From NCBI RefSeq assembly GCF_003315485.1, contig NZ_QNSE01000004.1, positions 62,001 through 126,000 on the forward strand: DNA of 64,000 bases, read 5' to 3'. The stretch comes from Marinomonas rhizomae. Its GTDB lineage: Bacteria > Pseudomonadota > Gammaproteobacteria > Pseudomonadales > Marinomonadaceae. Below, piece after piece: positions 1 to 64,000 of the stretch (positions are counted from its first letter, which is position 1; every line of letters begins with the position of its first letter). The notes below the pieces were generated by a model. That model ran no database searches. It saw only the letters and a program-made list of their open reading frames with translations, and was not told the DNA's origin. The position numbers and the translations under genes were made by a program.

Positions 1-364
1 TGACTTGTTCAAACAGGGTTGGGTCGTAGGCTGCTAGGGTGGTTCGCTCGCCTAATAAACTGGCGTTGTGAAGGATGCCGTCAAGATGGCCAAACTCACT
101 TTCTATGGTGTTGGCAAGGTCTAGGTAATCGTGTTCGGCTGCGCCATCAAGGTTTAGTGGAACGATGGCGGCCTGTGGGTATTGTTGTTTCTCAATGTAA
201 TCGTAAACAGCTTCGAGTTTTTTTGTGGTGCGACCTAAAAGAATGACGGTTGCGCCATGCTTTGCGTAGGTGATAGCTGCAGTTTTTCCTATGCCATCCC
301 CTGCTCCGGTAACAAGGATTACCTTGTCTTTAAGTAGTTGGCTTGGGGCTTGATAATCAAACAT
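1..364 (-). CDS. yciK: YciK-like short-chain dehydrogenase (partial, 3' end outside window)
   Basis: The reverse strand reads from an ATG at 364 to the window edge, giving 121 codons. The translation begins MFDYQAPSQLLKDKVILVTG and has the classical SDR cofactor motif TGAGDGIGKT (TGxxxGxG) near residues 20-30 and HNASLLG (the NNAG position) near residue 95. This matches the YciK family of SDR oxidoreductases, whose substrate is not established. The catalytic YxxxK lies beyond the window. The gene follows ubiG with a 20-base gap, an arrangement common in pseudomonad relatives. Confidence 0.85.
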   Translation of the reverse strand, partial: MFDYQAPSQLLKDKVILVTGAGDGIGKTAAITYAKHGATVILLGRTTKKLEAVYDYIEKQQYPQAAIVPLNLDGAAEHDYLDLANTIESEFGHLDGILHNASLLGERTTLAAYDPTLFEQV

Positions 365-384
365 ATCTCCTCCTTATGCCTTAG

Positions 385-1107
385 TTAGGCGTCGATTTTT
401 TGAGTGTGCATCATGTAATTGACGGACACGTCTTTGTCGTTAAGTTTGTATATTTTGGTGAGAGGGTTATAAGTTAGTCCTGTCATGTGTTTGACTTCTA
501 AGTCGGCTAATCTTGCATAATTGTTGAGTTCTGCTGGTTGGATGAACTTGGCGTAATCATGCGTTCCTTTCGGTAGCATTTTTAAAATGTATTCGGCACC
601 GACAATGGCGAAAAGGTATGCTTTCGGATTTCTGTTGATGGTAGAGAAAAATACGTGGCCGCCGGGCTTAACTAGAGTCATGCAAGCCTTAATAACAGAC
701 GATGGGTCTGGCACATGTTCGAGCATCTCAAGGCAAGTGACAACGTCATACTGCCCAGCTTCTCGTTGTGCTATTTCTTCCGCTGTGATTTTTTCATAAT
801 CAATATCAAGCCCTGACTCTTCTCTGTGTAGTTTTGCAACGGCAAGAGGGGCTTCGCCCATGTCGATGCCTTTAACGTTCGCGCCTAGCTTTGCCATGGC
901 TTCTGATAAAATGCCACCACCACAGCCAACATCAATGACTTTTTTTCCTTGAAGGCCTTCGCTGTGCTCGTTTATATAGTCTGTGCGCAATGGATTGATA
1001 TCATGCAGGGGTTTGAACTCGTTCTCAGTATCCCACCAGCGGCTTGCAAGCGCTTCAAACTTTGCTACTTCATTTAGGTCTACATTATTTTGTTGTGCGT
1101 TTGTCAT
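385..1107 (-). CDS. ubiG: Ubiquinone biosynthesis O-methyltransferase UbiG
   Basis: This 240-residue class I SAM-dependent methyltransferase carries out the two O-methylations of ubiquinone synthesis (family knowledge). The N-terminus has the UbiG signature [22 protein letters not shown] motif I is DVGCGGG near residues 60-66, and [10 protein letters not shown] lies near 130. Length equals the family norm (about 240). It is transcribed divergently from gyrA and is probably co-transcribed with the yciK-like gene downstream. No gph/mupP phosphatase gene lies between the two, although relatives often have one there. Confidence 0.95.
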
Positions 1108-1454
1108 GGTTTGATTTCCGTTTTTCTGTATCGCTAAGATTGGTGAAAGCGGTGTTCGTTGTGCTGAACAGCTGGTCTGTGTTTTGTGATGCTATTTTGC
1201 CAATTAATGGTCTCAAGGTAGAGGCGTCTTTTTTTAACGTCTCTACTAGTATAGCGCCAACCTAGGAGGTGACCAATAGCAAACTTGCTTTGCTAAAGAA
1301 GGCGTTCAGCAGATGGTTTCTATAAATGTAATATAGAGCAACAAAACATGCTCCTTGAAGGGGTGTTATTTATTTCCTTATGGTACAATGCGGCGCTTAT
1401 AAAAAGATATTAGGGAGTCTTTTTGACTCCGAGGCATAAGGATCGATTGTATCT
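1108..1454. other. Divergent ubiG/gyrA intergenic region
   Basis: These 347 bases hold no convincing gene. A 9-bp stem (GTAGAGGCG with CGTCTCTAC, one G-T pair, 11-base T-rich loop) lies at 1218-1246. A TACAAT -10-like hexamer lies at 1384-1389, about 65 bases before the gyrA start, but I see no good -35 at normal spacing. Promoters for both divergent genes must lie here. Confidence 0.4.
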
Positions 1455-4142
1455 ATGGGTGAATTAGCCAAAGAAATTATTCCCGTCAGTATCGAAAATG
1501 AACTTAAGGGATCTTACCTAGATTACGCAATGAGTGTAATTGTAGGTCGAGCATTACCTGATGTGCGAGACGGGTTGAAGCCTGTTCACCGTCGCGTTCT
1601 ATTTGCGATGAATGAACTTAAAAATGATTGGAATAAACCGTACAAAAAATCGGCGCGTATCGTCGGTGATGTAATCGGTAAATATCACCCACATGGTGAT
1701 TCTGCTGTCTACGATACGATTGTTCGTATGGCGCAGCCATTCTCAATGCGTTACACCTTGGTCGATGGTCAGGGTAACTTCGGTTCTGTCGATGGTGATA
1801 GTGCTGCGGCAATGCGTTATACCGAAATCCGTATGGCGAAAATCTCTCATCATCTTTTGATGGATTTAGAGAAAGAAACGGTCGACTTCGTGCCTAACTA
1901 CGATGGCACGGAATTTATGCCAGAAGTGCTGCCTGCGCGCGTGCCCGGACTGTTAGTAAATGGTTCGGCAGGTATTGCGGTAGGTATGGCGACTAATATC
2001 CCTCCTCATAATCTTGGTGAGGTTATCGATGGTTGTTTAGCGGTTATTGATAACGCTGACATTACTATTGATGAGCTTATCGATCATATACCTGGACCAG
2101 ATTTCCCAACAGGGGCGTTTATTAATGGTCGAGCAGGTATTATTGAAGCGTACAAAACGGGTCGCGGTCGTATTTACATGCGTGCCCGCCACCATTTTGA
2201 AGACATGGAAAAAGGCAATCGCCAAGCCATCGTTTTCACTGAAATTCCTTATCAGTTAAACAAAGCGAAAGTAATTGAAAAAATCGCCGAGCTAGTTAAA
2301 GAGAAAAAACTGGAAGGCATCAGTGAGCTTCGTGACGAATCTGACAAAGATGGTATGCGAATTGTTATAGAGCTGCGTCGTGGTGAAAACCCTGATGTTG
2401 TTGTTAACAACATCTTTACGCAAACTCAGTTGCAATCAGTGTTTGGTATTAACATGGTGGCCTTGGTTGATGGCCGTCCTCAGTTGCTTAATATTAAACA
2501 AATTCTTGAGTGCTTTGTTAAGCATCGTCGTGAAGTTGTTACTCGCCGTACTATTTATGAACTTCGTAAAGCGCGCGAGCGTGGTCATATTCTTGAAGGT
2601 TTGGCTGTTTCACTGGCGAACATTGATCGCGTCATTGAGTTAATTCGCACATCGCCAACGTCTGCAGAAGCAAAAGAGAAAATTGTTAGCGAGTCTTGGG
2701 AGCCAGGAAATGTGGTGGCTATGCTTGAGCGTGCTGGTGCTGATGCTTGTCGTCCTGATGATCTTGACGCTGGCTACGGTTTTGTTGATGGTGCTTATCA
2801 TTTGTCTCCAGATCAGGCGCAAGCGATTTTGGACTTGCGTTTGCATCGCTTGACAGGCTTAGAGCACGATAAGTTGTTGGGTGAATATAAATCCCTGATT
2901 GAGCTTATTGGTGAGTTGCTAAATATTCTATCTAATCCAGATCGTTTGATGGAAGTTATTCGTGAGGAGCTTGAAGAGGTTCGGGATACTTTCGGCGACG
3001 CTCGCCGTACTGAGATTTTAACGTCTCGTCAGGATTTAACTATTGCTGATTTGATTGATGAAGCGCCAATGGTAGTGACGATTTCGAATACGGGTTATGC
3101 GAAATCTCAGCCATTAGTTGAGTATCAAGCTCAGCGTCGTGGTGGTCGTGGTAAGTCATCTGCGAGTATGAAAGACGAAGATCACATTGAGCATCTATTG
3201 GTTACCAGTAGCCATGATACCATCATGTTATTCAGTAATTTTGGTAAAGTCTATTGGTTGCGAGTGTTTGAAATTCCGGTAGCTAGTCGTAGTGCAAAAG
3301 GTCGTCCGATTGTGAACTTATTGCCTTTGAGAGAGGGGGAATTTATCTCTGCTCTGTTGCCATTGCCTGTTATCGAAGAGGCTGAGGCTGACTCTGAAGC
3401 AAGCGATGACGTGGCTGATGATGCTATTGTTGAAGCTAGTAGCTATATATTCATGGCGACAGCAAACGGCACGGTTAAGAAGACTGCGATGCAGCATTTT
3501 GCCCGTCCTCGCTCAACTGGCTTGATTGCACTTAGCTTAGATGAGACAGATGAGTTGGTTGGTGTATCTGTTACCAATGGTGAAAACGATATTATGTTGG
3601 TTTCATCATCAGGTAAGACAATCCGCTTTAAAGAGTCTGACGTTCGTGCAATGGGTCGTACTGCGGCAGGTGTTCGTGGTATTCGCTTGAATGAAGATGC
3701 TAAGGTTGTTTCGCTTATTGTTCCTCAGGATGGTTCTGCGGTATTGATGGCTTGTGAGAATGGTTATGGCAAGCGTACTTTAGTAGAAGATTTCCCTGTG
3801 TACGGTCGTGGCGGTCAAGGTGTTATCGGGATTCAAGTTTCTGAGCGTAATGGCCCAGTTGTAGGGGCTGCTCAGGTTGATGAAACGGATGAGATTATTT
3901 TGATTACAGACCAAGGAACCTTGGTTCGTACTCGCGTGACGGAAGTGTCATGTCAGGGGCGAAATACGCAAGGTGTTACTTTGATTCGTTTGACCAATGA
4001 CGAGCATCTGGTTGGCATTGAGCGTGTTGTCGAAGATGATGAGGGAGATATTGAGGTTGATGAGGCAGGTGATGCCGTTGTTGATCAGTTGCCAGATGAT
4101 GGCGATGAATCTCCAGATATCCTTGATAGCGATACGGAATAG
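1455..4142 (+). CDS. gyrA: DNA gyrase subunit A
   Basis: This is the 895-residue breakage-reunion subunit of DNA gyrase. The N-terminal GyrA fold includes the quinolone-resistance region [20 protein letters not shown] with wild-type Ser and Asp at the positions equivalent to E. coli 83 and 87, and the catalytic Tyr in [11 protein letters not shown]. The GyrA-box QRRGGRGK near residue 560 starts the wrapping domain and distinguishes it from parC at 28.7 kb. An acidic insertion (about residues 637-660) interrupts the C-terminal beta-pinwheel, and the protein ends in a long Asp/Glu tail. A perfect-palindrome terminator follows. Confidence 0.98.
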
Positions 4143-4150
4143 TAAATAAA

Positions 4151-4176
4151 GCGACGCACCTAGGTGCGTCGCTTTT
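4151..4176 (+). terminator. gyrA rho-independent terminator
   Basis: GCGACGCACC, TA, GGTGCGTCGC form a perfect 10-bp palindrome followed by TTTT, eight bases after the gyrA stop. It separates gyrA from the serC operon. Confidence 0.9.
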
Positions 4177-4232
4177 GTTGTAGATTGTTCTTTTAAAGTA
4201 GTTCCTGAAAATACTAGAGGTAAATAAGCAGG

Positions 4233-5312
4233 ATGAGCCGAGTATATAATTTTTGTTCAGGTCCAGCAGCGCTTCCCGAGGCGGTGTTAAAAAAAGCGCA
4301 GGCTGAAATGTTAGATTGGCATGGCGCTGGTGTTTCTGTTATGGAAATGAGTCATCGTAGTTCTGAGTTTATGTCTATTCTTGCCTCGGCTAAGGCGCGT
4401 TTGTCACGTTTGATGGATATTAGCGATGACTATGAAATTTTATTTGTTCAGGGTGGTGCGTCTACTCTATTTGCTCAAATTCCAGCGAATTTAGTGAACG
4501 GCTTTGATTCTGCCTGCTTTTTAGATACTGGTGCTTGGTCTTCAAAGGCGATAAAAGAAGCTAGGAGATACACTAACGTAAAGGTAGTTGGGTCTTCAAA
4601 AGAACAGAATTACACTACGGTCCCTGATTTTTCTACTTTAGAACTGGATGAGAATGCGGCCTATTTGCACCTTTGTCCAAACGAAACTATTGGCGGTCTA
4701 GAGTTTTCTGGGTTGCCGGAAACAAATTTGCCGATTGTTGCAGATCTTTCTTCAACGATTCTGTCTCGCAAAATTGACGTGAGCAAGTACGGCTTGATTT
4801 ACGCTGGCGCACAGAAAAATGTGGGCCCTGCTGGTGTAGTTATTTGTATTGTTCGCAAGGATTTACTGGCACGTTGCAGTGATGAATTGCCATCTATTTG
4901 GAATTTCGCGAATTTGGCGAAAAACGACTCCATGATTAACACACCGCCAACCTTTGCGATTTATCTGGCCGATTTGGTGTTCGAGTGGTTGGAAGAGCAA
5001 GGTGGTGTTGAGGCGATTGAAGCGATTAATATTCGTAAAGCGCAAGCTTTATATGACTTCATTGATGCTAGCGATTTTTACTCAAACCCTGTTGATCCTG
5101 ACTATCGATCTCGTATGAATGTGCCGTTTATTTTGGCAGATGAGTCCCTTGAATCGCTTTTTTTGCAGGAGTCTGTGGCTGCTGGTTTGCGTACTTTGGC
5201 GGGGCACCGTTCTGTTGGTGGTATGCGTGCAAGTATATATAACGCAATGCCGTTGGAAGGTGTTGAGGCTTTGATTGATTTTATGCGTGGTTTTGAAAAG
5301 CGTCACGGATAA
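4233..5312 (+). CDS. serC: Phosphoserine aminotransferase SerC
   Basis: This 359-residue class V aminotransferase converts 3-phosphohydroxypyruvate to phosphoserine, and also acts in the PLP-synthesis branch (family knowledge). The N-terminus YNFCSGPAALPEAVL is the family signature. The PLP lysine sits in YAGAQKNVGPAGV near residue 197, and GHRSVGGMRASIYNA near the C-terminus is the phosphate-binding segment. It opens a serC-pheA-tyrA/aroA-cmk run with short gaps. pdxJ, also of vitamin B6 synthesis, is at 34 kb. In pseudomonads hisC often sits between pheA and tyrA; here it is absent. Confidence 0.97.
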   Translation: MSRVYNFCSGPAALPEAVLKKAQAEMLDWHGAGVSVMEMSHRSSEFMSILASAKARLSRLMDISDDYEILFVQGGASTLFAQIPANLVNGFDSACFLDTGAWSSKAIKEARRYTNVKVVGSSKEQNYTTVPDFSTLELDENAAYLHLCPNETIGGLEFSGLPETNLPIVADLSSTILSRKIDVSKYGLIYAGAQKNVGPAGVVICIVRKDLLARCSDELPSIWNFANLAKNDSMINTPPTFAIYLADLVFEWLEEQGGVEAIEAINIRKAQALYDFIDASDFYSNPVDPDYRSRMNVPFILADESLESLFLQESVAAGLRTLAGHRSVGGMRASIYNAMPLEGVEALIDFMRGFEKRHG

Positions 5313-5352
5313 TACTTTTTAAAGACAATAATCTCTACGGATAATAAATAGC

Positions 5353-6474
5353 ATGTCAAATTCTAAACAAGCAGTGCCGAGTACATTGCCTTTATTGCGT
5401 GATCGTATTGATTCGATTGACTCGCAAATACAATTACTAATCAACGAACGCGCAACGTGCGCTCAAAAAGTAGCTGAAGTTAAGTTGGCTGATCAGGGCG
5501 ATGATGCGGTAGTCTTTTACCGTCCTGAACGCGAGGCTCAAGTTTTGCGTAAGGTAATGGAACGAAATGAAGGGCCTTTGGGTAATGAAGAAATGGCGAA
5601 GATCTTTCGTCAGGTGATGTCTTCATGTCTAGCGCTTGAAAAGCCAATGCGCATCGCATTTCTTGGGCCAGAAGGCACTTTTACGCAGCAAGCTGCGTTG
5701 AAGCATTTTGGTAAATCAATTGTTAGTGCGCCAATGGCCGCTATCGATGAAGTATTTCGTGAGGTTGAGTCTGGCGCAGCTAATTATGGTGTGGTGCCAG
5801 TTGAAAATTCAACAGAAGGTGTTGTTAATCATACCTTAGACAGTTTTCGAGACTCGCGTCTGAAAATTTGTGGGGAAGTGGAAGAGCGTATTCATCATCA
5901 TCTATTGGTGAGTCCTAATATTAGTGCCGAAGACGTAACTCATATTTATTCACATCAGCAATCTTTAGCGCAGTGTCGTGCTTGGTTGGATCGTTATTGG
6001 CCACATGCTGAGCGTATTGCGGTGAGTTCGAATGCCGAGGCGGCTCGCCTCGCGGCTGAGGCAGGTCGCAGTGGTCGTGCTATTGCTGCGATTGCGGGTG
6101 AAATAGCCTGTGAGTTGTACGGCTTGCTAAAGGTATCTTCTAATATTGAAGATCGTCCAGATAATACGACTCGCTTTTTGATTGTTGGTAATCAAGAGGT
6201 TCCACCAAGTGGTAAAGATAAGACATCGTTGCTAATTAGCGCAAAAAACGAGCCTGGTGCTTTGTATAGGCTGCTTGAGGCTTTCGAGCGTCATGGTGTT
6301 GATATGACGCGTTTAGAGACTCGTCCTTCTTTAATGAGTCGTTGGGGTTATATATTTTATATTGATTTCGTCGGTCATTATCTAGATGAAGGATGTTGTG
6401 CTGTAATTGATGAGTTACGTGAGCGTGCATCGGAAGTGAAGGTGTTGGGTTCCTATCCTGTAGCTGTGCTTTAG
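5353..6474 (+). CDS. pheA: Bifunctional chorismate mutase / prephenate dehydratase (P-protein)
   Basis: This 373-residue protein routes chorismate to phenylpyruvate for phenylalanine. The AroQ chorismate mutase helices span about residues 10-95 (LRDRIDSIDSQIQLLINER). The prephenate dehydratase domain runs about 100-275 (FLGPEGTFTQQAA, VPVENSTEGVV and TTRFLIVG with its catalytic TRF). The C-terminal ACT domain (about 285-365) has SLLISAKNEPGALYRLL and ETRPS in place of the usual ESRPS allosteric motif. Thr for Ser is conservative, so feedback control by phenylalanine is probably kept. Confidence 0.96.
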   Translation: MSNSKQAVPSTLPLLRDRIDSIDSQIQLLINERATCAQKVAEVKLADQGDDAVVFYRPEREAQVLRKVMERNEGPLGNEEMAKIFRQVMSSCLALEKPMRIAFLGPEGTFTQQAALKHFGKSIVSAPMAAIDEVFREVESGAANYGVVPVENSTEGVVNHTLDSFRDSRLKICGEVEERIHHHLLVSPNISAEDVTHIYSHQQSLAQCRAWLDRYWPHAERIAVSSNAEAARLAAEAGRSGRAIAAIAGEIACELYGLLKVSSNIEDRPDNTTRFLIVGNQEVPPSGKDKTSLLISAKNEPGALYRLLEAFERHGVDMTRLETRPSLMSRWGYIFYIDFVGHYLDEGCCAVIDELRERASEVKVLGSYPVAVL

Positions 6475-6496
6475 TGGTTTATAAGAGTGTTGTGCT

Positions 6497-8743
6497 TTGA
6501 CTGGTGAAAATGGTTTTCAGGCGTCGGCTAATGTGACGTCTCAAGAGAAAAAGAAATTTGGCAATGTCATGATCATTGGTCTTGGCATGATAGGTGGCTC
6601 ATTTGCGAAAGCATTAAAAGAGCGCGGCTTGGCTACATTATATGCTGTTGATCGTCGAGAAGGGGAGTTGGCGCTAGGTGTTTCAACGGGGGTGATTGAT
6701 TTCCCTGCTGAAATGTCTGCTGAATATGTCCCTAAAATGGATGTTATCATTCTTGCTACTCCAGTAAGGGCGATGGAGTCTGTTCTGACTGACCTTAAAC
6801 CTTTTTTATCTGAGCATACATTGGTGACAGATGTAGGGTCGACCAAAGGGAGTGTGGTAGAGGCGGTTCGTCAGGTTTTTGGGTGTGTGCCAACTAACTT
6901 TATTCCAGGTCATCCTATTGCTGGGGCGGAAAAGAGTGGAGTGTTGGCATCCAATTCGCTGCTTTTTGAAAAGCACATGGCGATAGTGACGCCTCTATCT
7001 GATAGCAATCCTGTCTTGTTAGATCGTCTTCATCGTATTTGGCGTGCTGTTGGGGCAGATGTCGTGAGTATGGATGTTAATCATCATGATCACGTGTTGG
7101 CTTCTTCAAGTCACTTGCCACATTTGCTTGCTTATACTCTAGTTGATGCGTTGGCTAATGGCGAACGTAGTCAAGATATTTTTAAATTCGCGGCGGGTGG
7201 TTTCCGCGATTTTACTCGCATTGCGTCTAGTGATCCTGTGATGTGGCGCGATGTTTTTATGGCAAATAAAGATGCGACTTTGGCAACGCTAGATCACTTT
7301 ACTGATCGCCTTGCTGATATGCGTGCTGCAATAGAGCAAGGTGATGGTGCCAGCATGTTTGGTGTTTTTACTCGTGCTAAGTCTGCGCGAGATCATTTTC
7401 TTCGATTGTTAGAGCAGCGTACAATTGGTTCTGTCAAAGAAGTTCGGCCGGTTTCAGTCTCTGTTTTACCTGCTTCTGCTATTAAAGGTGATATTTCTTT
7501 ATTGGGTGACAAATCTTTGTCACATAAAGTCATTACCATAGCGGCGCTTTCAGAGGGTGTAAGTGAAATAAAGAACGTTGATTTGACGGGTGATGTCCGT
7601 ATTACAATTCAAGCTTTTCGGGATATGGGGGTGGTGATTGAGGAGGTGTCTTCTGATTGCTTACGTGTCCATGGTGTTGGTCTTCGTGGTTTAAAGGCGC
7701 CCATTGCGCCAATTAATGTCCATCAGTCTCGCGAAAGTCTGTATTTGTTGTTGCCTGTTTTAGCAGGACAGTCATTTTCTGTGTCAGTTGTGGCAGAGGA
7801 GAAGTTGCTAAATCAGTCGATGGGTGACTTGTTTTCCTTAGTGCGCAAGATGGGTGGGAGTGTGGTCTCTGACGTCGCCGATTGCCTGCCTGTTAGTCTT
7901 GTTCCGGGTGAGTCGCTGAATGTATGTATTGATCTGCAGACTGGTTCTGAGCGGTTACGTATGTCGGCTTTTTTAGCTGCTTTGTATTCTCCGGCTGAAG
8001 GAAGCGTCGTGACAGAGTTGACCGGATTGTCTCATTGTGAAGTGTTGCTGCGCCATTTTGGTGTGAGTATTTTAGATCAAGCTGACGGTTTTAAAGTTGT
8101 TTCCGCACCTTTAGTGGGTACGAGTATTGTATTGTCTGGTGATGAATATGAAATGGCTTGGTTGGTGTTGCTGGCGAACTTGTTGCCAGGTTCTGAATTG
8201 CTCATTGATAATGCGGGTTTAGATTCTGTGTCATATGCCTTTTCATCCTTTCTGAAGTCGATAGGTGCGGACGTCACTATTCCTGATTTGGGTGGTTCGG
8301 GTTTGTATGAGGGGAGTGTTCGAGCAGCTTTTGCTGAGCTTAACTCTTTTATTTTATCGTCAGAACAGAGTTACCAGTTTAGGAGCGAGTTGCCTTTGCT
8401 GTGTGTTGCTGCGGCTTATGCAAAAGGTGAAAGCTGCATTCATGGCGTTGGCTCTTTGCCTTATTATTGTGAAGATAGAGTGTTGGCGCTGGTAGATGCG
8501 CTTAAGCAGATGAAGATTGCCTGTGTTTATGAGAATGGTGACTTGCTTATTCAGGGTGGTCTTCCATCGGGTGGTGAGTTGGATTGTGCTGGTGATGATA
8601 AATTAGCGCTTGCTATGTTGGCATTAGGGGCGCGAAGTCAGTCGATTACAAAAGTGAATGATTGCCAAAAATTATTAGAAGAATTTAACGAGTTGGAGAG
8701 TGTCACTATGCAGTTAGGTTTTTACTGCACTGTGGCGCAATAG
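6497..8743 (+). CDS. tyrA-aroA: Prephenate dehydrogenase fused to a degenerate EPSP synthase domain
   Basis: 748 residues, read from a TTG start because no ATG precedes the domain. Residues about 22-310 are TyrA: NAD motif [34 protein letters not shown] and [14 protein letters not shown], all intact, so prephenate dehydrogenase activity is expected. Residues about 325-748 align with EPSP synthase (GDKSLSH 337-343, [21 protein letters not shown]), but catalytic motifs are eroded. GNSGTSMR is HQSRESLY (409-416), KRPM is lost, the catalytic Asp of DEFP is Ser630, RVKESDR is PYYCEDR (655-661) and GDHR is GDDK (699-702). The frame is open throughout, so it is a protein-level degeneration and not a pseudogene by frameshift. 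Confidence 0.93.
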
Positions 8744-8762
8744 TTTTTTAAGAGGAATAGTT

Positions 8763-9446
8763 ATGATCAACCAAGGCCCAGTTATTACGATTGATGGTCC
8801 AAGTGGTGCAGGTAAAGGCACTGTAAGTCAATTAATCGCAGAAAGGCTGGGATGGCACATACTAGATAGTGGTGCGTTATATCGACTGCTTGCACTTGCT
8901 GTATCGCATCACGGCATGTCTTCAGATGATGTTGAGACGTTAAAAGTCTTGGCTGAGCATCTGGACATACAGTTTGTGCAGTCAGAAGAAGGTAAAGTTG
9001 AAATTATTCTAGAGGGCGAGATCGTTACTCAGGCTATTCGAACTGAAGAAGTGGGTAATTGTGCGTCTAAATTGGCGGCTATTCCAGAAGTTCGCGACGG
9101 TTTGTTACTTCGTCAGCGGGCTTTTTCGCAAGCGCCTGGTTTGGTGGCGGATGGTCGTGATATGGGGACGATCGTGTTTCCTTCTGCGCAGATTAAAGTA
9201 TTCTTAACGGCTTCGGCAGAAGAGCGGGCGCAGCGTCGCTTGCAGCAATTGCAGCAAAAAGGCGAAGCTGTTAATCTAGATGAACTAGTTAAAACGATTA
9301 AAGAGAGAGACGAGCGTGATGCTAATCGAGCTGTTGCTCCTCTTGTGCCTGCCGCAGGCGCTTTAGTTATAGACAGTACAGATTTAACCATAGAGCAGGT
9401 TGTCGAGATGATTTTTGCTGAAACAGCAAAAGCGGGTCTCGTATAA
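8763..9446 (+). CDS. cmk: Cytidylate kinase
   Basis: This 227-residue P-loop NMP kinase phosphorylates CMP and dCMP. The Walker A motif GPSGAGKGT is near residues 11-19, followed by the substrate segment [25 protein letters not shown] and the C-terminal [13 protein letters not shown] (lid and arginines) are intact. Family length is about 225. The gene directly precedes rpsA, the usual gammaproteobacterial neighbour, and follows tyrA-aroA by 19 bases with a plausible Shine-Dalgarno (AAGAGGAA). Confidence 0.97.
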
Positions 9447-9485
9447 TCTGTTCTTTTGTGCGTCTACTTTTTTGTGTCTAGAATG

Positions 9486-9494
9486 TGCTAGAAT
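9486..9494 (+). promoter_or_regulatory. Candidate extended -10 promoter for rpsA
   Basis: TGCTAGAAT is an extended -10 (TGn plus TAGAAT), 133 bases before the rpsA start. No convincing -35 is visible, which extended -10 promoters tolerate. It would put the start of transcription just before the structured leader. Confidence 0.4.
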
Positions 9495-9514
9495 AGATTA
9501 AATGTTATTCAAGT

Positions 9515-9610
9515 CGATAAGGGTGCCAGCAAGCCTTTATCGCATCATCCAAAAAAATTGACCCACATTTGCTGGCGATGTGGATATGGCCTAGTTATTT
9601 ATATGGGCCG
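9515..9610 (+). promoter_or_regulatory. Structured 5' leader of rpsA with possible pseudoknot
   Basis: A 9-bp stem (CGATAAGGG 9515-9523 with CCTTTATCG 9534-9542) encloses the loop TGCCAGCAAG. That loop is complementary to TTGCTGGCG at 9569-9577, which would make an H-type pseudoknot of up to 9 bp. A second weaker hairpin pairs TGGCCTA (9587-9593) with TGGGCCG (9604-9610), just ahead of the ribosome binding site. In E. coli, S1 represses its own translation through a structured leader, so a similar role is inferred here. Confidence 0.5.
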
Positions 9611-9627
9611 ACTATATAGGAAATACA

Positions 9628-11310
9628 ATGACTCAAAGCTTCGCAGAACTGTTTGAAGAAAGCCTTTTAACCGTCGAAATGGCGCCAGGCTCAATTGTTA
9701 CTGGTATCGTTGTTGATATTGACAGCGAATGGGTAACTGTTCATGCAGGTCTTAAATCTGAAGGCGTAATTCCTCGTTCTCAGTTCCTAACGGATAGTGG
9801 TGAGTTTAACTTAAACATCGGTGACGAAGTTAAAGTTGCACTTGACGCTGTTGAAGATGGTTTCGGTGAGACTAAATTGTCTCGTGAAAAAGCTAAGCGT
9901 GCAGAGACTTGGTCTGTGCTTGAAAAAGCTTACGAAGAAAATGCCATCGTTCACGGTGTGATTAACGGTAAGGTCAAAGGTGGCTTCACTGTTGATATCG
10001 CTAACATCCGTGCTTTCTTACCTGGTTCTTTGGTAGATGTTCGCCCAATCCGCGACACGTCTCACTTGGAAGGTGTGGATCTAGAGTTCAAACTTATCAA
10101 GCTTGATCAAAAACGTAACAACGTTGTTGTATCTCGTCGTGCCGTTATGGAAGCGACTAACAGCGCTGAACGCGAAACATTGCTTGCTTCTCTTGAAGAG
10201 GGTCAAGAAGTTAAAGGTATCGTTAAGAACCTTACTGACTACGGTGCTTTCGTTGATCTTGGTGGTGTTGATGGTCTTCTTCACATCACTGACATGGCTT
10301 GGAAACGCATTAAGCACCCAAGCGAAATCATTGCTGTTGGCGATGAAATCGACGTTAAAGTTCTTAAGTTTGACCGCGAGCGTAACCGTGTGTCTCTAGG
10401 TCTTAAGCAGTTGGGTGAAGATCCATGGGTTGCTATCAAAGCTCGTTACCCAGAAAACACTAAAGTAACGGCTAAAGTTACTAACTTGACTGATTACGGT
10501 TGCTTCGCTGAGCTTGAAGAAGGCGTAGAAGGTCTAGTACACGTTTCTGAAATGGATTGGACTAACAAAAACATTCACCCATCTAAAGTTGTTCAGATTG
10601 GTGATGAAGTTGAAGTTATGGTTCTTGATATTGACGAAGAGCGTCGTCGTATTTCTTTGGGTATCAAGCAGTGCACAATGAACCCATGGGAAGAATTTGC
10701 TACCTCTTTCAACAAAGGCGACAAAATCTCTGGCGCAATCAAGTCTATCACTGACTTTGGTGTGTTCATTGGTCTTGACGGTGGTATCGACGGTCTTGTT
10801 CACCTATCTGACCTATCTTGGGACGAAACTGGTGAAGATGCAGTACGTCAATACAAGAAAGGCGATATGCTAGAAACAGTTGTATTGTCTATCGATGCTG
10901 AGCGCGAGCGTATTTCTCTAGGTGTTAAGCAGCTAGAAGAAGATCCGTTCCTTGCTTTCGTTGCTGAAAATGACAAAGGCACTATCGTTAACGGTACTGT
11001 CTCTGAAGTTGATGCGAAAGGTGCTGTAGTTGTTCTTGCTGAAGGTGTTGAAGCTACTTTGAAAGTATCTGAAATCAGCCGCGAGCGTATCGAAGATGCA
11101 ACTACTGCATTGAAAGAAGGTGATAAAGTAGAAGCTGCGATCATTAATGTTGATCGTAAAGCGCGTACTATCACTCTTTCTATCAAGCAGAAAGATGCTA
11201 CTGAAGAGAAAGCAGCGTTGAAATCTCATTCTGAGAAGCAACAAGCAGAAACTAATGGTCCAACCACTATCGGTGATTTGATCAAAGCACAACTAGAAAA
11301 CCAAAACTAA
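9628..11310 (+). CDS. rpsA: 30S ribosomal protein S1
   Basis: 560 residues with six S1/OB-fold repeats, close to the E. coli length of 557. Repeats are recognisable by GxVxxITDYGxFVxLxGxxGLxHxSD-type segments, for example [15 protein letters not shown] and [17 protein letters not shown]1 unfolds mRNA and docks it on the 30S subunit. The gene has strong codon bias and few rare codons, as expected for high expression. The ihfB gene that usually follows rpsA in gammaproteobacteria is not there. A strong terminator closes the unit. Confidence 0.98.
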
Positions 11311-11331
11311 GTTTGGGTTAATAGTTGTCAT

Positions 11332-11360
11332 AAAAAGCGGACTTAGGTCCGCTTTTTTTT
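11332..11360 (+). terminator. rpsA rho-independent terminator
   Basis: The stem GCGGAC (11337-11342) pairs with GTCCGC (11347-11352) around the loop TTAG, flanked by AAAAA on the left and eight T on the right. It lies 21 bases past the rpsA stop. Confidence 0.92.
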
Positions 11361-11445
11361 GTCTTATTTTCTTGAATTTATTGACAGAAAAACTATACAC
11401 AGAACATGTGGATAACCATGGGTATAGGCTTGGTGTATGTTTTTT

Positions 11446-11694
11446 TTATCGCAGAGAGTTAAGTAATTTTTCAGTGTCTTCTTCGCCCCAGTTCTCTTTC
11501 TCTAACAGCTCTTTGAGCGCTTTACTTTGTTGGGCGTTATGGAGGTTTTTTTGGAATTTGGCGTAATGGAAGTCTTTTATTAGACGTTCGTCGTGTTCTG
11601 AGCGATAAAGTGCTTGGTTTTGGGTGTTTTCTGTTCTCTCTTGGTTGAGCGAGTCAATTTTTTTGTAAGTATTTAAAAACTGCTTTTTATTCAT
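11446..11694 (-). CDS. Small hypothetical coiled-coil protein
   Basis: This 82-residue, highly charged protein (MNKKQFLNTYKKIDSLNQER) is rich in Lys, Glu and Gln, with no signal peptide or cysteine. It is probably largely alpha-helical, possibly coiled-coil. I do not recognise a family. It lies 11 bases downstream of trmO on the same strand and is probably co-transcribed with it. ATG start with GGGAG immediately upstream. Confidence 0.6.
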   Translation of the reverse strand: MNKKQFLNTYKKIDSLNQERTENTQNQALYRSEHDERLIKDFHYAKFQKNLHNAQQSKALKELLEKENWGEEDTEKLLNSLR

Positions 11695-11705
11695 CTCCCA
11701 CTCTC

Positions 11706-12419
11706 TTATTTGTTTTCGATTCGAAGTATTTCAAAGTGGTCGTTTCTTGCACACCACTTTATATTGATGTCCCAAAGCGTGATTCCATGCTCTCGATCAA
11801 GCTGTTCTGATAAATAGGAAGGTCTGGGATCTTGTCCAATAACTTGTTTAATTAAAGTTGTTATTTCTCTTTTGTGCAAATTCTCGTAGTTTTCGCATTG
11901 AGACTTTGCTAGTTCTGAAAATAATACGGGCTTGATTTGTGCTGGTGCAGGAAAAAAGCCTCCTTGTGCATCTGTGATGCTGTCTGCATAGGGTAGGTAA
12001 GGCTTTATATCAAGAACGGGGGTGCCGTCTAGTAAATCTGCGCCGTGTAAATCAATAAAGGTTTTTTTGTTTTCTTGGTAGATGTTACCGATTTTTACAA
12101 CGGATAATCCTATGGGGTTGGGTCTATGGGTTGTACGTGTGGCAAAAACTCCCATTTTTGTTTTACCTCCTAGGCGAGGAGGTCGTATTTTGGCTTTCCA
12201 GTTTTCTGTCATACAAGCATGAAAAACAAACTGAATCCAAATGTGTGAAAAACTTTCTAGGCCTTCTAGTATGTCTAATCTGCTATAAGGAGGAATGAGT
12301 TCAAGGCGTGCTGTTGCTTCAGTTACCAGCCCAGGTTGTCGTGGTATGCCGAATTTTTCCTTATAACAAGAATGCACTATGCCAATGGTGTTAAGGGTGA
12401 AAGAGTTGCTAGGTGGCAA
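11706..12419 (-). CDS. trmO: tRNA t6A37 N6-methyltransferase TrmO (TsaA/YaeB family)
   Basis: This 237-residue protein (E. coli TrmO is 235) methylates t6A37 to m6t6A in threonine tRNAs. The TsaA beta-barrel signature is clear: IGIVHSCYKEKFGIPRQPG, FSHIWIQFVFH, GVFATRTTHRPNPIGLSVV and the LLDGTPVLDIKPYLPYAD segment. The start is TTG at 12419, preceded by AAGGA at good spacing; no ATG lies in a useful position. It is followed by the small coiled-coil gene. Confidence 0.93.
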   Translation of the reverse strand: MPPSNSFTLNTIGIVHSCYKEKFGIPRQPGLVTEATARLELIPPYSRLDILEGLESFSHIWIQFVFHACMTENWKAKIRPPRLGGKTKMGVFATRTTHRPNPIGLSVVKIGNIYQENKKTFIDLHGADLLDGTPVLDIKPYLPYADSITDAQGGFFPAPAQIKPVLFSELAKSQCENYENLHKREITTLIKQVIGQDPRPSYLSEQLDREHGITLWDINIKWCARNDHFEILRIENK

Positions 12420-12551
12420 TGGAAGGTCCTTACGTGTAAATCTGCGCTAAATGAATAAAAATATTATGATAGTATACTGACTTGGTGAAATAGATCGCGA
12501 CTTATTTGACGATCTACTGTTTGTTCTTTTTACTTTTATTAGAGATTAAAA

Positions 12552-13811
12552 ATGTCTTTAGAATCTTATATGAATCAAATTGGTCAGCAAGCTAGGGCGG
12601 CTTCTCGTCTTCTTGCTAAAGCATCCACAAAGCAAAAAAATATGGCACTGTTTGCTATGGCAGACGCTTTGGAAAATGCTCGACCTCGATTGATATCTGA
12701 AAACGCTAAGGATATGGAAAATGGTCGAGTTAAAGGCTTGGATTCAGCTTTACTAGATCGTTTGTTGCTTGATGATGCGCGTATTGACGGCATGATTGAG
12801 GGTTTAAAGCAAGTGGCGACATTGCCTGATCCAATTGGTGAAATATCAGATATGGTGTATCTGCCATCTGGTATTCAGCGCGGCCAGATGCGCGTTCCTC
12901 TTGGTGTGATTGGTATTATTTATGAATCTCGTCCAAATGTGACCATTGATGCTGCAAGTTTATGTTTGAAATCTGGCAATGCGACTATTTTGCGTGGTGG
13001 GTCCGAGGCGTTTTATTCAAATCAAGCTATTGCTGAGGCTGTAACGGCAGGTGTCATCGCTGCTGGTTTGCCAGAACATGCAGTGCAAGTTCTTAATACG
13101 ACCGATCGCGAAGCTGTTGGTATGTTAATTTCTATGCCTGAATTTGTCGATGTTATTGTTCCTCGTGGTGGGAAAGGTCTGATTGAGCGTATTAGTAAAG
13201 ATGCTCGTGTACCTGTTATTAAGCATTTGGATGGCAATTGTCATGTCTATATTGATAATGAGGCCGATCTTGAAAAAGCGTTTGCTATTGCTATGAACGC
13301 CAAAACCCGTCGTTACGGTGTGTGTAATGCAATGGAGTCCTTGTTGGTGCATTCAGCGATTGTCGAGGCTGTTTTGCCTAAGTTGATGATTGCACTGCAA
13401 GAAAAAGGTGTCTCATTAGTGGGTTGTGACCAAGCTCGTGTTATCAGCTCGACGATAGAGGCAGCATCAGAAGAGGATTGGTATACAGAATATTTAGCTC
13501 CTAAATTATCTATTAAGGTTGTGTCTGATATGGAGGAGGCAATTGCCCATATCAATAAGTATGGGTCTCACCACACAGATGCGATTGTTTCACAAAACTA
13601 TTCTAAGACGCGTTCGTTTATGACAGAAGTTGATTCATCGTCAGTGATGGTAAATGCTTCGACATCTTTCGCGGATGGTTTTGAGTATGGATTTGGGGCG
13701 GAAATTGGTATTTCTACTGACAAGATTCATGCTCGTGGGCCTGTAGGCTTGTTGGGATTGACCAGTCAGAAGTATGTCGTACTTGGCGATGGTCATACTC
13801 GTGACAACTAG
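12552..13811 (+). CDS. proA: Gamma-glutamyl phosphate reductase ProA
   Basis: 419 residues, the family norm. It reduces gamma-glutamyl phosphate to glutamate-5-semialdehyde, the second step of proline synthesis. Seen: the ALDH-type nucleotide fold segment [30 protein letters not shown], the catalytic-cysteine segment [16 protein letters not shown], and the C-terminal [15 protein letters not shown]. No proB is adjacent. It starts the proA-nadD-rsfS-rlmH block and overlaps no neighbour. Confidence 0.97.
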
Positions 13812-13818
13812 AGACAGC

Positions 13819-14460
13819 GTGAAGGCTTCTGGATTGGCCATTATGGGAGGGACATTTGACCCTGTTCATAATGGTCATCTAAGAACGGCGGTTGAGATTT
13901 TAGATCGTTATCATTATTCTGCTTTGAAGTTGATACCATGCTTTCAACCTGTTCATAAAGATCGGCCAAGCGTTTTGCCTCAACAACGGCTAGAGATGGC
14001 TAGGCTTGCGGTGTCAGGCGATGATCGATTAAGTGTTGATTCTCGTGAGATCGATAGAGAAGGTCCAAGCTATAGTATTGATACGCTACGGGATCTTCGT
14101 GCGGAAATTGGCTCAGATGAATCACTGATTATGGTGCTGGGGATGGATAGTTTTTTATCTCTTCCTACTTGGCATAATTGGCAGGAGATTATTCAATACG
14201 CTCATTTGTTGGTAGTGTCACGTCCCGGCTGGGAACCTGACTTGATCTCTGAATTGAGCGGTTTTTGCGAAAACTATCGTGCCGCATCGCCGCATGAGTT
14301 ACAATGCGCGCCCTCAGGGCGGGTCTGGTTTGAGACTCTTACTCCTTTAGGGATATCCTCTAGCATGATTAGGGCATTGGCTCGTAAAAACGAGTCGATC
14401 GCTTATTTGTTGCCAGAGCCCGTCCAAAAATATCTAGAAGAACATCAATTATATCGATAG
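13819..14460 (+). CDS. nadD: Nicotinate-nucleotide adenylyltransferase NadD
   Basis: NadD adenylates nicotinate mononucleotide in NAD synthesis. The nucleotidyltransferase motif GGTFDPVHNGHL is at the N-terminus and ISSSMIRALAR (the ISSTxIR motif) near the C-terminus. I chose the GTG at 13819 because it gives 213 residues, the E. coli NadD length, and the same distance to GGTFDP as in E. coli. The frame is open upstream to an ATG at 13774, but that start would overlap proA by 38 bases. Other in-frame candidates are 13789 and 13801. Confidence 0.93.
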   Translation: MKASGLAIMGGTFDPVHNGHLRTAVEILDRYHYSALKLIPCFQPVHKDRPSVLPQQRLEMARLAVSGDDRLSVDSREIDREGPSYSIDTLRDLRAEIGSDESLIMVLGMDSFLSLPTWHNWQEIIQYAHLLVVSRPGWEPDLISELSGFCENYRAASPHELQCAPSGRVWFETLTPLGISSSMIRALARKNESIAYLLPEPVQKYLEEHQLYR

Positions 14461-14474
14461 GGTAACGTAATTAT

Positions 14475-14828
14475 ATGAGTCAGCTTAACCTCACTGCAGA
14501 TCAAATTTTGGCTTTTGCTGTTGAAGCATTGGAAGATGTGAAAGGCGATAAGATCACAGTATTGAATGTAGGAAATCATACTGACATGATGGATTACATG
14601 GTTATTTGTACCGGTACTTCAAAGCGTCATGTTAATGCTTTGGGTCAAAATGTTTTTGAGCATTTAAAAGGTCAAGGTCTTCAGCCGTTGGGTTCTGAAG
14701 GTCGTGGTATGGGCAGCGATTGGGTTCTGGTTGATTTGCATGACGTTGTTGTGCATGTGATGACGGAAGAGGCTCGAGCATTTTATGATCTTGAGAAACT
14801 GTGGGATATTAAGCCAGAACAAATGTAA
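14475..14828 (+). CDS. rsfS: Ribosomal silencing factor RsfS
   Basis: This 117-residue member of the RsfS/Iojap family binds protein L14 and blocks joining of the 30S and 50S subunits in starvation. The core MDYMVICTGTSKRHVNALGQN and SDWVLVDLHDVVVHVM segments are conserved. It sits between nadD and rlmH, the standard gammaproteobacterial order, with short gaps. Confidence 0.95.
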   Translation: MSQLNLTADQILAFAVEALEDVKGDKITVLNVGNHTDMMDYMVICTGTSKRHVNALGQNVFEHLKGQGLQPLGSEGRGMGSDWVLVDLHDVVVHVMTEEARAFYDLEKLWDIKPEQM

Positions 14829-14839
14829 GGCTCTTTTTA

Positions 14840-15307
14840 ATGCGTGTTCGTTTGATTGCTGTTGGTAATAAGATGCCAAAGTGGGTTACTGAAGGGTACG
14901 ATGAGTACGCTAAGCGCCTACCGAAAGATTTCGCGTTAGAGCTTGTCGAAATTCCTATGTCGCCTCGTGGAAAAAATACTGATATACCAAAAGCTATTCG
15001 TAAGGAAGGAGATAGTATGCTTGAGGCTATACCTTCTGGAGATAAAGTAATTGCAATGGAAGTTCTCGGAAAAGAGTGGTCTACCGATCAATTAGCCGAT
15101 CAGACAGGGCAGTGGCGAATGGATGGCTACAATGTAAGCCTGTTGGTAGGAGGGCCTGATGGTCTTGATCCTAGATGTACCGCTCGTGCTGATCAGGCTT
15201 GGTCTTTATCTCGCCTGACATTGCCACACCCTATGGTAAGAGTTATTTTAGCAGAGCAAATCTATCGTGCTTGGACGCTCATGAACAATCATCCATATCA
15301 TAGATAA
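14840..15307 (+). CDS. rlmH: 23S rRNA pseudouridine-1915 N3-methyltransferase RlmH
   Basis: 155 residues, the same as E. coli RlmH. This SPOUT-class methyltransferase acts on pseudouridine 1915 in 23S rRNA helix 69. The N-terminus MRVRLIAVGNKMPKWV, the SAM-binding LLVGGPDGLDP and the C-terminal AEQIYRAWTLMNNHPYHR are hallmark segments. It is translationally close to rsfS upstream and mrdA downstream. Confidence 0.97.
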   Translation: MRVRLIAVGNKMPKWVTEGYDEYAKRLPKDFALELVEIPMSPRGKNTDIPKAIRKEGDSMLEAIPSGDKVIAMEVLGKEWSTDQLADQTGQWRMDGYNVSLLVGGPDGLDPRCTARADQAWSLSRLTLPHPMVRVILAEQIYRAWTLMNNHPYHR

Positions 15308-15316
15308 GGTAATGTT

Positions 15317-17197
15317 GTGAGCCGTCGACATCAAAATTTCCGCAATTATCGCCAAGAGCAGCGTCTGACGCAGCAGCGGGTATTTGCTGCCGCTATTTTT
15401 GTGTTGCTGATGGCCATTGTTTTGATGGCTCGACTGTTTTATCTACAGGTGGTAGAGCATGAGTTATATCAAACTAAGGCAAATGATAACCGCGTTATGC
15501 TGGTTACTGAGCCACCTCCTAGAGGGTTGATATATGATCGTAATGGACTGGTGTTAGCTGACAACCGTCCTATACATAGTCTGACGGTAATACCTGAGCG
15601 TGTCGGTAGTTTTCCCAAGCTCAAAAAAATGCTTTCTAGCATTATTGATATTAGCGATAGTGAATGGGAAGATTTCGATGAAAGGCGCAAAGAGTATCGT
15701 CGCCCTTATCAATCCCTTACTTTAAAATCCCAATTGACCGATGAAGAGTGGGCCAAAGTATCTGTCGATTTATATAAACTTGATGGTGTTCAGGTAGAAG
15801 CTCAATTAACCCGCTACTACCCTTATGGTGAGGCTTTTGCACATGCGATTGGTTACGTTGGGCGAATTACCTCAAAGGACCTTAAGAGAGTTGATAAATT
15901 AGCCTATCAAGGTGCCTTATTTATCGGCAAGACTGGTGTAGAGGGGTATTACGAAAAGACCCTCTTTGGAGAAGCAGGCCTAAGTAAAGTGGAGGTAAAT
16001 GCTCGAGGGCGAATTATGTCTGAGCTTGAGCGGCAAAACCCTACACCAGGTAAAGACCTTCATTTGTATTTAGACGCCAGACTTCAGCAGTATGCCTATG
16101 ATCTTTTAGGGGATTATACTGGCTCAGTAGTCGCAATAGACCCCACAACAGGTGGAATTCTCGCTTTAGTATCTAAGCCTGGTTATGATCCTAATCTTTT
16201 TGTGCGGGGCATTTCAGTTGATGATTACGCCACATTACGTCAATCCAAAAAACTCCCTCTTTTTAACCGTGCTTTGCGTGGCGGTTATCCTCCTGCATCA
16301 ACAATCAAACCTTTCATGGGGCTTGCTGGGCTTGAATATGGCTTTTCATCATGGACAGAGCGTTATTTTGCTAAAGGCTATTATCAAATAAATCCTGATG
16401 GTCGTCGTTATAGAGATTGGAAACGAACAGGGCACGGGTGGATTGATCTAGAGCGTTCGATTATTGAGTCAGTGGATACGTATTACTATCAATTAGCCAA
16501 CAAGATGGGTATCACGCCTATCCATAATTTCTTAACACGCTTCGGGTTTGGTCAGACAAACTTGCTTGATTTGAATGGTGAAAGTCATGGATTATTACCT
16601 TCTAATGAGTGGAAGAAGGCGAAGTATAAAGAGCCCTGGTATCCAGGGGACTCTGTGAATGTTGGTATTGGGCAAGGGTTTATGGTGGCAACACCGGTAC
16701 AAATTGCTTCGGCTACTTCTGCGTTAGCAAGCAAAGGGCACTTTTTTTACCCTCGTATGACGAAGCTTGTTGGTGACCAGCCTGCTGAGTTTGAAGGTGG
16801 GCTTGGTGATGAGCATGATATCGTATTAAAGGATCAGCGTAATTGGGATCGTATGATTGATGCTATGCGTAAAGTAGTAACGGATTCGCATGGTACGGCA
16901 AGACGTTTGCGGGGGACGGATTACGATATCGCAGGAAAAACAGGCACAGGTCAGGTATTTAGTCTTCAAGAAGATGAAGAGTATGATTCAGATAAGCTTG
17001 AAAAGCGTTTGCATGACCATGCATTGTTTATCGGTTTTGCGCCAGCTAAAAACCCTAAAATTTCCGTTTTTGCAATTTTTGAAAACGGTGGCAGTAGTTC
17101 TAAACCTGCAGATTTAACGAGGGCATTATTTGATGCTTATCTGCATGATGATTATCCAGCGCGTTATGATTATTTAAAAGGTAATAAAGATGACTGA
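15317..17197 (+). CDS. mrdA: Penicillin-binding protein 2 (elongasome transpeptidase)
   Basis: 626 residues from a GTG start. One N-terminal membrane anchor (about residues 22-44) is followed by the PBP dimerisation domain and the transpeptidase domain. Active-site motifs are SxxK in YPPASTIKPFMG (near 333), SxN replaced by SVD in ESVDTYYYQLAN, and KTGT in DIAGKTGTGQV. SVD is normal for the PBP2 class. It cross-links peptidoglycan during side-wall growth with RodA, whose gene overlaps its stop by 8 bases. Confidence 0.96.
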   Translation: MSRRHQNFRNYRQEQRLTQQRVFAAAIFVLLMAIVLMARLFYLQVVEHELYQTKANDNRVMLVTEPPPRGLIYDRNGLVLADNRPIHSLTVIPERVGSFPKLKKMLSSIIDISDSEWEDFDERRKEYRRPYQSLTLKSQLTDEEWAKVSVDLYKLDGVQVEAQLTRYYPYGEAFAHAIGYVGRITSKDLKRVDKLAYQGALFIGKTGVEGYYEKTLFGEAGLSKVEVNARGRIMSELERQNPTPGKDLHLYLDARLQQYAYDLLGDYTGSVVAIDPTTGGILALVSKPGYDPNLFVRGISVDDYATLRQSKKLPLFNRALRGGYPPASTIKPFMGLAGLEYGFSSWTERYFAKGYYQINPDGRRYRDWKRTGHGWIDLERSIIESVDTYYYQLANKMGITPIHNFLTRFGFGQTNLLDLNGESHGLLPSNEWKKAKYKEPWYPGDSVNVGIGQGFMVATPVQIASATSALASKGHFFYPRMTKLVGDQPAEFEGGLGDEHDIVLKDQRNWDRMIDAMRKVVTDSHGTARRLRGTDYDIAGKTGTGQVFSLQEDEEYDSDKLEKRLHDHALFIGFAPAKNPKISVFAIFENGGSSSKPADLTRALFDAYLHDDYPARYDYLKGNKDD

Positions 17198-18311
17198 TAG
17201 CTTTTATCGCAGAGCGCTGTCTTTTACGAATGCTCGTTTATGGAAGCTGGTTCATGTTGATGTCTTGTTGATGGGGGCGTTGTTGCTGCTGATTTGTGGC
17301 GGGTTGTTTGTTCTGTACTCAGCTTCAGGTCAAAATGTGGCTATGGTTGAGAGACAGATATTTCGATTGATAATAGGTCTGCTGATTTGTGTGGCGCTAG
17401 CTCAACTGCCACCTAAATATATGCGACGCGCTTCACCAATGTTATTTATTTTTATTGCTGTGCTTTTGGTTGGGGTATTGTTATTTGGTGTTGGTGCGAA
17501 GGGCGCGCAACGTTGGTTGGCGTTGCCTGGAGGGTTACGGTTTCAGCCTTCAGAAATTATGAAAATTGTTATGCCCATGATGATAGCTTGGTACTTTTCG
17601 GATAGGCAACTCCCCCCTAGTTTTAAACAAATATTAGTCGTTCTTGGATTGATCGCATTACCCGTGTTGATGATTGCAAAGCAGCCTGATTTAGGGACAT
17701 CTTTATTAGTTGCTGTCTCTGGTGTTTTTGTCCTATTTCTTGCTGGGCTGGGGTGGCGCTATATATTAGGTGCGGCCGCATTGGCACCTATTGCTGGTTA
17801 TACATTATGGCAATTCATGCATGATTATCAGCGTCAGCGAGTGTTAACTTTTTTGAATCCAGAAAGTGATCCGCTGGGCTCTGGTTGGAATATTATCCAG
17901 TCTAAAACTGCCATTGGCTCTGGTGGTATTTATGGTAAAGGTTTTTTAGAAGGAACTCAGGCTCAGTTGGATTTTCTTCCAGAAAGCCATACGGATTTTA
18001 TTATTGCTGTGCTTGCTGAGGAATTCGGTATGCTGGGGTGTGGAGTATTGATATTAGCTTATTTGCTTGTCATTGCTCGGGGGTTATATATTGCTGCGAA
18101 TGCAGAAGATAATTATGCGCGATTATTAGCAGGTAGTCTGACGCTTACCTTTTTTGTATACATGTTTGTAAATATTGGCATGGTGTCAGGCATTCTGCCT
18201 GTGGTTGGGGTACCCTTACCACTCGTTAGTTATGGTGGCACTTCTATTATTACTATCATGGCGACATTTGGAATTCTTATGTCAATACAAACACATAAAA
18301 GAGCAAGATAA
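17190..18311 (+). CDS. rodA: Rod-shape glycosyltransferase RodA (SEDS family)
   Basis: This 373-residue polytopic SEDS protein has about ten membrane segments and polymerises glycan strands with PBP2. Conserved SEDS segments are seen: GAKGAQRWLALPGGLRFQPSE in the first large loop, KQPDLGTSLLV, FLPESHTDFIIAVLAEEFG and the C-terminal VPLPLVSYGGTS. It overlaps mrdA by 8 bases and mltB by one base, which supports a single operon. Confidence 0.97.
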   Translation: MTDSFYRRALSFTNARLWKLVHVDVLLMGALLLLICGGLFVLYSASGQNVAMVERQIFRLIIGLLICVALAQLPPKYMRRASPMLFIFIAVLLVGVLLFGVGAKGAQRWLALPGGLRFQPSEIMKIVMPMMIAWYFSDRQLPPSFKQILVVLGLIALPVLMIAKQPDLGTSLLVAVSGVFVLFLAGLGWRYILGAAALAPIAGYTLWQFMHDYQRQRVLTFLNPESDPLGSGWNIIQSKTAIGSGGIYGKGFLEGTQAQLDFLPESHTDFIIAVLAEEFGMLGCGVLILAYLLVIARGLYIAANAEDNYARLLAGSLTLTFFVYMFVNIGMVSGILPVVGVPLPLVSYGGTSIITIMATFGILMSIQTHKRAR

Positions 18312-19366
18312 TGATTAAGCAAGCTACGTTGTTGTTTTTGGCGCTTGGTCTAACTGCGTGTAGTAGTATGGATCATTCTACATTGCCTTCAAATTCGGGA
18401 GTCAGTGAGTCCCTGCTTGAAGATATGCCCAAAGAGTGGGCGGATTCTTATGCGGGCAACCCCGAGGTTCAATCCTTTATAAATCGTCTGGTTAAAGAGC
18501 ATGCTTATGACAAAGAACGCCTTGAATTAGCTTTTTCTCATATAAAAGTACGTCCTAAAGTAATTGAGAAATCGGATAACCAGCCTGAAGTCATAACCCC
18601 TTTTTATGAGTACAAGACTCGCTTTGTGAATAAAGAAAGGGCAAGGCTTGGTAGAGAGTTTGCAAAGCGTAATGTTAAGTGGTTGCGTAAAGCTGAACAG
18701 GAGTTTGGTGTTGAACCCAATGTGATTGTGGCTCTTATCGGTGTAGAAACCTATTACGGCCGTATTACGGGGTCAAAGGATGTTTTTACCTCGCTTACAA
18801 CGCTGGCCTTTGATTACCCAAGGCGAAAAGAGTATTTCCAAAGCGAGTTAGAGGCGTATTTATTACTTGCTCGCCAAGAAGGTTGGAACATTGGCGCAAC
18901 AAAAGGGTCATACAGTGGAGCGATGGGGATGGTGCAGTTTATGCCCAGCAACTATCAAAAATTGGCAATAGATTATGACAATAATGGGCATATAGATTTA
19001 TGGGAGTCTGAAGCTGATGCTATTGGTAGTGTCGCAAACTACCTAAAGCATCATGGTTGGCAGTCTCAGCAACCTTGGTTTGTAATGGCTTATGCAGAAG
19101 ATCCAGACAGGGTGAAAGACTTGATTAATCGTGGTAGGGCGCCTAGTGCAGAGATGACCGAGTGGTCTGCATTAAATGTGCTTCCAGCGCAGTCTTTTGT
19201 TTCGCAAAAGACGGGGCTGATTGGTTTGCGAACAGGCCCCGAAGATGTAACGTATTGGCTGGCGTATGAAAACTTCTTCACGATTATGGATTACAACCCT
19301 AGTAGACGATATGCCATGTCTGTATTGGAGCTCGCTGAGAGTATAGGGGCCTATGAAAGTAATTAA
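18311..19366 (+). CDS. mltB: Membrane-bound lytic murein transglycosylase B
   Basis: This 351-residue lipoprotein has lipobox LTAC with Cys at about residue 17, predicting outer-membrane anchoring. The SLT family 3 domain holds the catalytic Glu in VALIGVETYYGRITGS and the segment SGAMGMVQFMPSNY. It cleaves peptidoglycan glycan strands to anhydro products. It overlaps rodA and rlpA by short stretches, so wall synthesis and turnover are coupled in one transcript. Confidence 0.95.
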   Translation: MIKQATLLFLALGLTACSSMDHSTLPSNSGVSESLLEDMPKEWADSYAGNPEVQSFINRLVKEHAYDKERLELAFSHIKVRPKVIEKSDNQPEVITPFYEYKTRFVNKERARLGREFAKRNVKWLRKAEQEFGVEPNVIVALIGVETYYGRITGSKDVFTSLTTLAFDYPRRKEYFQSELEAYLLLARQEGWNIGATKGSYSGAMGMVQFMPSNYQKLAIDYDNNGHIDLWESEADAIGSVANYLKHHGWQSQQPWFVMAYAEDPDRVKDLINRGRAPSAEMTEWSALNVLPAQSFVSQKTGLIGLRTGPEDVTYWLAYENFFTIMDYNPSRRYAMSVLELAESIGAYESN

Positions 19367-20288
19367 CATGCTGTTTGTTGCTGGCGTGAGTTTGCTGGTA
19401 TTGAATGGATGTATGAGTACGCGTCATGTTTTGGGGAAAGATGATGTGGACTATGAAAAGGCATCAGGTGGAGGGCGATATTCCATTTTACAAGACCATG
19501 CACCGACAGGTGATATCAAAGTGGATCATCTGCCTGATCTAGTTCCAAAGTGGGAGGCAAAGAGTCGTGGCGGCAATAAAAGCCCTTATGAAGTATGGGG
19601 TAAAAAATATTGGGTAATGGATTCTGCTCAAGGGTATGTGGCTGAGGGCACTGCGTCTTGGTACGGTAAAAAATTTCATGGGCATAAGACCTCAAATGGG
19701 GAAACATATGACATGTATGGCTTTTCTGCAGCCCATAAATCTTTGCCGTTACCTACGTATCTAAAAGTGACGAATCTTGATAACCAGCGTTCTGTTATTG
19801 TAAGGGTTAATGATAGAGGGCCATTTCATGGCGATCGTTTGATAGACCTTTCTTATGCTGCAGCGGCTCGTCTTGATTATCATAAAAAAGGTTTGGCTCG
19901 AGTGCGAATTGAGGCAATTACGCCAGCACGAGGGCAGTCATATAGCCCACCTAAAATAGTTGCTAAAGAGCCTGTGACTCCGCCAGAAGCCTTGCCAGCA
20001 AAGGTGCCGTCTGCTCCTCCAGTTGAGAAGGTAAGTACTTCTTCTGAATTGGCTTTTTCTCATCTTCAAATGGGTGCATTTAGCTCAGAAGAGTCTGCGG
20101 ATAAACTTAAGCAGCGTCTTTTTGAGGCATTTGATACGAGTGTGAAGGTTGTCACTAATAAGCAAGATGATGGTTTGTTTAAGGTGTTGGTTGGTCCTTT
20201 TTCTGATGCTAATGAGTTGGCTCAATGGCGACAAAAATTACAGCAAGAAGGTTTCGGTAACCCCGTAAGAGTTGCTTTAGTACCTTAG
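19353..20288 (+). CDS. rlpA: RlpA-like lipoprotein with SPOR domain
   Basis: 311 residues. A lipobox (LNGC, Cys at about residue 20) is followed by the double-psi beta-barrel (GTASWYGKKFHGHKTSNGE to VRVNDRGPFHGDRLIDLS) with the catalytic-type Asp. A proline-rich linker and a C-terminal SPOR domain (about 235-311) follow, the latter binding denuded glycan. In Pseudomonas RlpA is a transglycosylase acting on naked glycans at septa; the same role is inferred. The start overlaps mltB by 14 bases. Confidence 0.95.
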   Translation: MKVINMLFVAGVSLLVLNGCMSTRHVLGKDDVDYEKASGGGRYSILQDHAPTGDIKVDHLPDLVPKWEAKSRGGNKSPYEVWGKKYWVMDSAQGYVAEGTASWYGKKFHGHKTSNGETYDMYGFSAAHKSLPLPTYLKVTNLDNQRSVIVRVNDRGPFHGDRLIDLSYAAAARLDYHKKGLARVRIEAITPARGQSYSPPKIVAKEPVTPPEALPAKVPSAPPVEKVSTSSELAFSHLQMGAFSSEESADKLKQRLFEAFDTSVKVVTNKQDDGLFKVLVGPFSDANELAQWRQKLQQEGFGNPVRVALVP

Positions 20289-20364
20289 GTACGCTTTGTT
20301 TGGGCTAGAGATTCTTAGAGGGCTCTAGTATCATTTGTTAACATTTTTTTAGAAGACGATATTT

Positions 20365-21519
20365 TTGAGTATGAAAAAACTCCTAGTTACTTTATCACTT
20401 GTATTTTGCTTCGTGAGCAGCTCTATTTTTGCTGCTCCTTCATTAATCCCAACGCCACCACAATTATCAGCGAGTAGTTACATTCTTATGGATGCATATA
20501 CTGGCGATATTTTGGTAGAGCATAATGCTGATCAGGCTTTGCCTCCAGCAAGTCTAACGAAATTAATGACGGCTTATATTATTGAATATGAGCTGGCTCG
20601 CGGAAATTTATCATTGGATGATATGGTAAATGTGAGCGAAAAAGCATGGAGAATGGAAGGTTCTCGTATGTTTATTCGTGAAGGAACGCAAGTTAAGTTA
20701 GAAGACCTAATGCGCGGTATCATTATTCAGTCAGGTAATGACGCGAGTGTAGCGGCAGCTGAGTATATTGCTGGTAGTGAGTCGGCGTTTGCTGATTTAA
20801 TGAATCAGCACGCTCAACTTCTTGGCATGACAAACTCGCACTTTGTAAATGCAACGGGCTTTCCTGCAGAAGGTCATTACTCAAGTGCACACGATATAGC
20901 CAAATTAGCGCGTGCAACTATTTTGCAGTTTCCAGAAAATTACAGCATGTACGCTGAAAAAGAATTTACCTACAACAATATTCGCCAGCCAAATCGTAAT
21001 AAGTTGCTGTGGCGTGATAAAACCGTCGATGGTATGAAAACTGGTCACACAGATGCCGCTGGTTTCTGCTTGGCGGCTTCTGCGGTTCGAAACGGTACGC
21101 GTTTGATTACAGTTGTTATGGGGACGAATTCTGATACGGCTCGAGCTGTTGAGTCTCAGAAGCTATTAGATTACGGCTTCAGATACTATGAAACTCGTAA
21201 GTTATATAGTCGTGGTCAAGTGGTGAATAATGCCCGTGTTTGGGGTGGTAGCCAGCCTAATGTGAAGGTGGGCTTTGCTGAAGATGTGTTGGTAACAATG
21301 CCGCGTCAACAAGGAGCATCTATTCCTGCAACACTTGATATGCAGGAAGAAATTATGGCGCCAATTGCTGTAGGTGATGTATTAGGTAAGATTGTTGTTG
21401 GCTCTGAAGGGAATGTATTAGTAGAGCGCTCAGTAGTCGCACTAGAAGCCGTGGATGAAGGTGGTTTCTTCAAGCGAATGTTTGATAAAATAAAACTCTT
21501 CTTTATGAACTTGTTTTAA
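20365..21519 (+). CDS. dacA: D-alanyl-D-alanine carboxypeptidase (PBP5/6 class)
   Basis: About 384 residues. A signal peptide (MKKLLVTLSLVFCFVSSSIFA) is followed by a class C low-mass PBP. Motifs: SxxK in PPASLTKLMTAYI, SxN in IQSGNDASVAAAEYI and KTG in DGMKTGHTDAAGFC. The C-terminus ends in an amphipathic helix (FFKRMFDKIKLFFMNLF) that anchors to the outer face of the inner membrane. AGAAG at 20351 is nine bases from the TTG at 20365; the ATG at 20371 is an alternative start two codons in. Confidence 0.96.
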   Translation: MSMKKLLVTLSLVFCFVSSSIFAAPSLIPTPPQLSASSYILMDAYTGDILVEHNADQALPPASLTKLMTAYIIEYELARGNLSLDDMVNVSEKAWRMEGSRMFIREGTQVKLEDLMRGIIIQSGNDASVAAAEYIAGSESAFADLMNQHAQLLGMTNSHFVNATGFPAEGHYSSAHDIAKLARATILQFPENYSMYAEKEFTYNNIRQPNRNKLLWRDKTVDGMKTGHTDAAGFCLAASAVRNGTRLITVVMGTNSDTARAVESQKLLDYGFRYYETRKLYSRGQVVNNARVWGGSQPNVKVGFAEDVLVTMPRQQGASIPATLDMQEEIMAPIAVGDVLGKIVVGSEGNVLVERSVVALEAVDEGGFFKRMFDKIKLFFMNLF

Positions 21520-21548
21520 GCCCTAATAGCGAGTGGTAGATTAAATTA

Positions 21549-21854
21549 ATGGCATTAATTACGAAGAATGGTGATCAGGCTGAGAATGCAGTTGATGCAC
21601 CTAAAATAGAGTTCCCTTGTGAAGATTATGTGATAAAAGTGGTTTCACTTGATGTAGATGGTATCCATACTGAAATAACGGAGCGATTGCTTGTTCATGC
21701 TCCAGAGATGAATACGGCTGCAGAGAATATTAACCGCTCTAGTAAGGGGCGCTTTATCAGCTTCAGTTTTCGTATTGTGGCTCAAAGTGAGGGTCAGTTA
21801 TCGGCTTTGCACAGTGACTTGATGTCAATTGAAGCCGTTAAGATGGTCATGTAA
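21549..21854 (+). CDS. ybeD: DUF493 (YbeD/UPF0250) family protein
   Basis: This 101-residue protein has the family core FPCEDYVIKVVSLD and SKGRFISFSFRIVAQS with an ACT-like ferredoxin fold. Function is unassigned; the family is encoded between dacA and lipB across gammaproteobacteria, as here. Its stop directly abuts the lipB ATG, so translation is probably coupled. An allosteric role in lipoate synthesis is sometimes suggested from context only. Confidence 0.93.
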   Translation: MALITKNGDQAENAVDAPKIEFPCEDYVIKVVSLDVDGIHTEITERLLVHAPEMNTAAENINRSSKGRFISFSFRIVAQSEGQLSALHSDLMSIEAVKMVM

Positions 21855-22499
21855 ATGGATCTCGACTTAATTTGCCGCGATTTAGGTGTTGTCGACTATG
21901 CTGAAACATGGGAGCGGATGAAGCAATTTACTCAAACTCGTTCAAAAGATGAGGCTGATGAGATTTGGTTGCTAGAGCATCCACCCTTGTTTACGCAAGG
22001 CCAAGCTGGTAAACAAGAGCACCTTTTGGCCCCAGGTGATATTCCTGTTATTCAGGTCGACCGTGGTGGACAGGTCACGTATCATGGGCCGGGGCAATTA
22101 GTGGCTTATGTTATGGTCGATTTAAAACGTCTAGGAATAGGTGTTCGAGATCTGGTGAGCGTGCTAGAAAATTCTGTAGTTGGTACGCTTGCGCTGAATT
22201 CAATCGAAGCATACCCCAAACCAGATGCGCCAGGTGTTTACGTCAATGAACAAAAAATTGCGTCACTGGGTTTACGTGTGCGCAGAGGCTGTTCATTTCA
22301 TGGACTTGCCTTAAATGTTGATATGGATCTCACCCCATTTAATCGTATTAACCCATGTGGCTATCAAGGCTTACAAATGGTTGATATGAAGCGTCTTAAC
22401 AAAGACGTTATTTTATCGAATGTAAAGGCCCAGTTAGCGAATCAGCTGGCTGAGCAACTCGGATATAAATATCCGGCTATCCAACAAGGGTGGAAATAG
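21855..22499 (+). CDS. lipB: Octanoyl-ACP:protein octanoyltransferase LipB
   Basis: 214 residues. It moves octanoyl from acyl carrier protein to lipoyl domains. Seen: [21 protein letters not shown]-type core, the catalytic Lys in [22 protein letters not shown], and the catalytic Cys in [14 protein letters not shown]. It starts immediately after the ybeD stop and ends one base before lipA. Confidence 0.97.
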
Positions 22500-22500
22500 A

Positions 22501-23460
22501 ATGACAGCAGAACGCAAACGCGTTGTCCAAGGGGAAAAACTACGTGGTGCCGATAAGATGGCACGTATTCCCGTTAAGATAGTTCCTACTGAAGAAATCC
22601 CACGTAAGCCTGATTGGCTTCGTGTCCGTATGCCTGCGTCACCTGAAATAGCCCGTATTAAGGCTACTTTACGTGAGCATAAATTAGCATCAGTTTGTGA
22701 AGAGGCTAACTGCCCAAATTTAGGTGAGTGTTTCAGTAATGGCACTGCTACCTTTATGATTATGGGTGAAATTTGTACTCGCCGTTGCCCTTTCTGTGAT
22801 GTTGCGCATGGTCGTCCTAATCCGCTTAGTACTGATGAGCCGAAAGAGTTAGCGGCTGCTATTCGTGATATGAAGCTTAAGTATGTAGTTATTACTTCCG
22901 TGGATCGTGATGATCTTCGTGATGGCGGTGCTCAACACTTTGTGGATTGTATTACAGAGACGCGTGCAGAAAGTCCAAATATTGAAATCGAAACTCTTGT
23001 CCCTGATTTTCGTGGTCGTATGGAAGTAGCGATTGATACACTTTCAATTGCACCACCTGATGTGTTTAACCATAACTTAGAGTCCATTCCGCGTTTATAC
23101 CGCCAAGTAAGACCAGGGTCTGACTATCAGTGGTCGTTAGATCTTTTGAAAAACTTTAAAGATCGTTGTCCTGATGTACCGACTAAATCTGGCTTGATGG
23201 TGGGTATGGGTGAAACGTTTGAAGAAATAGTTGAAGTGCTAAAAGATCTGCGAGCCCATAACGTTGATATGTTGACGATAGGCCAATATCTACAGCCTTC
23301 TAAGCATCATTTCCCGATGGCGCGTTTTGTACCGCCTGAAGAATTTGCACGTTATGAAGAGGTTGCAAAAGAGCTCGGTTTTAAACATGCGGCTTGTGGA
23401 CCCTTGGTCCGTTCGTCTTACCATGCCGATAAGCAGGCACATGGTGAGCACGTTTCTTAA
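22501..23460 (+). CDS. lipA: Lipoyl synthase LipA
   Basis: 319 residues. This radical-SAM enzyme inserts two sulfurs into octanoyl-lipoyl domains. Both [4Fe-4S] clusters are visible: the auxiliary [12 protein letters not shown] and the radical-SAM [10 protein letters not shown]. The auxiliary cluster's C-terminal Ser ligand is in [13 protein letters not shown] terminator follows 20 bases after the stop. Confidence 0.98.
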
Positions 23461-23480
23461 TTTTTTTGTTTGTTAGAATA

Positions 23481-23517
23481 AAGCGGAGTTAAGAGATTTC
23501 TTAGCCCCGCTTTTTTT
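23481..23517 (+). terminator. lipA rho-independent terminator
   Basis: AAGCGG(A)GTTAAG pairs with CTTAG(C)CCCGCTT (13 positions with one mismatch and one G-T pair) around the loop AGATTT, followed by a run of T. Confidence 0.88.
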
Positions 23518-23522
23518 ATTTA

Positions 23523-23608
23523 AGACCTTTGTACTATTACAGTACTCATTAATACTTTGTTGAAAATAGGCTCGCTTGGGCTCCACTTGTAACATCGTAC
23601 AAAGGTCT
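23523..23608 (+). repeat. 12-bp inverted repeat in the speA leader, with a nested shorter one
   Basis: AGACCTTTGTAC (23523-23534) and GTACAAAGGTCT (23597-23608) are perfect inverted copies 62 bases apart. The left arm also overlaps a local inverted repeat, GTACT-ATTAC-AGTAC (23531-23545). The two pairings share the GTAC and cannot coexist. The element lies between the lipA terminator and speA. Its function is unknown. Confidence 0.6.
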
Positions 23609-23708
23609 CTATTTGAACTACACCTAGAAAATATGCTTGTGTTTTTCTATGACGTTACTTGATTAGAAAGGGTGCTAGTTTACGGTTATTTGGATTTTTG
23701 GAGATAAT

Positions 23709-25613
23709 ATGAAGCCTTGGTCAATTAAAGATTCTATGGAACTGTACAATGTAAGCCATTGGAGCAGTGGCTTTTTTTCGATCAATGACAAAGGGCGCGT
23801 CATTGCGCTGCCTGATAGAGAAAATAGTGTTGATTTGACAGAGCTTTCTGTAGCACTTAAGCAACAAGGTATTCCTTACCCATGCCTAGTTCGTTTTCCA
23901 AATATTCTTCATTCACGAATTGAGAAAATTACCAATTCGTTTCAACAAGCAATAGATTATTATGCTTATCAAGCAGAGTACGCCATTGTTTACCCTATTA
24001 AGGTAAACCAGCAGCGTCGAGTCGTAGAAGAGATTGCGGCATGTCAGCCTGATAATGCGGCTACTGTTGGTTTAGAAGCAGGCAGTAAGCCCGAGTTGAT
24101 GGCTGTTCTGGCAATGCATAAAAATGCTGATGGCATCATTGTTTGTAATGGCTACAAAGATCGTGAGTTTATTCATCTTGCTTTAATGGCTGAAAAAATG
24201 GGCCATCAAGTATTTATCGTTGTTGAAAAAATGCACGAGCTTGATTGGATTCTAGAAGAAGCAGATAAAATTGGTGTTCAGCCCCGTATTGGTATTCGTA
24301 TTCGATTAGCGTCTACTTGTACCACTCATTGGGGAAATAGTGGGGGCGAAAAATCGAAATTTGGGCTGACAACTTCACAGTTACTGCGGGCGATTGATCG
24401 ATTACGTGAATTAGACTTGTTGCATTGCCTTGAATTGATACACTTTCATTTAGGTTCACAAATTACACGAATTCGCGATATTCAAAACAGCTTGAAAGAA
24501 TGTGCTCGCTATTATGCTGAACTCCACCAAATGGGCGTCAAAGTTAAATGGGTCGATGTCGGTGGTGGTTTGGGGGTGGATTACGAAGGTACGCGTTGCC
24601 AGAATGATTTTTCAGCAAACTACAGTATTGGTGAATATGCGAATAACGTGGTGTTTGCTTTCCATAATGTCTGTGAGCAATACGATCTTCCACACCCACA
24701 TTTAATTTCTGAGTCTGGTCGAGCTGTGACCGCTCATCATGCGATGATGATTGCAGATGTCTTCTCTCATGGTGCAGAGCTCTTGCCGATTGAAGAGCCA
24801 GCTGAAGACTGTGAGTTAGAGCTGCAGCGACTTTGGGCATCTTATCAGAGTCTGAAAGGTGAGAATGAAGAGGAAGGTCGATCTTTGGTTGAGATTTATC
24901 ATGACTTGCTAGATGATTTTAATGATAGCTTGACTCTATATAGCCACGGTCAGCTTAATCTTTCACAAAGGGCGCAAGCAGAGAATCTGTTTTTATCCGC
25001 ATGTCGAAATTTGTTGCCTCGTTTAGATAATCGAAATAGAAGTCACCGTGCTGTCATTGATGAGCTAAATGAGCGTTTGGCAGAGAAGCTATTTGTTAAT
25101 TTATCGGTGTTTCAGTCTATGCCCGATGCATGGGGGATTGATCAATTATTCCCAGTGTTGCCTTTGCAGGGTTTGGATCAGGCGCCAACCTTTCGAGGTA
25201 AAATTCAAGATGTTACTTGTGATTCAGATGGTTGTTTATATAGCTATGTTGATGGTCAAGGTATTGAGTCTTCGTTGCCATTACCTCCGCCGCCGCCAAA
25301 AGGTGATGATTATTTAATGGGCTTTTTCTTGGTTGGGGCTTATCAAGAAACCTTAGGAGATTTGCATAATTTATTTGGTGATACTTGTTCTGTCGACGTG
25401 TATCTAACAGACGACGGTTTCAGAATTGATCACGTATTAAGAGGTGACAGTGTTCAGGATGTGCTTAAGTCTGTTAGCTATAATGAGCACGAACTAATGA
25501 AGCGTTATCAGGATAGGGTCGCTGCTAGTCCGCTTGGTCAAGAAGAGCAAGTGACTTTGCTAGCAACGTATAAAAAAGTGTTGGAAGGTACAACATATTT
25601 GACCCAAGTATAA
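23709..25613 (+). CDS. speA: Biosynthetic arginine decarboxylase SpeA
   Basis: 634 residues (family about 630-660). This PLP enzyme of the alanine-racemase fold makes agmatine from arginine. The PLP lysine lies in YPIKVNQQRRVVEEI near residue 100. Also seen: GSKPELMAVL, the HFHLGSQI and VDVGGGLGVDYEG segments, and CDSDG near the C-terminus (the active-site Cys region). aguB follows by 49 bases, so the two encode the first and last steps of an arginine to putrescine route. The middle enzyme, agmatine deiminase AguA, is not in the window. Confidence 0.97.
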   Translation: MKPWSIKDSMELYNVSHWSSGFFSINDKGRVIALPDRENSVDLTELSVALKQQGIPYPCLVRFPNILHSRIEKITNSFQQAIDYYAYQAEYAIVYPIKVNQQRRVVEEIAACQPDNAATVGLEAGSKPELMAVLAMHKNADGIIVCNGYKDREFIHLALMAEKMGHQVFIVVEKMHELDWILEEADKIGVQPRIGIRIRLASTCTTHWGNSGGEKSKFGLTTSQLLRAIDRLRELDLLHCLELIHFHLGSQITRIRDIQNSLKECARYYAELHQMGVKVKWVDVGGGLGVDYEGTRCQNDFSANYSIGEYANNVVFAFHNVCEQYDLPHPHLISESGRAVTAHHAMMIADVFSHGAELLPIEEPAEDCELELQRLWASYQSLKGENEEEGRSLVEIYHDLLDDFNDSLTLYSHGQLNLSQRAQAENLFLSACRNLLPRLDNRNRSHRAVIDELNERLAEKLFVNLSVFQSMPDAWGIDQLFPVLPLQGLDQAPTFRGKIQDVTCDSDGCLYSYVDGQGIESSLPLPPPPPKGDDYLMGFFLVGAYQETLGDLHNLFGDTCSVDVYLTDDGFRIDHVLRGDSVQDVLKSVSYNEHELMKRYQDRVAASPLGQEEQVTLLATYKKVLEGTTYLTQV

Positions 25614-25662
25614 ATTGTTCCTGTATGTGTGACGCAATATATATTTTTTGGAGGTAGTAGAG

Positions 25663-26541
25663 ATGAGTAACGTAAAAGTAGCCTGCGTTCAAATGGCGGT
25701 CAGTACAGACTTTCAAGCAAATTTAGATAATGCGGTTAAACAAGTCAGAGAAGCCGCAGCAAATCAGGCCAATATTATTCTCTTGCAAGAATTATTTATG
25801 GGGCCATATTTTTGCATTGATCAAAAGCCAGCGTATTTCGATTGGGCGCAGCCAGTCAATGATTGTTTGGCTATTCAGACGATGAGTGCTCTTGCGAAAG
25901 AATTAGGCGTGGTTTTGCCAATTAGTTTTTTTGAGCGCGATGGCAATGTCTTTTATAACTCATTGGTGATGATCGATGCCAATGGCGATGTGATGGATTT
26001 GTATCGTAAAACGCATATTCCTGACGGTCCTGGTTATCAAGAAAAATACTATTTCACACCAGGTAATACTGGTGTGAAAGTCTGGGATACACGGTTTGGG
26101 CGAATTGGCTGTGGTATTTGCTGGGATCAATGGTTTCCAGAGCTTGCTCGTGAGCTAGCCTTAAAAGGCGCAGAGCTGATTTTCTATCCTACGGCAATTG
26201 GTTCTGAACCTCCTTACCCTGAATGGGACTCTAAGGACCACTGGCAGAGAACGATGCAAGGACATGCTGCCGCAAACATGGTGCCAGTCATTGCTGCAAA
26301 TCGTGTTGGTCGTGAAAATGGTGAAAACAGCTTTATTCAATTTTACGGTTCTTCATTTATGACGGATGAAATGGGGGCAATGAAATGTGAAGCTGGTCGT
26401 GACGAAAATACCATATTGTATTCTGAGTATGATTTAGAGGTTATTCGTAACGCGCGTCAGTCATTTGGCTTGTTTCGGGATCGTCGTCCAGATCAGTACC
26501 AAGCGATTACTTCAGGTGCGGGTATTACTTGGAGTAAGTAG
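25663..26541 (+). CDS. aguB: N-carbamoylputrescine amidase AguB
   Basis: 292 residues in the nitrilase superfamily. The Glu-Lys-Cys triad is visible in LLQELFMG (Glu), YRKTHIPDGPGYQEK (Lys) and GCGICWDQWFPE (Cys). It releases putrescine from N-carbamoylputrescine. The ATG at 25663 is chosen because GGAGG at 25650-25654 lies eight bases before it; a TTG at 25648 in frame precedes that site and is unlikely. It forms an operon with speA. Confidence 0.96.
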   Translation: MSNVKVACVQMAVSTDFQANLDNAVKQVREAAANQANIILLQELFMGPYFCIDQKPAYFDWAQPVNDCLAIQTMSALAKELGVVLPISFFERDGNVFYNSLVMIDANGDVMDLYRKTHIPDGPGYQEKYYFTPGNTGVKVWDTRFGRIGCGICWDQWFPELARELALKGAELIFYPTAIGSEPPYPEWDSKDHWQRTMQGHAAANMVPVIAANRVGRENGENSFIQFYGSSFMTDEMGAMKCEAGRDENTILYSEYDLEVIRNARQSFGLFRDRRPDQYQAITSGAGITWSK

Positions 26542-26555
26542 TAAAAGGCAAAAAA

Positions 26556-26576
26556 GTGCCCGCAGGATGCGGGCAC
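26556..26576 (+). terminator. Hairpin after aguB
   Basis: GTGCCCGC, loop AGGAT, GCGGGCAC form a perfect 8-bp stem 14 bases after the stop, preceded by AAAAA but without a following T run. It is likely a terminator or 3'-end stabiliser. Confidence 0.6.
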
Positions 26577-26589
26577 AAGGCTTTCCTTA

Positions 26590-26623
26590 TCCTTATTGAT
26601 GCAAGGGGAAGCATCAATAAGGA
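26590..26623 (+). repeat. Second hairpin in the aguB 3' intergenic region
   Basis: CCTTATTGATGC (26591-26602) and GCATCAATAAGG (26611-26622) are perfect arms with the loop AAGGGGAA; an outer T-A pair extends the stem to 13 bp. The rest of the 346-base gap (26542-26887) shows no gene and no other clear element. Confidence 0.6.
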
Positions 26624-26887
26624 AGATCTATTTGCACTTGGCTTTTCGAAGCCTAAAATTAGTATGTAAGAAGCAGTGCAATGCTTGTGCTTTTAAAACA
26701 CTCTGACGGTAATTTGAAGCGAGTAAAATGCTTTTTATTACAAGGCTTTATAATAAAGCGTATCCTCGTCAGTATAGATCTGTCCAAAACTTAGATATTA
26801 ACTATAGACAGAGATTTTAAATAGATGTGAATATAATTTTGCCTGTTCATCTACTTAAAAGGTCTCATCATTTATTTTAGAGAGTCA

Positions 26888-27775
26888 ATGAACGTATTTA
26901 GTTCCCCAAATAAATTGCCGTATTTTGCCGTCATCTTGTCTAGCAAGCTTATGTTAAATGATTTGACTTATCGCATAATGGCCGAAAAAATGCTCGAATT
27001 GGCGCAAGGTCAGCCGGGCTACTTAGGGGCAGAATATGGTTCGGGTGAAATGGATTTGTTGATGACTTATTGGCAAACTAAAGAAGCTGCTGAAGATTGG
27101 TTGAGCCATGATATGCAGCGTAGAACCTTATCCATTGGCGAAAGTTTCTGGTATGAAGAATATTCTCTAAAGCTGTTCGAAGTAATGAAGGACATGTCAT
27201 TTAAGTGCTCTAATCAAGATATACATGCTTCACGCTTTCCTAGGATTGTGACCGAAAGGGGAGTGTTAAAAATATTAGATGAAACTCAAGCGCCTCTTTT
27301 GCATGATTATATTAATCAAGAAAAATATTTTCTGGCGCCATGGGAGCCTTTAAGGAGCGATGGTTATTACTCGCTAGAAACTTGCCAATTACGTGTTAGA
27401 GAGATGCGTCGAGACTTTCTGGAAGATAAAGGGATTGTCCTTTGTTTTCTCTCTCCTAATGAAGACAAAATGCTCGCTTATACAAATTACTCAAACATCA
27501 TTCGTGGTGTCTTTCGGGCGTGCAATCTTGGCTATAGTTTACGAAAAAGCGAGCAGAGCAAAGGGATTATGCAAGAAGCCTTGAAAGCAGGAATAGATTA
27601 CCTACATAAGGAGCAACATATTGACCGCATTCAGGCGAGCTATATGCCAAGAAATGCTCGAAGTGCGGCAGTATTGCAGAAGCTAGGTTTTGATAAAGAA
27701 GGTGTTGCAAGGGATTATTTGAAAATAAATGGACAATGGGAAGATCATATTCTGACAGCATTAGTGTTGCGTTAA
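26888..27775 (+). CDS. ABM-domain / RimJ-type GNAT acetyltransferase fusion
   Basis: 295 residues in two domains. Residues about 10-100 resemble the antibiotic-biosynthesis-monooxygenase (ABM) fold: AVILSSK, MAEKMLELAQGQPGYLGAEY, TYWQTKEAAEDW and SFWYEEY. Residues about 120-295 are a GNAT of the RimJ/RimI protein-N-acetyltransferase type: FLAPWEPLR, SNIIRGVFRACNLGYSL, KGIMQEALKAGIDYL, MPRNARSAAVLQKLGF and DYLKINGQWEDHILTALV. The GNAT part probably acetylates a protein N-terminus or small amine. The ABM part may bind a small ligand or heme. It stands alone between intergenic gaps. Confidence 0.8.
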   Translation: MNVFSSPNKLPYFAVILSSKLMLNDLTYRIMAEKMLELAQGQPGYLGAEYGSGEMDLLMTYWQTKEAAEDWLSHDMQRRTLSIGESFWYEEYSLKLFEVMKDMSFKCSNQDIHASRFPRIVTERGVLKILDETQAPLLHDYINQEKYFLAPWEPLRSDGYYSLETCQLRVREMRRDFLEDKGIVLCFLSPNEDKMLAYTNYSNIIRGVFRACNLGYSLRKSEQSKGIMQEALKAGIDYLHKEQHIDRIQASYMPRNARSAAVLQKLGFDKEGVARDYLKINGQWEDHILTALVLR

Positions 27776-27781
27776 AATAAG

Positions 27782-28513
27782 CTAGAGTGTGTCAGAGGCA
27801 GGCTTTGTTAGCAGCAATATTCGCCCTTTAATGTTTTGTGTAGTCATAACAGACAGCATAGTTACACTTTCATTGCTTGGATTGAAAACAGCCCTTGGCT
27901 CCTTTTTGGCAATGACTTTGCCATAATTTGGGCAGGCTTTAGAGGCTTTTTTGTTGTTTGAGATAAATGGCGTGCCGTTTAAAGGGAGCAGGTATTGTGT
28001 GGCCGTTTTCTGATAATAAAGCGGTTCTTTGAATTGAGGCGGGTAAAGTTCTAACGCAATGTGCCCCGCTTCTCCTTGCCAAAGTGGCCATGTTTTAATT
28101 TTGCTTCTTCCTAACGTTGAATCCACTGTACCAGAAGACACTTTCTTAAGAGAGCTGTTCAATTCAGACTGGTTAGCGTTTTTTAGCCTTATTAAGCACA
28201 GTTCAACCGTTGGGGTGAGCAAAGTGATGCTGTTGATTGTTTGTGCTGTTAGCCAAACTCCCTGATGTTGCTTTAAGACAGTTTCTTGCTCGTTATTTTG
28301 TCGCATTTTTTGCTGTAAGTATAATTCTCCTTTTGCGATAAAAAGAAAGGTGTCTGTCTCATGATGATAAAAGCGGGTTGGCGTATCGTTCTGAAAAAGA
28401 TGTTCATGCGCAACAAAAAGGTCATCTTGTTGGTGGATGATAAGGCGTTTACTAGAGTCCCCAAGGCTATAGTTTATTGGGTCGTGTGTGTTTTGATCAG
28501 ATAAGTTCACCAT
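27782..28513 (-). CDS. Cupin-like hypothetical protein
   Basis: 243 residues, no signal peptide or membrane segment. The N-terminal half looks like a cupin/RmlC beta-barrel: RFYHHETDTFLFIAKGELYL and HQGVWLTAQTINSITLL, with a His-rich first motif that could bind metal. The C-terminal half has a second possible barrel (GHIALELYPPQFKEPLYY). I do not recognise a named family. It converges on the ABM-GNAT gene with a 6-base gap and diverges from parC. Confidence 0.6.
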   Translation of the reverse strand: MVNLSDQNTHDPINYSLGDSSKRLIIHQQDDLFVAHEHLFQNDTPTRFYHHETDTFLFIAKGELYLQQKMRQNNEQETVLKQHQGVWLTAQTINSITLLTPTVELCLIRLKNANQSELNSSLKKVSSGTVDSTLGRSKIKTWPLWQGEAGHIALELYPPQFKEPLYYQKTATQYLLPLNGTPFISNNKKASKACPNYGKVIAKKEPRAVFNPSNESVTMLSVMTTQNIKGRILLLTKPASDTL

Positions 28514-28694
28514 CGCGTACCTTTTTAATTATCGAACGTATTGAAACACGAGAATAGCGACCTTTCCATGATAATCTTACGCTGAGTGTTGCAGTGAGTT
28601 GGGATGTTTCTTTATAGTTGAGCCCATATTAGTTTATGAAATCCGCATGTGCCGATAATTTGCCCATGTAAACGATTATAGAAGGAAAGATTCC

Positions 28695-30992
28695 TTGAGT
28701 GAGTTGTCAAATTTCGAGTCGAATGAAACCTTTTCATTAAAAGACTACACAGAAAAAGCGTACTTGAATTATTCTATGTACGTTATTTTGGATCGAGCCT
28801 TGCCGCATATCGGTGACGGTTTGAAGCCCGTTCAGCGTCGTATTGTTTATGCAATGAGCGAATTAGGCCTGAAAGCCAGTGCCAAATACAAAAAATCGGC
28901 TCGTACCGTGGGGGATGTGTTAGGTAAATTTCATCCTCATGGCGATAGTGCTTGTTATGAAGCTATGGTGTTGATGGCTCAGCCTTTTTCATATCGCTAT
29001 CCACTTGTTGATGGTCAAGGTAACTGGGGCGCGCCTGATGATCCGAAGTCTTTTGCGGCTATGCGTTACACAGAGTCTCGTTTGTCAAAATACGCAGATG
29101 TGTTGCTGAGAGAAGTCAGTCAAGGCACTGTGGATTGGACGCCTAACTTTGATGGTACATTGCAAGAGCCATCTGTTTTACCGTCTCGTTTACCTAACCT
29201 ATTATTGAATGGTACCACTGGTATTGCAGTTGGTATGGCAACGGATATTCCGCCACATAATCTGCGTGAAATTGGTGGTGCTTGTATTCACCTGCTTAAT
29301 AATCCCAATGCAGAATTAGGTGACCTGCTTAACTATGTCCAAGGACCCGACTTTCCAACGGGTGGCGAAATTATTACGCCAAAAAGCGACATTGTTAAGC
29401 TTTATGAAACCGGTAAAGGGCAGATTAAGGCTCGGGCTCGCTTCACAATTGAGGAAGGCGAAATTGTTGTTAATGAACTGCCTCATCAAGTGTCTGGTAG
29501 TAAGATATTAGAGCAAATTGCCGCGCAAATGCAGGCGAAAAAATTGCCAATGGTGGTGGATTTACGTGATGAATCAGATCATGAAAACCCGACCCGATTG
29601 GTGATTGTACCTAAGTCGAACCGTGTGGATATTGATTCTGTCATGACGCATTTGTTTGCGACCACAGACCTAGAAAAGTCCTACCGTGTAAACATGAATG
29701 TAATTGGTTTAGACGGTTTGCCTCAAGTGAAACCGCTCAAGAGCTTTTTGTCTGAGTGGTTGCGTTTTCGTATTGATGTCGTACGTCGTCGTTTACAGTT
29801 CCGTCTTGATAAAGTTAATAATCGTTTACATATTTTAGAAGGTTTGTTGATTGCCTACTTAAATATTGATGAAGTTATCGAGATTATTCGTACGGAAGAA
29901 AAGCCTAAAGTAGAGTTGATGACTCGGTTTGGTTTGAGTGATACGCAAGCTGAATCGATTCTTGAATTGAAATTGCGCCACCTTGCGAAGCTAGAAGAGA
30001 TGCGCATCAAAGGCGAGCAAGACGAGCTAGAAAAAGAGCGTAAGAAACTAGAAGGGCTGTTGTCTTCTGATCGTAAGTTGAAAAAACTCATTACCGAAGA
30101 GATTCAAGAAGCGGTAGATGACTTTGGTGATGATCGTCGTACTCCAATTGTATCTCGCAAAGAAGCGCAAGCTTTTAGTGAAGAGGATTTATTGTCAAAT
30201 GATCCTATTACCGTGGTGATCTCTAAGCAGGGTTGGATCCGGGCGGCAAAAGGCCATGATATTGATGTGAGTGGTTTAAGTTATAAGTCTGGTGATGAGT
30301 TCTTAGTGAGTACTAAAGGTCGTTCTAATCAAACACTTGTATTATTAGCGTCTAATGGACGAACCTACTCGATTAAAGCGCACACCTTGCCGTCTGCTCG
30401 TGGTCAAGGTGAGCCGATTACTGGTCGTATTTCATTAGAAAAAGACGCTACTATTGTCTCTGCTGTACTTGATAGTGAAGAGGCTCATTACCTCATAGCA
30501 AGTGATGCAGGTTACGGTTTTGTTGCTCAACTAAAAGATCTATACGCTAAGAACAAAGCGGGTAAGGCGACCTTGTCGTTACCGAAAGGTGCCCAAGTAA
30601 TGGCGCCAGTCTTCGTTCAGAACCCAGCGTCGGGCCGTGTCGTTGCTGTTTCTAACGAAGGTCGTATGTTAGCGTTTGATGTTGCTTCATTGCCTAAAAT
30701 GGCGAAAGGTAAAGGGAATAAGATGCTCAGTATCCCAAGCACTCGGGCTGCTGATAGAGAGGAGTTAGTTGTTGCTCTGGCGTGTGTTCAGCCAAATGAC
30801 CTTTTAACGGCTTATGCCGGTAAGCGTTTTATTTCCTTTACGGAAAAAGATTTAGAGGAATATTTAGGGGAACGTGGTCGAAGAGGCTTGAAGTTGCCTA
30901 GAGGGCTTCAGAGAATAGACAGTCTTGAAGTGAAAGTGGGCGAAGGTAAGGTTGTGAAAACTGACAGTCCGCCTAGCCAGGAACTTTTTTAA
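28695..30992 (+). CDS. parC: DNA topoisomerase IV subunit A
   Basis: 765 residues. ParC decatenates chromosomes with ParE, whose gene is not adjacent here. Seen: [20 protein letters not shown], the quinolone region [20 protein letters not shown] with unmutated Ser and Glu, and the catalytic Tyr in [11 protein letters not shown]. The gyrase-specific GyrA-box is lacking. The TTG start at 28695 is supported by GAAGGAAAG eight bases upstream and by the absence of any ATG before the conserved N-terminus. Confidence 0.97.
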
Positions 30993-31003
30993 AAAAGCAA
31001 ACC

Positions 31004-31044
31004 AATACTAGAGTTTGGGATTATGTACTAGACTCTAGTATTTT
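31004..31044 (+). terminator. Hairpin downstream of parC
   Basis: AATACTAGAGT (31004-31014) and ACTCTAGTATT (31032-31042) are perfect 11-bp arms with a 17-base loop, followed by TT. AT-rich with a long loop, so a weak terminator at best. Confidence 0.5.
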
Positions 31045-31058
31045 ATTAGTCAGGTTTT

Positions 31059-31071
31059 GAGTACTGTACTC
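31059..31071. promoter_or_regulatory. Palindrome upstream of the bacterioferritin pair
   Basis: GAGTAC-T-GTACTC is a perfect 6+1+6 palindrome centred 48 bases before the first bfr start, a place typical of an operator. It does not match the Fur consensus. The binding factor is unknown. Confidence 0.35.
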
Positions 31072-31112
31072 GTTATGCGAAATGGACTTGCCAGCAATCA
31101 GAGGAAATTAAC

Positions 31113-31586
31113 ATGAAAGGTAGTAAAAAAGTAATCGACGGTTTAAACGCATTATTAGCGAATGAACTAGCGGCCATTGATCAGTACTTCATCCATTCAC
31201 GTATGTATGAAGATTGGGGGTTGAGTAAGTTATATGATCGCCTTAATCATGAAATGGAAGAAGAAACCCAACATTCAGATTGGCTTATTAAGCGAATTTT
31301 ATTTTTGGAAGGTGTGCCATGCATGACTAAACGTCGTGACTTACTAATTGGCTCTGATGTGCATTCTATGATGAGCAATGATTTAACTCTTGAGCTTGAA
31401 GTGGTTCGCTGTGTAAGAGATGTTATTGCGATATGTGAGTCTGAAGGTGATTACCAAACACGTGAGACTCTTGAGAAGTTATTGTTTGATACTGAAGAAG
31501 ATCATGTTTATTGGTTGGAAAAACAGCTTGGCTTAATGGGCAAAATTGGCATGCAGAACTATTACCAATCGCAGATGGGTAATTAA
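31113..31586 (+). CDS. bfr: Bacterioferritin, ferroxidase-type subunit (heme Met lost)
   Basis: 157 residues, ferritin-like four-helix bundle. All di-iron ligands are present: Glu18, Glu51, His54, Glu94, Glu128 and His131 (E. coli Bfr 18, 51, 54, 94, 127, 130). The residue equivalent to the heme-coordinating Met52 is Thr52. So this subunit should oxidise iron but not bind the inter-subunit heme. It is 11 bases upstream of a second bfr gene with the opposite residue pattern, which implies a mixed 24-mer shell. Confidence 0.93.
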   Translation: MKGSKKVIDGLNALLANELAAIDQYFIHSRMYEDWGLSKLYDRLNHEMEEETQHSDWLIKRILFLEGVPCMTKRRDLLIGSDVHSMMSNDLTLELEVVRCVRDVIAICESEGDYQTRETLEKLLFDTEEDHVYWLEKQLGLMGKIGMQNYYQSQMGN

Positions 31587-31597
31587 GGAGAGGCGCT

Positions 31598-32062
31598 ATG
31601 AAAGGGGATCGTGACGTAGTTTCTGGCCTAAATAAAGTATTGGCGAATGAACTGGTTGGTATTAACCAATATTTTCTTCATGCTCGCATGTTTAAAGATT
31701 TTGGTTTTAGTGTACTTGATAAGGCAGATTATAAAACCTCCATTCAAAAAATGAAAAATGCTGATCGTTTGATTGAACGAGTTTTGTTTTTAGAGGGACT
31801 GCCTAATCTACAAGACCTTGGTCGTTTGCGCATTGGCGAAAATAGTGAAGAAATGATCTCGGCTAACTTAGAGTTTGAATTAGATACTTTGCCAGCACTG
31901 AAAGCGGCTATCGAATTGTGTGAGCAGAAAAAAGACTTTATGAGTCGCGATACGTTGGAAAAAATACTAGAAGAGCAAGAAGAGCAAATAGATTGGCTTG
32001 AAACTCAGCAACATCTGATTGCCAGTTCTGGTCTTGAAAATTACCTGCAATCTCAAATGTAA
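31598..32062 (+). CDS. bfr: Bacterioferritin, heme-binding-type subunit (ferroxidase site lost)
   Basis: 154 residues. Heme ligand Met52 is kept (IQKMKNAD), as are Glu18 and Glu94. The ferroxidase ligands Glu51, His54 and His130 are replaced by Lys51, Asn54 and Gln (EEQEEQIDWLE). The subunit probably supplies heme and the docking site for Bfd, while the upstream partner supplies ferroxidase sites. The good SD AAGGAGAGG precedes the ATG. It converges with bfd. Confidence 0.92.
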   Translation: MKGDRDVVSGLNKVLANELVGINQYFLHARMFKDFGFSVLDKADYKTSIQKMKNADRLIERVLFLEGLPNLQDLGRLRIGENSEEMISANLEFELDTLPALKAAIELCEQKKDFMSRDTLEKILEEQEEQIDWLETQQHLIASSGLENYLQSQM

Positions 32063-32075
32063 TTCAATGCTGCAA

Positions 32076-32270
32076 TTAAGCTACTTGAACTTGGGTTTCA
32101 GCAATTTTGATTAACTCACTGTTTAGTAGCTTTTTTGCGCACTGGCAGCACTTCCCACATTGGTTGCCAATGCTGTGCTCTTTGTATAGCTCACGCATGG
32201 TCGTCGCTCCATTTTGAATGGACGCTTTGATTTCTCTGTCTGATACTCGGTTACAAATGCAAACGTACAT
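32076..32270 (-). CDS. bfd: Bacterioferritin-associated ferredoxin Bfd
   Basis: 64 residues with the [2Fe-2S] ligands Cys4, Cys6, Cys38 and Cys41 (YVCICNRVSDREI and GNQCGKC). Bfd reduces heme in bacterioferritin to release stored iron. It lies tail to tail with the bfr pair and has a Fur box upstream, so release would be turned on in iron shortage. Confidence 0.96.
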   Translation of the reverse strand: MYVCICNRVSDREIKASIQNGATTMRELYKEHSIGNQCGKCCQCAKKLLNSELIKIAETQVQVA

Positions 32271-32322
32271 AAAATGAAAATCACTCTCACTAATATTCTA
32301 TTTATTGGATTCTATTTTTAAT

Positions 32323-32341
32323 GTTAATGATTATCAATAGA
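32323..32341 (-). promoter_or_regulatory. Fur box upstream of bfd
   Basis: Read on the minus strand, TCTATTGATAATCATTAAC matches 15 of 19 positions of the Fur consensus, including the central GATAATCATTA. It lies 53 bases before the bfd start, where promoter occlusion is expected. Iron repression of bfd is known in Pseudomonas and is inferred here. Confidence 0.75.
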
Positions 32342-32448
32342 TAAAAATTTATCTGTTTGCACTGTTTAATAGTTTTTTCAAAGGTTTATTAGCGGGTTGT
32401 GCTGATAAGGCTAAATAGTAGGTTTGGCCTTATCAGCATTTTGGTAGG

Positions 32449-33090
32449 CTATAGCTCTTTTTCAGCGATGTCGGTTAGCACTTTGAGGAAAGACTCAGGG
32501 TCATGTGCACCGTGAACCATGTATTTGTCATTGATGACATAAGTTGGTACAGACTGGATATCCAAACTACGTAGATGTTGTAGTTTCTTTTCGGTCAGTG
32601 TTTTTGCTTCTGTACTTAGTGCGTATTCAATGTCTGCTGTCTGCAGGCCAATACTAATTGCTATTTCCTCTAGAATACTTTTTGATCCTATGTTTTTCCC
32701 GTCTGTGAAATAGGCGTGGAATATCGCCAATACAAAAGGTGTCGCTAATCCTGATTTAGTGGCAGCAAGCACAAATTGGTGAGCAAGTTTGGTATTAGGG
32801 ATTCGGTCTTTTTCAGAGAAGTTAAATTGAATACCCGCTTCAATGCCGACTTGTTGGATAGCGTGCGTGGCTTCGTTTAGTTTTTCTGGGCTGCCGAAGC
32901 GCTTGCCGAGGTAAGTTTCACGGTCTGCACCCTCTAACGGCATATCAGGGTGCAGTTCAAAGGGCTGCCAACGAATATCGATTCGGTAATCATCTCCCAA
33001 TTGTTCAATGGCTTGTTTGAGGCGTGAATAGCCTAAATAGCACCAAGGGCAAACGACATCTGAAATAATGTCGATACGCAGATCGGCCAT
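32449..33090 (-). CDS. DsbA-family FrnE-like oxidoreductase
   Basis: 213 residues with a thioredoxin-fold active site, DVVCPWCYLGYSRL (CPWC), near residue 14, and no signal peptide, so probably cytosolic. FrnE/HCCA-isomerase members of the DsbA family act as disulfide isomerases or GSH-linked enzymes; the substrate is unknown. The start is the ATG at 33090 with TAGGAGAA upstream. The open frame extends further up to 33159 but lacks an SD there and would overlap the glycosylase gene. Confidence 0.88.
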   Translation of the reverse strand: MADLRIDIISDVVCPWCYLGYSRLKQAIEQLGDDYRIDIRWQPFELHPDMPLEGADRETYLGKRFGSPEKLNEATHAIQQVGIEAGIQFNFSEKDRIPNTKLAHQFVLAATKSGLATPFVLAIFHAYFTDGKNIGSKSILEEIAISIGLQTADIEYALSTEAKTLTEKKLQHLRSLDIQSVPTYVINDKYMVHGAHDPESFLKVLTDIAEKEL

Positions 33091-33134
33091 ATGTTCTCCT
33101 AAAAAATAGTTAAGTTGCTGAGGATGTATAGTGT

Positions 33135-33809
33135 TTAATTGACGCTTAACGCAAGGCATTGGCTAATTTCTGTGTATGAACGTCCGCTTTCTTCATGCCA
33201 ATGATTAAATGCGCCTTGGGCTGCTTTCCACGCGGACTGAGTGTCTCTTCCTGTGGTTATGATCTCATGTTGACGCAAATAGCCTTCAACATCTCTGGTG
33301 AGCATAAAGGTGTCTTTGCCCATTGCTCTTAACGTGTAAGGGCCTGTGTTGCCACCAAGACGAGCGCCATGTTTTTTCAAATAGGCCCACAAACCAATAA
33401 TGTCGTCATTCGGCCAGTTAGCTACAAAGTTAGAGAATGACCCATGGCTAGCCTGGCATTCGTTGATCATCAGGGCGTTTTCTCGGATTGTCATTACCTT
33501 GCCAAAGTTACGAATGATGCGCACATCTTTAGCTTTTTCTTCCCACATTTCGTCATGAATTAGTAGCATTTTCTCGATATCAAAACCGAAAAAGACCGTT
33601 TCAAAACCGGGCCATTTGTTGCGAACCACTTGCCAATTAATGCCAGATTGAAAAACTTTCTGAGAGAAGGCCGCCAGCCATCTATCGTCGCTGTGTTGAC
33701 TTAGTTGGGTTGTGTTCAGAGGCACAGAGAGCATAGCTTCTAGGTGCGTTTTCCCACCATGGCGAAGGGCTGCTCTATCATAAATGGATTGAAAGAGTTC
33801 GTATTTCAT
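33135..33809 (-). CDS. DNA-3-methyladenine glycosylase I family protein
   Basis: 224 residues. The core FQSGINWQVVRNKWPGFETVF and the following GFDIEKM, RIIRNFGKVMTIRENA match the Tag (Adenine_glyco) family of HhH base-excision glycosylases that remove 3-methyladenine. It differs from E. coli Tag at the N-terminus and seems to lack its zinc-binding Cys set, so it is a divergent member. It is upstream of the FrnE-like gene by 44 bases and probably co-transcribed with it. Confidence 0.85.
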   Translation of the reverse strand: MKYELFQSIYDRAALRHGGKTHLEAMLSVPLNTTQLSQHSDDRWLAAFSQKVFQSGINWQVVRNKWPGFETVFFGFDIEKMLLIHDEMWEEKAKDVRIIRNFGKVMTIRENALMINECQASHGSFSNFVANWPNDDIIGLWAYLKKHGARLGGNTGPYTLRAMGKDTFMLTRDVEGYLRQHEIITTGRDTQSAWKAAQGAFNHWHEESGRSYTEISQCLALSVN

Positions 33810-33954
33810 ATTGGACTCCTATTTTGTGGTGCCCAGTTTATCATAAGCCTAGCTCTATATATTGGCTGAGCGGATAACTTGTTTGGTATTTTAGTGAAGG
33901 ATGCTATGTGTTTGTCCTATAATGCTAATAAATGACCCTGTCGAGAGAAGTTGA

Positions 33955-34680
33955 ATGACACACTTAAGCGTTAATCTGAATAAAATTGGCTTGCTTCGTA
34001 ATTCTCGTGGAAGAGATTATCCAAATTTGATTGATATGGCAGAGCGCACGCTGGAGCTGGGCGCGTTTGGCATTACCATTCACCCAAGGCCTGACCAGCG
34101 TCATGCGACTTATCAAGATGCTCATGATTTGAAGGTGCTATTAAAGCGTTTTCCTGGCGCTGAATTAAATGTTGAAGGTTTTCCTGATGCTCAGTTTTTG
34201 GATGTTGTATTAGAAGTTGAGCCAGACCAGTGTACCTTAGTACCAGATGATCCAAATCAGCTGACATCTGATCACGGTTGGAATATTGCTCGTGACCAAG
34301 ATGCATTGCGTCCAGTGATAGCGAAGCTCAAAGCAAAAGGCATTCGTGTTGTTCTGTTCATGGACCCTGAGCCAGAAAATATGGCATTAGCGAAAGAGGT
34401 GGGTGCTGACCGTGTTGAACTGTACACAGAAGCATATGCTAATGGGTTTGGCAAAGAGGGATTTGATGAGATTCTTGACACCTACCAGCAAGCTGCTCAA
34501 GCCGCATTGGATGCTGGATTAGAAGTGAATGCTGGACATGATTTAGACCTGAACAACGTTCAGGCTTTGTGTGGGCAAGGTAGAATTATGGAAGTATCAA
34601 TTGGTCATGCATTGACGGTAGAGGCTTTAGAACTAGGTTGGAATAACGTGGTCAAAGCTTACTTAGAAAAATTGGCATAA
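33955..34680 (+). CDS. pdxJ: Pyridoxine 5'-phosphate synthase PdxJ
   Basis: 241 residues, TIM barrel. It condenses 1-deoxyxylulose 5-phosphate with 3-amino-2-oxopropyl phosphate. Seen: LSVNLNKIGLLRNSRG at the N-terminus, GITIHPRPDQRH, LVPDDPNQLTSDHGW (usually PxxRxExTTExG, here changed), FMDPEP and the C-terminal NAGHDLDLNN and EVSIGHALTVEAL. It is away from its usual recO/acpS partners. Confidence 0.94.
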   Translation: MTHLSVNLNKIGLLRNSRGRDYPNLIDMAERTLELGAFGITIHPRPDQRHATYQDAHDLKVLLKRFPGAELNVEGFPDAQFLDVVLEVEPDQCTLVPDDPNQLTSDHGWNIARDQDALRPVIAKLKAKGIRVVLFMDPEPENMALAKEVGADRVELYTEAYANGFGKEGFDEILDTYQQAAQAALDAGLEVNAGHDLDLNNVQALCGQGRIMEVSIGHALTVEALELGWNNVVKAYLEKLA

Positions 34681-34711
34681 AAAGTAAGCGGCTAGGGTAA
34701 GAGGCGGCACT

Positions 34712-35311
34712 ATGCAATGCGCAAAAAGAACTCGCTGTGACAATTGTCTCTTTTTGGCCAATCAGTGTGTTTGTCAGTGGGTGCCTAAGCTTGCGACAAG
34801 ATTAAAAATCTTGATTTTACAAGACCTTAAAGAAGCACGCCATGCGAAGAACACAGTGTCACTGTTATCTTTAGGGTTGCCGTCGGTAGAATGTATTTCG
34901 ACAGGAAACCAAAGTGCCATGATAAGTGTCTTGAGGCAAAAAGATCCGGTTAAATGGCGTTTGGTATTTCCGACAGATCGTGCTGTGCCCATAGAAGTGA
35001 TGAGTGCTGAAACTGCGTCTGAAATTGAAGGTGTAATTTTGCTAGATGCGACTTGGCGTAAGGCGAAAAAATTGTATTTCAGTGAGCCCTTGTTGCGTAT
35101 ATTTGACGCTGTGAGTTTTTCTCACCCGCCAGTAGGGCAATACAGTATTCGCAAGTCGCCTAACGTTGAGTCATTATCAACGTTAGAGGCCTGTGCTTAT
35201 ACGATAGAGCAAGTGACTGGTGAAAACATGCAACCATTGCGAGAATTTATGTTGGCAGCGCAAGAATGGCAATGGCGCAAGCAGCCTTTGAGTCATCGAC
35301 ATCCTGATTAA
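34712..35311 (+). CDS. tapT: DTW-domain tRNA-uridine aminocarboxypropyltransferase (YfiP/TapT family)
   Basis: 199 residues. The family motif DATW is in LLDATWRKAKKLYFSE near residue 112. An N-terminal Cys cluster (RCDNCLFLANQCVCQW) may bind zinc. TapT (YfiP) makes acp3U47 in E. coli tRNA from SAM. The C-terminal SIRKSPNVESLSTLEACAYT is typical. The gene is followed directly by the DUF1244 gene. Confidence 0.87.
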   Translation: MQCAKRTRCDNCLFLANQCVCQWVPKLATRLKILILQDLKEARHAKNTVSLLSLGLPSVECISTGNQSAMISVLRQKDPVKWRLVFPTDRAVPIEVMSAETASEIEGVILLDATWRKAKKLYFSEPLLRIFDAVSFSHPPVGQYSIRKSPNVESLSTLEACAYTIEQVTGENMQPLREFMLAAQEWQWRKQPLSHRHPD

Positions 35312-35353
35312 TTGCTAACTTGTGATAAGAAAATAGAGAGAATTAAGACGATT

Positions 35354-35647
35354 ATGAGCAAACAAACTGAAATTGAGGCCGCGGTATTGCGTCGCCTATT
35401 GAAGCACCTTGACGATAATAAATCTGTGCAAAATATTGATCTGATGAACCTAGCGGGTTTTTGTCGTAACTGCTTAAGTAAATGGTATATGGCAGAGGCC
35501 AAGCAGCTAGGTGTTCAAATGGACTATAACGAGGCGCGAGAGTTCGTCTATGGCGAACCTTATGACGCTTGGAAAGCGAAGCATCAACCAGAAGCTACCG
35601 CAGAGCAGATAGCCGCTTTTAATGCAAAGTCTCAGTCTGGTCAGTAA
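35354..35647 (+). CDS. DUF1244 family protein
   Basis: 97 residues: AAVLRRLLKHLDDNKSVQNI and GFCRNCLSKWYMAEA, the family signature with the conserved CRNCLxKWY. This is an all-alpha small protein of unknown function. I chose the ATG at 35354 because MSKQTEIEAAVLRRL fits the family start; a TTG at 35312 is in frame but has no support. lapG overlaps or starts just after its stop. Confidence 0.88.
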   Translation: MSKQTEIEAAVLRRLLKHLDDNKSVQNIDLMNLAGFCRNCLSKWYMAEAKQLGVQMDYNEAREFVYGEPYDAWKAKHQPEATAEQIAAFNAKSQSGQ

Positions 35648-36344
35648 CATTGGTGTGAAAAAACGATTAGATTCGTTTTTATCGTACTTAAGAAGCTCCA
35701 AACGTCTTGTTTGTGTGCTTCTTATTATGTGCTTTGTGCCACATTTTTGGCTGTATGCTGATGTGTCGGATAAATATAGAAAGTTAGCGAAACAGGCTGG
35801 CTCAGTTTATGGTTCAAACGCAGAAAAACGCATCCTTGCTTGGCGAAAATTGATCGACAACTCTCGATCGCTATCTATCGTTGATCAACTCACTCAGGTT
35901 AATAACTTCTTCAACCAAATGGATTTTGTTGATGACATGACCTTGTGGGGAAAGGAAGATTATTGGGCAACGCCCATTGAGTTTTTAGGCATGCAAGCTG
36001 GAGACTGCGAAGACTTTACTATTGCTAAGTATTTTACGCTTAGGGAACTTGGCGTACCAGATGAAAAACTACGACTAGTATATGTAAAGGCGTTAAAGCT
36101 AAACCAACACCATATGGTATTGGCCTACTATCATAAACCTACTTCCATCCCTGTCTTGCTTGATAATCTAGATAAAGAATTAAAGCCCGCGTCAAAGCGC
36201 AATGATCTTTTGCCTATTTATTCCTTTAATGCAGAAAATTTGTGGCTTTCAAAAGAAAAAGGGCGTGGTGTATTGGTAGGTGGCTCATCAAGATTGAGCT
36301 TGTGGACAGACTTAAATAATCGTTTTAATACGATGACAAATTAG
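35622..36344 (+). CDS. lapG: Periplasmic adhesin protease LapG (BTLCP family)
   Basis: 240 residues. A membrane/signal segment (about residues 27-45, LVCVLLIMCFVPHFW) directs it to the periplasm. The transglutaminase-like Cys-His-Asp triad is Cys129 (AGDCEDF), His164 (QHHMVLAYY) and Asp181 (LLDNL), counted from the ATG at 35622. LapG cuts large RTX adhesins at an N-terminal TAAG-type site when LapD does not hold it. A GTG at 35655, just after the DUF1244 stop, is an equally possible start. lapD follows by 10 bases. Confidence 0.93.
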   Translation: MQSLSLVSNIGVKKRLDSFLSYLRSSKRLVCVLLIMCFVPHFWLYADVSDKYRKLAKQAGSVYGSNAEKRILAWRKLIDNSRSLSIVDQLTQVNNFFNQMDFVDDMTLWGKEDYWATPIEFLGMQAGDCEDFTIAKYFTLRELGVPDEKLRLVYVKALKLNQHHMVLAYYHKPTSIPVLLDNLDKELKPASKRNDLLPIYSFNAENLWLSKEKGRGVLVGGSSRLSLWTDLNNRFNTMTN

Positions 36345-36354
36345 GAGAACTTGG

Positions 36355-38304
36355 ATGACACTGTTCCGCCAATTAATGATGACGATTATTGCCATATTTT
36401 CATTGATGCTTGCCGTGGTGATGGGCATAAATTTTAATACCACAAAAGGTTATTTGATTGGGCAATTGGAATCGACGACCCAAGATTCTGCAACCTCATT
36501 GAGTATGTCTGTGTCTGATTTTATGGCATTGGAAGATTATGCATCAGTGGAAAGTAGCATCAATGCTGTATTCGATAGTGGCTATTTTTCTGAAGTGCGT
36601 ATTCATGTGTATGATACTGACAAGGATATAGCTCGCTCTAATGAGACTAAAATAGACGGAGTGCCGGCCTGGTTTATTGATTTGATCGATTTTAAGGTTC
36701 CTGTAGCCAAAGCCATTATTTCAAATGGTTGGAGTGAGCTTGGACAAGTCTACATAACCGGTAGTGCTGGCTATGGCTATAATCAACTCTGGCTAGCATC
36801 GCGAGATTTATTGGTATCTTTCTTTGTGATTGGCGCGATTACACTTATTGTTGGTAGCTTTGCTTTACGTTATTTATTCCGTCCTTTAGCTGAGCTTGAA
36901 AAACAAGCAGAAGCGATTCAGCAGCGTCGCTTTATTAAAACCATTGCCGTGCCTAAAACACGAGAACTGAAATCTGTGGTTTTGTCTATGAATCGCATGG
37001 CTGAAAAATTAGAAAAGGAGTTTGCTTCGGAGGTTGAAACGGCTCAATGGCTGCAAGCCAGAGCCTTTAAAGATCCTGTTAGTGGTTTAGGTAATCGACA
37101 CTTTTTTGAAAGTCAGATGAAGTCGCATTTTGGTGAAAGAGAGCGTGGTATAGACGGTCTGGTTTTGGTGAGTTTAGCGGATCTGGGTAAGTTAAATAAC
37201 GAGCGAGGTTATGAATCCGCTGATATGTTTATTCAGTCTGCCGCCGATATTTTGACTAAAAAGGTGTCAACGCTTTCTTCTTTTTCGACTCTAGCACGTT
37301 TGTCTGGCGCAGACTTTGTTTTACTTATTCCTAATTTTGATCATAGCCAGTTAACCAAAGTAGTTGATGAAATTATGGCTGAGTTGGTGGAGTTAAATAC
37401 GGCCAGTATAAGTTACTCTGCCGCAGTGGCAAATATCGGTGGGGTAACCATAGATGGATCGGTAGAGCGTTCAAGCGCTATGTCCCAAGCTGACGCGGCT
37501 CTTCGTGAAGCTAAGCGAGAAGGTAGCAATATTAGTCGGGTGTTTGATCTGAATATGGGTCGAAACATGGCTATTAGTAGGACGGCTTGGAAAGACATCT
37601 TAGAATCAGCTATCTTGCATAAATCGTTTAAACTCAAGAAGCAAAAAGTGACCACTTTGGATGGGCATTCTACAGTGCTTCATGAAGAAGTTTTTATGGG
37701 CTTGGAGCAGGCAGGAAAAGAATACCATGCTGGCTATTTTATTGGCTTAGCTGAGCAATTTAACTTAGGCAGTCAAATCGACCAAGTTATCATAGGGAGA
37801 GTGATAGAGCATATTAAATTAAGACAATTGACTATCCCATTAACGGTTAACCTATCCGCTTCTTCATATGCTAAACCGGATTTTATTGCATGGCTAAATA
37901 AAACGTTAAGCCTTCTTAGTGCGGACGTGAAAAGTAAGCTGATGTTTGAGATTTCAGAGCAGAGTGTTTTGATTGAAGAAGAACAAGCAAATGCGCTCGC
38001 GCAAATGTTGAAAACACAGCGTGTCTTATTTGGGATTGATAATGTTGGTAAGCAATTTTCCGCTTTTCAATACCTACAAACCTTGATGCCTGACTATGTG
38101 AAAGTGGATTCTTCTTATACACGAATGGCAGCAGGTAAGGAGTCTGAGTCTTTCTTTATGCACACCTTATGTAAGATGTTTAATAGTTTAAATATTGAAG
38201 TGATCGCAACCGGTGTCGAGAGTGAAAAACAATTAATAGCCTTGAAACGCTTTGATGTGTCAGGTGGGCAAGGGTTCTTAATTGGTCGTGCGCAAGATAT
38301 GTAG
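36355..38304 (+). CDS. lapD: c-di-GMP receptor LapD (degenerate GGDEF-EAL)
   Basis: 649 residues. A first membrane segment (about 8-26) is followed by a periplasmic LapD/MoxY-type domain (about 27-150), a second membrane segment (about 150-172), HAMP, GGDEF (about 240-395) and EAL (about 405-645). The GGDEF site reads SGADF (317-321) and the EAL site reads EVF (445-447), so neither synthesis nor hydrolysis is expected. In LapD the EAL domain binds c-di-GMP and the output domain sequesters LapG, keeping adhesin on the surface. Context with lapG and lapBC fits. Confidence 0.94.
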   Translation: MTLFRQLMMTIIAIFSLMLAVVMGINFNTTKGYLIGQLESTTQDSATSLSMSVSDFMALEDYASVESSINAVFDSGYFSEVRIHVYDTDKDIARSNETKIDGVPAWFIDLIDFKVPVAKAIISNGWSELGQVYITGSAGYGYNQLWLASRDLLVSFFVIGAITLIVGSFALRYLFRPLAELEKQAEAIQQRRFIKTIAVPKTRELKSVVLSMNRMAEKLEKEFASEVETAQWLQARAFKDPVSGLGNRHFFESQMKSHFGERERGIDGLVLVSLADLGKLNNERGYESADMFIQSAADILTKKVSTLSSFSTLARLSGADFVLLIPNFDHSQLTKVVDEIMAELVELNTASISYSAAVANIGGVTIDGSVERSSAMSQADAALREAKREGSNISRVFDLNMGRNMAISRTAWKDILESAILHKSFKLKKQKVTTLDGHSTVLHEEVFMGLEQAGKEYHAGYFIGLAEQFNLGSQIDQVIIGRVIEHIKLRQLTIPLTVNLSASSYAKPDFIAWLNKTLSLLSADVKSKLMFEISEQSVLIEEEQANALAQMLKTQRVLFGIDNVGKQFSAFQYLQTLMPDYVKVDSSYTRMAAGKESESFFMHTLCKMFNSLNIEVIATGVESEKQLIALKRFDVSGGQGFLIGRAQDM

Positions 38305-38345
38305 TGATTTCTGCTACTTATCTTGCGTTTAAGGTATTGGTATTT

Positions 38346-38717
38346 TTAGATTAGCGAATCTTCGTCGTCGCCTTCGGCCATACCTGTATCTGTCATTAAG
38401 CTTTCGTCATGGCTGCTATGTACACCACGTACCCATTTTCTACCAAGTAGCTTTTTCTGTGCCGCTAGAGGTAGTTCAGTAAATTGTATTAGGCGTTTTT
38501 CAGTAAGAAGATCGACTAGGTCTTCCAGAATTCGCATCATTTCACCATCAGAGCTGGCGAGTATATCTTGAGTGCTGGTGCTTGCAGCCGTAAACTTTTT
38601 TTCCAGTATGCTAGCAACTGTCGGGTCATTTGGGGCAACCAGTAGTTTGTACTCATCTGATTGAGATGTTGCCACATCAATAATTACACCCTTTTCATTG
38701 ACTTTTGCGTATAGCAT
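38346..38717 (-). CDS. Small hypothetical protein (gammaproteobacterial 'tryptophan synthase beta-like' type)
   Basis: 123 residues: LYAKVNEKGVIIDVATSQ at the N-terminus, then SSDGEMMRILEDLVDLLTEK and QFTELPLAAQKKLLGRKWVR. The second block is a pattern I associate with a small gammaproteobacterial family often mislabelled tryptophan synthase beta-like. Acidic C-terminal tail. No catalytic motif. It converges on lapD and diverges from lapB, so it splits the Lap module. Confidence 0.65.
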   Translation of the reverse strand: MLYAKVNEKGVIIDVATSQSDEYKLLVAPNDPTVASILEKKFTAASTSTQDILASSDGEMMRILEDLVDLLTEKRLIQFTELPLAAQKKLLGRKWVRGVHSSHDESLMTDTGMAEGDDEDSLI

Positions 38718-38861
38718 ATTGATTTCCTTCTGTGTTTCAATTTGTACTAAGGTGGTAAGTTCACTTCACATCTTACTTAATAAACACTATTCTAGACTAT
38801 AATTAGTAGCTTATCTGTTTATAAAAAAACAGGTTTCCGTTGTTTTAGGAGAATATAGAGT

Positions 38862-41150
38862 ATGTCTGACTCTGGTCGTTCAGAACAGAACTCTTCGTCA
38901 CCTTTAGAAAATGATTCGTATAAAGAGAATGAAACCACTAATGAATCAGACGAAGAGAAGGCGGATACAGGAGTTGAAGAAAGCTCTAAAGAGAATGCAG
39001 AGCAGTGGAATACACAAGGCGCTTCATTAGAATATCCGAACCCTCTGTTAGATTGCTTAGTATTGTTAAGCAAATATTTTCATAATCCTTATACCTCTGA
39101 TGGTATTGCTGCAGGCTTACCAATTACAGACAATGCCATGACGCCAGAGCTTTTTCAGCGAGCGGCTAAGCGTATTGGTATTAGCACGCGCTTTGTTAAA
39201 CGATCTCTGTTAAAAATTCCTGACATGGTGATGCCTGCAGTGTTGCTGTTAAAAGATCAGCAAGCCTGCATTCTGCTGGAGTTGGATAAAAAACAAGGTA
39301 CCGCCAAAATACTTCGTCCGGAATCGGGCGAAGGCGAAATTATACTGTCTATCGAAACACTTTCAGAGTCTTGTACTGGCTATTGTTTCTTTGTTCGACC
39401 CTTGTATCAATTTGATAAACGCTCTGAGAAAAGTGAGGAAAAAGGCGCCAAAAAAGGGCATTGGTTTTGGGGGACTATTGCGGGTTCTTGGCGAATTTAT
39501 CGAGACGTTTTTATTGCCTCTTTATTGATTAATATTTTCGCAGTTGCGAGCCCTCTCTTTGTTATGAATGTGTATGACCGAGTAGTGCCGAATAATGCAT
39601 TCGATACGCTGTGGGTGTTGGCTATCGGTGCTGCTGTTGTATATTTATTCGATTTTCTATTGCGTACTTTAAGAGCTTATTTCATTGATATTGCTGGTAA
39701 AAAGTCTGATATTTTGATATCTGCGGCGATTTTTTCCAGAGTAAATAATATCACTATGGCATCGAGACCCAAGTCCGTCGGTGCTTTTGCTAAAAATCTT
39801 CAAGAATTTGAAAGCATTAGAGACTTCATTACGTCGGCGTCTATCACCACCTTGGTCGATATTCCTTTTATGTTTTTGATTATTGGCGTGATTTGGCTGA
39901 TTGGTGGTCCCGTTGGTTATATCCCTATTGTGACAATAGCGTTAATTATTTTATATAGCATTATTATACAAATACCATTACGTCGCTCAATTGAAGAAAG
40001 TCAAAAAACGGCATCACAAAAAAATGCTGTGTTGATTGAAAGTTTGTATAACGCAGAAAGTGTTAAGCTCAATAATGCCGAAGGTGTAATACAAAAACAG
40101 TGGGAAAATGCTGTCGGTAATATTGCTGATTGGGGGGTGAAAACGCGTCAATTATCACAATCGTCATCCTCTTTTGCTATGGTTGCTCAGCAGTTAACAA
40201 CAGTGATTATTGTTATTGTCGGCGTTTATCAAATATCGGAAGGCAATATGAGTATGGGGGCTTTGGTAGCGTCTGTTATGTTGACTGGAAGGGCGCTTGG
40301 ACCTATGGGACAAGTGGCTAGCCTTGCGACACGTTATAACCAAGCTAAATCTGCTTTTTCTTCATTAAACGAAATTATGTCCTCTCCTGTTGAAAACCCT
40401 GATGATGTCAAATTTACTCATCGTCCAAAGTTCAAAGGTGAATTTCAGTTTGAGGCAGTTAACTTCACATACCCTGATCAAGAGCAAGCCGCCATCAGTG
40501 CTATTAATATTAATATTAAGCAAGGTGAAAAGGTGGCCATTATTGGTCGGATCGGCTCTGGTAAGTCGACGATTGGTAAGTTGATGACTGGGCTTTATAC
40601 GCCTGAGAGTGGTGCAATAAGAATTGATGGTGTGGATTTACGCCAAGTTAACCCAACAGATCTGCGTCGAAATATTGGTGCTGTTTCGCAAGATGTGAAT
40701 TTATTCTACGGTTCTATTAAAGATAATATTGTAATGGGTGTTCCCTATATGGAAGACGATGCAATCATTCGGGCAGCAGATTTATCTGGTGTATCTGAAT
40801 TTGCTAATCGTAAGCCAAGCGGTCTAGATAGTATTGTTGGTGAACGCGGCGCCTTGTTATCAGGGGGGCAGCGCCAAAGTATTGCTATTGCAAGGGCGCT
40901 GCTTTTTGATCCGCCAATTTTGATTTTGGATGAACCAACGGCCTCGATGGATAATACGACCGAGGCGCGTATGAAGCGTCGCTTAGTCGATGGGGTAAAA
41001 GATAAAACGCTTATTCTAATTACACATAAGGCCTCTATGCTAGATATGGTTGATCGAATTATCGTGATGGATAATGGTCGCTTGATTGCTGATGGTCCAA
41101 AAGCGCAAGTGCATGAAGCGCTTCGTCAAGGCAAGTTGAAGGTCAGTTAA
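38862..41150 (+). CDS. lapB: Type I secretion ABC transporter LapB
   Basis: 762 residues. An unusual Asp/Glu/Ser-rich N-terminal extension of about 45 residues is followed by a C39-like domain (about 55-180, starting NPLLDCLVLLSKYF; the C39 catalytic His/Asp pattern is not seen), six membrane helices (about 205-480) and an ATPase domain. The latter has Walker A GRIGSGKST, signature LSGGQRQS and Walker B ILILDEPTASMD. LapB-type exporters keep the leader because C39 is degenerate; they export giant RTX adhesins. lapC follows after 2 bases. Confidence 0.93.
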   Translation: MSDSGRSEQNSSSPLENDSYKENETTNESDEEKADTGVEESSKENAEQWNTQGASLEYPNPLLDCLVLLSKYFHNPYTSDGIAAGLPITDNAMTPELFQRAAKRIGISTRFVKRSLLKIPDMVMPAVLLLKDQQACILLELDKKQGTAKILRPESGEGEIILSIETLSESCTGYCFFVRPLYQFDKRSEKSEEKGAKKGHWFWGTIAGSWRIYRDVFIASLLINIFAVASPLFVMNVYDRVVPNNAFDTLWVLAIGAAVVYLFDFLLRTLRAYFIDIAGKKSDILISAAIFSRVNNITMASRPKSVGAFAKNLQEFESIRDFITSASITTLVDIPFMFLIIGVIWLIGGPVGYIPIVTIALIILYSIIIQIPLRRSIEESQKTASQKNAVLIESLYNAESVKLNNAEGVIQKQWENAVGNIADWGVKTRQLSQSSSSFAMVAQQLTTVIIVIVGVYQISEGNMSMGALVASVMLTGRALGPMGQVASLATRYNQAKSAFSSLNEIMSSPVENPDDVKFTHRPKFKGEFQFEAVNFTYPDQEQAAISAININIKQGEKVAIIGRIGSGKSTIGKLMTGLYTPESGAIRIDGVDLRQVNPTDLRRNIGAVSQDVNLFYGSIKDNIVMGVPYMEDDAIIRAADLSGVSEFANRKPSGLDSIVGERGALLSGGQRQSIAIARALLFDPPILILDEPTASMDNTTEARMKRRLVDGVKDKTLILITHKASMLDMVDRIIVMDNGRLIADGPKAQVHEALRQGKLKVS

Positions 41151-41152
41151 TA

Positions 41153-42484
41153 ATGAGTAATAAAAATTCGATTTCACAAGATGATTTAGAGTATCTAACA
41201 GACCGAAATGCGGCCTTGATGTTGAAAACCCCACGTGGCGGTAGAATTATCCTTTGGGTTATTTTCATTTTTGTAGCTGTAGCATTGGTATGGGCTAATT
41301 ATACGGCTTTAGATGAGGTTACGGTGGGAGAAGGGAAAGTTATTCCCTCTAGCCAAGTCCAGCAAATTCAAAACCTTGAAGGTGGTATCCTAAAAGAAAT
41401 TAATGCCAAAGTTGGTCAAGTGGTTGATAGTGGACAAGTGTTGATGACGATCGAAAATACGGAAGCATTATCATCATTACGTGAGCAGCAAGCTGAATCT
41501 GTCAATTTAAGAGTCCGTGCAACCCGCTTGCAGGCCGAAGCTTATGGAGTCCAACCAGAGTTCGACCCTGAAACGGTTAAGGAATACCCTGAAGTAGTGA
41601 ATCGTGAGTTAGACTTGTATAAAAATCGTTTGGACTCCCTAAGAACCAATCAAGTTAGCTTTCAGCAGCAAATTGAACAAAAGAAGCAAGAAGTCGTTGA
41701 GTTACAGGCAAAACTAAAAAATCTAAAGCAGAGTTATGCTTTTTCGAAAGAAGAATTAACCTTAACCCGGCCAGCGTTTGAGCAAGGCGCCGTTTCTAGG
41801 GTTGAATTGTTGCAATTAGAGCGCCAAGTTAATCAGTTGCAAGGAGACCTAGAGGCTACCCAGTTAGCAATCCCTCGTGCTCGGTCAGCATTAAAAGAAG
41901 CGCAAAGTAAGTTTGACGAAGCGGAAGCGAAATTTCGAGCAGATGCTCAAGAAGACCTTACGGGGGTGAGAAGTAAGCTTGATCAACTTCGTGAAAGCAA
42001 TGTTTCATTGGAAGATAAAGTATCGAGAACGCAGGTGCGCTCTCCTGTGAAAGGTATTGTAAAGCAGATTCAGATTAATACGGTTGGTGGTGTTATTAAG
42101 CCAGGCATGAATTTACTGGAAATCGTTCCGATTGAGGACTCGCTACTTATTGAAGCAAAAGTTCGCCCTGAAAATATCGGTTTTATTAAGCCGGATTTGA
42201 GCGCAGTGGTAAAACTTTCAGCTTATGATTTTGCCATCTTTGGCGGTTTACATGGTGTTGTTGAAAACATTAGTGCGGATACTATTCTTGATGAAGAAGG
42301 TAACAGCTTTTATTTGGTTAGAGTGAGAACAGATAAGAACTATTTAGGGACGAAAGAAGCGCCATTACCGATAATTCCTGGGATGCAGGCTACAGTAGAC
42401 ATCATTACAGGTAAGAAAACACTATTAGATTACCTACTAAAACCTATTTTAAAAGCAAAACAAAATGCGCTTCGTGAGCGATGA
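41153..42484 (+). CDS. lapC: Type I secretion membrane fusion protein LapC (HlyD family)
   Basis: 443 residues. One N-terminal membrane anchor (about 30-50) is followed by a lipoyl/barrel-sandwich half (QIQNLEGGILKEINAKVGQV), a long alpha-helical hairpin (about 130-280) and the second lipoyl half and beta-barrel (TQVRSPVKGIVKQIQ, IIPGMQATVDI). It bridges LapB to an outer-membrane TolC-like channel (LapE), which is not encoded here. Spacing to lapB indicates translational coupling. Confidence 0.93.
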   Translation: MSNKNSISQDDLEYLTDRNAALMLKTPRGGRIILWVIFIFVAVALVWANYTALDEVTVGEGKVIPSSQVQQIQNLEGGILKEINAKVGQVVDSGQVLMTIENTEALSSLREQQAESVNLRVRATRLQAEAYGVQPEFDPETVKEYPEVVNRELDLYKNRLDSLRTNQVSFQQQIEQKKQEVVELQAKLKNLKQSYAFSKEELTLTRPAFEQGAVSRVELLQLERQVNQLQGDLEATQLAIPRARSALKEAQSKFDEAEAKFRADAQEDLTGVRSKLDQLRESNVSLEDKVSRTQVRSPVKGIVKQIQINTVGGVIKPGMNLLEIVPIEDSLLIEAKVRPENIGFIKPDLSAVVKLSAYDFAIFGGLHGVVENISADTILDEEGNSFYLVRVRTDKNYLGTKEAPLPIIPGMQATVDIITGKKTLLDYLLKPILKAKQNALRER

Positions 42485-42588
42485 TTACAAAAAACTTTCC
42501 GAGCGCGGTACTTAGTTACAAATGTTAACAACTCGTTATCCTTTGCTGGTTAGAATGGTTTATCGCACTTTATAGGATGAGGCTTATT

Positions 42589-43209
42589 TTGAAAATTTTG
42601 TGTTGGAATACAGACGACGCCGTATGGAAGCATTGGAATCAAATAGTCGGTGCAAGTACTTCATTAGTTCGAGTTCAAACATTGGAAGATGTCTATCATG
42701 CACTCGAGACTGACGCATCCAACTACCAGTATTGCTTTATTTATTTAGAAGATACGTCTTTACCTAAACAAGTTGAGGAAGTGGTTGCGCTTTACTCAGC
42801 CTTTCCAAATCAAAAGGTGATCGTATTCCCTAATCAGTTAAGTCAAGCTGGTGCTTTAAGGCTTTTTTCAGTCGGCATTAGTGGGCAATGTGCTCCTTAT
42901 ATAGGCAAAGAGCAGCTTTCTCTAGTGCTGTCGGTTGTTGGCTCAGGAGAAATCTGGGGTGGTAAAGCTTTTATTCAGCAGCTTATTATGCAGTCAACTG
43001 CGCCGGCAGAAAATCACCATGTTGAGCTTGATGACCTATCTGAGCGAGAGTTGGATGTTGCTCAGCATGTTGCAAAAGGCTTATCTAATAAGCAAATTGC
43101 GCTTGAAATGGATATTACAGAGCGTACCGTGAAGGCTCATTTAACATCTGTTTTTAAGAAAACTAATACCAAAGATCGTTTGGCTTTAGCACTACTTGCT
43201 CAAGCGTGA
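42589..43209 (+). CDS. LuxR-family transcriptional regulator
   Basis: 206 residues. The N-terminal part (about 1-125) resembles a divergent receiver with an acidic pair (NTDD) and a possible phospho-acceptor Asp in EDTSLP. The C-terminal LuxR HTH (about 145-206) reads LSERELDVAQHVAKGLSNKQIA then TERTVKAHLTSVFKKTNTKDR. I chose the TTG at 42589 because GGATGAGG ends six bases before it; the ATG at 42577 lies inside that SD. It follows lapC by about 100 bases and may control the adhesin system; this is inference. Confidence 0.85.
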   Translation: MKILCWNTDDAVWKHWNQIVGASTSLVRVQTLEDVYHALETDASNYQYCFIYLEDTSLPKQVEEVVALYSAFPNQKVIVFPNQLSQAGALRLFSVGISGQCAPYIGKEQLSLVLSVVGSGEIWGGKAFIQQLIMQSTAPAENHHVELDDLSERELDVAQHVAKGLSNKQIALEMDITERTVKAHLTSVFKKTNTKDRLALALLAQA

Positions 43210-43248
43210 TACGTCCTGCATCAATTTGACACTTTACGCAGGCTAGTT

Positions 43249-43265
43249 TGCACTCTTTCAGTCCA
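43249..43265 (+). promoter_or_regulatory. Possible NtrC site upstream of nasT
   Basis: TGCACTCTTTCAGTCCA matches 9 of 12 defined positions of the NtrC consensus TGCACC-N5-GGTGCA. It is about 100 bases upstream of the sigma-54 -24 box, a usual enhancer distance. Weak on its own. Confidence 0.3.
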
Positions 43266-43305
43266 TTCTTGTTGTTGTAGTGATATGTAATGTAATATTA
43301 TTTTT

Positions 43306-43332
43306 AAAAAGGCTCTATTTTGAGCCTTTTTT
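43306..43332 (+). terminator. Terminator after the luxR-type gene
   Basis: GGCTC (43311-43315) pairs with GAGCC (43322-43326), extended by AAAAA on the left and T6 on the right. It lies upstream of the sigma-54 promoter of nasT, so it ends the lap/luxR unit. Confidence 0.85.
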
Positions 43333-43365
43333 GCGTTTAATCTCTGGAAATATAGTGTGTCTAAA

Positions 43366-43381
43366 TGGCGCATATCTTGCA
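43366..43381 (+). promoter_or_regulatory. Sigma-54 promoter of nasTS
   Basis: TGGCGCATATCTTGCA fits the sigma-54 consensus TGGCACG-N4-TTGCW: GG at -24 and GC at -12 separated by exactly 10 bases, with TTGCA perfect. It is 42 bases upstream of the nasT ATG. Confidence 0.7.
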
Positions 43382-43423
43382 TTTTATGTAGGTGTTACTC
43401 CATATTTCTTAAGAGAATGCACC

Positions 43424-44029
43424 ATGTCTGCGCCCCCTGAAAAAGAATTAACCGTGATGCTTGTTGACAATGAGCCAGCACGAGCAGCCATTGTAGAGCA
43501 GGCCATGATTGATAGTGGCTATCGTGTGGTGAGACGATTGGAAAATGCCAAGAATCTAACCGAAGCCGTAACAGAATGTCAGCCAGACATGGTTATTATT
43601 GATATTGAATCCCCCGATCGAGATATGTTGGAAAATATGTCTCGACTTACCAAAGATAATCCTCGTCCGATTGTTATGTTTGCCGAAGAAGATGACTCTC
43701 GGCATGTAGAAGCTGCCATTCGAGCGGGCGTCAGTGCCTATGTGGTTGATGGTATTAATAGTGGTAGCGTTAAAGCATTACTGCAAGTGGCCATTGCACG
43801 GTTTCGAGAGTTTCAGGCATTAAGATCGGAATTAGAGTCTGTAAAAAGTCAACTCGAAGATCGTAAGCTCATTGATAAAGCAAAGGGTCTGATAATGAAA
43901 CATCAACAATGTGATGAGCCTGCCGCTTATAAAGCACTGCGAAAACTAGCGATGGATCGTAGTCAGAGAATGACAGACGTAGCTCGTAATATTATTTCTG
44001 TGATGGAATTGATGGGAGGCTCAAAATGA
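43424..44029 (+). CDS. nasT: Nitrate-responsive antiterminator NasT (receiver + ANTAR)
   Basis: 201 residues. The receiver domain (about 10-125) holds LTVMLVDNEPARAAIVEQ and a phospho-acceptor-like Asp in VIIDIESPD. The ANTAR RNA-binding domain (about 140-195) holds LIDKAKGLIMKHQQCDEPAAY and KLAMDRSQRMTDVA. NasT binds leader RNA and prevents termination; without nitrate NasS sequesters it. The ATG at 43424 has AAGAGAA upstream. It overlaps nasS by four bases, as expected for a tightly coupled pair. Confidence 0.94.
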   Translation: MSAPPEKELTVMLVDNEPARAAIVEQAMIDSGYRVVRRLENAKNLTEAVTECQPDMVIIDIESPDRDMLENMSRLTKDNPRPIVMFAEEDDSRHVEAAIRAGVSAYVVDGINSGSVKALLQVAIARFREFQALRSELESVKSQLEDRKLIDKAKGLIMKHQQCDEPAAYKALRKLAMDRSQRMTDVARNIISVMELMGGSK

Positions 44030-45219
44030 ACCAGATGCAGGCAAATAATATTATTCAAAATAGTGAGCCGGTGCGTATTGGCTTTATTCCATTGATCGAT
44101 TGCGCTCCTTTTGTTATTGCCCAAGAAAAAGGCTTTTTCCTTCGAGAAGGTGTGGATGTGGTGTTATCTAAAGAAGCATCTTGGGCAAGTGTTCGAGACA
44201 AGGTGGCTTTCAATTTGCTTGATGGCGCACACATGCTGGCGTCTATGCCGATTGCGGCCAGCTTAGGAATCGGCACCATTAAGACGGCCATGCAGACTAG
44301 TTTTACCGTTAGTCATAACGGTAACGGGATTACTATTGGTAATGCTTTGTACGAAGAGTTGCAGCATTATGCTGATTCCTCGGTTGATATTCGAACTGGT
44401 GCAGCATTGAAAAAATTGCTCGATCGACGTAGCGATAATGCTGGTCCACTGCGTTTTGCAATGGTTTATCCTTACTCGTCCCATAACTATCAGTTAAGAG
44501 ATTGGCTGAGCCGCGCTGGAATTGATTCTGACAAAGATGTTCGGATAGTCGTCGTTCCACCAGTGAAAATGCTGGATAATTTAAGGCAAGGCGATATTGA
44601 TGGTTATTGCGTGGGTGAACCATGGAATAGCCTTGCTGTGGAGCAAGGTATTGGCCACATGCTAGTGACGGGGTATGAAATTTGGGGCAGCACACCAGAA
44701 AAAGTCTTTGGAGTGAATTCTGTTTGGGCTGAACAGAATCAAAGGGTGTATTTATCCATTATCCGTGCTTTGGAAAAAGCCTGTCTGTGGGTAGATGAAC
44801 CAAGTAACCAAACTGAATTGCTGAGTATTTTAAGTCATCCTGATTACTTGAATTGCACCTTAGAGCAGTTGGTTTATGGTTTTAGTGCCATTAAACCAAA
44901 GGGGCAATTCGATTGGCCTATGGAAGCTTATCAGCGCTTTTCTGGTAGTGAGATTAATAAACCTTTGCCCAGTTATGCTTTGTGGATTATGGCGCAAATG
45001 CACCGTTGGCATCAATTGGGGGATATTCATTCGCTTAATGACGTGGCGGAGCAGGTTTACCGCCAAGACCTTTATTATAAAGCATTAGGTTTGTCTGAAG
45101 ATAAGGGTGTTCCGGATTGGTATTTGTCTGTTGAGGATGAGTCGACTTGGTTAGACTCCGTTGCTACAGGAAAAATACGATTGCACCCAGATGGTATTTT
45201 AAATGGTTTTGATAAGTAG
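44026..45219 (+). CDS. nasS: Nitrate sensor NasS (NrtA-like)
   Basis: 397 residues, no signal peptide. It is homologous to NrtA at 45.6 kb (shared [60 protein letters not shown] and GSTPEKVFGVN), but cytoplasmic and shorter. In Azotobacter, Pseudomonas and Paracoccus, NasS binds NasT and releases it on binding nitrate. The four-base overlap with nasT keeps the stoichiometry fixed. Confidence 0.93.
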   Translation: MNQMQANNIIQNSEPVRIGFIPLIDCAPFVIAQEKGFFLREGVDVVLSKEASWASVRDKVAFNLLDGAHMLASMPIAASLGIGTIKTAMQTSFTVSHNGNGITIGNALYEELQHYADSSVDIRTGAALKKLLDRRSDNAGPLRFAMVYPYSSHNYQLRDWLSRAGIDSDKDVRIVVVPPVKMLDNLRQGDIDGYCVGEPWNSLAVEQGIGHMLVTGYEIWGSTPEKVFGVNSVWAEQNQRVYLSIIRALEKACLWVDEPSNQTELLSILSHPDYLNCTLEQLVYGFSAIKPKGQFDWPMEAYQRFSGSEINKPLPSYALWIMAQMHRWHQLGDIHSLNDVAEQVYRQDLYYKALGLSEDKGVPDWYLSVEDESTWLDSVATGKIRLHPDGILNGFDK

Positions 45220-45359
45220 TTTTATGAAGTGTTTGAGTGTCTTTTTTTAGTGCGCTCTGCATGCTAATTGGGCGCAGGAATTAGTTTTATACGTATATTG
45301 AGATGCATTAGATGAAGATGCTTTATTAAAGTCTATGAAAATCAACCGTTTGTTTTTTT

Positions 45360-45375
45360 TGGCACGTTGTGTGCT
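45360..45375 (+). promoter_or_regulatory. Sigma-54 promoter of the nrt-nir operon
   Basis: TGGCACGTTGTGTGCT has a perfect TGGCACG and GTGCT (one mismatch to TTGCW). GG and GC are 10 bases apart. Transcription would start near 45386, giving a leader of about 190 bases ahead of nrtA. I see no convincing NtrC pair at the usual upstream distance. Confidence 0.75.
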
Positions 45376-45423
45376 TTATTAATCATATAGAAACATAGAG
45401 TTTTAAAAAAAATTTGGTGAAAT

Positions 45424-45475
45424 TAGCAATGATAGTTAATGATCACCCACATTATTGATAGCCCAATGTAGGGCT
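45424..45475 (+). promoter_or_regulatory. Probable ANTAR (NasT) target RNA in the nrtA leader
   Basis: AGCCC-AATGTA-GGGCT (45460-45475) is a 5-bp stem with a hexanucleotide loop having A at position 1 and G at position 4, the known ANTAR recognition rule. A weaker upstream stem pairs CAATGAT (45427-45433) with ATTATTG (45451-45457), but it does not show a clear second hexaloop. It lies between the sigma-54 start and the leader terminator. Confidence 0.6.
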
Positions 45476-45487
45476 TTCTTGAATGGC

Positions 45488-45536
45488 AAAGGCGCCTGCG
45501 AACACATTTTTTTGTGATTCGCATGCGCCTTTTTTT
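45488..45536 (+). terminator. Leader terminator (attenuator) ahead of nrtA
   Basis: A long stem starts AAAGGCGC and TGCGAA, and ends TTCGCA and GCGCCTTT, with CACA/TGTG continuing the pairing, a T6 loop, one mismatch and one bulge. It is followed by T7 and lies 38 bases before the nrtA ATG, inside the expected transcript. Default termination relieved by NasT is the expected mode. Confidence 0.85.
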
Positions 45537-45573
45537 GTTTTTGTATTTTTTTATCCTTAAGCGGAGCGTGACT

Positions 45574-46983
45574 ATGAACCTAAGATTTTTGAAATCGGTA
45601 ATTCCTTTGCCGACATTCGTCAATGCCACTCAAAAAGTTAGTCTTTCTATATTGTTGAGCTCTGCATTTTTGTCTGGAGCGGCTCATGCAGAGCTAGGCT
45701 ACGCTGAAAAGGAAGAGCTTAAATTTGGTTTTATCAAACTAACCGATATGGCGCCATTAGCCATTGCGTATGAGAGAGGCTATTTCGAAGACGAAGGTTT
45801 GTACGTCACCTTAGAGGCGCAAGCAAACTGGAAGGTTTTATTGGATCGAGTTATTGATGGTCAGTTAGATGGTGCTCATATGCTAGCAGGTCAGCCACTT
45901 GGTGCCACCATTGGGTATGGTACAAAAGCCCACATTGTGACGGCTTTTAGTATGGATTTGAATGGTAACGGCATTACGGTCTCAAACGATGTTTGGGATG
46001 AAATGAAGAAAAACATTCCAAATGACTCAGACGGCAAGCCTGTTCACCCAATCAGTGCCAGTGCATTGAAACCTGTGATCGATGGTTATAAAGCGCAAGG
46101 TAAACCTTTCAAAATGGGTATGGTATTTCCTGTTTCGACTCATAACTACGAGCTGCGCTATTGGCTTGCTGCTGGTGGCATTCATCCGGGTTATTACGCG
46201 CCAGCGCGAGGCGATACCAGCGGTCAAATTAACGCCGACGCTTTGTTATCTGTCACTCCGCCTCCTCAAATGCCAGCGACAATGGAAGCTGGAACGATTT
46301 CAGGGTATTGCGTTGGTGAACCTTGGAACCAGCAAGCCGTGTTTAAAGGTATTGGTGTGCCAGTCATTACGGATTATGAAATCTGGAAAAACAACCCAGA
46401 GAAAGTATTCGGTGTGAGTCGCGACTGGGCAGAAAAATATCCAAACACTCATATTCGTGTTGTAAAAGCCATGATTCGTGCGGCGAAATGGTTAGATGAG
46501 AACAACAATGCTAATCGTCCTGAAGCCGTAGAAATACTTTCTCGAAGCCAATATGTTGGTGCTGATTACGATGTAATTGCCAACAGTATGACTGGGACAT
46601 TTGAATATGAAAAAGGCGACAAGCGCGAGATTCCTGATTTCAACGTTTTCTTCCGTCATCATGCGACTTACCCCTATTACAGCGATGCGATTTGGTACCT
46701 GACGCAAATGCGTCGTTGGGGGCAAATTGCAGAACCGAAATCCGATGAATGGTTTATGAAAATAGCGAAGGATGTCTATCGCCCTGACATTTATGCACAA
46801 GCCGCAAAAGCCTTGATCGAAGAGGGGGTGATGACCGCGAATGAGTTTCCTGATTTCGATAAAGAAGAGGGTTTTAAACCACCACAAAGTGACTTTATTG
46901 ATGGCGTGACTTATGACGGAAAACACCCAAATGATTACTTGAAAAGCTTCAAGATCGGTTTGAAAGGCGATGACCAAATTTAA
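45574..46983 (+). CDS. nrtA: Nitrate ABC transporter substrate-binding protein NrtA
   Basis: 469 residues. A signal peptide ends at GAAHA (about residue 39). The mature NrtA/CmpA fold shows [59 protein letters not shown] and [14 protein letters not shown]. It captures nitrate (and possibly nitrite) in the periplasm. The ATG at 45574 has AAGCGGAG upstream; the frame is open back into the terminator, but those codons cannot be the start. A hairpin and nrtB follow. Confidence 0.95.
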
Positions 46984-46995
46984 ACCAAATAGGAT

Positions 46996-47021
46996 AAAGC
47001 GGCCATAGTCGTGGTCGCTTT
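46996..47021 (+). terminator. Intercistronic hairpin between nrtA and nrtB
   Basis: AAAGCGGCCA, loop TAGTCG, TGGTCGCTTT form a 10-bp stem with one G-T pair and no T run. Such hairpins stabilise the message for binding proteins, which are needed in excess over the permease. A leaky terminator is the alternative. Confidence 0.55.
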
Positions 47022-47046
47022 ACGGGTTAAATAAAGTGAGAAATAG

Positions 47047-48018
47047 ATGATGATACCAAGTGTAACTATGGCCTCTTTAAAAGACAAAATTAGCGCTTTC
47101 TCTTTTAAGGGAATCTTGCTACCTGTTTTTGGCATTCTAGTGTTCATCTTGTTATGGCAAGTTGGAGCGAGTCGAGTTCACACCTCTTTGGGTGAGTTTC
47201 CTGGTCCAGTGGTGGTTTATCAACAATGGAACAGCCTCGTTGCAGAGCATCAGAGAGAGCGTGTAAAAGAAGACAAGTTTTATGTTCGTCAAGAGGTGCG
47301 TATCGCTGAGCGACAAACCAAAGATCCAAGTTATGTTGGTAAGTTAAGAGACTACACAGGCAAACCTACTTTTTTTGATCAAATATTTACCAGTCTTTAT
47401 ACCGTATTGGCTGGCTTTGGTTTGGCGAGCCTCATCGCCATTCCTTTGGGGATTTTAATTGGTCTAAATCGCTCTGTTTACAGTGCGTTAAACCCCGTTA
47501 TTCAAGTCTTTAAACCTGTGTCTCCGCTGGCTTGGCTGCCTCTGGTTACCATGGTGGTGAGTGCGAGTTACGTGTCGGATGATCCGATGTTTTCTAAATC
47601 TTTTCTGACGTCTATGTTTACGGTCACCTTGTGCTGTATGTGGCCAACCTTGATTAACACCGCGGTGGGGGTGGCAGCTGTCGAGAAGGATTTGCTTAAC
47701 GTATCAAAAGTACTGCGCCTTGGTTGGATGACACATGTGATAAAAATCGTCATTCCGTCGGCAATTCCGCTGATGTTTACTGGCCTGCGCTTGTCGCTCG
47801 GTATTGCTTGGATGGTATTGATCGCGGCGGAAATGTTGGCGCAAAACCCAGGATTAGGGAAATTTGTTTGGGATGAATTTCAGAACGGTAGTTCGAATTC
47901 ATTAGGTCGAATTATGGTGGCGGTGTTGATGATTGGTTTCATTGGCTACTTGCTAGACAGAGTCATGCTGACAATTCAGCGTTTTGTTTCTTGGGATAAA
48001 ACTCAGGTACTGCGCTAA
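47047..48018 (+). CDS. nrtB: Nitrate ABC transporter permease NrtB
   Basis: 323 residues with about six membrane segments. The first (about residues 20-42) is followed by a long charged periplasmic stretch (about 65-110). The BPD permease signature (EAA loop) is in GVAAVEKDLLNVSKVLRLG then IPSAIPLMFTGLRLSLGIAW. It is typical of NrtB/SsuC-class permeases. It is preceded by the hairpin after nrtA and followed by the ATPase gene. Confidence 0.94.
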   Translation: MMIPSVTMASLKDKISAFSFKGILLPVFGILVFILLWQVGASRVHTSLGEFPGPVVVYQQWNSLVAEHQRERVKEDKFYVRQEVRIAERQTKDPSYVGKLRDYTGKPTFFDQIFTSLYTVLAGFGLASLIAIPLGILIGLNRSVYSALNPVIQVFKPVSPLAWLPLVTMVVSASYVSDDPMFSKSFLTSMFTVTLCCMWPTLINTAVGVAAVEKDLLNVSKVLRLGWMTHVIKIVIPSAIPLMFTGLRLSLGIAWMVLIAAEMLAQNPGLGKFVWDEFQNGSSNSLGRIMVAVLMIGFIGYLLDRVMLTIQRFVSWDKTQVLR

Positions 48019-48057
48019 GTAGACTTTCATTACAAACAGATTGGATTGGAGAGAAAC

Positions 48058-48906
48058 ATGGCAACACATTTAGACATCAGTCACATTTCAATTGAGTTTC
48101 CAACGCCAAAAGGGCCGTTTAAAGCGCTGGATAATGTCAGTCTAAAAATAGAGAGAGGCGAATTTGTCTCTCTGATCGGACATTCAGGTTGTGGTAAATC
48201 GACGGTTCTTAACATAGTGGCTGGTTTGTATGATGCGACAGAGGGCGGAATTTTATTGGATGGTCGAGAAGTAAAAGGCCCGGGGCCTGAGCGTGCAGTG
48301 GTGTTTCAAAATCATTCTTTGTTGCCTTGGTTAACGTCTTACCAAAATGTTGAATTGGCGGTAAAGCAGGTTTTTCGTAAAACCAAATCTAAGAAAGAGA
48401 TGCATGATTGGATTATGCATAATCTAGAGTTGGTACATATGACGCATGCAGCGGACAAACGTCCGGATGAAATTTCAGGCGGCATGAAGCAGCGTGTTGG
48501 TATTGCTAGAGCATTGGCGATGGAGCCGAGTGTCTTGTTGATGGATGAGCCTTTTGGCGCCTTGGATGCTTTGACTCGTGCGCACTTGCAAGACTCTTTG
48601 ATGGAAATTCAAAAAGACCTTAACAATACAGTGATTATGATCACCCATGATGTGGATGAAGCTGTGTTGCTTTCAGACCGTATTGTGATGATGACCAATG
48701 GGCCAGAGGCAACAGTAGGGGAGATCCTGCATGTTGATCTTGAACGTCCTCGTGATCGTCTGGCTTTGGCGAATGACCCAAGATACGTAGATTACCGCAC
48801 TCAAGTATTAACTTTCTTGTATGAAAAGCAACGCAAAGTAGAGCCTATTCAAGCCGCCGCTAAGAGCAAGAAAACGGCCCCTAGTGTCAAGGTTGCCAAT
48901 GCCTAG
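48058..48906 (+). CDS. nrtC: Nitrate ABC transporter ATP-binding protein
   Basis: 282 residues. Walker A GHSGCGKST, Q-loop FQNHSLLPWLT, signature ISGGMKQR, Walker B LLMDEPFGALD and switch His in ITHDVDEAV. It lacks the C-terminal NrtA-like domain of cyanobacterial NrtC, so it is closer in architecture to NrtD or the alpha-proteobacterial ATPase. The ATG at 48058 has GGAGAG upstream. It overlaps the following flavoprotein by 8 bases. Confidence 0.94.
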   Translation: MATHLDISHISIEFPTPKGPFKALDNVSLKIERGEFVSLIGHSGCGKSTVLNIVAGLYDATEGGILLDGREVKGPGPERAVVFQNHSLLPWLTSYQNVELAVKQVFRKTKSKKEMHDWIMHNLELVHMTHAADKRPDEISGGMKQRVGIARALAMEPSVLLMDEPFGALDALTRAHLQDSLMEIQKDLNNTVIMITHDVDEAVLLSDRIVMMTNGPEATVGEILHVDLERPRDRLALANDPRYVDYRTQVLTFLYEKQRKVEPIQAAAKSKKTAPSVKVANA

Positions 48907-50140
48907 TTTGGTGAATCAGGCGAATAAACGCCGTCTTGTTATTGTTGGCGCTGGGATGGCTGGCAGCAAGTTGGCAAATGATTTATGGCAGACATATGGT
49001 CATTTTTTCCAGATCGTTTTGATTGGAGAAGAGCCTAACGTTGGCTACAACCGAATTATGCTGTCTTCTTTATTGGCGAATGATATTTCTCCTGCTGATA
49101 TGCCATTAGTCGATACGCAAAAAATGCAAGATGATGGCGTTCAGATTCATTCAAATGATCCTGTAACGAGTCTGGATCTAGAGACAAAAAGGATTCGTTT
49201 ATCCAGTGGACAGACAATTACGTATGACCAATTGGTGTTAGCGACGGGCTCTCGTGCAAGTGTATTACCTATCAAGGGAGCATCTGCTCCTAACGCAATG
49301 GGGTTTCGTACATGGAATGATGTAGAAGCCATGACTCAGCTGAAAGGCTGCCAGTCTATTTGTGTAGTAGGTGGTGGCTTGTTAGGCCTTGAAGCTGCGG
49401 TGGGGCTGGCAAAACGCGGCCATAAAGTTGTGGTTTTTCATCGCTCGAATTGGTTGTTGAATCGACAACTAGACGAAGAATCAGCCGGACTTTTGCTTAA
49501 TCGGCTTGAACAAATGGGTATTGAATTTCGTCTTGGTGAGTCGCCAGCTTCTTTTTTACAAACAGATGACGGTAAAGTGTCCCATGTGGTTTGTCAAAAT
49601 GGCGAGCCGCTGGCAGTCAACTTGGTTGTAATGGCGGCAGGGATTTCGCCTGAAATTGCGTTAGCTAAATCGGCTGGGTTGGAAACAAATCGGGCAATTT
49701 TAGTCGATGAGCAGATGCAAACTTCTCATGCTGATGTTTATGCCCTGGGTGAGTGTTGTGAATTTGACCAACAGACCTTCGGTTTGGTCGCCCCTATTTG
49801 GGCACAAATTAATGTCTTAATGAAGACACTAGCAGGAGAAGAGGCGGCGTTTGTTATAGAGCCCACACCAACCAAGTTAAAAGTGTCAGGTGTGAACCTT
49901 TTTTCAGTTGGTAAAATTCATACCTCAGAAGACGACAGCAGCATCTTTTTTAAAGATGTTGGCGCAAATCATTACCGAAAACTGGTGGTCAACGATGGCT
50001 TGCTGGTTGGAGCAATTCTCTATGGCAACGTCGCCGATGGAAGCTGGTATTTTCAGCTAATTCAAAATAAAACCAATGTCTCTGACATACTTGATTTACT
50101 GATATTTGGTGAAGCGTATTGCTGTCCTCAAGTAGCCTGA
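48899..50140 (+). CDS. NirB-like FAD/NAD(P)H oxidoreductase, probable nitrate reductase electron donor
   Basis: 413 residues. FAD motif GAGMAGSKLAND, NAD(P)-binding GGGLLGLEAAVGLAKRG, and a second FAD site segment DVYALGECCEF. It resembles the first half of NirB (nitrite reductase, GNGMVGHHF), but lacks its iron-sulfur and siroheme domains. Sitting in the nitrate operon, it most likely passes electrons from NAD(P)H to NasA, in the way of Klebsiella NasC or Bacillus NasB. The assignment to nitrate reductase is inferred from context. Confidence 0.82.
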   Translation: MPSLVNQANKRRLVIVGAGMAGSKLANDLWQTYGHFFQIVLIGEEPNVGYNRIMLSSLLANDISPADMPLVDTQKMQDDGVQIHSNDPVTSLDLETKRIRLSSGQTITYDQLVLATGSRASVLPIKGASAPNAMGFRTWNDVEAMTQLKGCQSICVVGGGLLGLEAAVGLAKRGHKVVVFHRSNWLLNRQLDEESAGLLLNRLEQMGIEFRLGESPASFLQTDDGKVSHVVCQNGEPLAVNLVVMAAGISPEIALAKSAGLETNRAILVDEQMQTSHADVYALGECCEFDQQTFGLVAPIWAQINVLMKTLAGEEAAFVIEPTPTKLKVSGVNLFSVGKIHTSEDDSSIFFKDVGANHYRKLVVNDGLLVGAILYGNVADGSWYFQLIQNKTNVSDILDLLIFGEAYCCPQVA

Positions 50141-50200
50141 ATTAAGTTGTTTTAGACCTTGCTAGCCAATAGGCAAACTAATATTGCAAAGGGGAAAACA

Positions 50201-52771
50201 ATGATTTCTACCGTGTCTTTTCTGACCCAAAAACCTCACATCGTTGTCATTGGTAATGGCATGGTTGGGCACCACTTTGTTGAGCAAATGATTGCTCAAG
50301 GTGGCCATGAAGAATTTCAAATTACGGTGTTTGGTGAAGAGCCATATTTAGCCTATGACCGTGTTCATCTAAGTGAATATTTCACTGGCAAAGGTGCGGC
50401 GGATTTGGCTATGACAGATGGCACTTTATATAGTGAACATGGTGTGCGTTACTTTCTTAATAGCTTGGTGAGCGAGATCAACCGTGAAACTAAGCAGCTA
50501 ATCTTGCAAAAAGGTGACTCATTGTCTTATGACAAGCTTGTTCTGGCGACTGGTTCTTATCCTTTTGTTCCGCCGATTCCAGGTCATAAGCGTGAGAACA
50601 CCTTTGTTTATCGTACTCTCGACGATTTAGATGCCATCCGGGCCTGTGCGAAACAGGTCACACGAGGTACGGTTGTCGGCGGTGGTTTGCTAGGGTTAGA
50701 AGCGGCGAATGCGCTTAAAAATCTTGGTTTGGAAACCTGTGTGGTAGAGTTTGCGCCGCGTTTAATGCCAGTTCAATTGGATGAAAAGGGCGGTGCGGTT
50801 CTTAAAGAAATGATTGAAGGCCTAGATGTGAAGGTGTATACCGACACAGCGACTAAAGAGATTGTAGACGGAGAGATGGCTTTTCATCGTATGAATTTTG
50901 CTGATGGCTCTCATTTAGAAACTGACCTGATTTTATTCTCGGCGGGAATTCGGCCACAAGATGCTTTGGCGCGTCAATCAGGCCTAACCGTCGGTGAGCG
51001 TGGCGGTATCAGCGTGAACAATCACTGCCAAACCAGTGATGACGATATTTATGCCATTGGCGAGTGTGCGTTGTGGAATGGTCGTGTTTTTGGCTTGGTG
51101 GCACCGGGTTACGCGATGGCAAAATCCGCTGCAGAACATTTGTTAGCTGATTTTTTAGGGCGTGTTGGCGTGACTTTTACTGGCGCAGATATGAGCACGA
51201 AATTGAAGCTTTTGGGCTGTGATGTTGGTTCAGTTGGTGATGCGCACGGTCAGTCTCAAGGCTGCAAAGTATTTGTTTATCAAGATGAATTAAGTCAGAG
51301 CTATCGAAAAATGGTCGTATCTGAAGACGGCAAAAAGCTACTGGGCGCTGTTTTGGTAGGCGACAACAGTTATTACGATACCTTGCTGCAATATTATCTC
51401 AATGCGATTGATTTACCGGAGCAAGCACAGGCTCTTATTTTACCTACTATGGGCGACGCACCGATTGGCTTGGGTGTGGATGCTTTGCCTGCAACGGCAT
51501 CAATTTGTAGCTGTCACAATGTGTCCAAGCAAGATATCAGCGACGCGGTTTGCAATGGAGCTTTATCTGTCGGTGATGTAAAGGGCATAACCAAAGCGGC
51601 AACGGGGTGTGGTGGTTGCGCGGCGTTATTGAAAAAAGTTGTCGACAACGAGTTGTTGGCCTTGGGTGTCGAAGTGAGTAGCGATATTTGTGAACACTTT
51701 GCTTACACACGACAAGACTTATACAACCTAGTTAAGATTGGCGAGATCAAAACTTTTGACGAGTTGTTAAAAATACACGGCAAAGGTCACGGTTGTGAAA
51801 TTTGCAAACCTGCTGTTGGCTCTATCTTAGCCAGTGTCTGGAATGATTATGTATTGAAAAAAGAACATATTAGCTTACAAGACACCAATGATCGCTTCCT
51901 TGCTAATATGCAAAAAGACGGAACCTACTCGATTGTGCCGCGAATTCCCGGTGGTGAAATTACGCCTGATAGGTTAATCGTTTTGGGTGAAGTGGCAAAA
52001 GAATACGGCTTATATACCAAAGTAACTGGTGGTCAGCGTATCGATTTGTTTGGTGCTACTTTACCGCAATTGCCTGAGATTTGGGGAAAGTTAATTGCAG
52101 CGGGGTTTGAAACGGGTCAGGCTTACGGTAAATCCTTACGTACGGTGAAGTCCTGTGTCGGCAGTACTTGGTGTCGTTATGGTGTTAATGACAGTATGAA
52201 GATGGCGATTGATCTGGAGAATCGCTACAAAGGCTTACGTTCCCCGCATAAAATCAAATTTGCCGTGTCTGGCTGTACGCGAGAATGCGCTGAAGCTCAG
52301 AGTAAAGATATTGGAGTGATCGCCACAGAAGGTGGTTGGAATCTATATGTGTGTGGTAATGGTGGTATGAAGCCGCGGCACGGAGACTTGTTTGCTAAAG
52401 ATTTGGACGATGAAACCTTGGTGAAATACATTGACCGAGTATTGATGTTTTACACCAAAACGGCAGATCGTTTGCAGCGTACTTCCGTTTGGATGGACGG
52501 ACTAGAAGGTGGTTTGGACTATCTTAAAGAGGTGGTAATAGACGATAAGCTAGGGTTGTGTGGTGAGTTAGAAGCGCGTATGCAGCACGTTGTCGATACT
52601 TTTCAGTGCGAATGGAAAAGCACCTTGGAAGACCCCGACGCATTGAAAAACTTTCGTCAATTTGTGAATTATGAAGGAAGTGATAGCAATGTGGTCTTTG
52701 TTGAAGAACGTAATCAAATACGTCCAGCAACGGAAGTAGAAAAACAGCAATTAATTGCAAAGGTGGGTTAA
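50201..52771 (+). CDS. nirB: Assimilatory nitrite reductase large subunit NirB
   Basis: 856 residues. The NAD(P)H/FAD domain (about 1-390: VVIGNGMVGHHF, GGGLLGLEAANAL) is followed by a BFD-like [2Fe-2S] domain (about 425-475: CSCHNVSKQD and GCGGC), and a ferredoxin-like nitrite/sulfite reductase domain with the siroheme/4Fe-4S ligands in SCVGSTWCRYG and SGCTRECAEAQ. It reduces nitrite to ammonium with six electrons. The ATG at 50201 has AAAGGGGAA upstream; a TTG at 50159 is in frame but unlikely. Confidence 0.96.
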   Translation: MISTVSFLTQKPHIVVIGNGMVGHHFVEQMIAQGGHEEFQITVFGEEPYLAYDRVHLSEYFTGKGAADLAMTDGTLYSEHGVRYFLNSLVSEINRETKQLILQKGDSLSYDKLVLATGSYPFVPPIPGHKRENTFVYRTLDDLDAIRACAKQVTRGTVVGGGLLGLEAANALKNLGLETCVVEFAPRLMPVQLDEKGGAVLKEMIEGLDVKVYTDTATKEIVDGEMAFHRMNFADGSHLETDLILFSAGIRPQDALARQSGLTVGERGGISVNNHCQTSDDDIYAIGECALWNGRVFGLVAPGYAMAKSAAEHLLADFLGRVGVTFTGADMSTKLKLLGCDVGSVGDAHGQSQGCKVFVYQDELSQSYRKMVVSEDGKKLLGAVLVGDNSYYDTLLQYYLNAIDLPEQAQALILPTMGDAPIGLGVDALPATASICSCHNVSKQDISDAVCNGALSVGDVKGITKAATGCGGCAALLKKVVDNELLALGVEVSSDICEHFAYTRQDLYNLVKIGEIKTFDELLKIHGKGHGCEICKPAVGSILASVWNDYVLKKEHISLQDTNDRFLANMQKDGTYSIVPRIPGGEITPDRLIVLGEVAKEYGLYTKVTGGQRIDLFGATLPQLPEIWGKLIAAGFETGQAYGKSLRTVKSCVGSTWCRYGVNDSMKMAIDLENRYKGLRSPHKIKFAVSGCTRECAEAQSKDIGVIATEGGWNLYVCGNGGMKPRHGDLFAKDLDDETLVKYIDRVLMFYTKTADRLQRTSVWMDGLEGGLDYLKEVVIDDKLGLCGELEARMQHVVDTFQCEWKSTLEDPDALKNFRQFVNYEGSDSNVVFVEERNQIRPATEVEKQQLIAKVG

Positions 52772-52775
52772 AACG

Positions 52776-53108
52776 ATGACGATGCCGTGGAAATTAATCT
52801 GTAAGCAAGAGGATTTGGTGGAAGGTGCGGGTGTGGCTGCAATGGTGAATGGCGAACAAGTAGCTATCTTCTATGTTCCAGAGTCAGGCAATAAAGTGTT
52901 TGTTATTGGTAATTGGGACCCTGTTGGCAAAGCCAATGTCTTGTCGCGAGGGTTGGTTGCACATTTACAGGAGCAATGGGTGGTGGCCAGTCCACTGTAT
53001 AAACAGCACTTTATCTTGGCGTCGGGCCAATGTCTTGAAGAGGATATTACAGTGCCTCATTGGCAGGCAAAACTAGAGGACGGTGACGTGTTTATTGCCA
53101 TCAATTAA
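52776..53108 (+). CDS. nirD: Nitrite reductase small subunit NirD
   Basis: 110 residues with a Rieske-like fold (GEQVAIFYV, VFVIGNWDPVGKANVLSRG, ASPLYKQHFILASGQCLEE). The Cys/His [2Fe-2S] ligands are absent, as in the E. coli NirD class. The ATG at 52776 has AAAGGTGGG upstream and lies 5 bases after the nirB stop; a second ATG follows two codons in. Confidence 0.93.
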   Translation: MTMPWKLICKQEDLVEGAGVAAMVNGEQVAIFYVPESGNKVFVIGNWDPVGKANVLSRGLVAHLQEQWVVASPLYKQHFILASGQCLEEDITVPHWQAKLEDGDVFIAIN

Positions 53109-53132
53109 AAATGGTGCATGGTATCGCATGGC

Positions 53133-53149
53133 TGCACTGTTTAAGCGCT
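53133..53149 (+). promoter_or_regulatory. Possible NtrC site upstream of nasA
   Basis: TGCACTGTTTAAGCGCT agrees with TGCACC-N5-GGTGCW at 9 of 12 defined positions. It is about 100 bases before the sigma-54 promoter of nasA. It is only a candidate; a single imperfect site. Confidence 0.35.
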
Positions 53150-53246
53150 TTATTGGTTGCGTGACAAATCAATAGTGTCCAGAAAGAGTCGCTGCCAGGC
53201 TATAAGAGATAAGGTTCGATGTATTTTATCTGTGTTTTTTAAAGTT

Positions 53247-53262
53247 GGCTTGCTTATTGCTA
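53247..53262 (+). promoter_or_regulatory. Sigma-54 promoter of nasA
   Basis: TGGCTTGCTTATTGCT has GG and GC 10 bases apart, a perfect TTGCT -12 element and 5 of 7 at -24. It would start transcription near 53273, leaving a leader of about 140 bases. Confidence 0.7.
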
Positions 53263-53336
53263 AATTAATAATACTGATGCACCGTAAACCGACGATGGCT
53301 TACATATAAAGCATACAGATATTACAAAAGGCAACG

Positions 53337-53378
53337 AGGCCCAATCACTTTTTTAGGAAAGTGATTGGGCCTTTTTTT
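53337..53378 (+). terminator. Leader terminator (attenuator) ahead of nasA
   Basis: AGGCCCAATCACTTT pairs perfectly over 15 bp with AAAGTGATTGGGCCT around the loop TTTAGG, followed by T7. It is 34 bases before the nasA ATG and downstream of the sigma-54 promoter, so it must be read through for expression. It could also end any nirD read-through. A clear ANTAR hexaloop is not seen ahead of it. Confidence 0.88.
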
Positions 53379-53412
53379 GTTTTTAAAAAAGTAAAAACTG
53401 CGAGGAACCTCC

Positions 53413-56112
53413 ATGACGACAGCAATCAAGACGGTGACGAGTGGAAAAACGACCTGTCCATATTGTGGTGTTGGATGCGGCGTCAACTTAACACTTCCAC
53501 GCTCGGCAACCGAAGCGGTTCCACCTGTTTCTGGCGATGTGGATCATCCTGCGAATTTTGGCCGTTTGTGCGTAAAAGGTAGCAGTCTTGCTGAAACCAT
53601 CCAGTCAGATGACCGCTTATTAACCCCCATGGTTGATGGTCAGCCAGTTGATTGGGAATTGGCGATTGAGACAGTGAGCGCAAAAATCGCTCAAGTTATA
53701 AAAGATCACGGCCCTGATGCTTTTGCTTTTTATCTTTCTGGTCAAATTCTTACTGAAGATTATTACGTAGCAAATAAGCTAGCCAAAGGTTTTATCGGGA
53801 CGGCCAACGTGGACACCAATTCTCGCCTGTGTATGGCGTCCGCAGTGGTTGGGTACAAACGTGCTTTTGGCTCGGACACTGTGCCCTGTAATTATGAAGA
53901 TCTAGAGCTTTGCGATTTACTGATTATGGTGGGATCAAACGCGGCTTGGACGCATCCGATTTTATATCAACGAATTGCTGCTGCGAAGAAACAACGGCCG
54001 AGCATGAAAGTTGTGGTGATAGATCCGCGAGAAACCGCGACTTGCGATATCGCAGATTTGCATTTAGCGATTAAACCTGGCAGTGATGCGGCGATATTTT
54101 CTTTCTTAGTAAGTGATTCTGCTCAAGCAGGCATTTTGGACCATGACTTTATTGATAACCACACTACAGGATTTGATGTCGCTTTGGCGCAAGCCAATGA
54201 GTCAACACCGAATTTGTCTTTTACGGCGGGCTTTTGCGAAATTAGTGCGCAGGATCTAGAACGTTTAGCCAGCTGGTGGCGCAACACAGCAAAGACTGTC
54301 ACGTTTTATTCTCAGGGAGTGAATCAGTCTTCGTCTGGTGTTGATAAATGCAACGCGATTATTAATTGTCATTTGGCGACAGGACGTATTGGTAAAGAGG
54401 GCGCAGGACCGTTTTCGATTACAGGTCAGCCGAATGCGATGGGTGGGCGAGAAGTTGGTGGCTTGGCGAATCAGTTAGCTGCACATATGGATTTTGCCAC
54501 ACCGGGCGCGCAGGGTTTGGTGCAACGCTTTTGGCAAGCGCCAAATATGGCTACTGAAAATGGTTTGAAAGCCGTCGACTTATTTCAGGCTATGGAAGAA
54601 GGTAAAGTTAAAGTCGTGTGGATTATGTCGACCAATCCTATGGTGAGCTTGCCGGATACTGCGCAGGTTCGACGCGCTCTGGAAAAATGCGACCTAGTTA
54701 TTGTCAGTGATTGCAAAGCACATACCGACACAACGGCCATGGCTGATGTTCTATTTCCTGCGACGGGCTGGAGTGAAAAAGACGGTACAGTGACGAATTC
54801 AGAGCGATGTATTTCGCGTCAACGAGGTTTGTTACCAGCACCGGGCGAGGCTAAACACGATTGGTGGGCGATCTGTGAAGTGGCAAAAAGTTTGGGTTTT
54901 CAAGAGGCTTTTTCTTATCAAGATGTTCATGAGATCTTTGCGGAGCATGCTGCTTTATCGACGTTTGAGAATAATGGTAAGCGTGATTTCGATATTGGTC
55001 ACTTTAGTCAAATAACTCAGGCGGAATACGATGCTTTGGCGCCAGTGCAATGGCCTGTGCCTAAAGGCAAGTCAGAAGGCACTAAACGTATGTTTGGGGA
55101 TGGGCACTTTTTCACACCTGATGGTCGAGCAAGATTTATTGCGATTACACCGGTTTTGCCGAAGAGCCAAGCTTCACAAGAGTGGCCTTTTACGTTAAAT
55201 ACCGGGCGAGTCCGCGATCAATGGCATACGATGACAAGAACAGGGGATGCCACTTCTTTGGCTAAGCACACAGCTCAACCTTATGTGGAAATTCATCCCA
55301 AAGATGCGAAACGTCTTGGCATCAAAGACAAAGCGTTAGTGCGTCTTACTTCACTGTACGGAGAGGCTCTGTTAAAAGCTAAAGTGAGTCGAGCGGTTGC
55401 ACCTGGTAATGTGTTTGCGCCTATTCACTGGACACAACAATTTGCCAATGCATCTGTGATATCTAACCTTATCCCGCAAGTGGTTGATCCGTTGTCAGGG
55501 CAGCCAGAGTCAAAACATGCTCGGGTACAGCTGGAAGCTGTGTCGGATATTTGTTATGGCCTGATTGTCTCAGCAGTGCCGCTTGTATTATCGGACTGCT
55601 TATATTGGTGCCAAGTGCCTTCAGAGCAAGGTTGTCATTATGAAGTCGTTTGGCCGAATGGACAAACGCAAGCTTCGCTTAAATCGATCGATGTAGAACA
55701 GAATCAAGAGCTAGCGGAAAAAATAGAATGGCTGGAATACTTGAACCCCGTCACACAGCAGATGCGTTTGGCAAAGTTAGTCAGTCAGAAACTTACCTTG
55801 CTTGTGTATTTACATCCGCAACCTGAAGCCATCATGGCTGATTGGTTAATCTCTAGATTAGTAATAAATACGCCGCTATCAGTAAAAGACCGTTTGGCTA
55901 TTTTGGTAGGCATTCCTGCAAATATTGAAGACAAAGGCGAGATTGTCTGTTCCTGTTATCAAGTTGGTAGCAAGCAGATTGAAAAGGCGGTTGAGTCGGG
56001 TATTTGTTCCGTCGATGAATTAGGGGATAAGCTAAAATGCGGTACTAATTGCGGTTCTTGTCTTCCTGAATTAAAACGTTTTATTCCCTCTGTAGCGGAG
56101 TTATCGGTATGA
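53413..56112 (+). CDS. nasA: Assimilatory nitrate reductase catalytic subunit NasA
   Basis: 899 residues, Mo-bis-MGD enzyme. An N-terminal [4Fe-4S] motif CPYCGVGCGVN (with the fourth Cys in RLCVKG) is followed by the molybdopterin domains (SRLCMASAVVGYKRAFG, YSQGVNQSSSG, TGQPNAMGGREVGGLANQL, STNPMVSLPD). A C-terminal BFD-like [2Fe-2S] domain (about 845-895: CSCYQVGSKQIEKAVESG and CGTNCGSC) is the electron entry point. It reduces nitrate to nitrite in the cytoplasm. Its last bases (ATGA) overlap the next gene. Confidence 0.96.
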   Translation: MTTAIKTVTSGKTTCPYCGVGCGVNLTLPRSATEAVPPVSGDVDHPANFGRLCVKGSSLAETIQSDDRLLTPMVDGQPVDWELAIETVSAKIAQVIKDHGPDAFAFYLSGQILTEDYYVANKLAKGFIGTANVDTNSRLCMASAVVGYKRAFGSDTVPCNYEDLELCDLLIMVGSNAAWTHPILYQRIAAAKKQRPSMKVVVIDPRETATCDIADLHLAIKPGSDAAIFSFLVSDSAQAGILDHDFIDNHTTGFDVALAQANESTPNLSFTAGFCEISAQDLERLASWWRNTAKTVTFYSQGVNQSSSGVDKCNAIINCHLATGRIGKEGAGPFSITGQPNAMGGREVGGLANQLAAHMDFATPGAQGLVQRFWQAPNMATENGLKAVDLFQAMEEGKVKVVWIMSTNPMVSLPDTAQVRRALEKCDLVIVSDCKAHTDTTAMADVLFPATGWSEKDGTVTNSERCISRQRGLLPAPGEAKHDWWAICEVAKSLGFQEAFSYQDVHEIFAEHAALSTFENNGKRDFDIGHFSQITQAEYDALAPVQWPVPKGKSEGTKRMFGDGHFFTPDGRARFIAITPVLPKSQASQEWPFTLNTGRVRDQWHTMTRTGDATSLAKHTAQPYVEIHPKDAKRLGIKDKALVRLTSLYGEALLKAKVSRAVAPGNVFAPIHWTQQFANASVISNLIPQVVDPLSGQPESKHARVQLEAVSDICYGLIVSAVPLVLSDCLYWCQVPSEQGCHYEVVWPNGQTQASLKSIDVEQNQELAEKIEWLEYLNPVTQQMRLAKLVSQKLTLLVYLHPQPEAIMADWLISRLVINTPLSVKDRLAILVGIPANIEDKGEIVCSCYQVGSKQIEKAVESGICSVDELGDKLKCGTNCGSCLPELKRFIPSVAELSV

Positions 56113-57143
56113 CTGGCAGAGCAACTATGAGAACGGTAATTAGAACAGCCAATGACTTTACTCAATACGTAAAAATTTTAGGGCGAGGCAAAAAGGGCGC
56201 ACGCAGTTTGACGGTGGAGGAAGCCGAGCATGCCATGAGTTTGATGTTGTCTGGCAATATAGCGCCTGAGCAATCGGGTGCTTTCTGGATGCTCATTCGG
56301 ATACGAGAAGAGACAGTAGAAGAAACAGTAGGCTTTACCAAGGCGACTAGAGACTATTTATCGAAAAAAGAAGTATTGGGAATTAAAGTCGATTTGGATT
56401 GGCCTGCTTATGCTGGTAAGCGCAATGAATTACCTTGGTTTTTACTAGCGGCGCTAGCACTCGCCAATACTGGTGTAAGGATTGTGATGCACGGACATAC
56501 TTTTGAAGGAGAAAATCGAATGTATGTGGAGCACGTCATTAGCCAATTAGGCTTGCCTGTTTGTCATTCTCGAGGTCAGCTAAAACAAGAGCTTGAGGCA
56601 AATTGCTTTGCTTATATGCCGCTGATTGCGATAGACAAATCGTTAGGCAACATGATGGATCTAAAATACGTGTTAGGTTTGCGTTCGCCAGTGAATACTG
56701 TGGTGCGTATGATGAATCCATTTTTTTCTGATCACAGTGTTCATGGTGTATTTCATCGTGGCTATGATCAGTTACATCTTTCGGCCTGTGAGCAATTGGG
56801 GGATGCATCCGTGTTGGTGTTTCGTGGCGGAAATGGTGAAGCAGAAGTAAATCCAGAGCGTGATGTTACTTTGGGAAAATGGCAAAATGATGTGGCGACT
56901 TGGTCTGAGTGGCCTAAAGCTGAAAAAGAACATAAGCGCTTAAAAAACAATTTGGATTTGTCGCGATTGACAGATCATTGGCGTGGAGAGCAACTCGATC
57001 AATTTGGTGAGCAAGCGGTACGGCAAACCATTGCGTCAGTTGCTGGACTTCTTTATGGTGTGACTTCCCATGAAGAGTGTCTTGTATTGGCTGATGACAT
57101 TTGGACCAGACGAGATAAAACGTATTTTGATTCGGTTTTGTAG
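56109..57143 (+). CDS. TrpD2/YbiB-like phosphoribosyltransferase-fold protein
   Basis: 344 residues related to anthranilate phosphoribosyltransferase (NP-II fold: EAEHAMSLMLSGNIAPEQSGAFWMLIRIREET, then LGLRSPVNTVVRMMNPF). The usual glycine-rich PRPP loop of TrpD reads VMHGHTFEGENR. The protein groups with the TrpD2/YbiB type, whose E. coli member binds nucleic acid and has no shown anthranilate activity. It overlaps nasA by four bases, so it is translated with it; the role in nitrate assimilation is unknown. Confidence 0.8.
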   Translation: MTGRATMRTVIRTANDFTQYVKILGRGKKGARSLTVEEAEHAMSLMLSGNIAPEQSGAFWMLIRIREETVEETVGFTKATRDYLSKKEVLGIKVDLDWPAYAGKRNELPWFLLAALALANTGVRIVMHGHTFEGENRMYVEHVISQLGLPVCHSRGQLKQELEANCFAYMPLIAIDKSLGNMMDLKYVLGLRSPVNTVVRMMNPFFSDHSVHGVFHRGYDQLHLSACEQLGDASVLVFRGGNGEAEVNPERDVTLGKWQNDVATWSEWPKAEKEHKRLKNNLDLSRLTDHWRGEQLDQFGEQAVRQTIASVAGLLYGVTSHEECLVLADDIWTRRDKTYFDSVL

Positions 57144-57157
57144 AAAGAGAAAGTTGT

Positions 57158-57733
57158 ATGGCGTTTATCTCCTTATCGGCGGCGGTATTGTCTGGTGGAA
57201 AAGCAGAGCGAATGTCGCGTCAGGACAAAGGTTTGCTATTGTTTCAAAATGAGCCTATGGCCTTGTCGGTAGGGCGAGCTTTGCAGCAAGTGTCTGATTG
57301 CGTATTTATAAATGCCAACCGAAACCTCGAAGCTTATGCAAAGCTTGGTTTTGAGGTGGTTGCTGATGATCAAGGTTATCAAGGAAAAGGGCCGTTGTCT
57401 GGCTTATTGACTTGTTTGGCCTTTGTGCAAACAACGCACTTATTGATCTCTCCTTGTGATACGCCTCGCATTAGCGCAGAAGCGTTTGAGGAGCTAAAAG
57501 AAGCGGCCTTATCGAATCCAGAAAAGATCTGTTATTTAAGTGGAGTGTCGGGAACTCATCCCTTGCATGCCATATTACCTGTTGAGCATGGGCTGGCTGC
57601 TCTTAAGTATTTTTTAGACCAAGGGCAGCGTTATAGTGTGTTAAGCTTTTATGAGTGGTTTGGTTGTCAATCGGTTGTTTGGGAAAATGGTGAGGAATTA
57701 CTGAATGTGAATACGCCTGACGAGCTGGTTTAA
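57158..57733 (+). CDS. mobA: Molybdenum cofactor guanylyltransferase MobA
   Basis: 191 residues. The nucleotidyltransferase N-terminus is AAVLSGGKAERMSRQDKGLL (usual GGxGxRxGxxKG pattern), with the metal Asp in ISPCDTPRI. MobA converts Mo-MPT to the bis-MGD cofactor that NasA needs. The gene lies 14 bases after the TrpD2-like gene and closes the nasA operon. Confidence 0.93.
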   Translation: MAFISLSAAVLSGGKAERMSRQDKGLLLFQNEPMALSVGRALQQVSDCVFINANRNLEAYAKLGFEVVADDQGYQGKGPLSGLLTCLAFVQTTHLLISPCDTPRISAEAFEELKEAALSNPEKICYLSGVSGTHPLHAILPVEHGLAALKYFLDQGQRYSVLSFYEWFGCQSVVWENGEELLNVNTPDELV

Positions 57734-57760
57734 ATTTGAAAGGTGGGTATAAGCAATTTT

Positions 57761-58501
57761 TTAGGATTGGCTCATAGATTCAATGTCCAAGCGGTAAGAC
57801 TCACCATCTTCTTTATGTTCTAATTTGACCAATAGGTAGTCAAATTTTGGAACAAACCAAAATGAGGTCTTTTTGCCTTTCTCTAGATTGTCGGTACGGA
57901 TGATTTTAATCGCAGAGACTCGACCAAGCTTGGTTTCGATAGTTTCCATTTTCTCACGTTTGAAACGCCAGTTTTTAATATAGCCTCCATCTGCAATCTG
58001 ATAGTCGAATTCATTTTTACCCATTTTTAGATCTTGTCTAACTTGTAGCTGAATAGACAGTTTATCCAATGTGTTTGGGTTGATTGCAAGATTCCAAGGC
58101 TTATCCTTTATATCGTTGCGAACAAGGTTATTTTCCCAGTCAAAAGTGAGCACAGCACTTCTTTTTTTCCCTAGCGCTGAGCTTTTGTATTCGTATTTTT
58201 GGGGAATGATTTGATGGTCTTTAACGTAGAAAGTTGATGACTCATTAAGTGATGCAATCATGCTGTCTGCGGTAAACACAAAGTGCCACAGATCATCCAC
58301 TTTTTTAGATAAGGTTTGTTTGCCTTCAACTTTTAGGCTGATGCCTTTTTTCCAGATGGTGCTATAAACAGCAGAATAAGGTTTGAGGAAGGTTTTTTGT
58401 GATGTGGGTTCGGTAGCATTTGCCTTCATAGAAGAAAGAGAAAGCATGGTAATACTCATAAAAGTGGCCATTAAAAATATTGGGGTTTTACGAGTTCTCA
58501 T
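57761..58501 (-). CDS. DUF3108 family periplasmic protein
   Basis: 246 residues with an N-terminal signal segment (FLMATFMSITMLSLSSMKANA). It then matches the DUF3108 pattern: LKPYSAVYSTIWKKGISLKV, a predicted beta-rich fold, LDKLSIQLQVRQDLKMG and SFWFVPKFDYLLVKLEHKEDG. Function unknown. The gene lies 13 bases after purN on the same strand, a pairing seen in relatives. Confidence 0.85.
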   Translation of the reverse strand: MRTRKTPIFLMATFMSITMLSLSSMKANATEPTSQKTFLKPYSAVYSTIWKKGISLKVEGKQTLSKKVDDLWHFVFTADSMIASLNESSTFYVKDHQIIPQKYEYKSSALGKKRSAVLTFDWENNLVRNDIKDKPWNLAINPNTLDKLSIQLQVRQDLKMGKNEFDYQIADGGYIKNWRFKREKMETIETKLGRVSAIKIIRTDNLEKGKKTSFWFVPKFDYLLVKLEHKEDGESYRLDIESMSQS

Positions 58502-58514
58502 GCTTTCTCCTACA

Positions 58515-59168
58515 TCATGTTAGAGCTTCGTTATATAGAATGCCACTTTCAGGTAGTGCATCCTTATCAAAAAAAGCTGTTCCGTCATGGAATGTTAATC
58601 TTCCTTCACTAAACCATTTAACGGTCAGTGGATAGATAATATGTTCTAAAGAATGAACTTTGCTAGCTAAGGTTTCGGCCGTTTCTTCTTGTGCGATTTC
58701 CGTGCTTGCTTGAAGAATAACCGCGCCTGCATCCAGTTCTGGGCTAACGAAGTGTACCGATACTCCATGCTCTTTTTCGTTTGCATCAATTGCACGCTGG
58801 TGTGTGTTCAAGCCTTTATACTTTGGAAGCAAAGAGGGGTGAATGTTTAACATTCTACCTTCAAAATGTTTCGCAAAGGTTTCAGTTAGAATACGCATAA
58901 ATCCAGCGAGAACAACCAACTTTGGTTGGTATTGATCGATAAGTGCTTGCAGCTCAGCATCGAATTCTTCTCGACTATCAAACGACTTATGATTAAGTGT
59001 ATGCGTCGGTATACCTGCTACCTTGGCACGTTCTAGACCATAAGCTTCTGCCTTATTGCTAATAACAGCGCAGATGTTGATATTAAGTAATCCTTGCAAG
59101 CTTTGATCAATCAAAGCTTGCAAGTTACTACCGCTGCCAGAAATTAAGACAACGATCGGAAAACTCAT
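58515..59168 (-). CDS. purN: Phosphoribosylglycinamide formyltransferase PurN
   Basis: 217 residues. [18 protein letters not shown] at the N-terminus, the folate and catalytic segments [33 protein letters not shown] and [17 protein letters not shown]. It transfers formyl from 10-formyl-THF to GAR, step 3 of purine synthesis. It overlaps the purM stop by four bases. Confidence 0.97.
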
Positions 59169-60223
59169 GCCTGCGTCTCTAAATCAGAGATTAAAACTTC
59201 TTCTCCACCATTACGAGGACAGATGTCACCAATAATCCAAGCATTTTCACCTTCTGCTTTCAAAATAGAAAGTGCTTCATCTGCTTTTTCTGCATCGATA
59301 GAAAGTACCATGCCCACACCGCAGTTTAAAACACGGTACATTTCTTCTTGCTCAACATTTCCTTGTTCTTGCAACCAATCGAACACAGCAGGGCGTTTCC
59401 AGCTTGCTGCATCGATACGAGCCGCCGCATCTTCAGGGAGAACGCGAGGAATGTTTTCAAGTAAGCCGCCACCAGTAATGTGAGCTAGGGCGTTCACAGA
59501 AATGGACTCCATTAATTTAAGAATGGATTTAACGTAAATACGAGTTGGCTCCATTAGCGCGTCTTTTAAAGTAACCCCTTCGATATCTTGATTAAGATCC
59601 GCTTTGCTTACTTCAAGAATTTTGCGAATTAGTGAATAACCGTTTGAGTGCGGGCCTGATGAGCCTAAAGCAATCAATTTGTCGCCCGCTTTTACATTGC
59701 TGCCGTCAATGATATTCCCTTCTTCAACCACACCAACGCAAAAGCCAGCTAGATCGTAATCACCGTCGTGGTACATGCCAGGCATTTCAGCGGTTTCACC
59801 ACCAACGAGTGCACAACCTGCTTGTAGGCAGCCTTCGCCAATACCTGTCACAACATTTGCAGCCACATCAATATCTAGCTTGCCAGTTGCGTAGTAATCT
59901 AGAAATAATAGTGGTTCAGCGCCGGCAACGACTAGATCGTTAACGCACATGGCAACCAGATCGATCCCAATAGTGTCATGTTGGTTAAGGTCCATCGCAA
60001 GACGAAGCTTAGTGCCAACACCGTCGGTGCCAGAAACAAGAATAGGGTTTTTGTATTTTGTTGGAAGGCGTGTCAAAGCACCAAAGCCACCCAGACCACC
60101 CATTACTTCAGGGCGACGAGTTTTTTTGCTTACGCCTTTAATACGTTCAACAAGTTGATTACCAGCGTTGATATCAACGCCTGCGTCTTTATAACTAATG
60201 GATGGTTTATCCGACTTGGTCAT
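59165..60223 (-). CDS. purM: Phosphoribosylformylglycinamidine cyclo-ligase PurM
   Basis: 352 residues. It closes the imidazole ring of AIR. Seen: [79 protein letters not shown] and [16 protein letters not shown]. It starts the purM-purN-DUF3108 operon and is divergent from the DUF2066 gene. Confidence 0.98.
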
Positions 60224-60339
60224 TGCCTATGCCTTATCATGGTACGAGGAAAAAAAGGCATTTTAGCATAGTGGCGCATTAGGGCTATGGTTCTTTGCAA
60301 TTAAGACAGTAGAATAGGCAAATAAACGAAGGAAGGGTT

Positions 60340-61425
60340 ATGAATTCTCGTATATTTTTACTACTAATCAGTGTTTTTTGTATTTCGTCAGCCTATGCGG
60401 TCCCTGTTCAGGGGTTATATAGTGCTGAAATTAAGTTGCCAGTAACACAATCTGAGGCGCAAATGCTAAATAAAGCCATTGGTTTGGCTGTTGAAGACGT
60501 GTTGATAAAGGTGTCGGGCGATAAAAACGCCATTACCGGCGATCTTTTGGGGCAAGCTCAAAAGAAAGCGCCAACTTGGGTTGCGCAACATTCTGTTGCG
60601 TCGCTTAGTGAGTTGTTGCCTTTCGATGATGGGTTGGTGCCAGGTAAACAAATTAAAGTGGTCTTTTATCAAGAATCGATTGATGATTATTTGTCACAAA
60701 ATAATTTGCCGGTTTGGGGGGATAATCGTCCTTCAGTCTTAGTTTGGTTGGTCAATGAAAATAATGGTGTTAGAGCATTATCTGGCACAAAAGAACCGTC
60801 AGATGCGCTAAATAAATTGGCTCAATCTGCAAGTGAAATAGGCGTTCCTATTTATGCCCCTTTGCTTGATGATGTGGATAAGCGAAGCCTTGCTGTGTCT
60901 GATGTATGGGGGTTCTTTGAAGACAGTATTTTGAATGCTAGTAAACGTTATCAGACCGACTCTGTTGCCGCTATGAGAGTCAGTAATTATGCAGGGCAAA
61001 TGGGGGGGAATCTGTTAGTGCTGCTGAAAAATGGTGCAACAGAACGATTTGTTTTGCGTGGTGAAAGCCTCGATGACTTAATTAGTCAGGCAAGCTCAGA
61101 TTTAGCAAAAGTGTTCTCTTCTCGTTATGCTTCGGTGCGTAACGGTGGTTCTGCTAGTAAAGTGAATATCCAGGTCGTGGGTGTGACAAACTACAGTATT
61201 ATGAATAAAGTACAGTCTTATTTTGAAAGCATCGGCGTTGTTCGAGATGTCATGCTGGCTCAAGTTAATGGTAATAAAGTTGAATTTTCTATTGAGATTG
61301 ATGGCGATAAACAGAAATTATTTAATAGTATATCGCTCAGTCGTTTGCTGATTAATGCGCCGTTAAATGCTTTAGACCCTGACGCAAACCGTGTTGCGTC
61401 TTACCAATATAGTGGAGTAAATTAA
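60340..61425 (+). CDS. DUF2066 family secreted protein
   Basis: 361 residues with signal peptide (MNSRIFLLLISVFCISSAYA). The DUF2066 pattern is seen: LYSAEIKLPVTQSEAQMLNKA and KVSGDKNAI near the N-terminus and a charged middle. The C-terminal half (about 270-361) is likely the second domain. Function unknown; in relatives it sits between purMN and hda, as here, but no hda is present. The next gene starts at the base after its stop. Confidence 0.85.
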   Translation: MNSRIFLLLISVFCISSAYAVPVQGLYSAEIKLPVTQSEAQMLNKAIGLAVEDVLIKVSGDKNAITGDLLGQAQKKAPTWVAQHSVASLSELLPFDDGLVPGKQIKVVFYQESIDDYLSQNNLPVWGDNRPSVLVWLVNENNGVRALSGTKEPSDALNKLAQSASEIGVPIYAPLLDDVDKRSLAVSDVWGFFEDSILNASKRYQTDSVAAMRVSNYAGQMGGNLLVLLKNGATERFVLRGESLDDLISQASSDLAKVFSSRYASVRNGGSASKVNIQVVGVTNYSIMNKVQSYFESIGVVRDVMLAQVNGNKVEFSIEIDGDKQKLFNSISLSRLLINAPLNALDPDANRVASYQYSGVN

Positions 61426-61656
61426 ATGGTAGATCTATTGGATGAAAAAATTATAGAGCGAGATTTTTCTGCTCGTCCAGTGGAGGAGCAAAATGATTTT
61501 TTAGCACAGACTTGGTGTAATCACTGTATGGAAGTGGACTTAGGTATGATTAATCCTAAGGAGTTTGAAAGTAATGATCGAGTTTGGATAGAAGGCGACT
61601 GTATTAAGTGTGGTAATTCGACTGTGACAGAGATCGTCGAAGAGGATGAAGAGTAG
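61426..61656 (+). CDS. Small zinc-ribbon-like protein
   Basis: 76 residues, very acidic. Two CxxC pairs, TWCNHC and DCIKCGN, are 24 residues apart between second and third Cys, a pattern of a zinc ribbon. No known family. The ATG directly follows the DUF2066 stop, and the SD-like GTGGAG lies just inside it, so it is probably translated with it. A bidirectional terminator follows. Confidence 0.75.
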   Translation: MVDLLDEKIIERDFSARPVEEQNDFLAQTWCNHCMEVDLGMINPKEFESNDRVWIEGDCIKCGNSTVTEIVEEDEE

Positions 61657-61684
61657 CTCTTCGTTTTTGCATCAGGCTTTGGCC

Positions 61685-61717
61685 AAAAAAAACGCGCCTT
61701 AAGGCGCGTTTTTTTAT
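61685..61717. terminator. Bidirectional terminator between the zinc-ribbon gene and gltA
   Basis: AACGCGCCTTAAGGCGCGTT is a perfect 20-base palindrome with an A run on the left and a T run on the right, so it can end transcripts from both sides. Confidence 0.92.
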
Positions 61718-61736
61718 AATACATTTTAATAATATA

Positions 61737-63020
61737 TTACTTTTTAGCTGGGTAATCACGTTCTGGCTTACCAACATACAATTGACGAGGGCGACCAATT
61801 TTATATGCCCCACTGATCATTTCATTCCAGTGAGAAATCCAACCAATAGTACGAGACATAGCGAAAATCACGGTAAACATACTCGTAGGGATGCCAATGG
61901 CTTTCATTATGATGCCAGAGTAGAAATCCACGTTAGGGTAAAGTTTACGCTCTACAAAATATGGATCTTCTAGTGCAATTTGCTCAAGGCGTTTTGCAAT
62001 TTTTAGTAATGGGTCATTAGATTGACCTAATTCTTCTAAGACTTGATCACAGGTTTCGCGCATAACTTTTGCGCGCGGGTCAAAATTTTTGTAAACACGA
62101 TGACCAAAGCCCATTAATCTAAATGGGTCGTTTTTGTCTTTTGCTTTTGCTATGTATTCATCGATATTTTCAACGTCACCGATTTCTTCAAGCATGGTCA
62201 GTACAGCTTCGTTGGCGCCGCCATGAGCGGGTCCCCAAAGAGTTGCAATGCCAGCAGCAATACACGCAAATGGGTTAGCACCTGATGAACCTGCTAAGCG
62301 CACTGTAGACGTCGATGCGTTCTGCTCGTGATCCGCGTGAAGGATGAAAATTCTATCCATTGCTTTCGCAAAAACAGGATTAACTTTGTAGTCTTCACAT
62401 GGTGTAGCGAACATCATGTACAAGAAGTTTTCTGCATAAGATAGGTCGTTACGTGGATACATAACAGGCTGATCTTTTGAGTACTTGTAGCAGATTGCTG
62501 CCAAGGTCGGCATTTTAGAAATTAGGCGGAAAGCCGCGATTTCACGATGCTTAGAATTGGTGATATCCATGTGGTCTTGGTAGAAAGCGGATAATGCTCC
62601 TACTAGTCCGCACATAATTGCCATTGGGTGAGCATCATTTCTAAAGCCTTCAATGAATTTGTGCATCGATTGGTTCACCATGGTGTGTTTTCCAACCGTT
62701 TTTTCAAATTCTGCCTTTTGGTCTTTATCAGGAAGTTCCCCATAAAGTAACAAGTAGCATGTCTCTAGATAGTCTGAATGTTCTGCAAGTTGAGCTATAG
62801 GGTAGCCACGATGCAAAAGGATTCCAGCGTCCCCATCTATAAACGTAATAGAGGATTCACAAGAGCCGGTAGACATAAAGCCTGGATCGTAGGTGAATAC
62901 ACCGTTGGCGCCTAGGCCTCGAACGTCGATAACGTCTGTGCCTAGAGTGCCTGAAAGAACAGGAAGTTCGATTGTTTGATCGATTCCGTCCACGTTGAGT
63001 GTCGCTTTTTTATCAGCCAT
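61737..63020 (-). CDS. gltA: Citrate synthase (type II)
   Basis: 427 residues, the Gram-negative hexameric class. Seen: [39 protein letters not shown] (His of the active site), [12 protein letters not shown] and [16 protein letters not shown] (catalytic His and Arg), plus the Asp in DFYSGI. The N-terminal NADH-regulation domain is present by length. It diverges from the sdh operon over a long intergenic region. Confidence 0.98.
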
Positions 63021-63590
63021 TTATGGTCTCCTTCGTATTCTGATTCGGAGCTATTTAGTTATTGTTTGACCCTACCTAGCTCAGAAGGTGCGGAAAAAAT
63101 ACTGTCTCTAGACTATAAAAGTCAATCTTGTTCATTTGCACTCTATTTACATTAAGCTGCGTAATTTTGTAATTATCTGACAAAACTGAAATGTGAGGTA
63201 AAGTCAAGGCGTTGGTGTTTTTTATGTAACTTATTGAAAAATATAGTGATTAATAGGTTTTTTTGTGTAATTGGTTATGTAATTTTATACCATTATTGTT
63301 TCAGCTTATGGTTACATTCATTTGCTGAATGGTGATCATTGAAAACCTCTTGTTCAGTCTATTTGTCTTAGTATTTTTGGCTGGTCTATAATTGCGCCTC
63401 AGACGATTTCATTGATTTGCTAATGCTAATGGATAAAAGAGAGTCGCTTTTAAGCATTTGTTTGCAAATCGATGAGATTTTCAAAGCAGGCCTATGACGT
63501 CGCTATACTATGATCTAACTGTAAGAATAGCACGTATAGACATTGGGTCGTGATTGACCATTCAATCAATACAAAATGGTGTAAAAAGTC
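63021..63590. other. Divergent gltA/sdhC regulatory region
   Basis: These 570 AT-rich bases contain no convincing gene on either strand. A promoter TTGTCT-N18-TATAAT for sdh lies at 63363-63392, about 200 bases ahead of sdhC. A second -10-like TATACT is at 63504-63509. The long space fits two heavily regulated TCA promoters facing apart; I did not see a clear known operator in it. Confidence 0.5.
63363..63392 (+). promoter_or_regulatory. Candidate sigma-70 promoter of sdhC
   Basis: TTGTCT (63363-63368, 4 of 6) and a perfect TATAAT (63387-63392) with an 18-base spacer. The start of transcription would be near 63399. Confidence 0.4.
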
Positions 63591-63968
63591 GTGAATAAAA
63601 AAAGACCAGTCAACCTTGATATTTCAACAATATCAATGCCCGTCACAGCAATCGTGTCTATCCTTCACCGTGTAACAGGAATCATCCTTTTTGTAGGGTT
63701 GGCTTTCTTGTTTTATGCGTTCGACCTTTCTTTAGAATCTCAAGAAGGTTTTGATCAGGTAGTGAATGCATTGCAAACTAATTTCCTAGTGAAATTTGTG
63801 ATTTGGGGTGTTGTATCTGCATTGATGTACCACTTCGTAGCGGGTGTAAAACACTTGTTTATGGATATGGGATACTTTGAAGAATTAGAAAGTGGACGTA
63901 GTGCTGCTGTCGCAAACCTTGTGATTGCTGCTGTTCTTATTGTGTTAGCAGGAGTTTGGATATGGTAA
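63591..63968 (+). CDS. sdhC: Succinate dehydrogenase cytochrome b556 subunit SdhC
   Basis: 125 residues from a GTG start. The N-terminus KKRPVNLDISTISMPVTAIV and SILHRVTGIILFVG (with the quinone-site Ser and Arg) and the heme His in LMYHFVAGVKHLFMD are family hallmarks. Three membrane helices anchor SdhAB and carry electrons to ubiquinone. It overlaps sdhD by seven bases. Confidence 0.95.
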   Translation: MNKKRPVNLDISTISMPVTAIVSILHRVTGIILFVGLAFLFYAFDLSLESQEGFDQVVNALQTNFLVKFVIWGVVSALMYHFVAGVKHLFMDMGYFEELESGRSAAVANLVIAAVLIVLAGVWIW

Positions 63969-64000
63969 CTCAAATAACAAGTTTTGGTCGTTCAGGCCTT
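63962..64000 (+). CDS. sdhD: Succinate dehydrogenase membrane anchor SdhD (partial, 5' end)
   Basis: An ATG at 63962 inside the sdhC end opens a frame MVTQITSFGRSGL that runs off the window. This resembles SdhD N-termini (MVTxxTxxGRxGxxD) and the position in the sdhCDAB order is expected. Confidence 0.75.
   Translation, partial: MVTQITSFGRSGL

Follow-up and report, generated by a model that had tools for sequence, protein, structure and literature searches.

A full-length EPSP synthase domain, almost certainly non-catalytic, retained on TyrA across the genus Marinomonas

Locus and domain architecture

The window is the whole stretch of DNA that was analysed, 64,000 nucleotides of Marinomonas rhizomae (contig NZ_QNSE01000004.1, positions 62,001 to 126,000 of the forward strand). 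It carries a tyrA-aroA fusion in the local order gyrA, serC, pheA, tyrA-aroA, cmk, rpsA (open reading frames, the neighbours being named from their recognised products), which resembles the order given for the group in the available text of Song et al. (2005; PMC1173090). The features are listed in Table 1. Of 34 fusion loci in named genomes, 30 belong to Marinomonas, all the close ones among them, and in each of these 30 a cmk match lies directly downstream of the fusion, 15-22 bases away. Residues 36-290 of the window protein match the two prephenate dehydrogenase domains PDH_N and PDH_C of Pfam; the NAD motif GLGMIGGS is present, and this half has the domain make-up of a prephenate dehydrogenase. 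Residues 326-726 match Pfam EPSP_synthase (2.6e-35). No ACT domain was found among the six Pfam families matched at E up to 0.001. With NCBIfam NF011381 (bifunctional TyrA-AroA) the protein scores 934.7 against a cut-off of 902, and its domains stand in the same order; with TIGR01356 it scores 131.7 bits, below the cut-off of 287.25. The NF011381 cut-off is passed by 20 of the 48 Marinomonas fusions, the window protein included, and failed by 28; the model would label an apparently dead domain as an active enzyme in the window protein and 19 other Marinomonas. Structure prediction suggests that the EPSP synthase fold is kept in the window domain (VIA-align 2 on Foldseek's top 1000 chains). The AlphaFold model has a pTM of 0.59 and a linker of low confidence, and it predicts no firm contact between TyrA and the domain.

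Table 1. Features of the fusion locus, in positions of the window
Feature	Position	Strand	Basis or value
serC, cluster start (serC-pheA-tyrA/aroA-cmk-rpsA)	4233..5312	+	ORF; name from recognised product; gene order as in the available text of Song et al. (2005)
pheA, chorismate mutase / prephenate dehydratase	5353..6474	+	ORF; name from recognised product
tyrA-aroA fusion ORF	6497-8743	+	748 aa, TTG start; ORF list
TyrA half, residues 1-305, prephenate dehydrogenase, apparently intact	6497..7411	+	Pfam PDH_N + PDH_C; PDB relatives 4wji, 2g5c, others; dN/dS 0.03-0.05
Linker, residues 306-326, partly low-confidence in model	7412..7474	+	pLDDT <50 at 296-317
EPSP synthase-fold domain, apparently without active site, residues 327-748	7475..8740	+	
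Constrained part 1, residues 327-437	7475..7807	+	dN/dS 0.05-0.07
Former GNSGTSMR ligand loop, now HQSRESLY, residues 409-416	7721..7744	+	alignments
Relaxed part, residues 438-695	7808..8581	+	dN/dS 0.09-0.24, still <1
Former Arg124 of RPM, now Gln440	7814..7816	+	alignment
Former Asp313, now Ser630	8384..8386	+	alignment
Former RVKESDR, now PYYCEDR, residues 655-661	8459..8479	+	alignments
Constrained part 2, residues 696-748	8582..8740	+	dN/dS 0.06-0.07
Former His385/Arg386 region, now AGDDK, residues 698-702	8588..8602	+	alignments
cmk	8763..9446	+	starts 19 bases past fusion stop codon; ORF; name from recognised product
rpsA	9628..11310	+	ORF; name from recognised product
Terminator-like site past rpsA	11332-11357		consensus match only

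Active-site residues and the separate aroA

Twenty active-site residues of the E. coli EPSP synthase, its ligand positions for S3P and PEP, were mapped on an alignment that combined separate AroA proteins with the fusions of the 48 Marinomonas and of other members of the order; position S197 of this list could not be placed in the fused class. In the EPSP synthase half of the window protein 4 of the 20 remain, and in the 48 Marinomonas fused domains between 3 and 8; all 20 are present in the separate AroA from the genome of the window protein. Fourteen intact fusions have 15 residues each, near-intact L105 has 14, and 15 are likewise present in each of the eight fused domains tabulated for genomes that lack an E. 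coli-type AroA; the residues missing from intact fusions are mostly class differences. None of the 48 Marinomonas fusions has an equivalent of K340, E341 or H385. Other losses among the 48 affect R124 (38), Q171 (44), T97 (34), R386 (37) and D313 (30); K339 (the old K22) survives in 46 and R661 (the old R344) in 47. The concordance of the 48 genomes rules out an artefact or the decay of a single genome, and the losses common to all of them indicate that catalysis probably ended before Marinomonas radiated. The fused EPSP synthase domain is thus almost certainly non-catalytic as judged from its residues, which would leave the TyrA half as the only half able to catalyse. A first-pass annotation of the window had already proposed such a loss of the active site, and, one detail apart, every motif change that it listed was found again in the alignments: GNSGTSMR is replaced by H409-QSRESL-Y416, the catalytic Asp313 by S630, RVKESDR by P655-YYCED-R661, and the DHR of GDHR by DDK at 700-702. 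Its claim that RPM is lost stands for the arginine (E. coli R124), which is now Q440, but not for the methionine, which is still there. Alanine occupies the position of E. coli Gly96 in the fused domains of the f37 and f6 relatives L105, L111-L116, L118, L120 and L121; Gly96 is the site of the glyphosate-insensitive G96A mutant, according to a PDB title.

The genome has three EPSP-family genes, namely an E. coli-type aroA (G000:C11:147601-148824, 478 bits), murA and the window domain (124 bits). The first-pass annotation had predicted a separate aroA of functional type, and the gene is there, intact and with 20 of 20 residues; the first of the two findings named as fatal to that annotation, a genome with no other aroA, was therefore not made. 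An intact E. coli-type aroA is present in 46 of the 48 Marinomonas genomes (468-485 bits). In G027 a frameshift breaks the gene in two, and in G041, whose assembly is 77% complete, no such aroA was found. The frameshift (L145, G027:C45, about 85,011-85,017) lies in a draft assembly and is either a sequencing error or a real break. The fused domain was found in all 48 genomes at 118-200 bits, except that it appeared as two weaker pieces in G016; a second search found a full-length fusion in every genome. No stop inside the domain and no truncation occurs in any of the 48, and a pseudogene by frameshift is ruled out, the domain being open in each. Among the EPSP-family matches, G019 (Marinomonas, 99% complete) has only AroA and the fusion. 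MurA is normally essential, and its absence from G019 is perhaps an assembly or data gap.

Selection within Marinomonas and recurrence across the order

Over 34 pairs with a TyrA dS of 0.3-1.2, the domain has a median dN/dS of 0.10, compared with 0.03-0.04 in TyrA and 0.02-0.025 in the separate AroA. These values are rough at high dS and come from pairs that are not independent; the AroA figures cover 46 of the 48 genomes, G027 (broken aroA) and G041 (no aroA found) being left out. The single nearest pair gives 0.09 for the domain, 0.04 for TyrA and 0.06 for AroA. Under a maximum-likelihood codon model of all 48 genomes the values are 0.096 (domain) and 0.025 (TyrA). A dN/dS of about 0.10 shows that the domain kept in frame is under purifying selection. 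A neutral simulation gave a 0.8% chance of remaining free of stops at 0.125 substitutions per site, and 48 of 48 domains are observed to be open. The control genus g16, from which 30 of 40 genomes were used, has a high-scoring fusion, and there the domain changes less quickly than TyrA (median dN ratio 0.82 over all pairs). Marinomonas has a corresponding ratio of 3.5, g37 one of 3.25 and g46 one of 1.6. Contrary bins are two g16 pairs with almost no TyrA change (dN ratio 43) and the nearest g37 pair (0.68). These rate contrasts indicate that the constraint on the domain is relaxed yet far from absent.

The constraint is uneven along the window protein. Over 35 pairs from 22 genomes, dN/dS is 0.05-0.07 in residues 327-437 and 696-748, 0.09-0.24 in the middle of the EPSP domain, 0.054 in the TyrA NAD domain and 0.019 in the other half of TyrA. 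When set against the TyrA NAD domain and taken relative to the control genus, residues 696-748 are equally constrained, and the constraint is looser by a factor of about three in 327-380 and of about eight in 601-650. At 200 positions conserved in intact fusions (13 rows), the 18 pocket positions have an entropy in Marinomonas of 1.71 versus 1.10 for the other 182 (permutation p 0.005). Other residues, e.g. N360, N407, P420, W555, R629, P655 and E659, are nearly invariant in Marinomonas and absent from 15 intact or near-intact fusions; the set called intact differs between comparisons, since these 15 rows include near-intact L105 and 14 rows served for the comparison with shrunken and lost domains. 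By these comparisons the Marinomonas domain reads as a kept scaffold surrounding an abandoned cleft. In genus g37 residues 327-437 are constrained and 696-748 are not, and 17 pocket positions are still conserved (dN/dS 0.03), a pattern that may reflect a younger decay. The first-pass suggestion that shikimate-pathway intermediates are bound at the old site finds no support in Marinomonas, where the site now varies more across the genus than the other positions that used to be conserved; on this ground ligand binding there is rejected as the reason for retention in the genus.

The order sample (Pseudomonadales in GTDB) comprised 390 genomes, 79 with an E. coli-type AroA and 311 without a match. 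Bit score served as a proxy for decay, although L108, L110 and L111 score above 983 despite lost residues. By this measure 47 of the 48 Marinomonas fusions lie below 983 bits, as do 13 of the 20 full-length fusions found among 61 genomes with an E. coli-type AroA outside Marinomonas. Of the 311 genomes without such a match 256 were examined, in batches with 8 of 16, 42 of 80, 52 of 80 and 56 of 80 full-length fusions; none of these 158 fusions contains an internal stop, and their minimum score is 983. This comparison was made by score, with residues tabulated for eight of the genomes. In the order sample, decay of the fused domain by score is seen only beside an E. coli-type aroA, and elsewhere the domain is shrunken or gone. 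This pattern does not imply that only an E. coli-type AroA can replace the fused copy. The stand-alone gene of Pseudomonas syringae described in the available text of Song et al. belongs to a different type.

Residue decay was found in 9 of the 11 fusions tabulated for family f37, and in family f6 two cases are severe and five mild. In g37 the fusion is accompanied by a second AroA in all eight genomes. The TyrA tree, which includes 13 of the 48 Marinomonas rows and has several unresolved deep forks, places f37, f6 and Marinomonas apart from one another. This separation, together with the position of the decayed G347 as sister to the near-intact G218, indicates that decay happened several times. 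In f44 (L146-L151, g44) the TyrA C-terminus bears a shrunken remnant of about 310 residues, which matches the intact domain with an hhalign probability of 98.9% and lacks a large stretch of the first lobe of EPSP synthase. G119 and G198 have a TyrA without the domain and are nested among lineages with decayed domains. Three of three domain-less genomes inspected have cmk directly after tyrA, which shows that clean removal of the domain is possible. The AroA tree, from which L256 and L259 were left out for motif mismatch and in which 3 of the 44 kept rows lack one of four motifs, groups the rows of Marinomonas, f37, f8, f44 and f47 each in a cluster and scatters those of f6 and f16. The second gene would thus be an old resident of some families, and in others it may have moved. 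G054, G103 and G147 have an intact-looking fusion together with an E. coli-type AroA, possibly an early stage of replacement.

Possible reasons for retention and comparison with known systems

The favoured reading, with a probability of about 0.55, is that the dead EPSP domain has become a physical part on which TyrA depends, as a structural scaffold or a tuning module. An E. coli-type aroA, present and intact, would have taken over the sixth step of the shikimate pathway, and the fused copy would then have lost its catalytic residues before Marinomonas radiated, to judge from losses shared by 48 of 48 genomes. The conserved ends of the fold (327-437 and 696-748) may provide a scaffold or contact on which the stability, correct assembly or correct tuning of TyrA depends, and the catalytic cleft would be free to drift. 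A structural or tuning role, the benefit of which is presumed, is preferred over the binding of shikimate intermediates. It is suggested by the facts that truncation is mutationally easy, that the domain is absent in relatives and never truncated in the 48 Marinomonas, and that selection protects the scaffold over the cleft. Against it, related TyrA proteins exist without the domain, those of G119 and G198 among them; residues 327-380, measured against TyrA, have about a third of the constraint seen in the intact genus; the pattern is only partly repeated in g37; and the linker is flexible in the model.

Control by a ligand is unlikely. The dead EPSP synthase would bind a small molecule, e.g. 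tyrosine or a pathway intermediate, and control TyrA in the way of ACT domains. TyrA is known to acquire regulatory extensions, as far as the available text of Song et al. (2005; PMC1173090) describes them, K339 and R661 survive in 46 and 47 of the 48, and several residues are newly fixed; however, the other positions of the old cleft are among the fastest-changing formerly conserved sites, which makes one genus-wide ligand there unlikely, though a ligand bound elsewhere would be compatible with this, and the Pfam listing holds no ACT domain. It is quite improbable that the domain is useless and has been retained because its truncation would interfere with the translation of cmk and rpsA, its sequence being kept against misfolding. 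The short distance to cmk in 30 of 30 named loci and the clean losses in relatives fit such a remnant, and a dN/dS of 0.1 could stem from selection against a misfolding tail. The three domain-less relatives inspected nevertheless have cmk directly behind tyrA, none of the 48 domains is truncated, and uneven constraint with newly fixed residues is unexpected for baggage. That the domain holds TyrA near another pathway protein, e.g. the separate AroA, PheA or Cmk, is very improbable: constraint on parts outside the pocket and the conserved operon neighbourhood speak for it, and the location of the separate aroA at another locus speaks against it. Least credible is a weak or altered EPSP synthase activity. 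The kept fold and the NF011381 score (934.7 against 902) would agree with it, but K340, E341 and H385 are gone in 48 of 48, other catalytic residues are often lost, and a complete AroA is present.

More tentatively, and with somewhat less than even odds, it is proposed that wherever a second aroA is present, the fused EPSP synthase repeatedly becomes a non-catalytic module that TyrA now needs. If this holds, the order offers a natural series from both copies intact through mild decay and a dead, selected, full-length domain (Marinomonas) to a shrunken one (f44) and complete loss. The Marinomonas fusion is a clean natural experiment on the passage from fused enzyme to pseudoenzyme, in which the second gene is known and the loss probably precedes the radiation of the genus. 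The intact sister fusions serve as controls, and lost and kept features are legible residue by residue.

The fusion has the domain order, neighbourhood and ancestry of the known TyrA-AroA fusion (TyrA-AroF in Song et al.; NCBIfam NF011381 / PRK14806), from which it differs in that its AroA half has lost the active site, so that by its sequence the two halves would not both be catalytic. The EPSP synthase of Acinetobacter baumannii (PDB 5bs5, 5buf) has, in the aligned chain 5bs5, the motifs that are changed in the window. TyrA proteins with ACT (Bacillus, Xanthomonas) also bear a non-catalytic C-terminal extension in the available text of Song et al. (2005; PMC1173090); the ACT domain is an unrelated small ligand-binding domain, and none was found in the window protein. 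The same source, in its available part, describes a degraded AroQ extension on TyrA of Nostoc and Anabaena, likewise an apparently inactive former enzyme domain, although the enzyme there is a chorismate mutase. A full-length, selected, genus-wide case with recurrence was not found in the open-licence literature. The nearest precedent in the accessible text of Song et al. (2005; PMC1173090) is TyrA-AroF of P. syringae, in which the EPSP synthase half is likewise disabled, a stand-alone gene has been gained and the remnant was suggested to serve regulation. There the fused domain lost about 200 residues and the new gene is Agrobacterium-like, whereas the Marinomonas domain is full length, the second gene is of E. 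coli type, and selection on the domain has been measured. By this precedent the kind of phenomenon is already known; new are the full-length retention across a genus, the measured selection and the recurrence.
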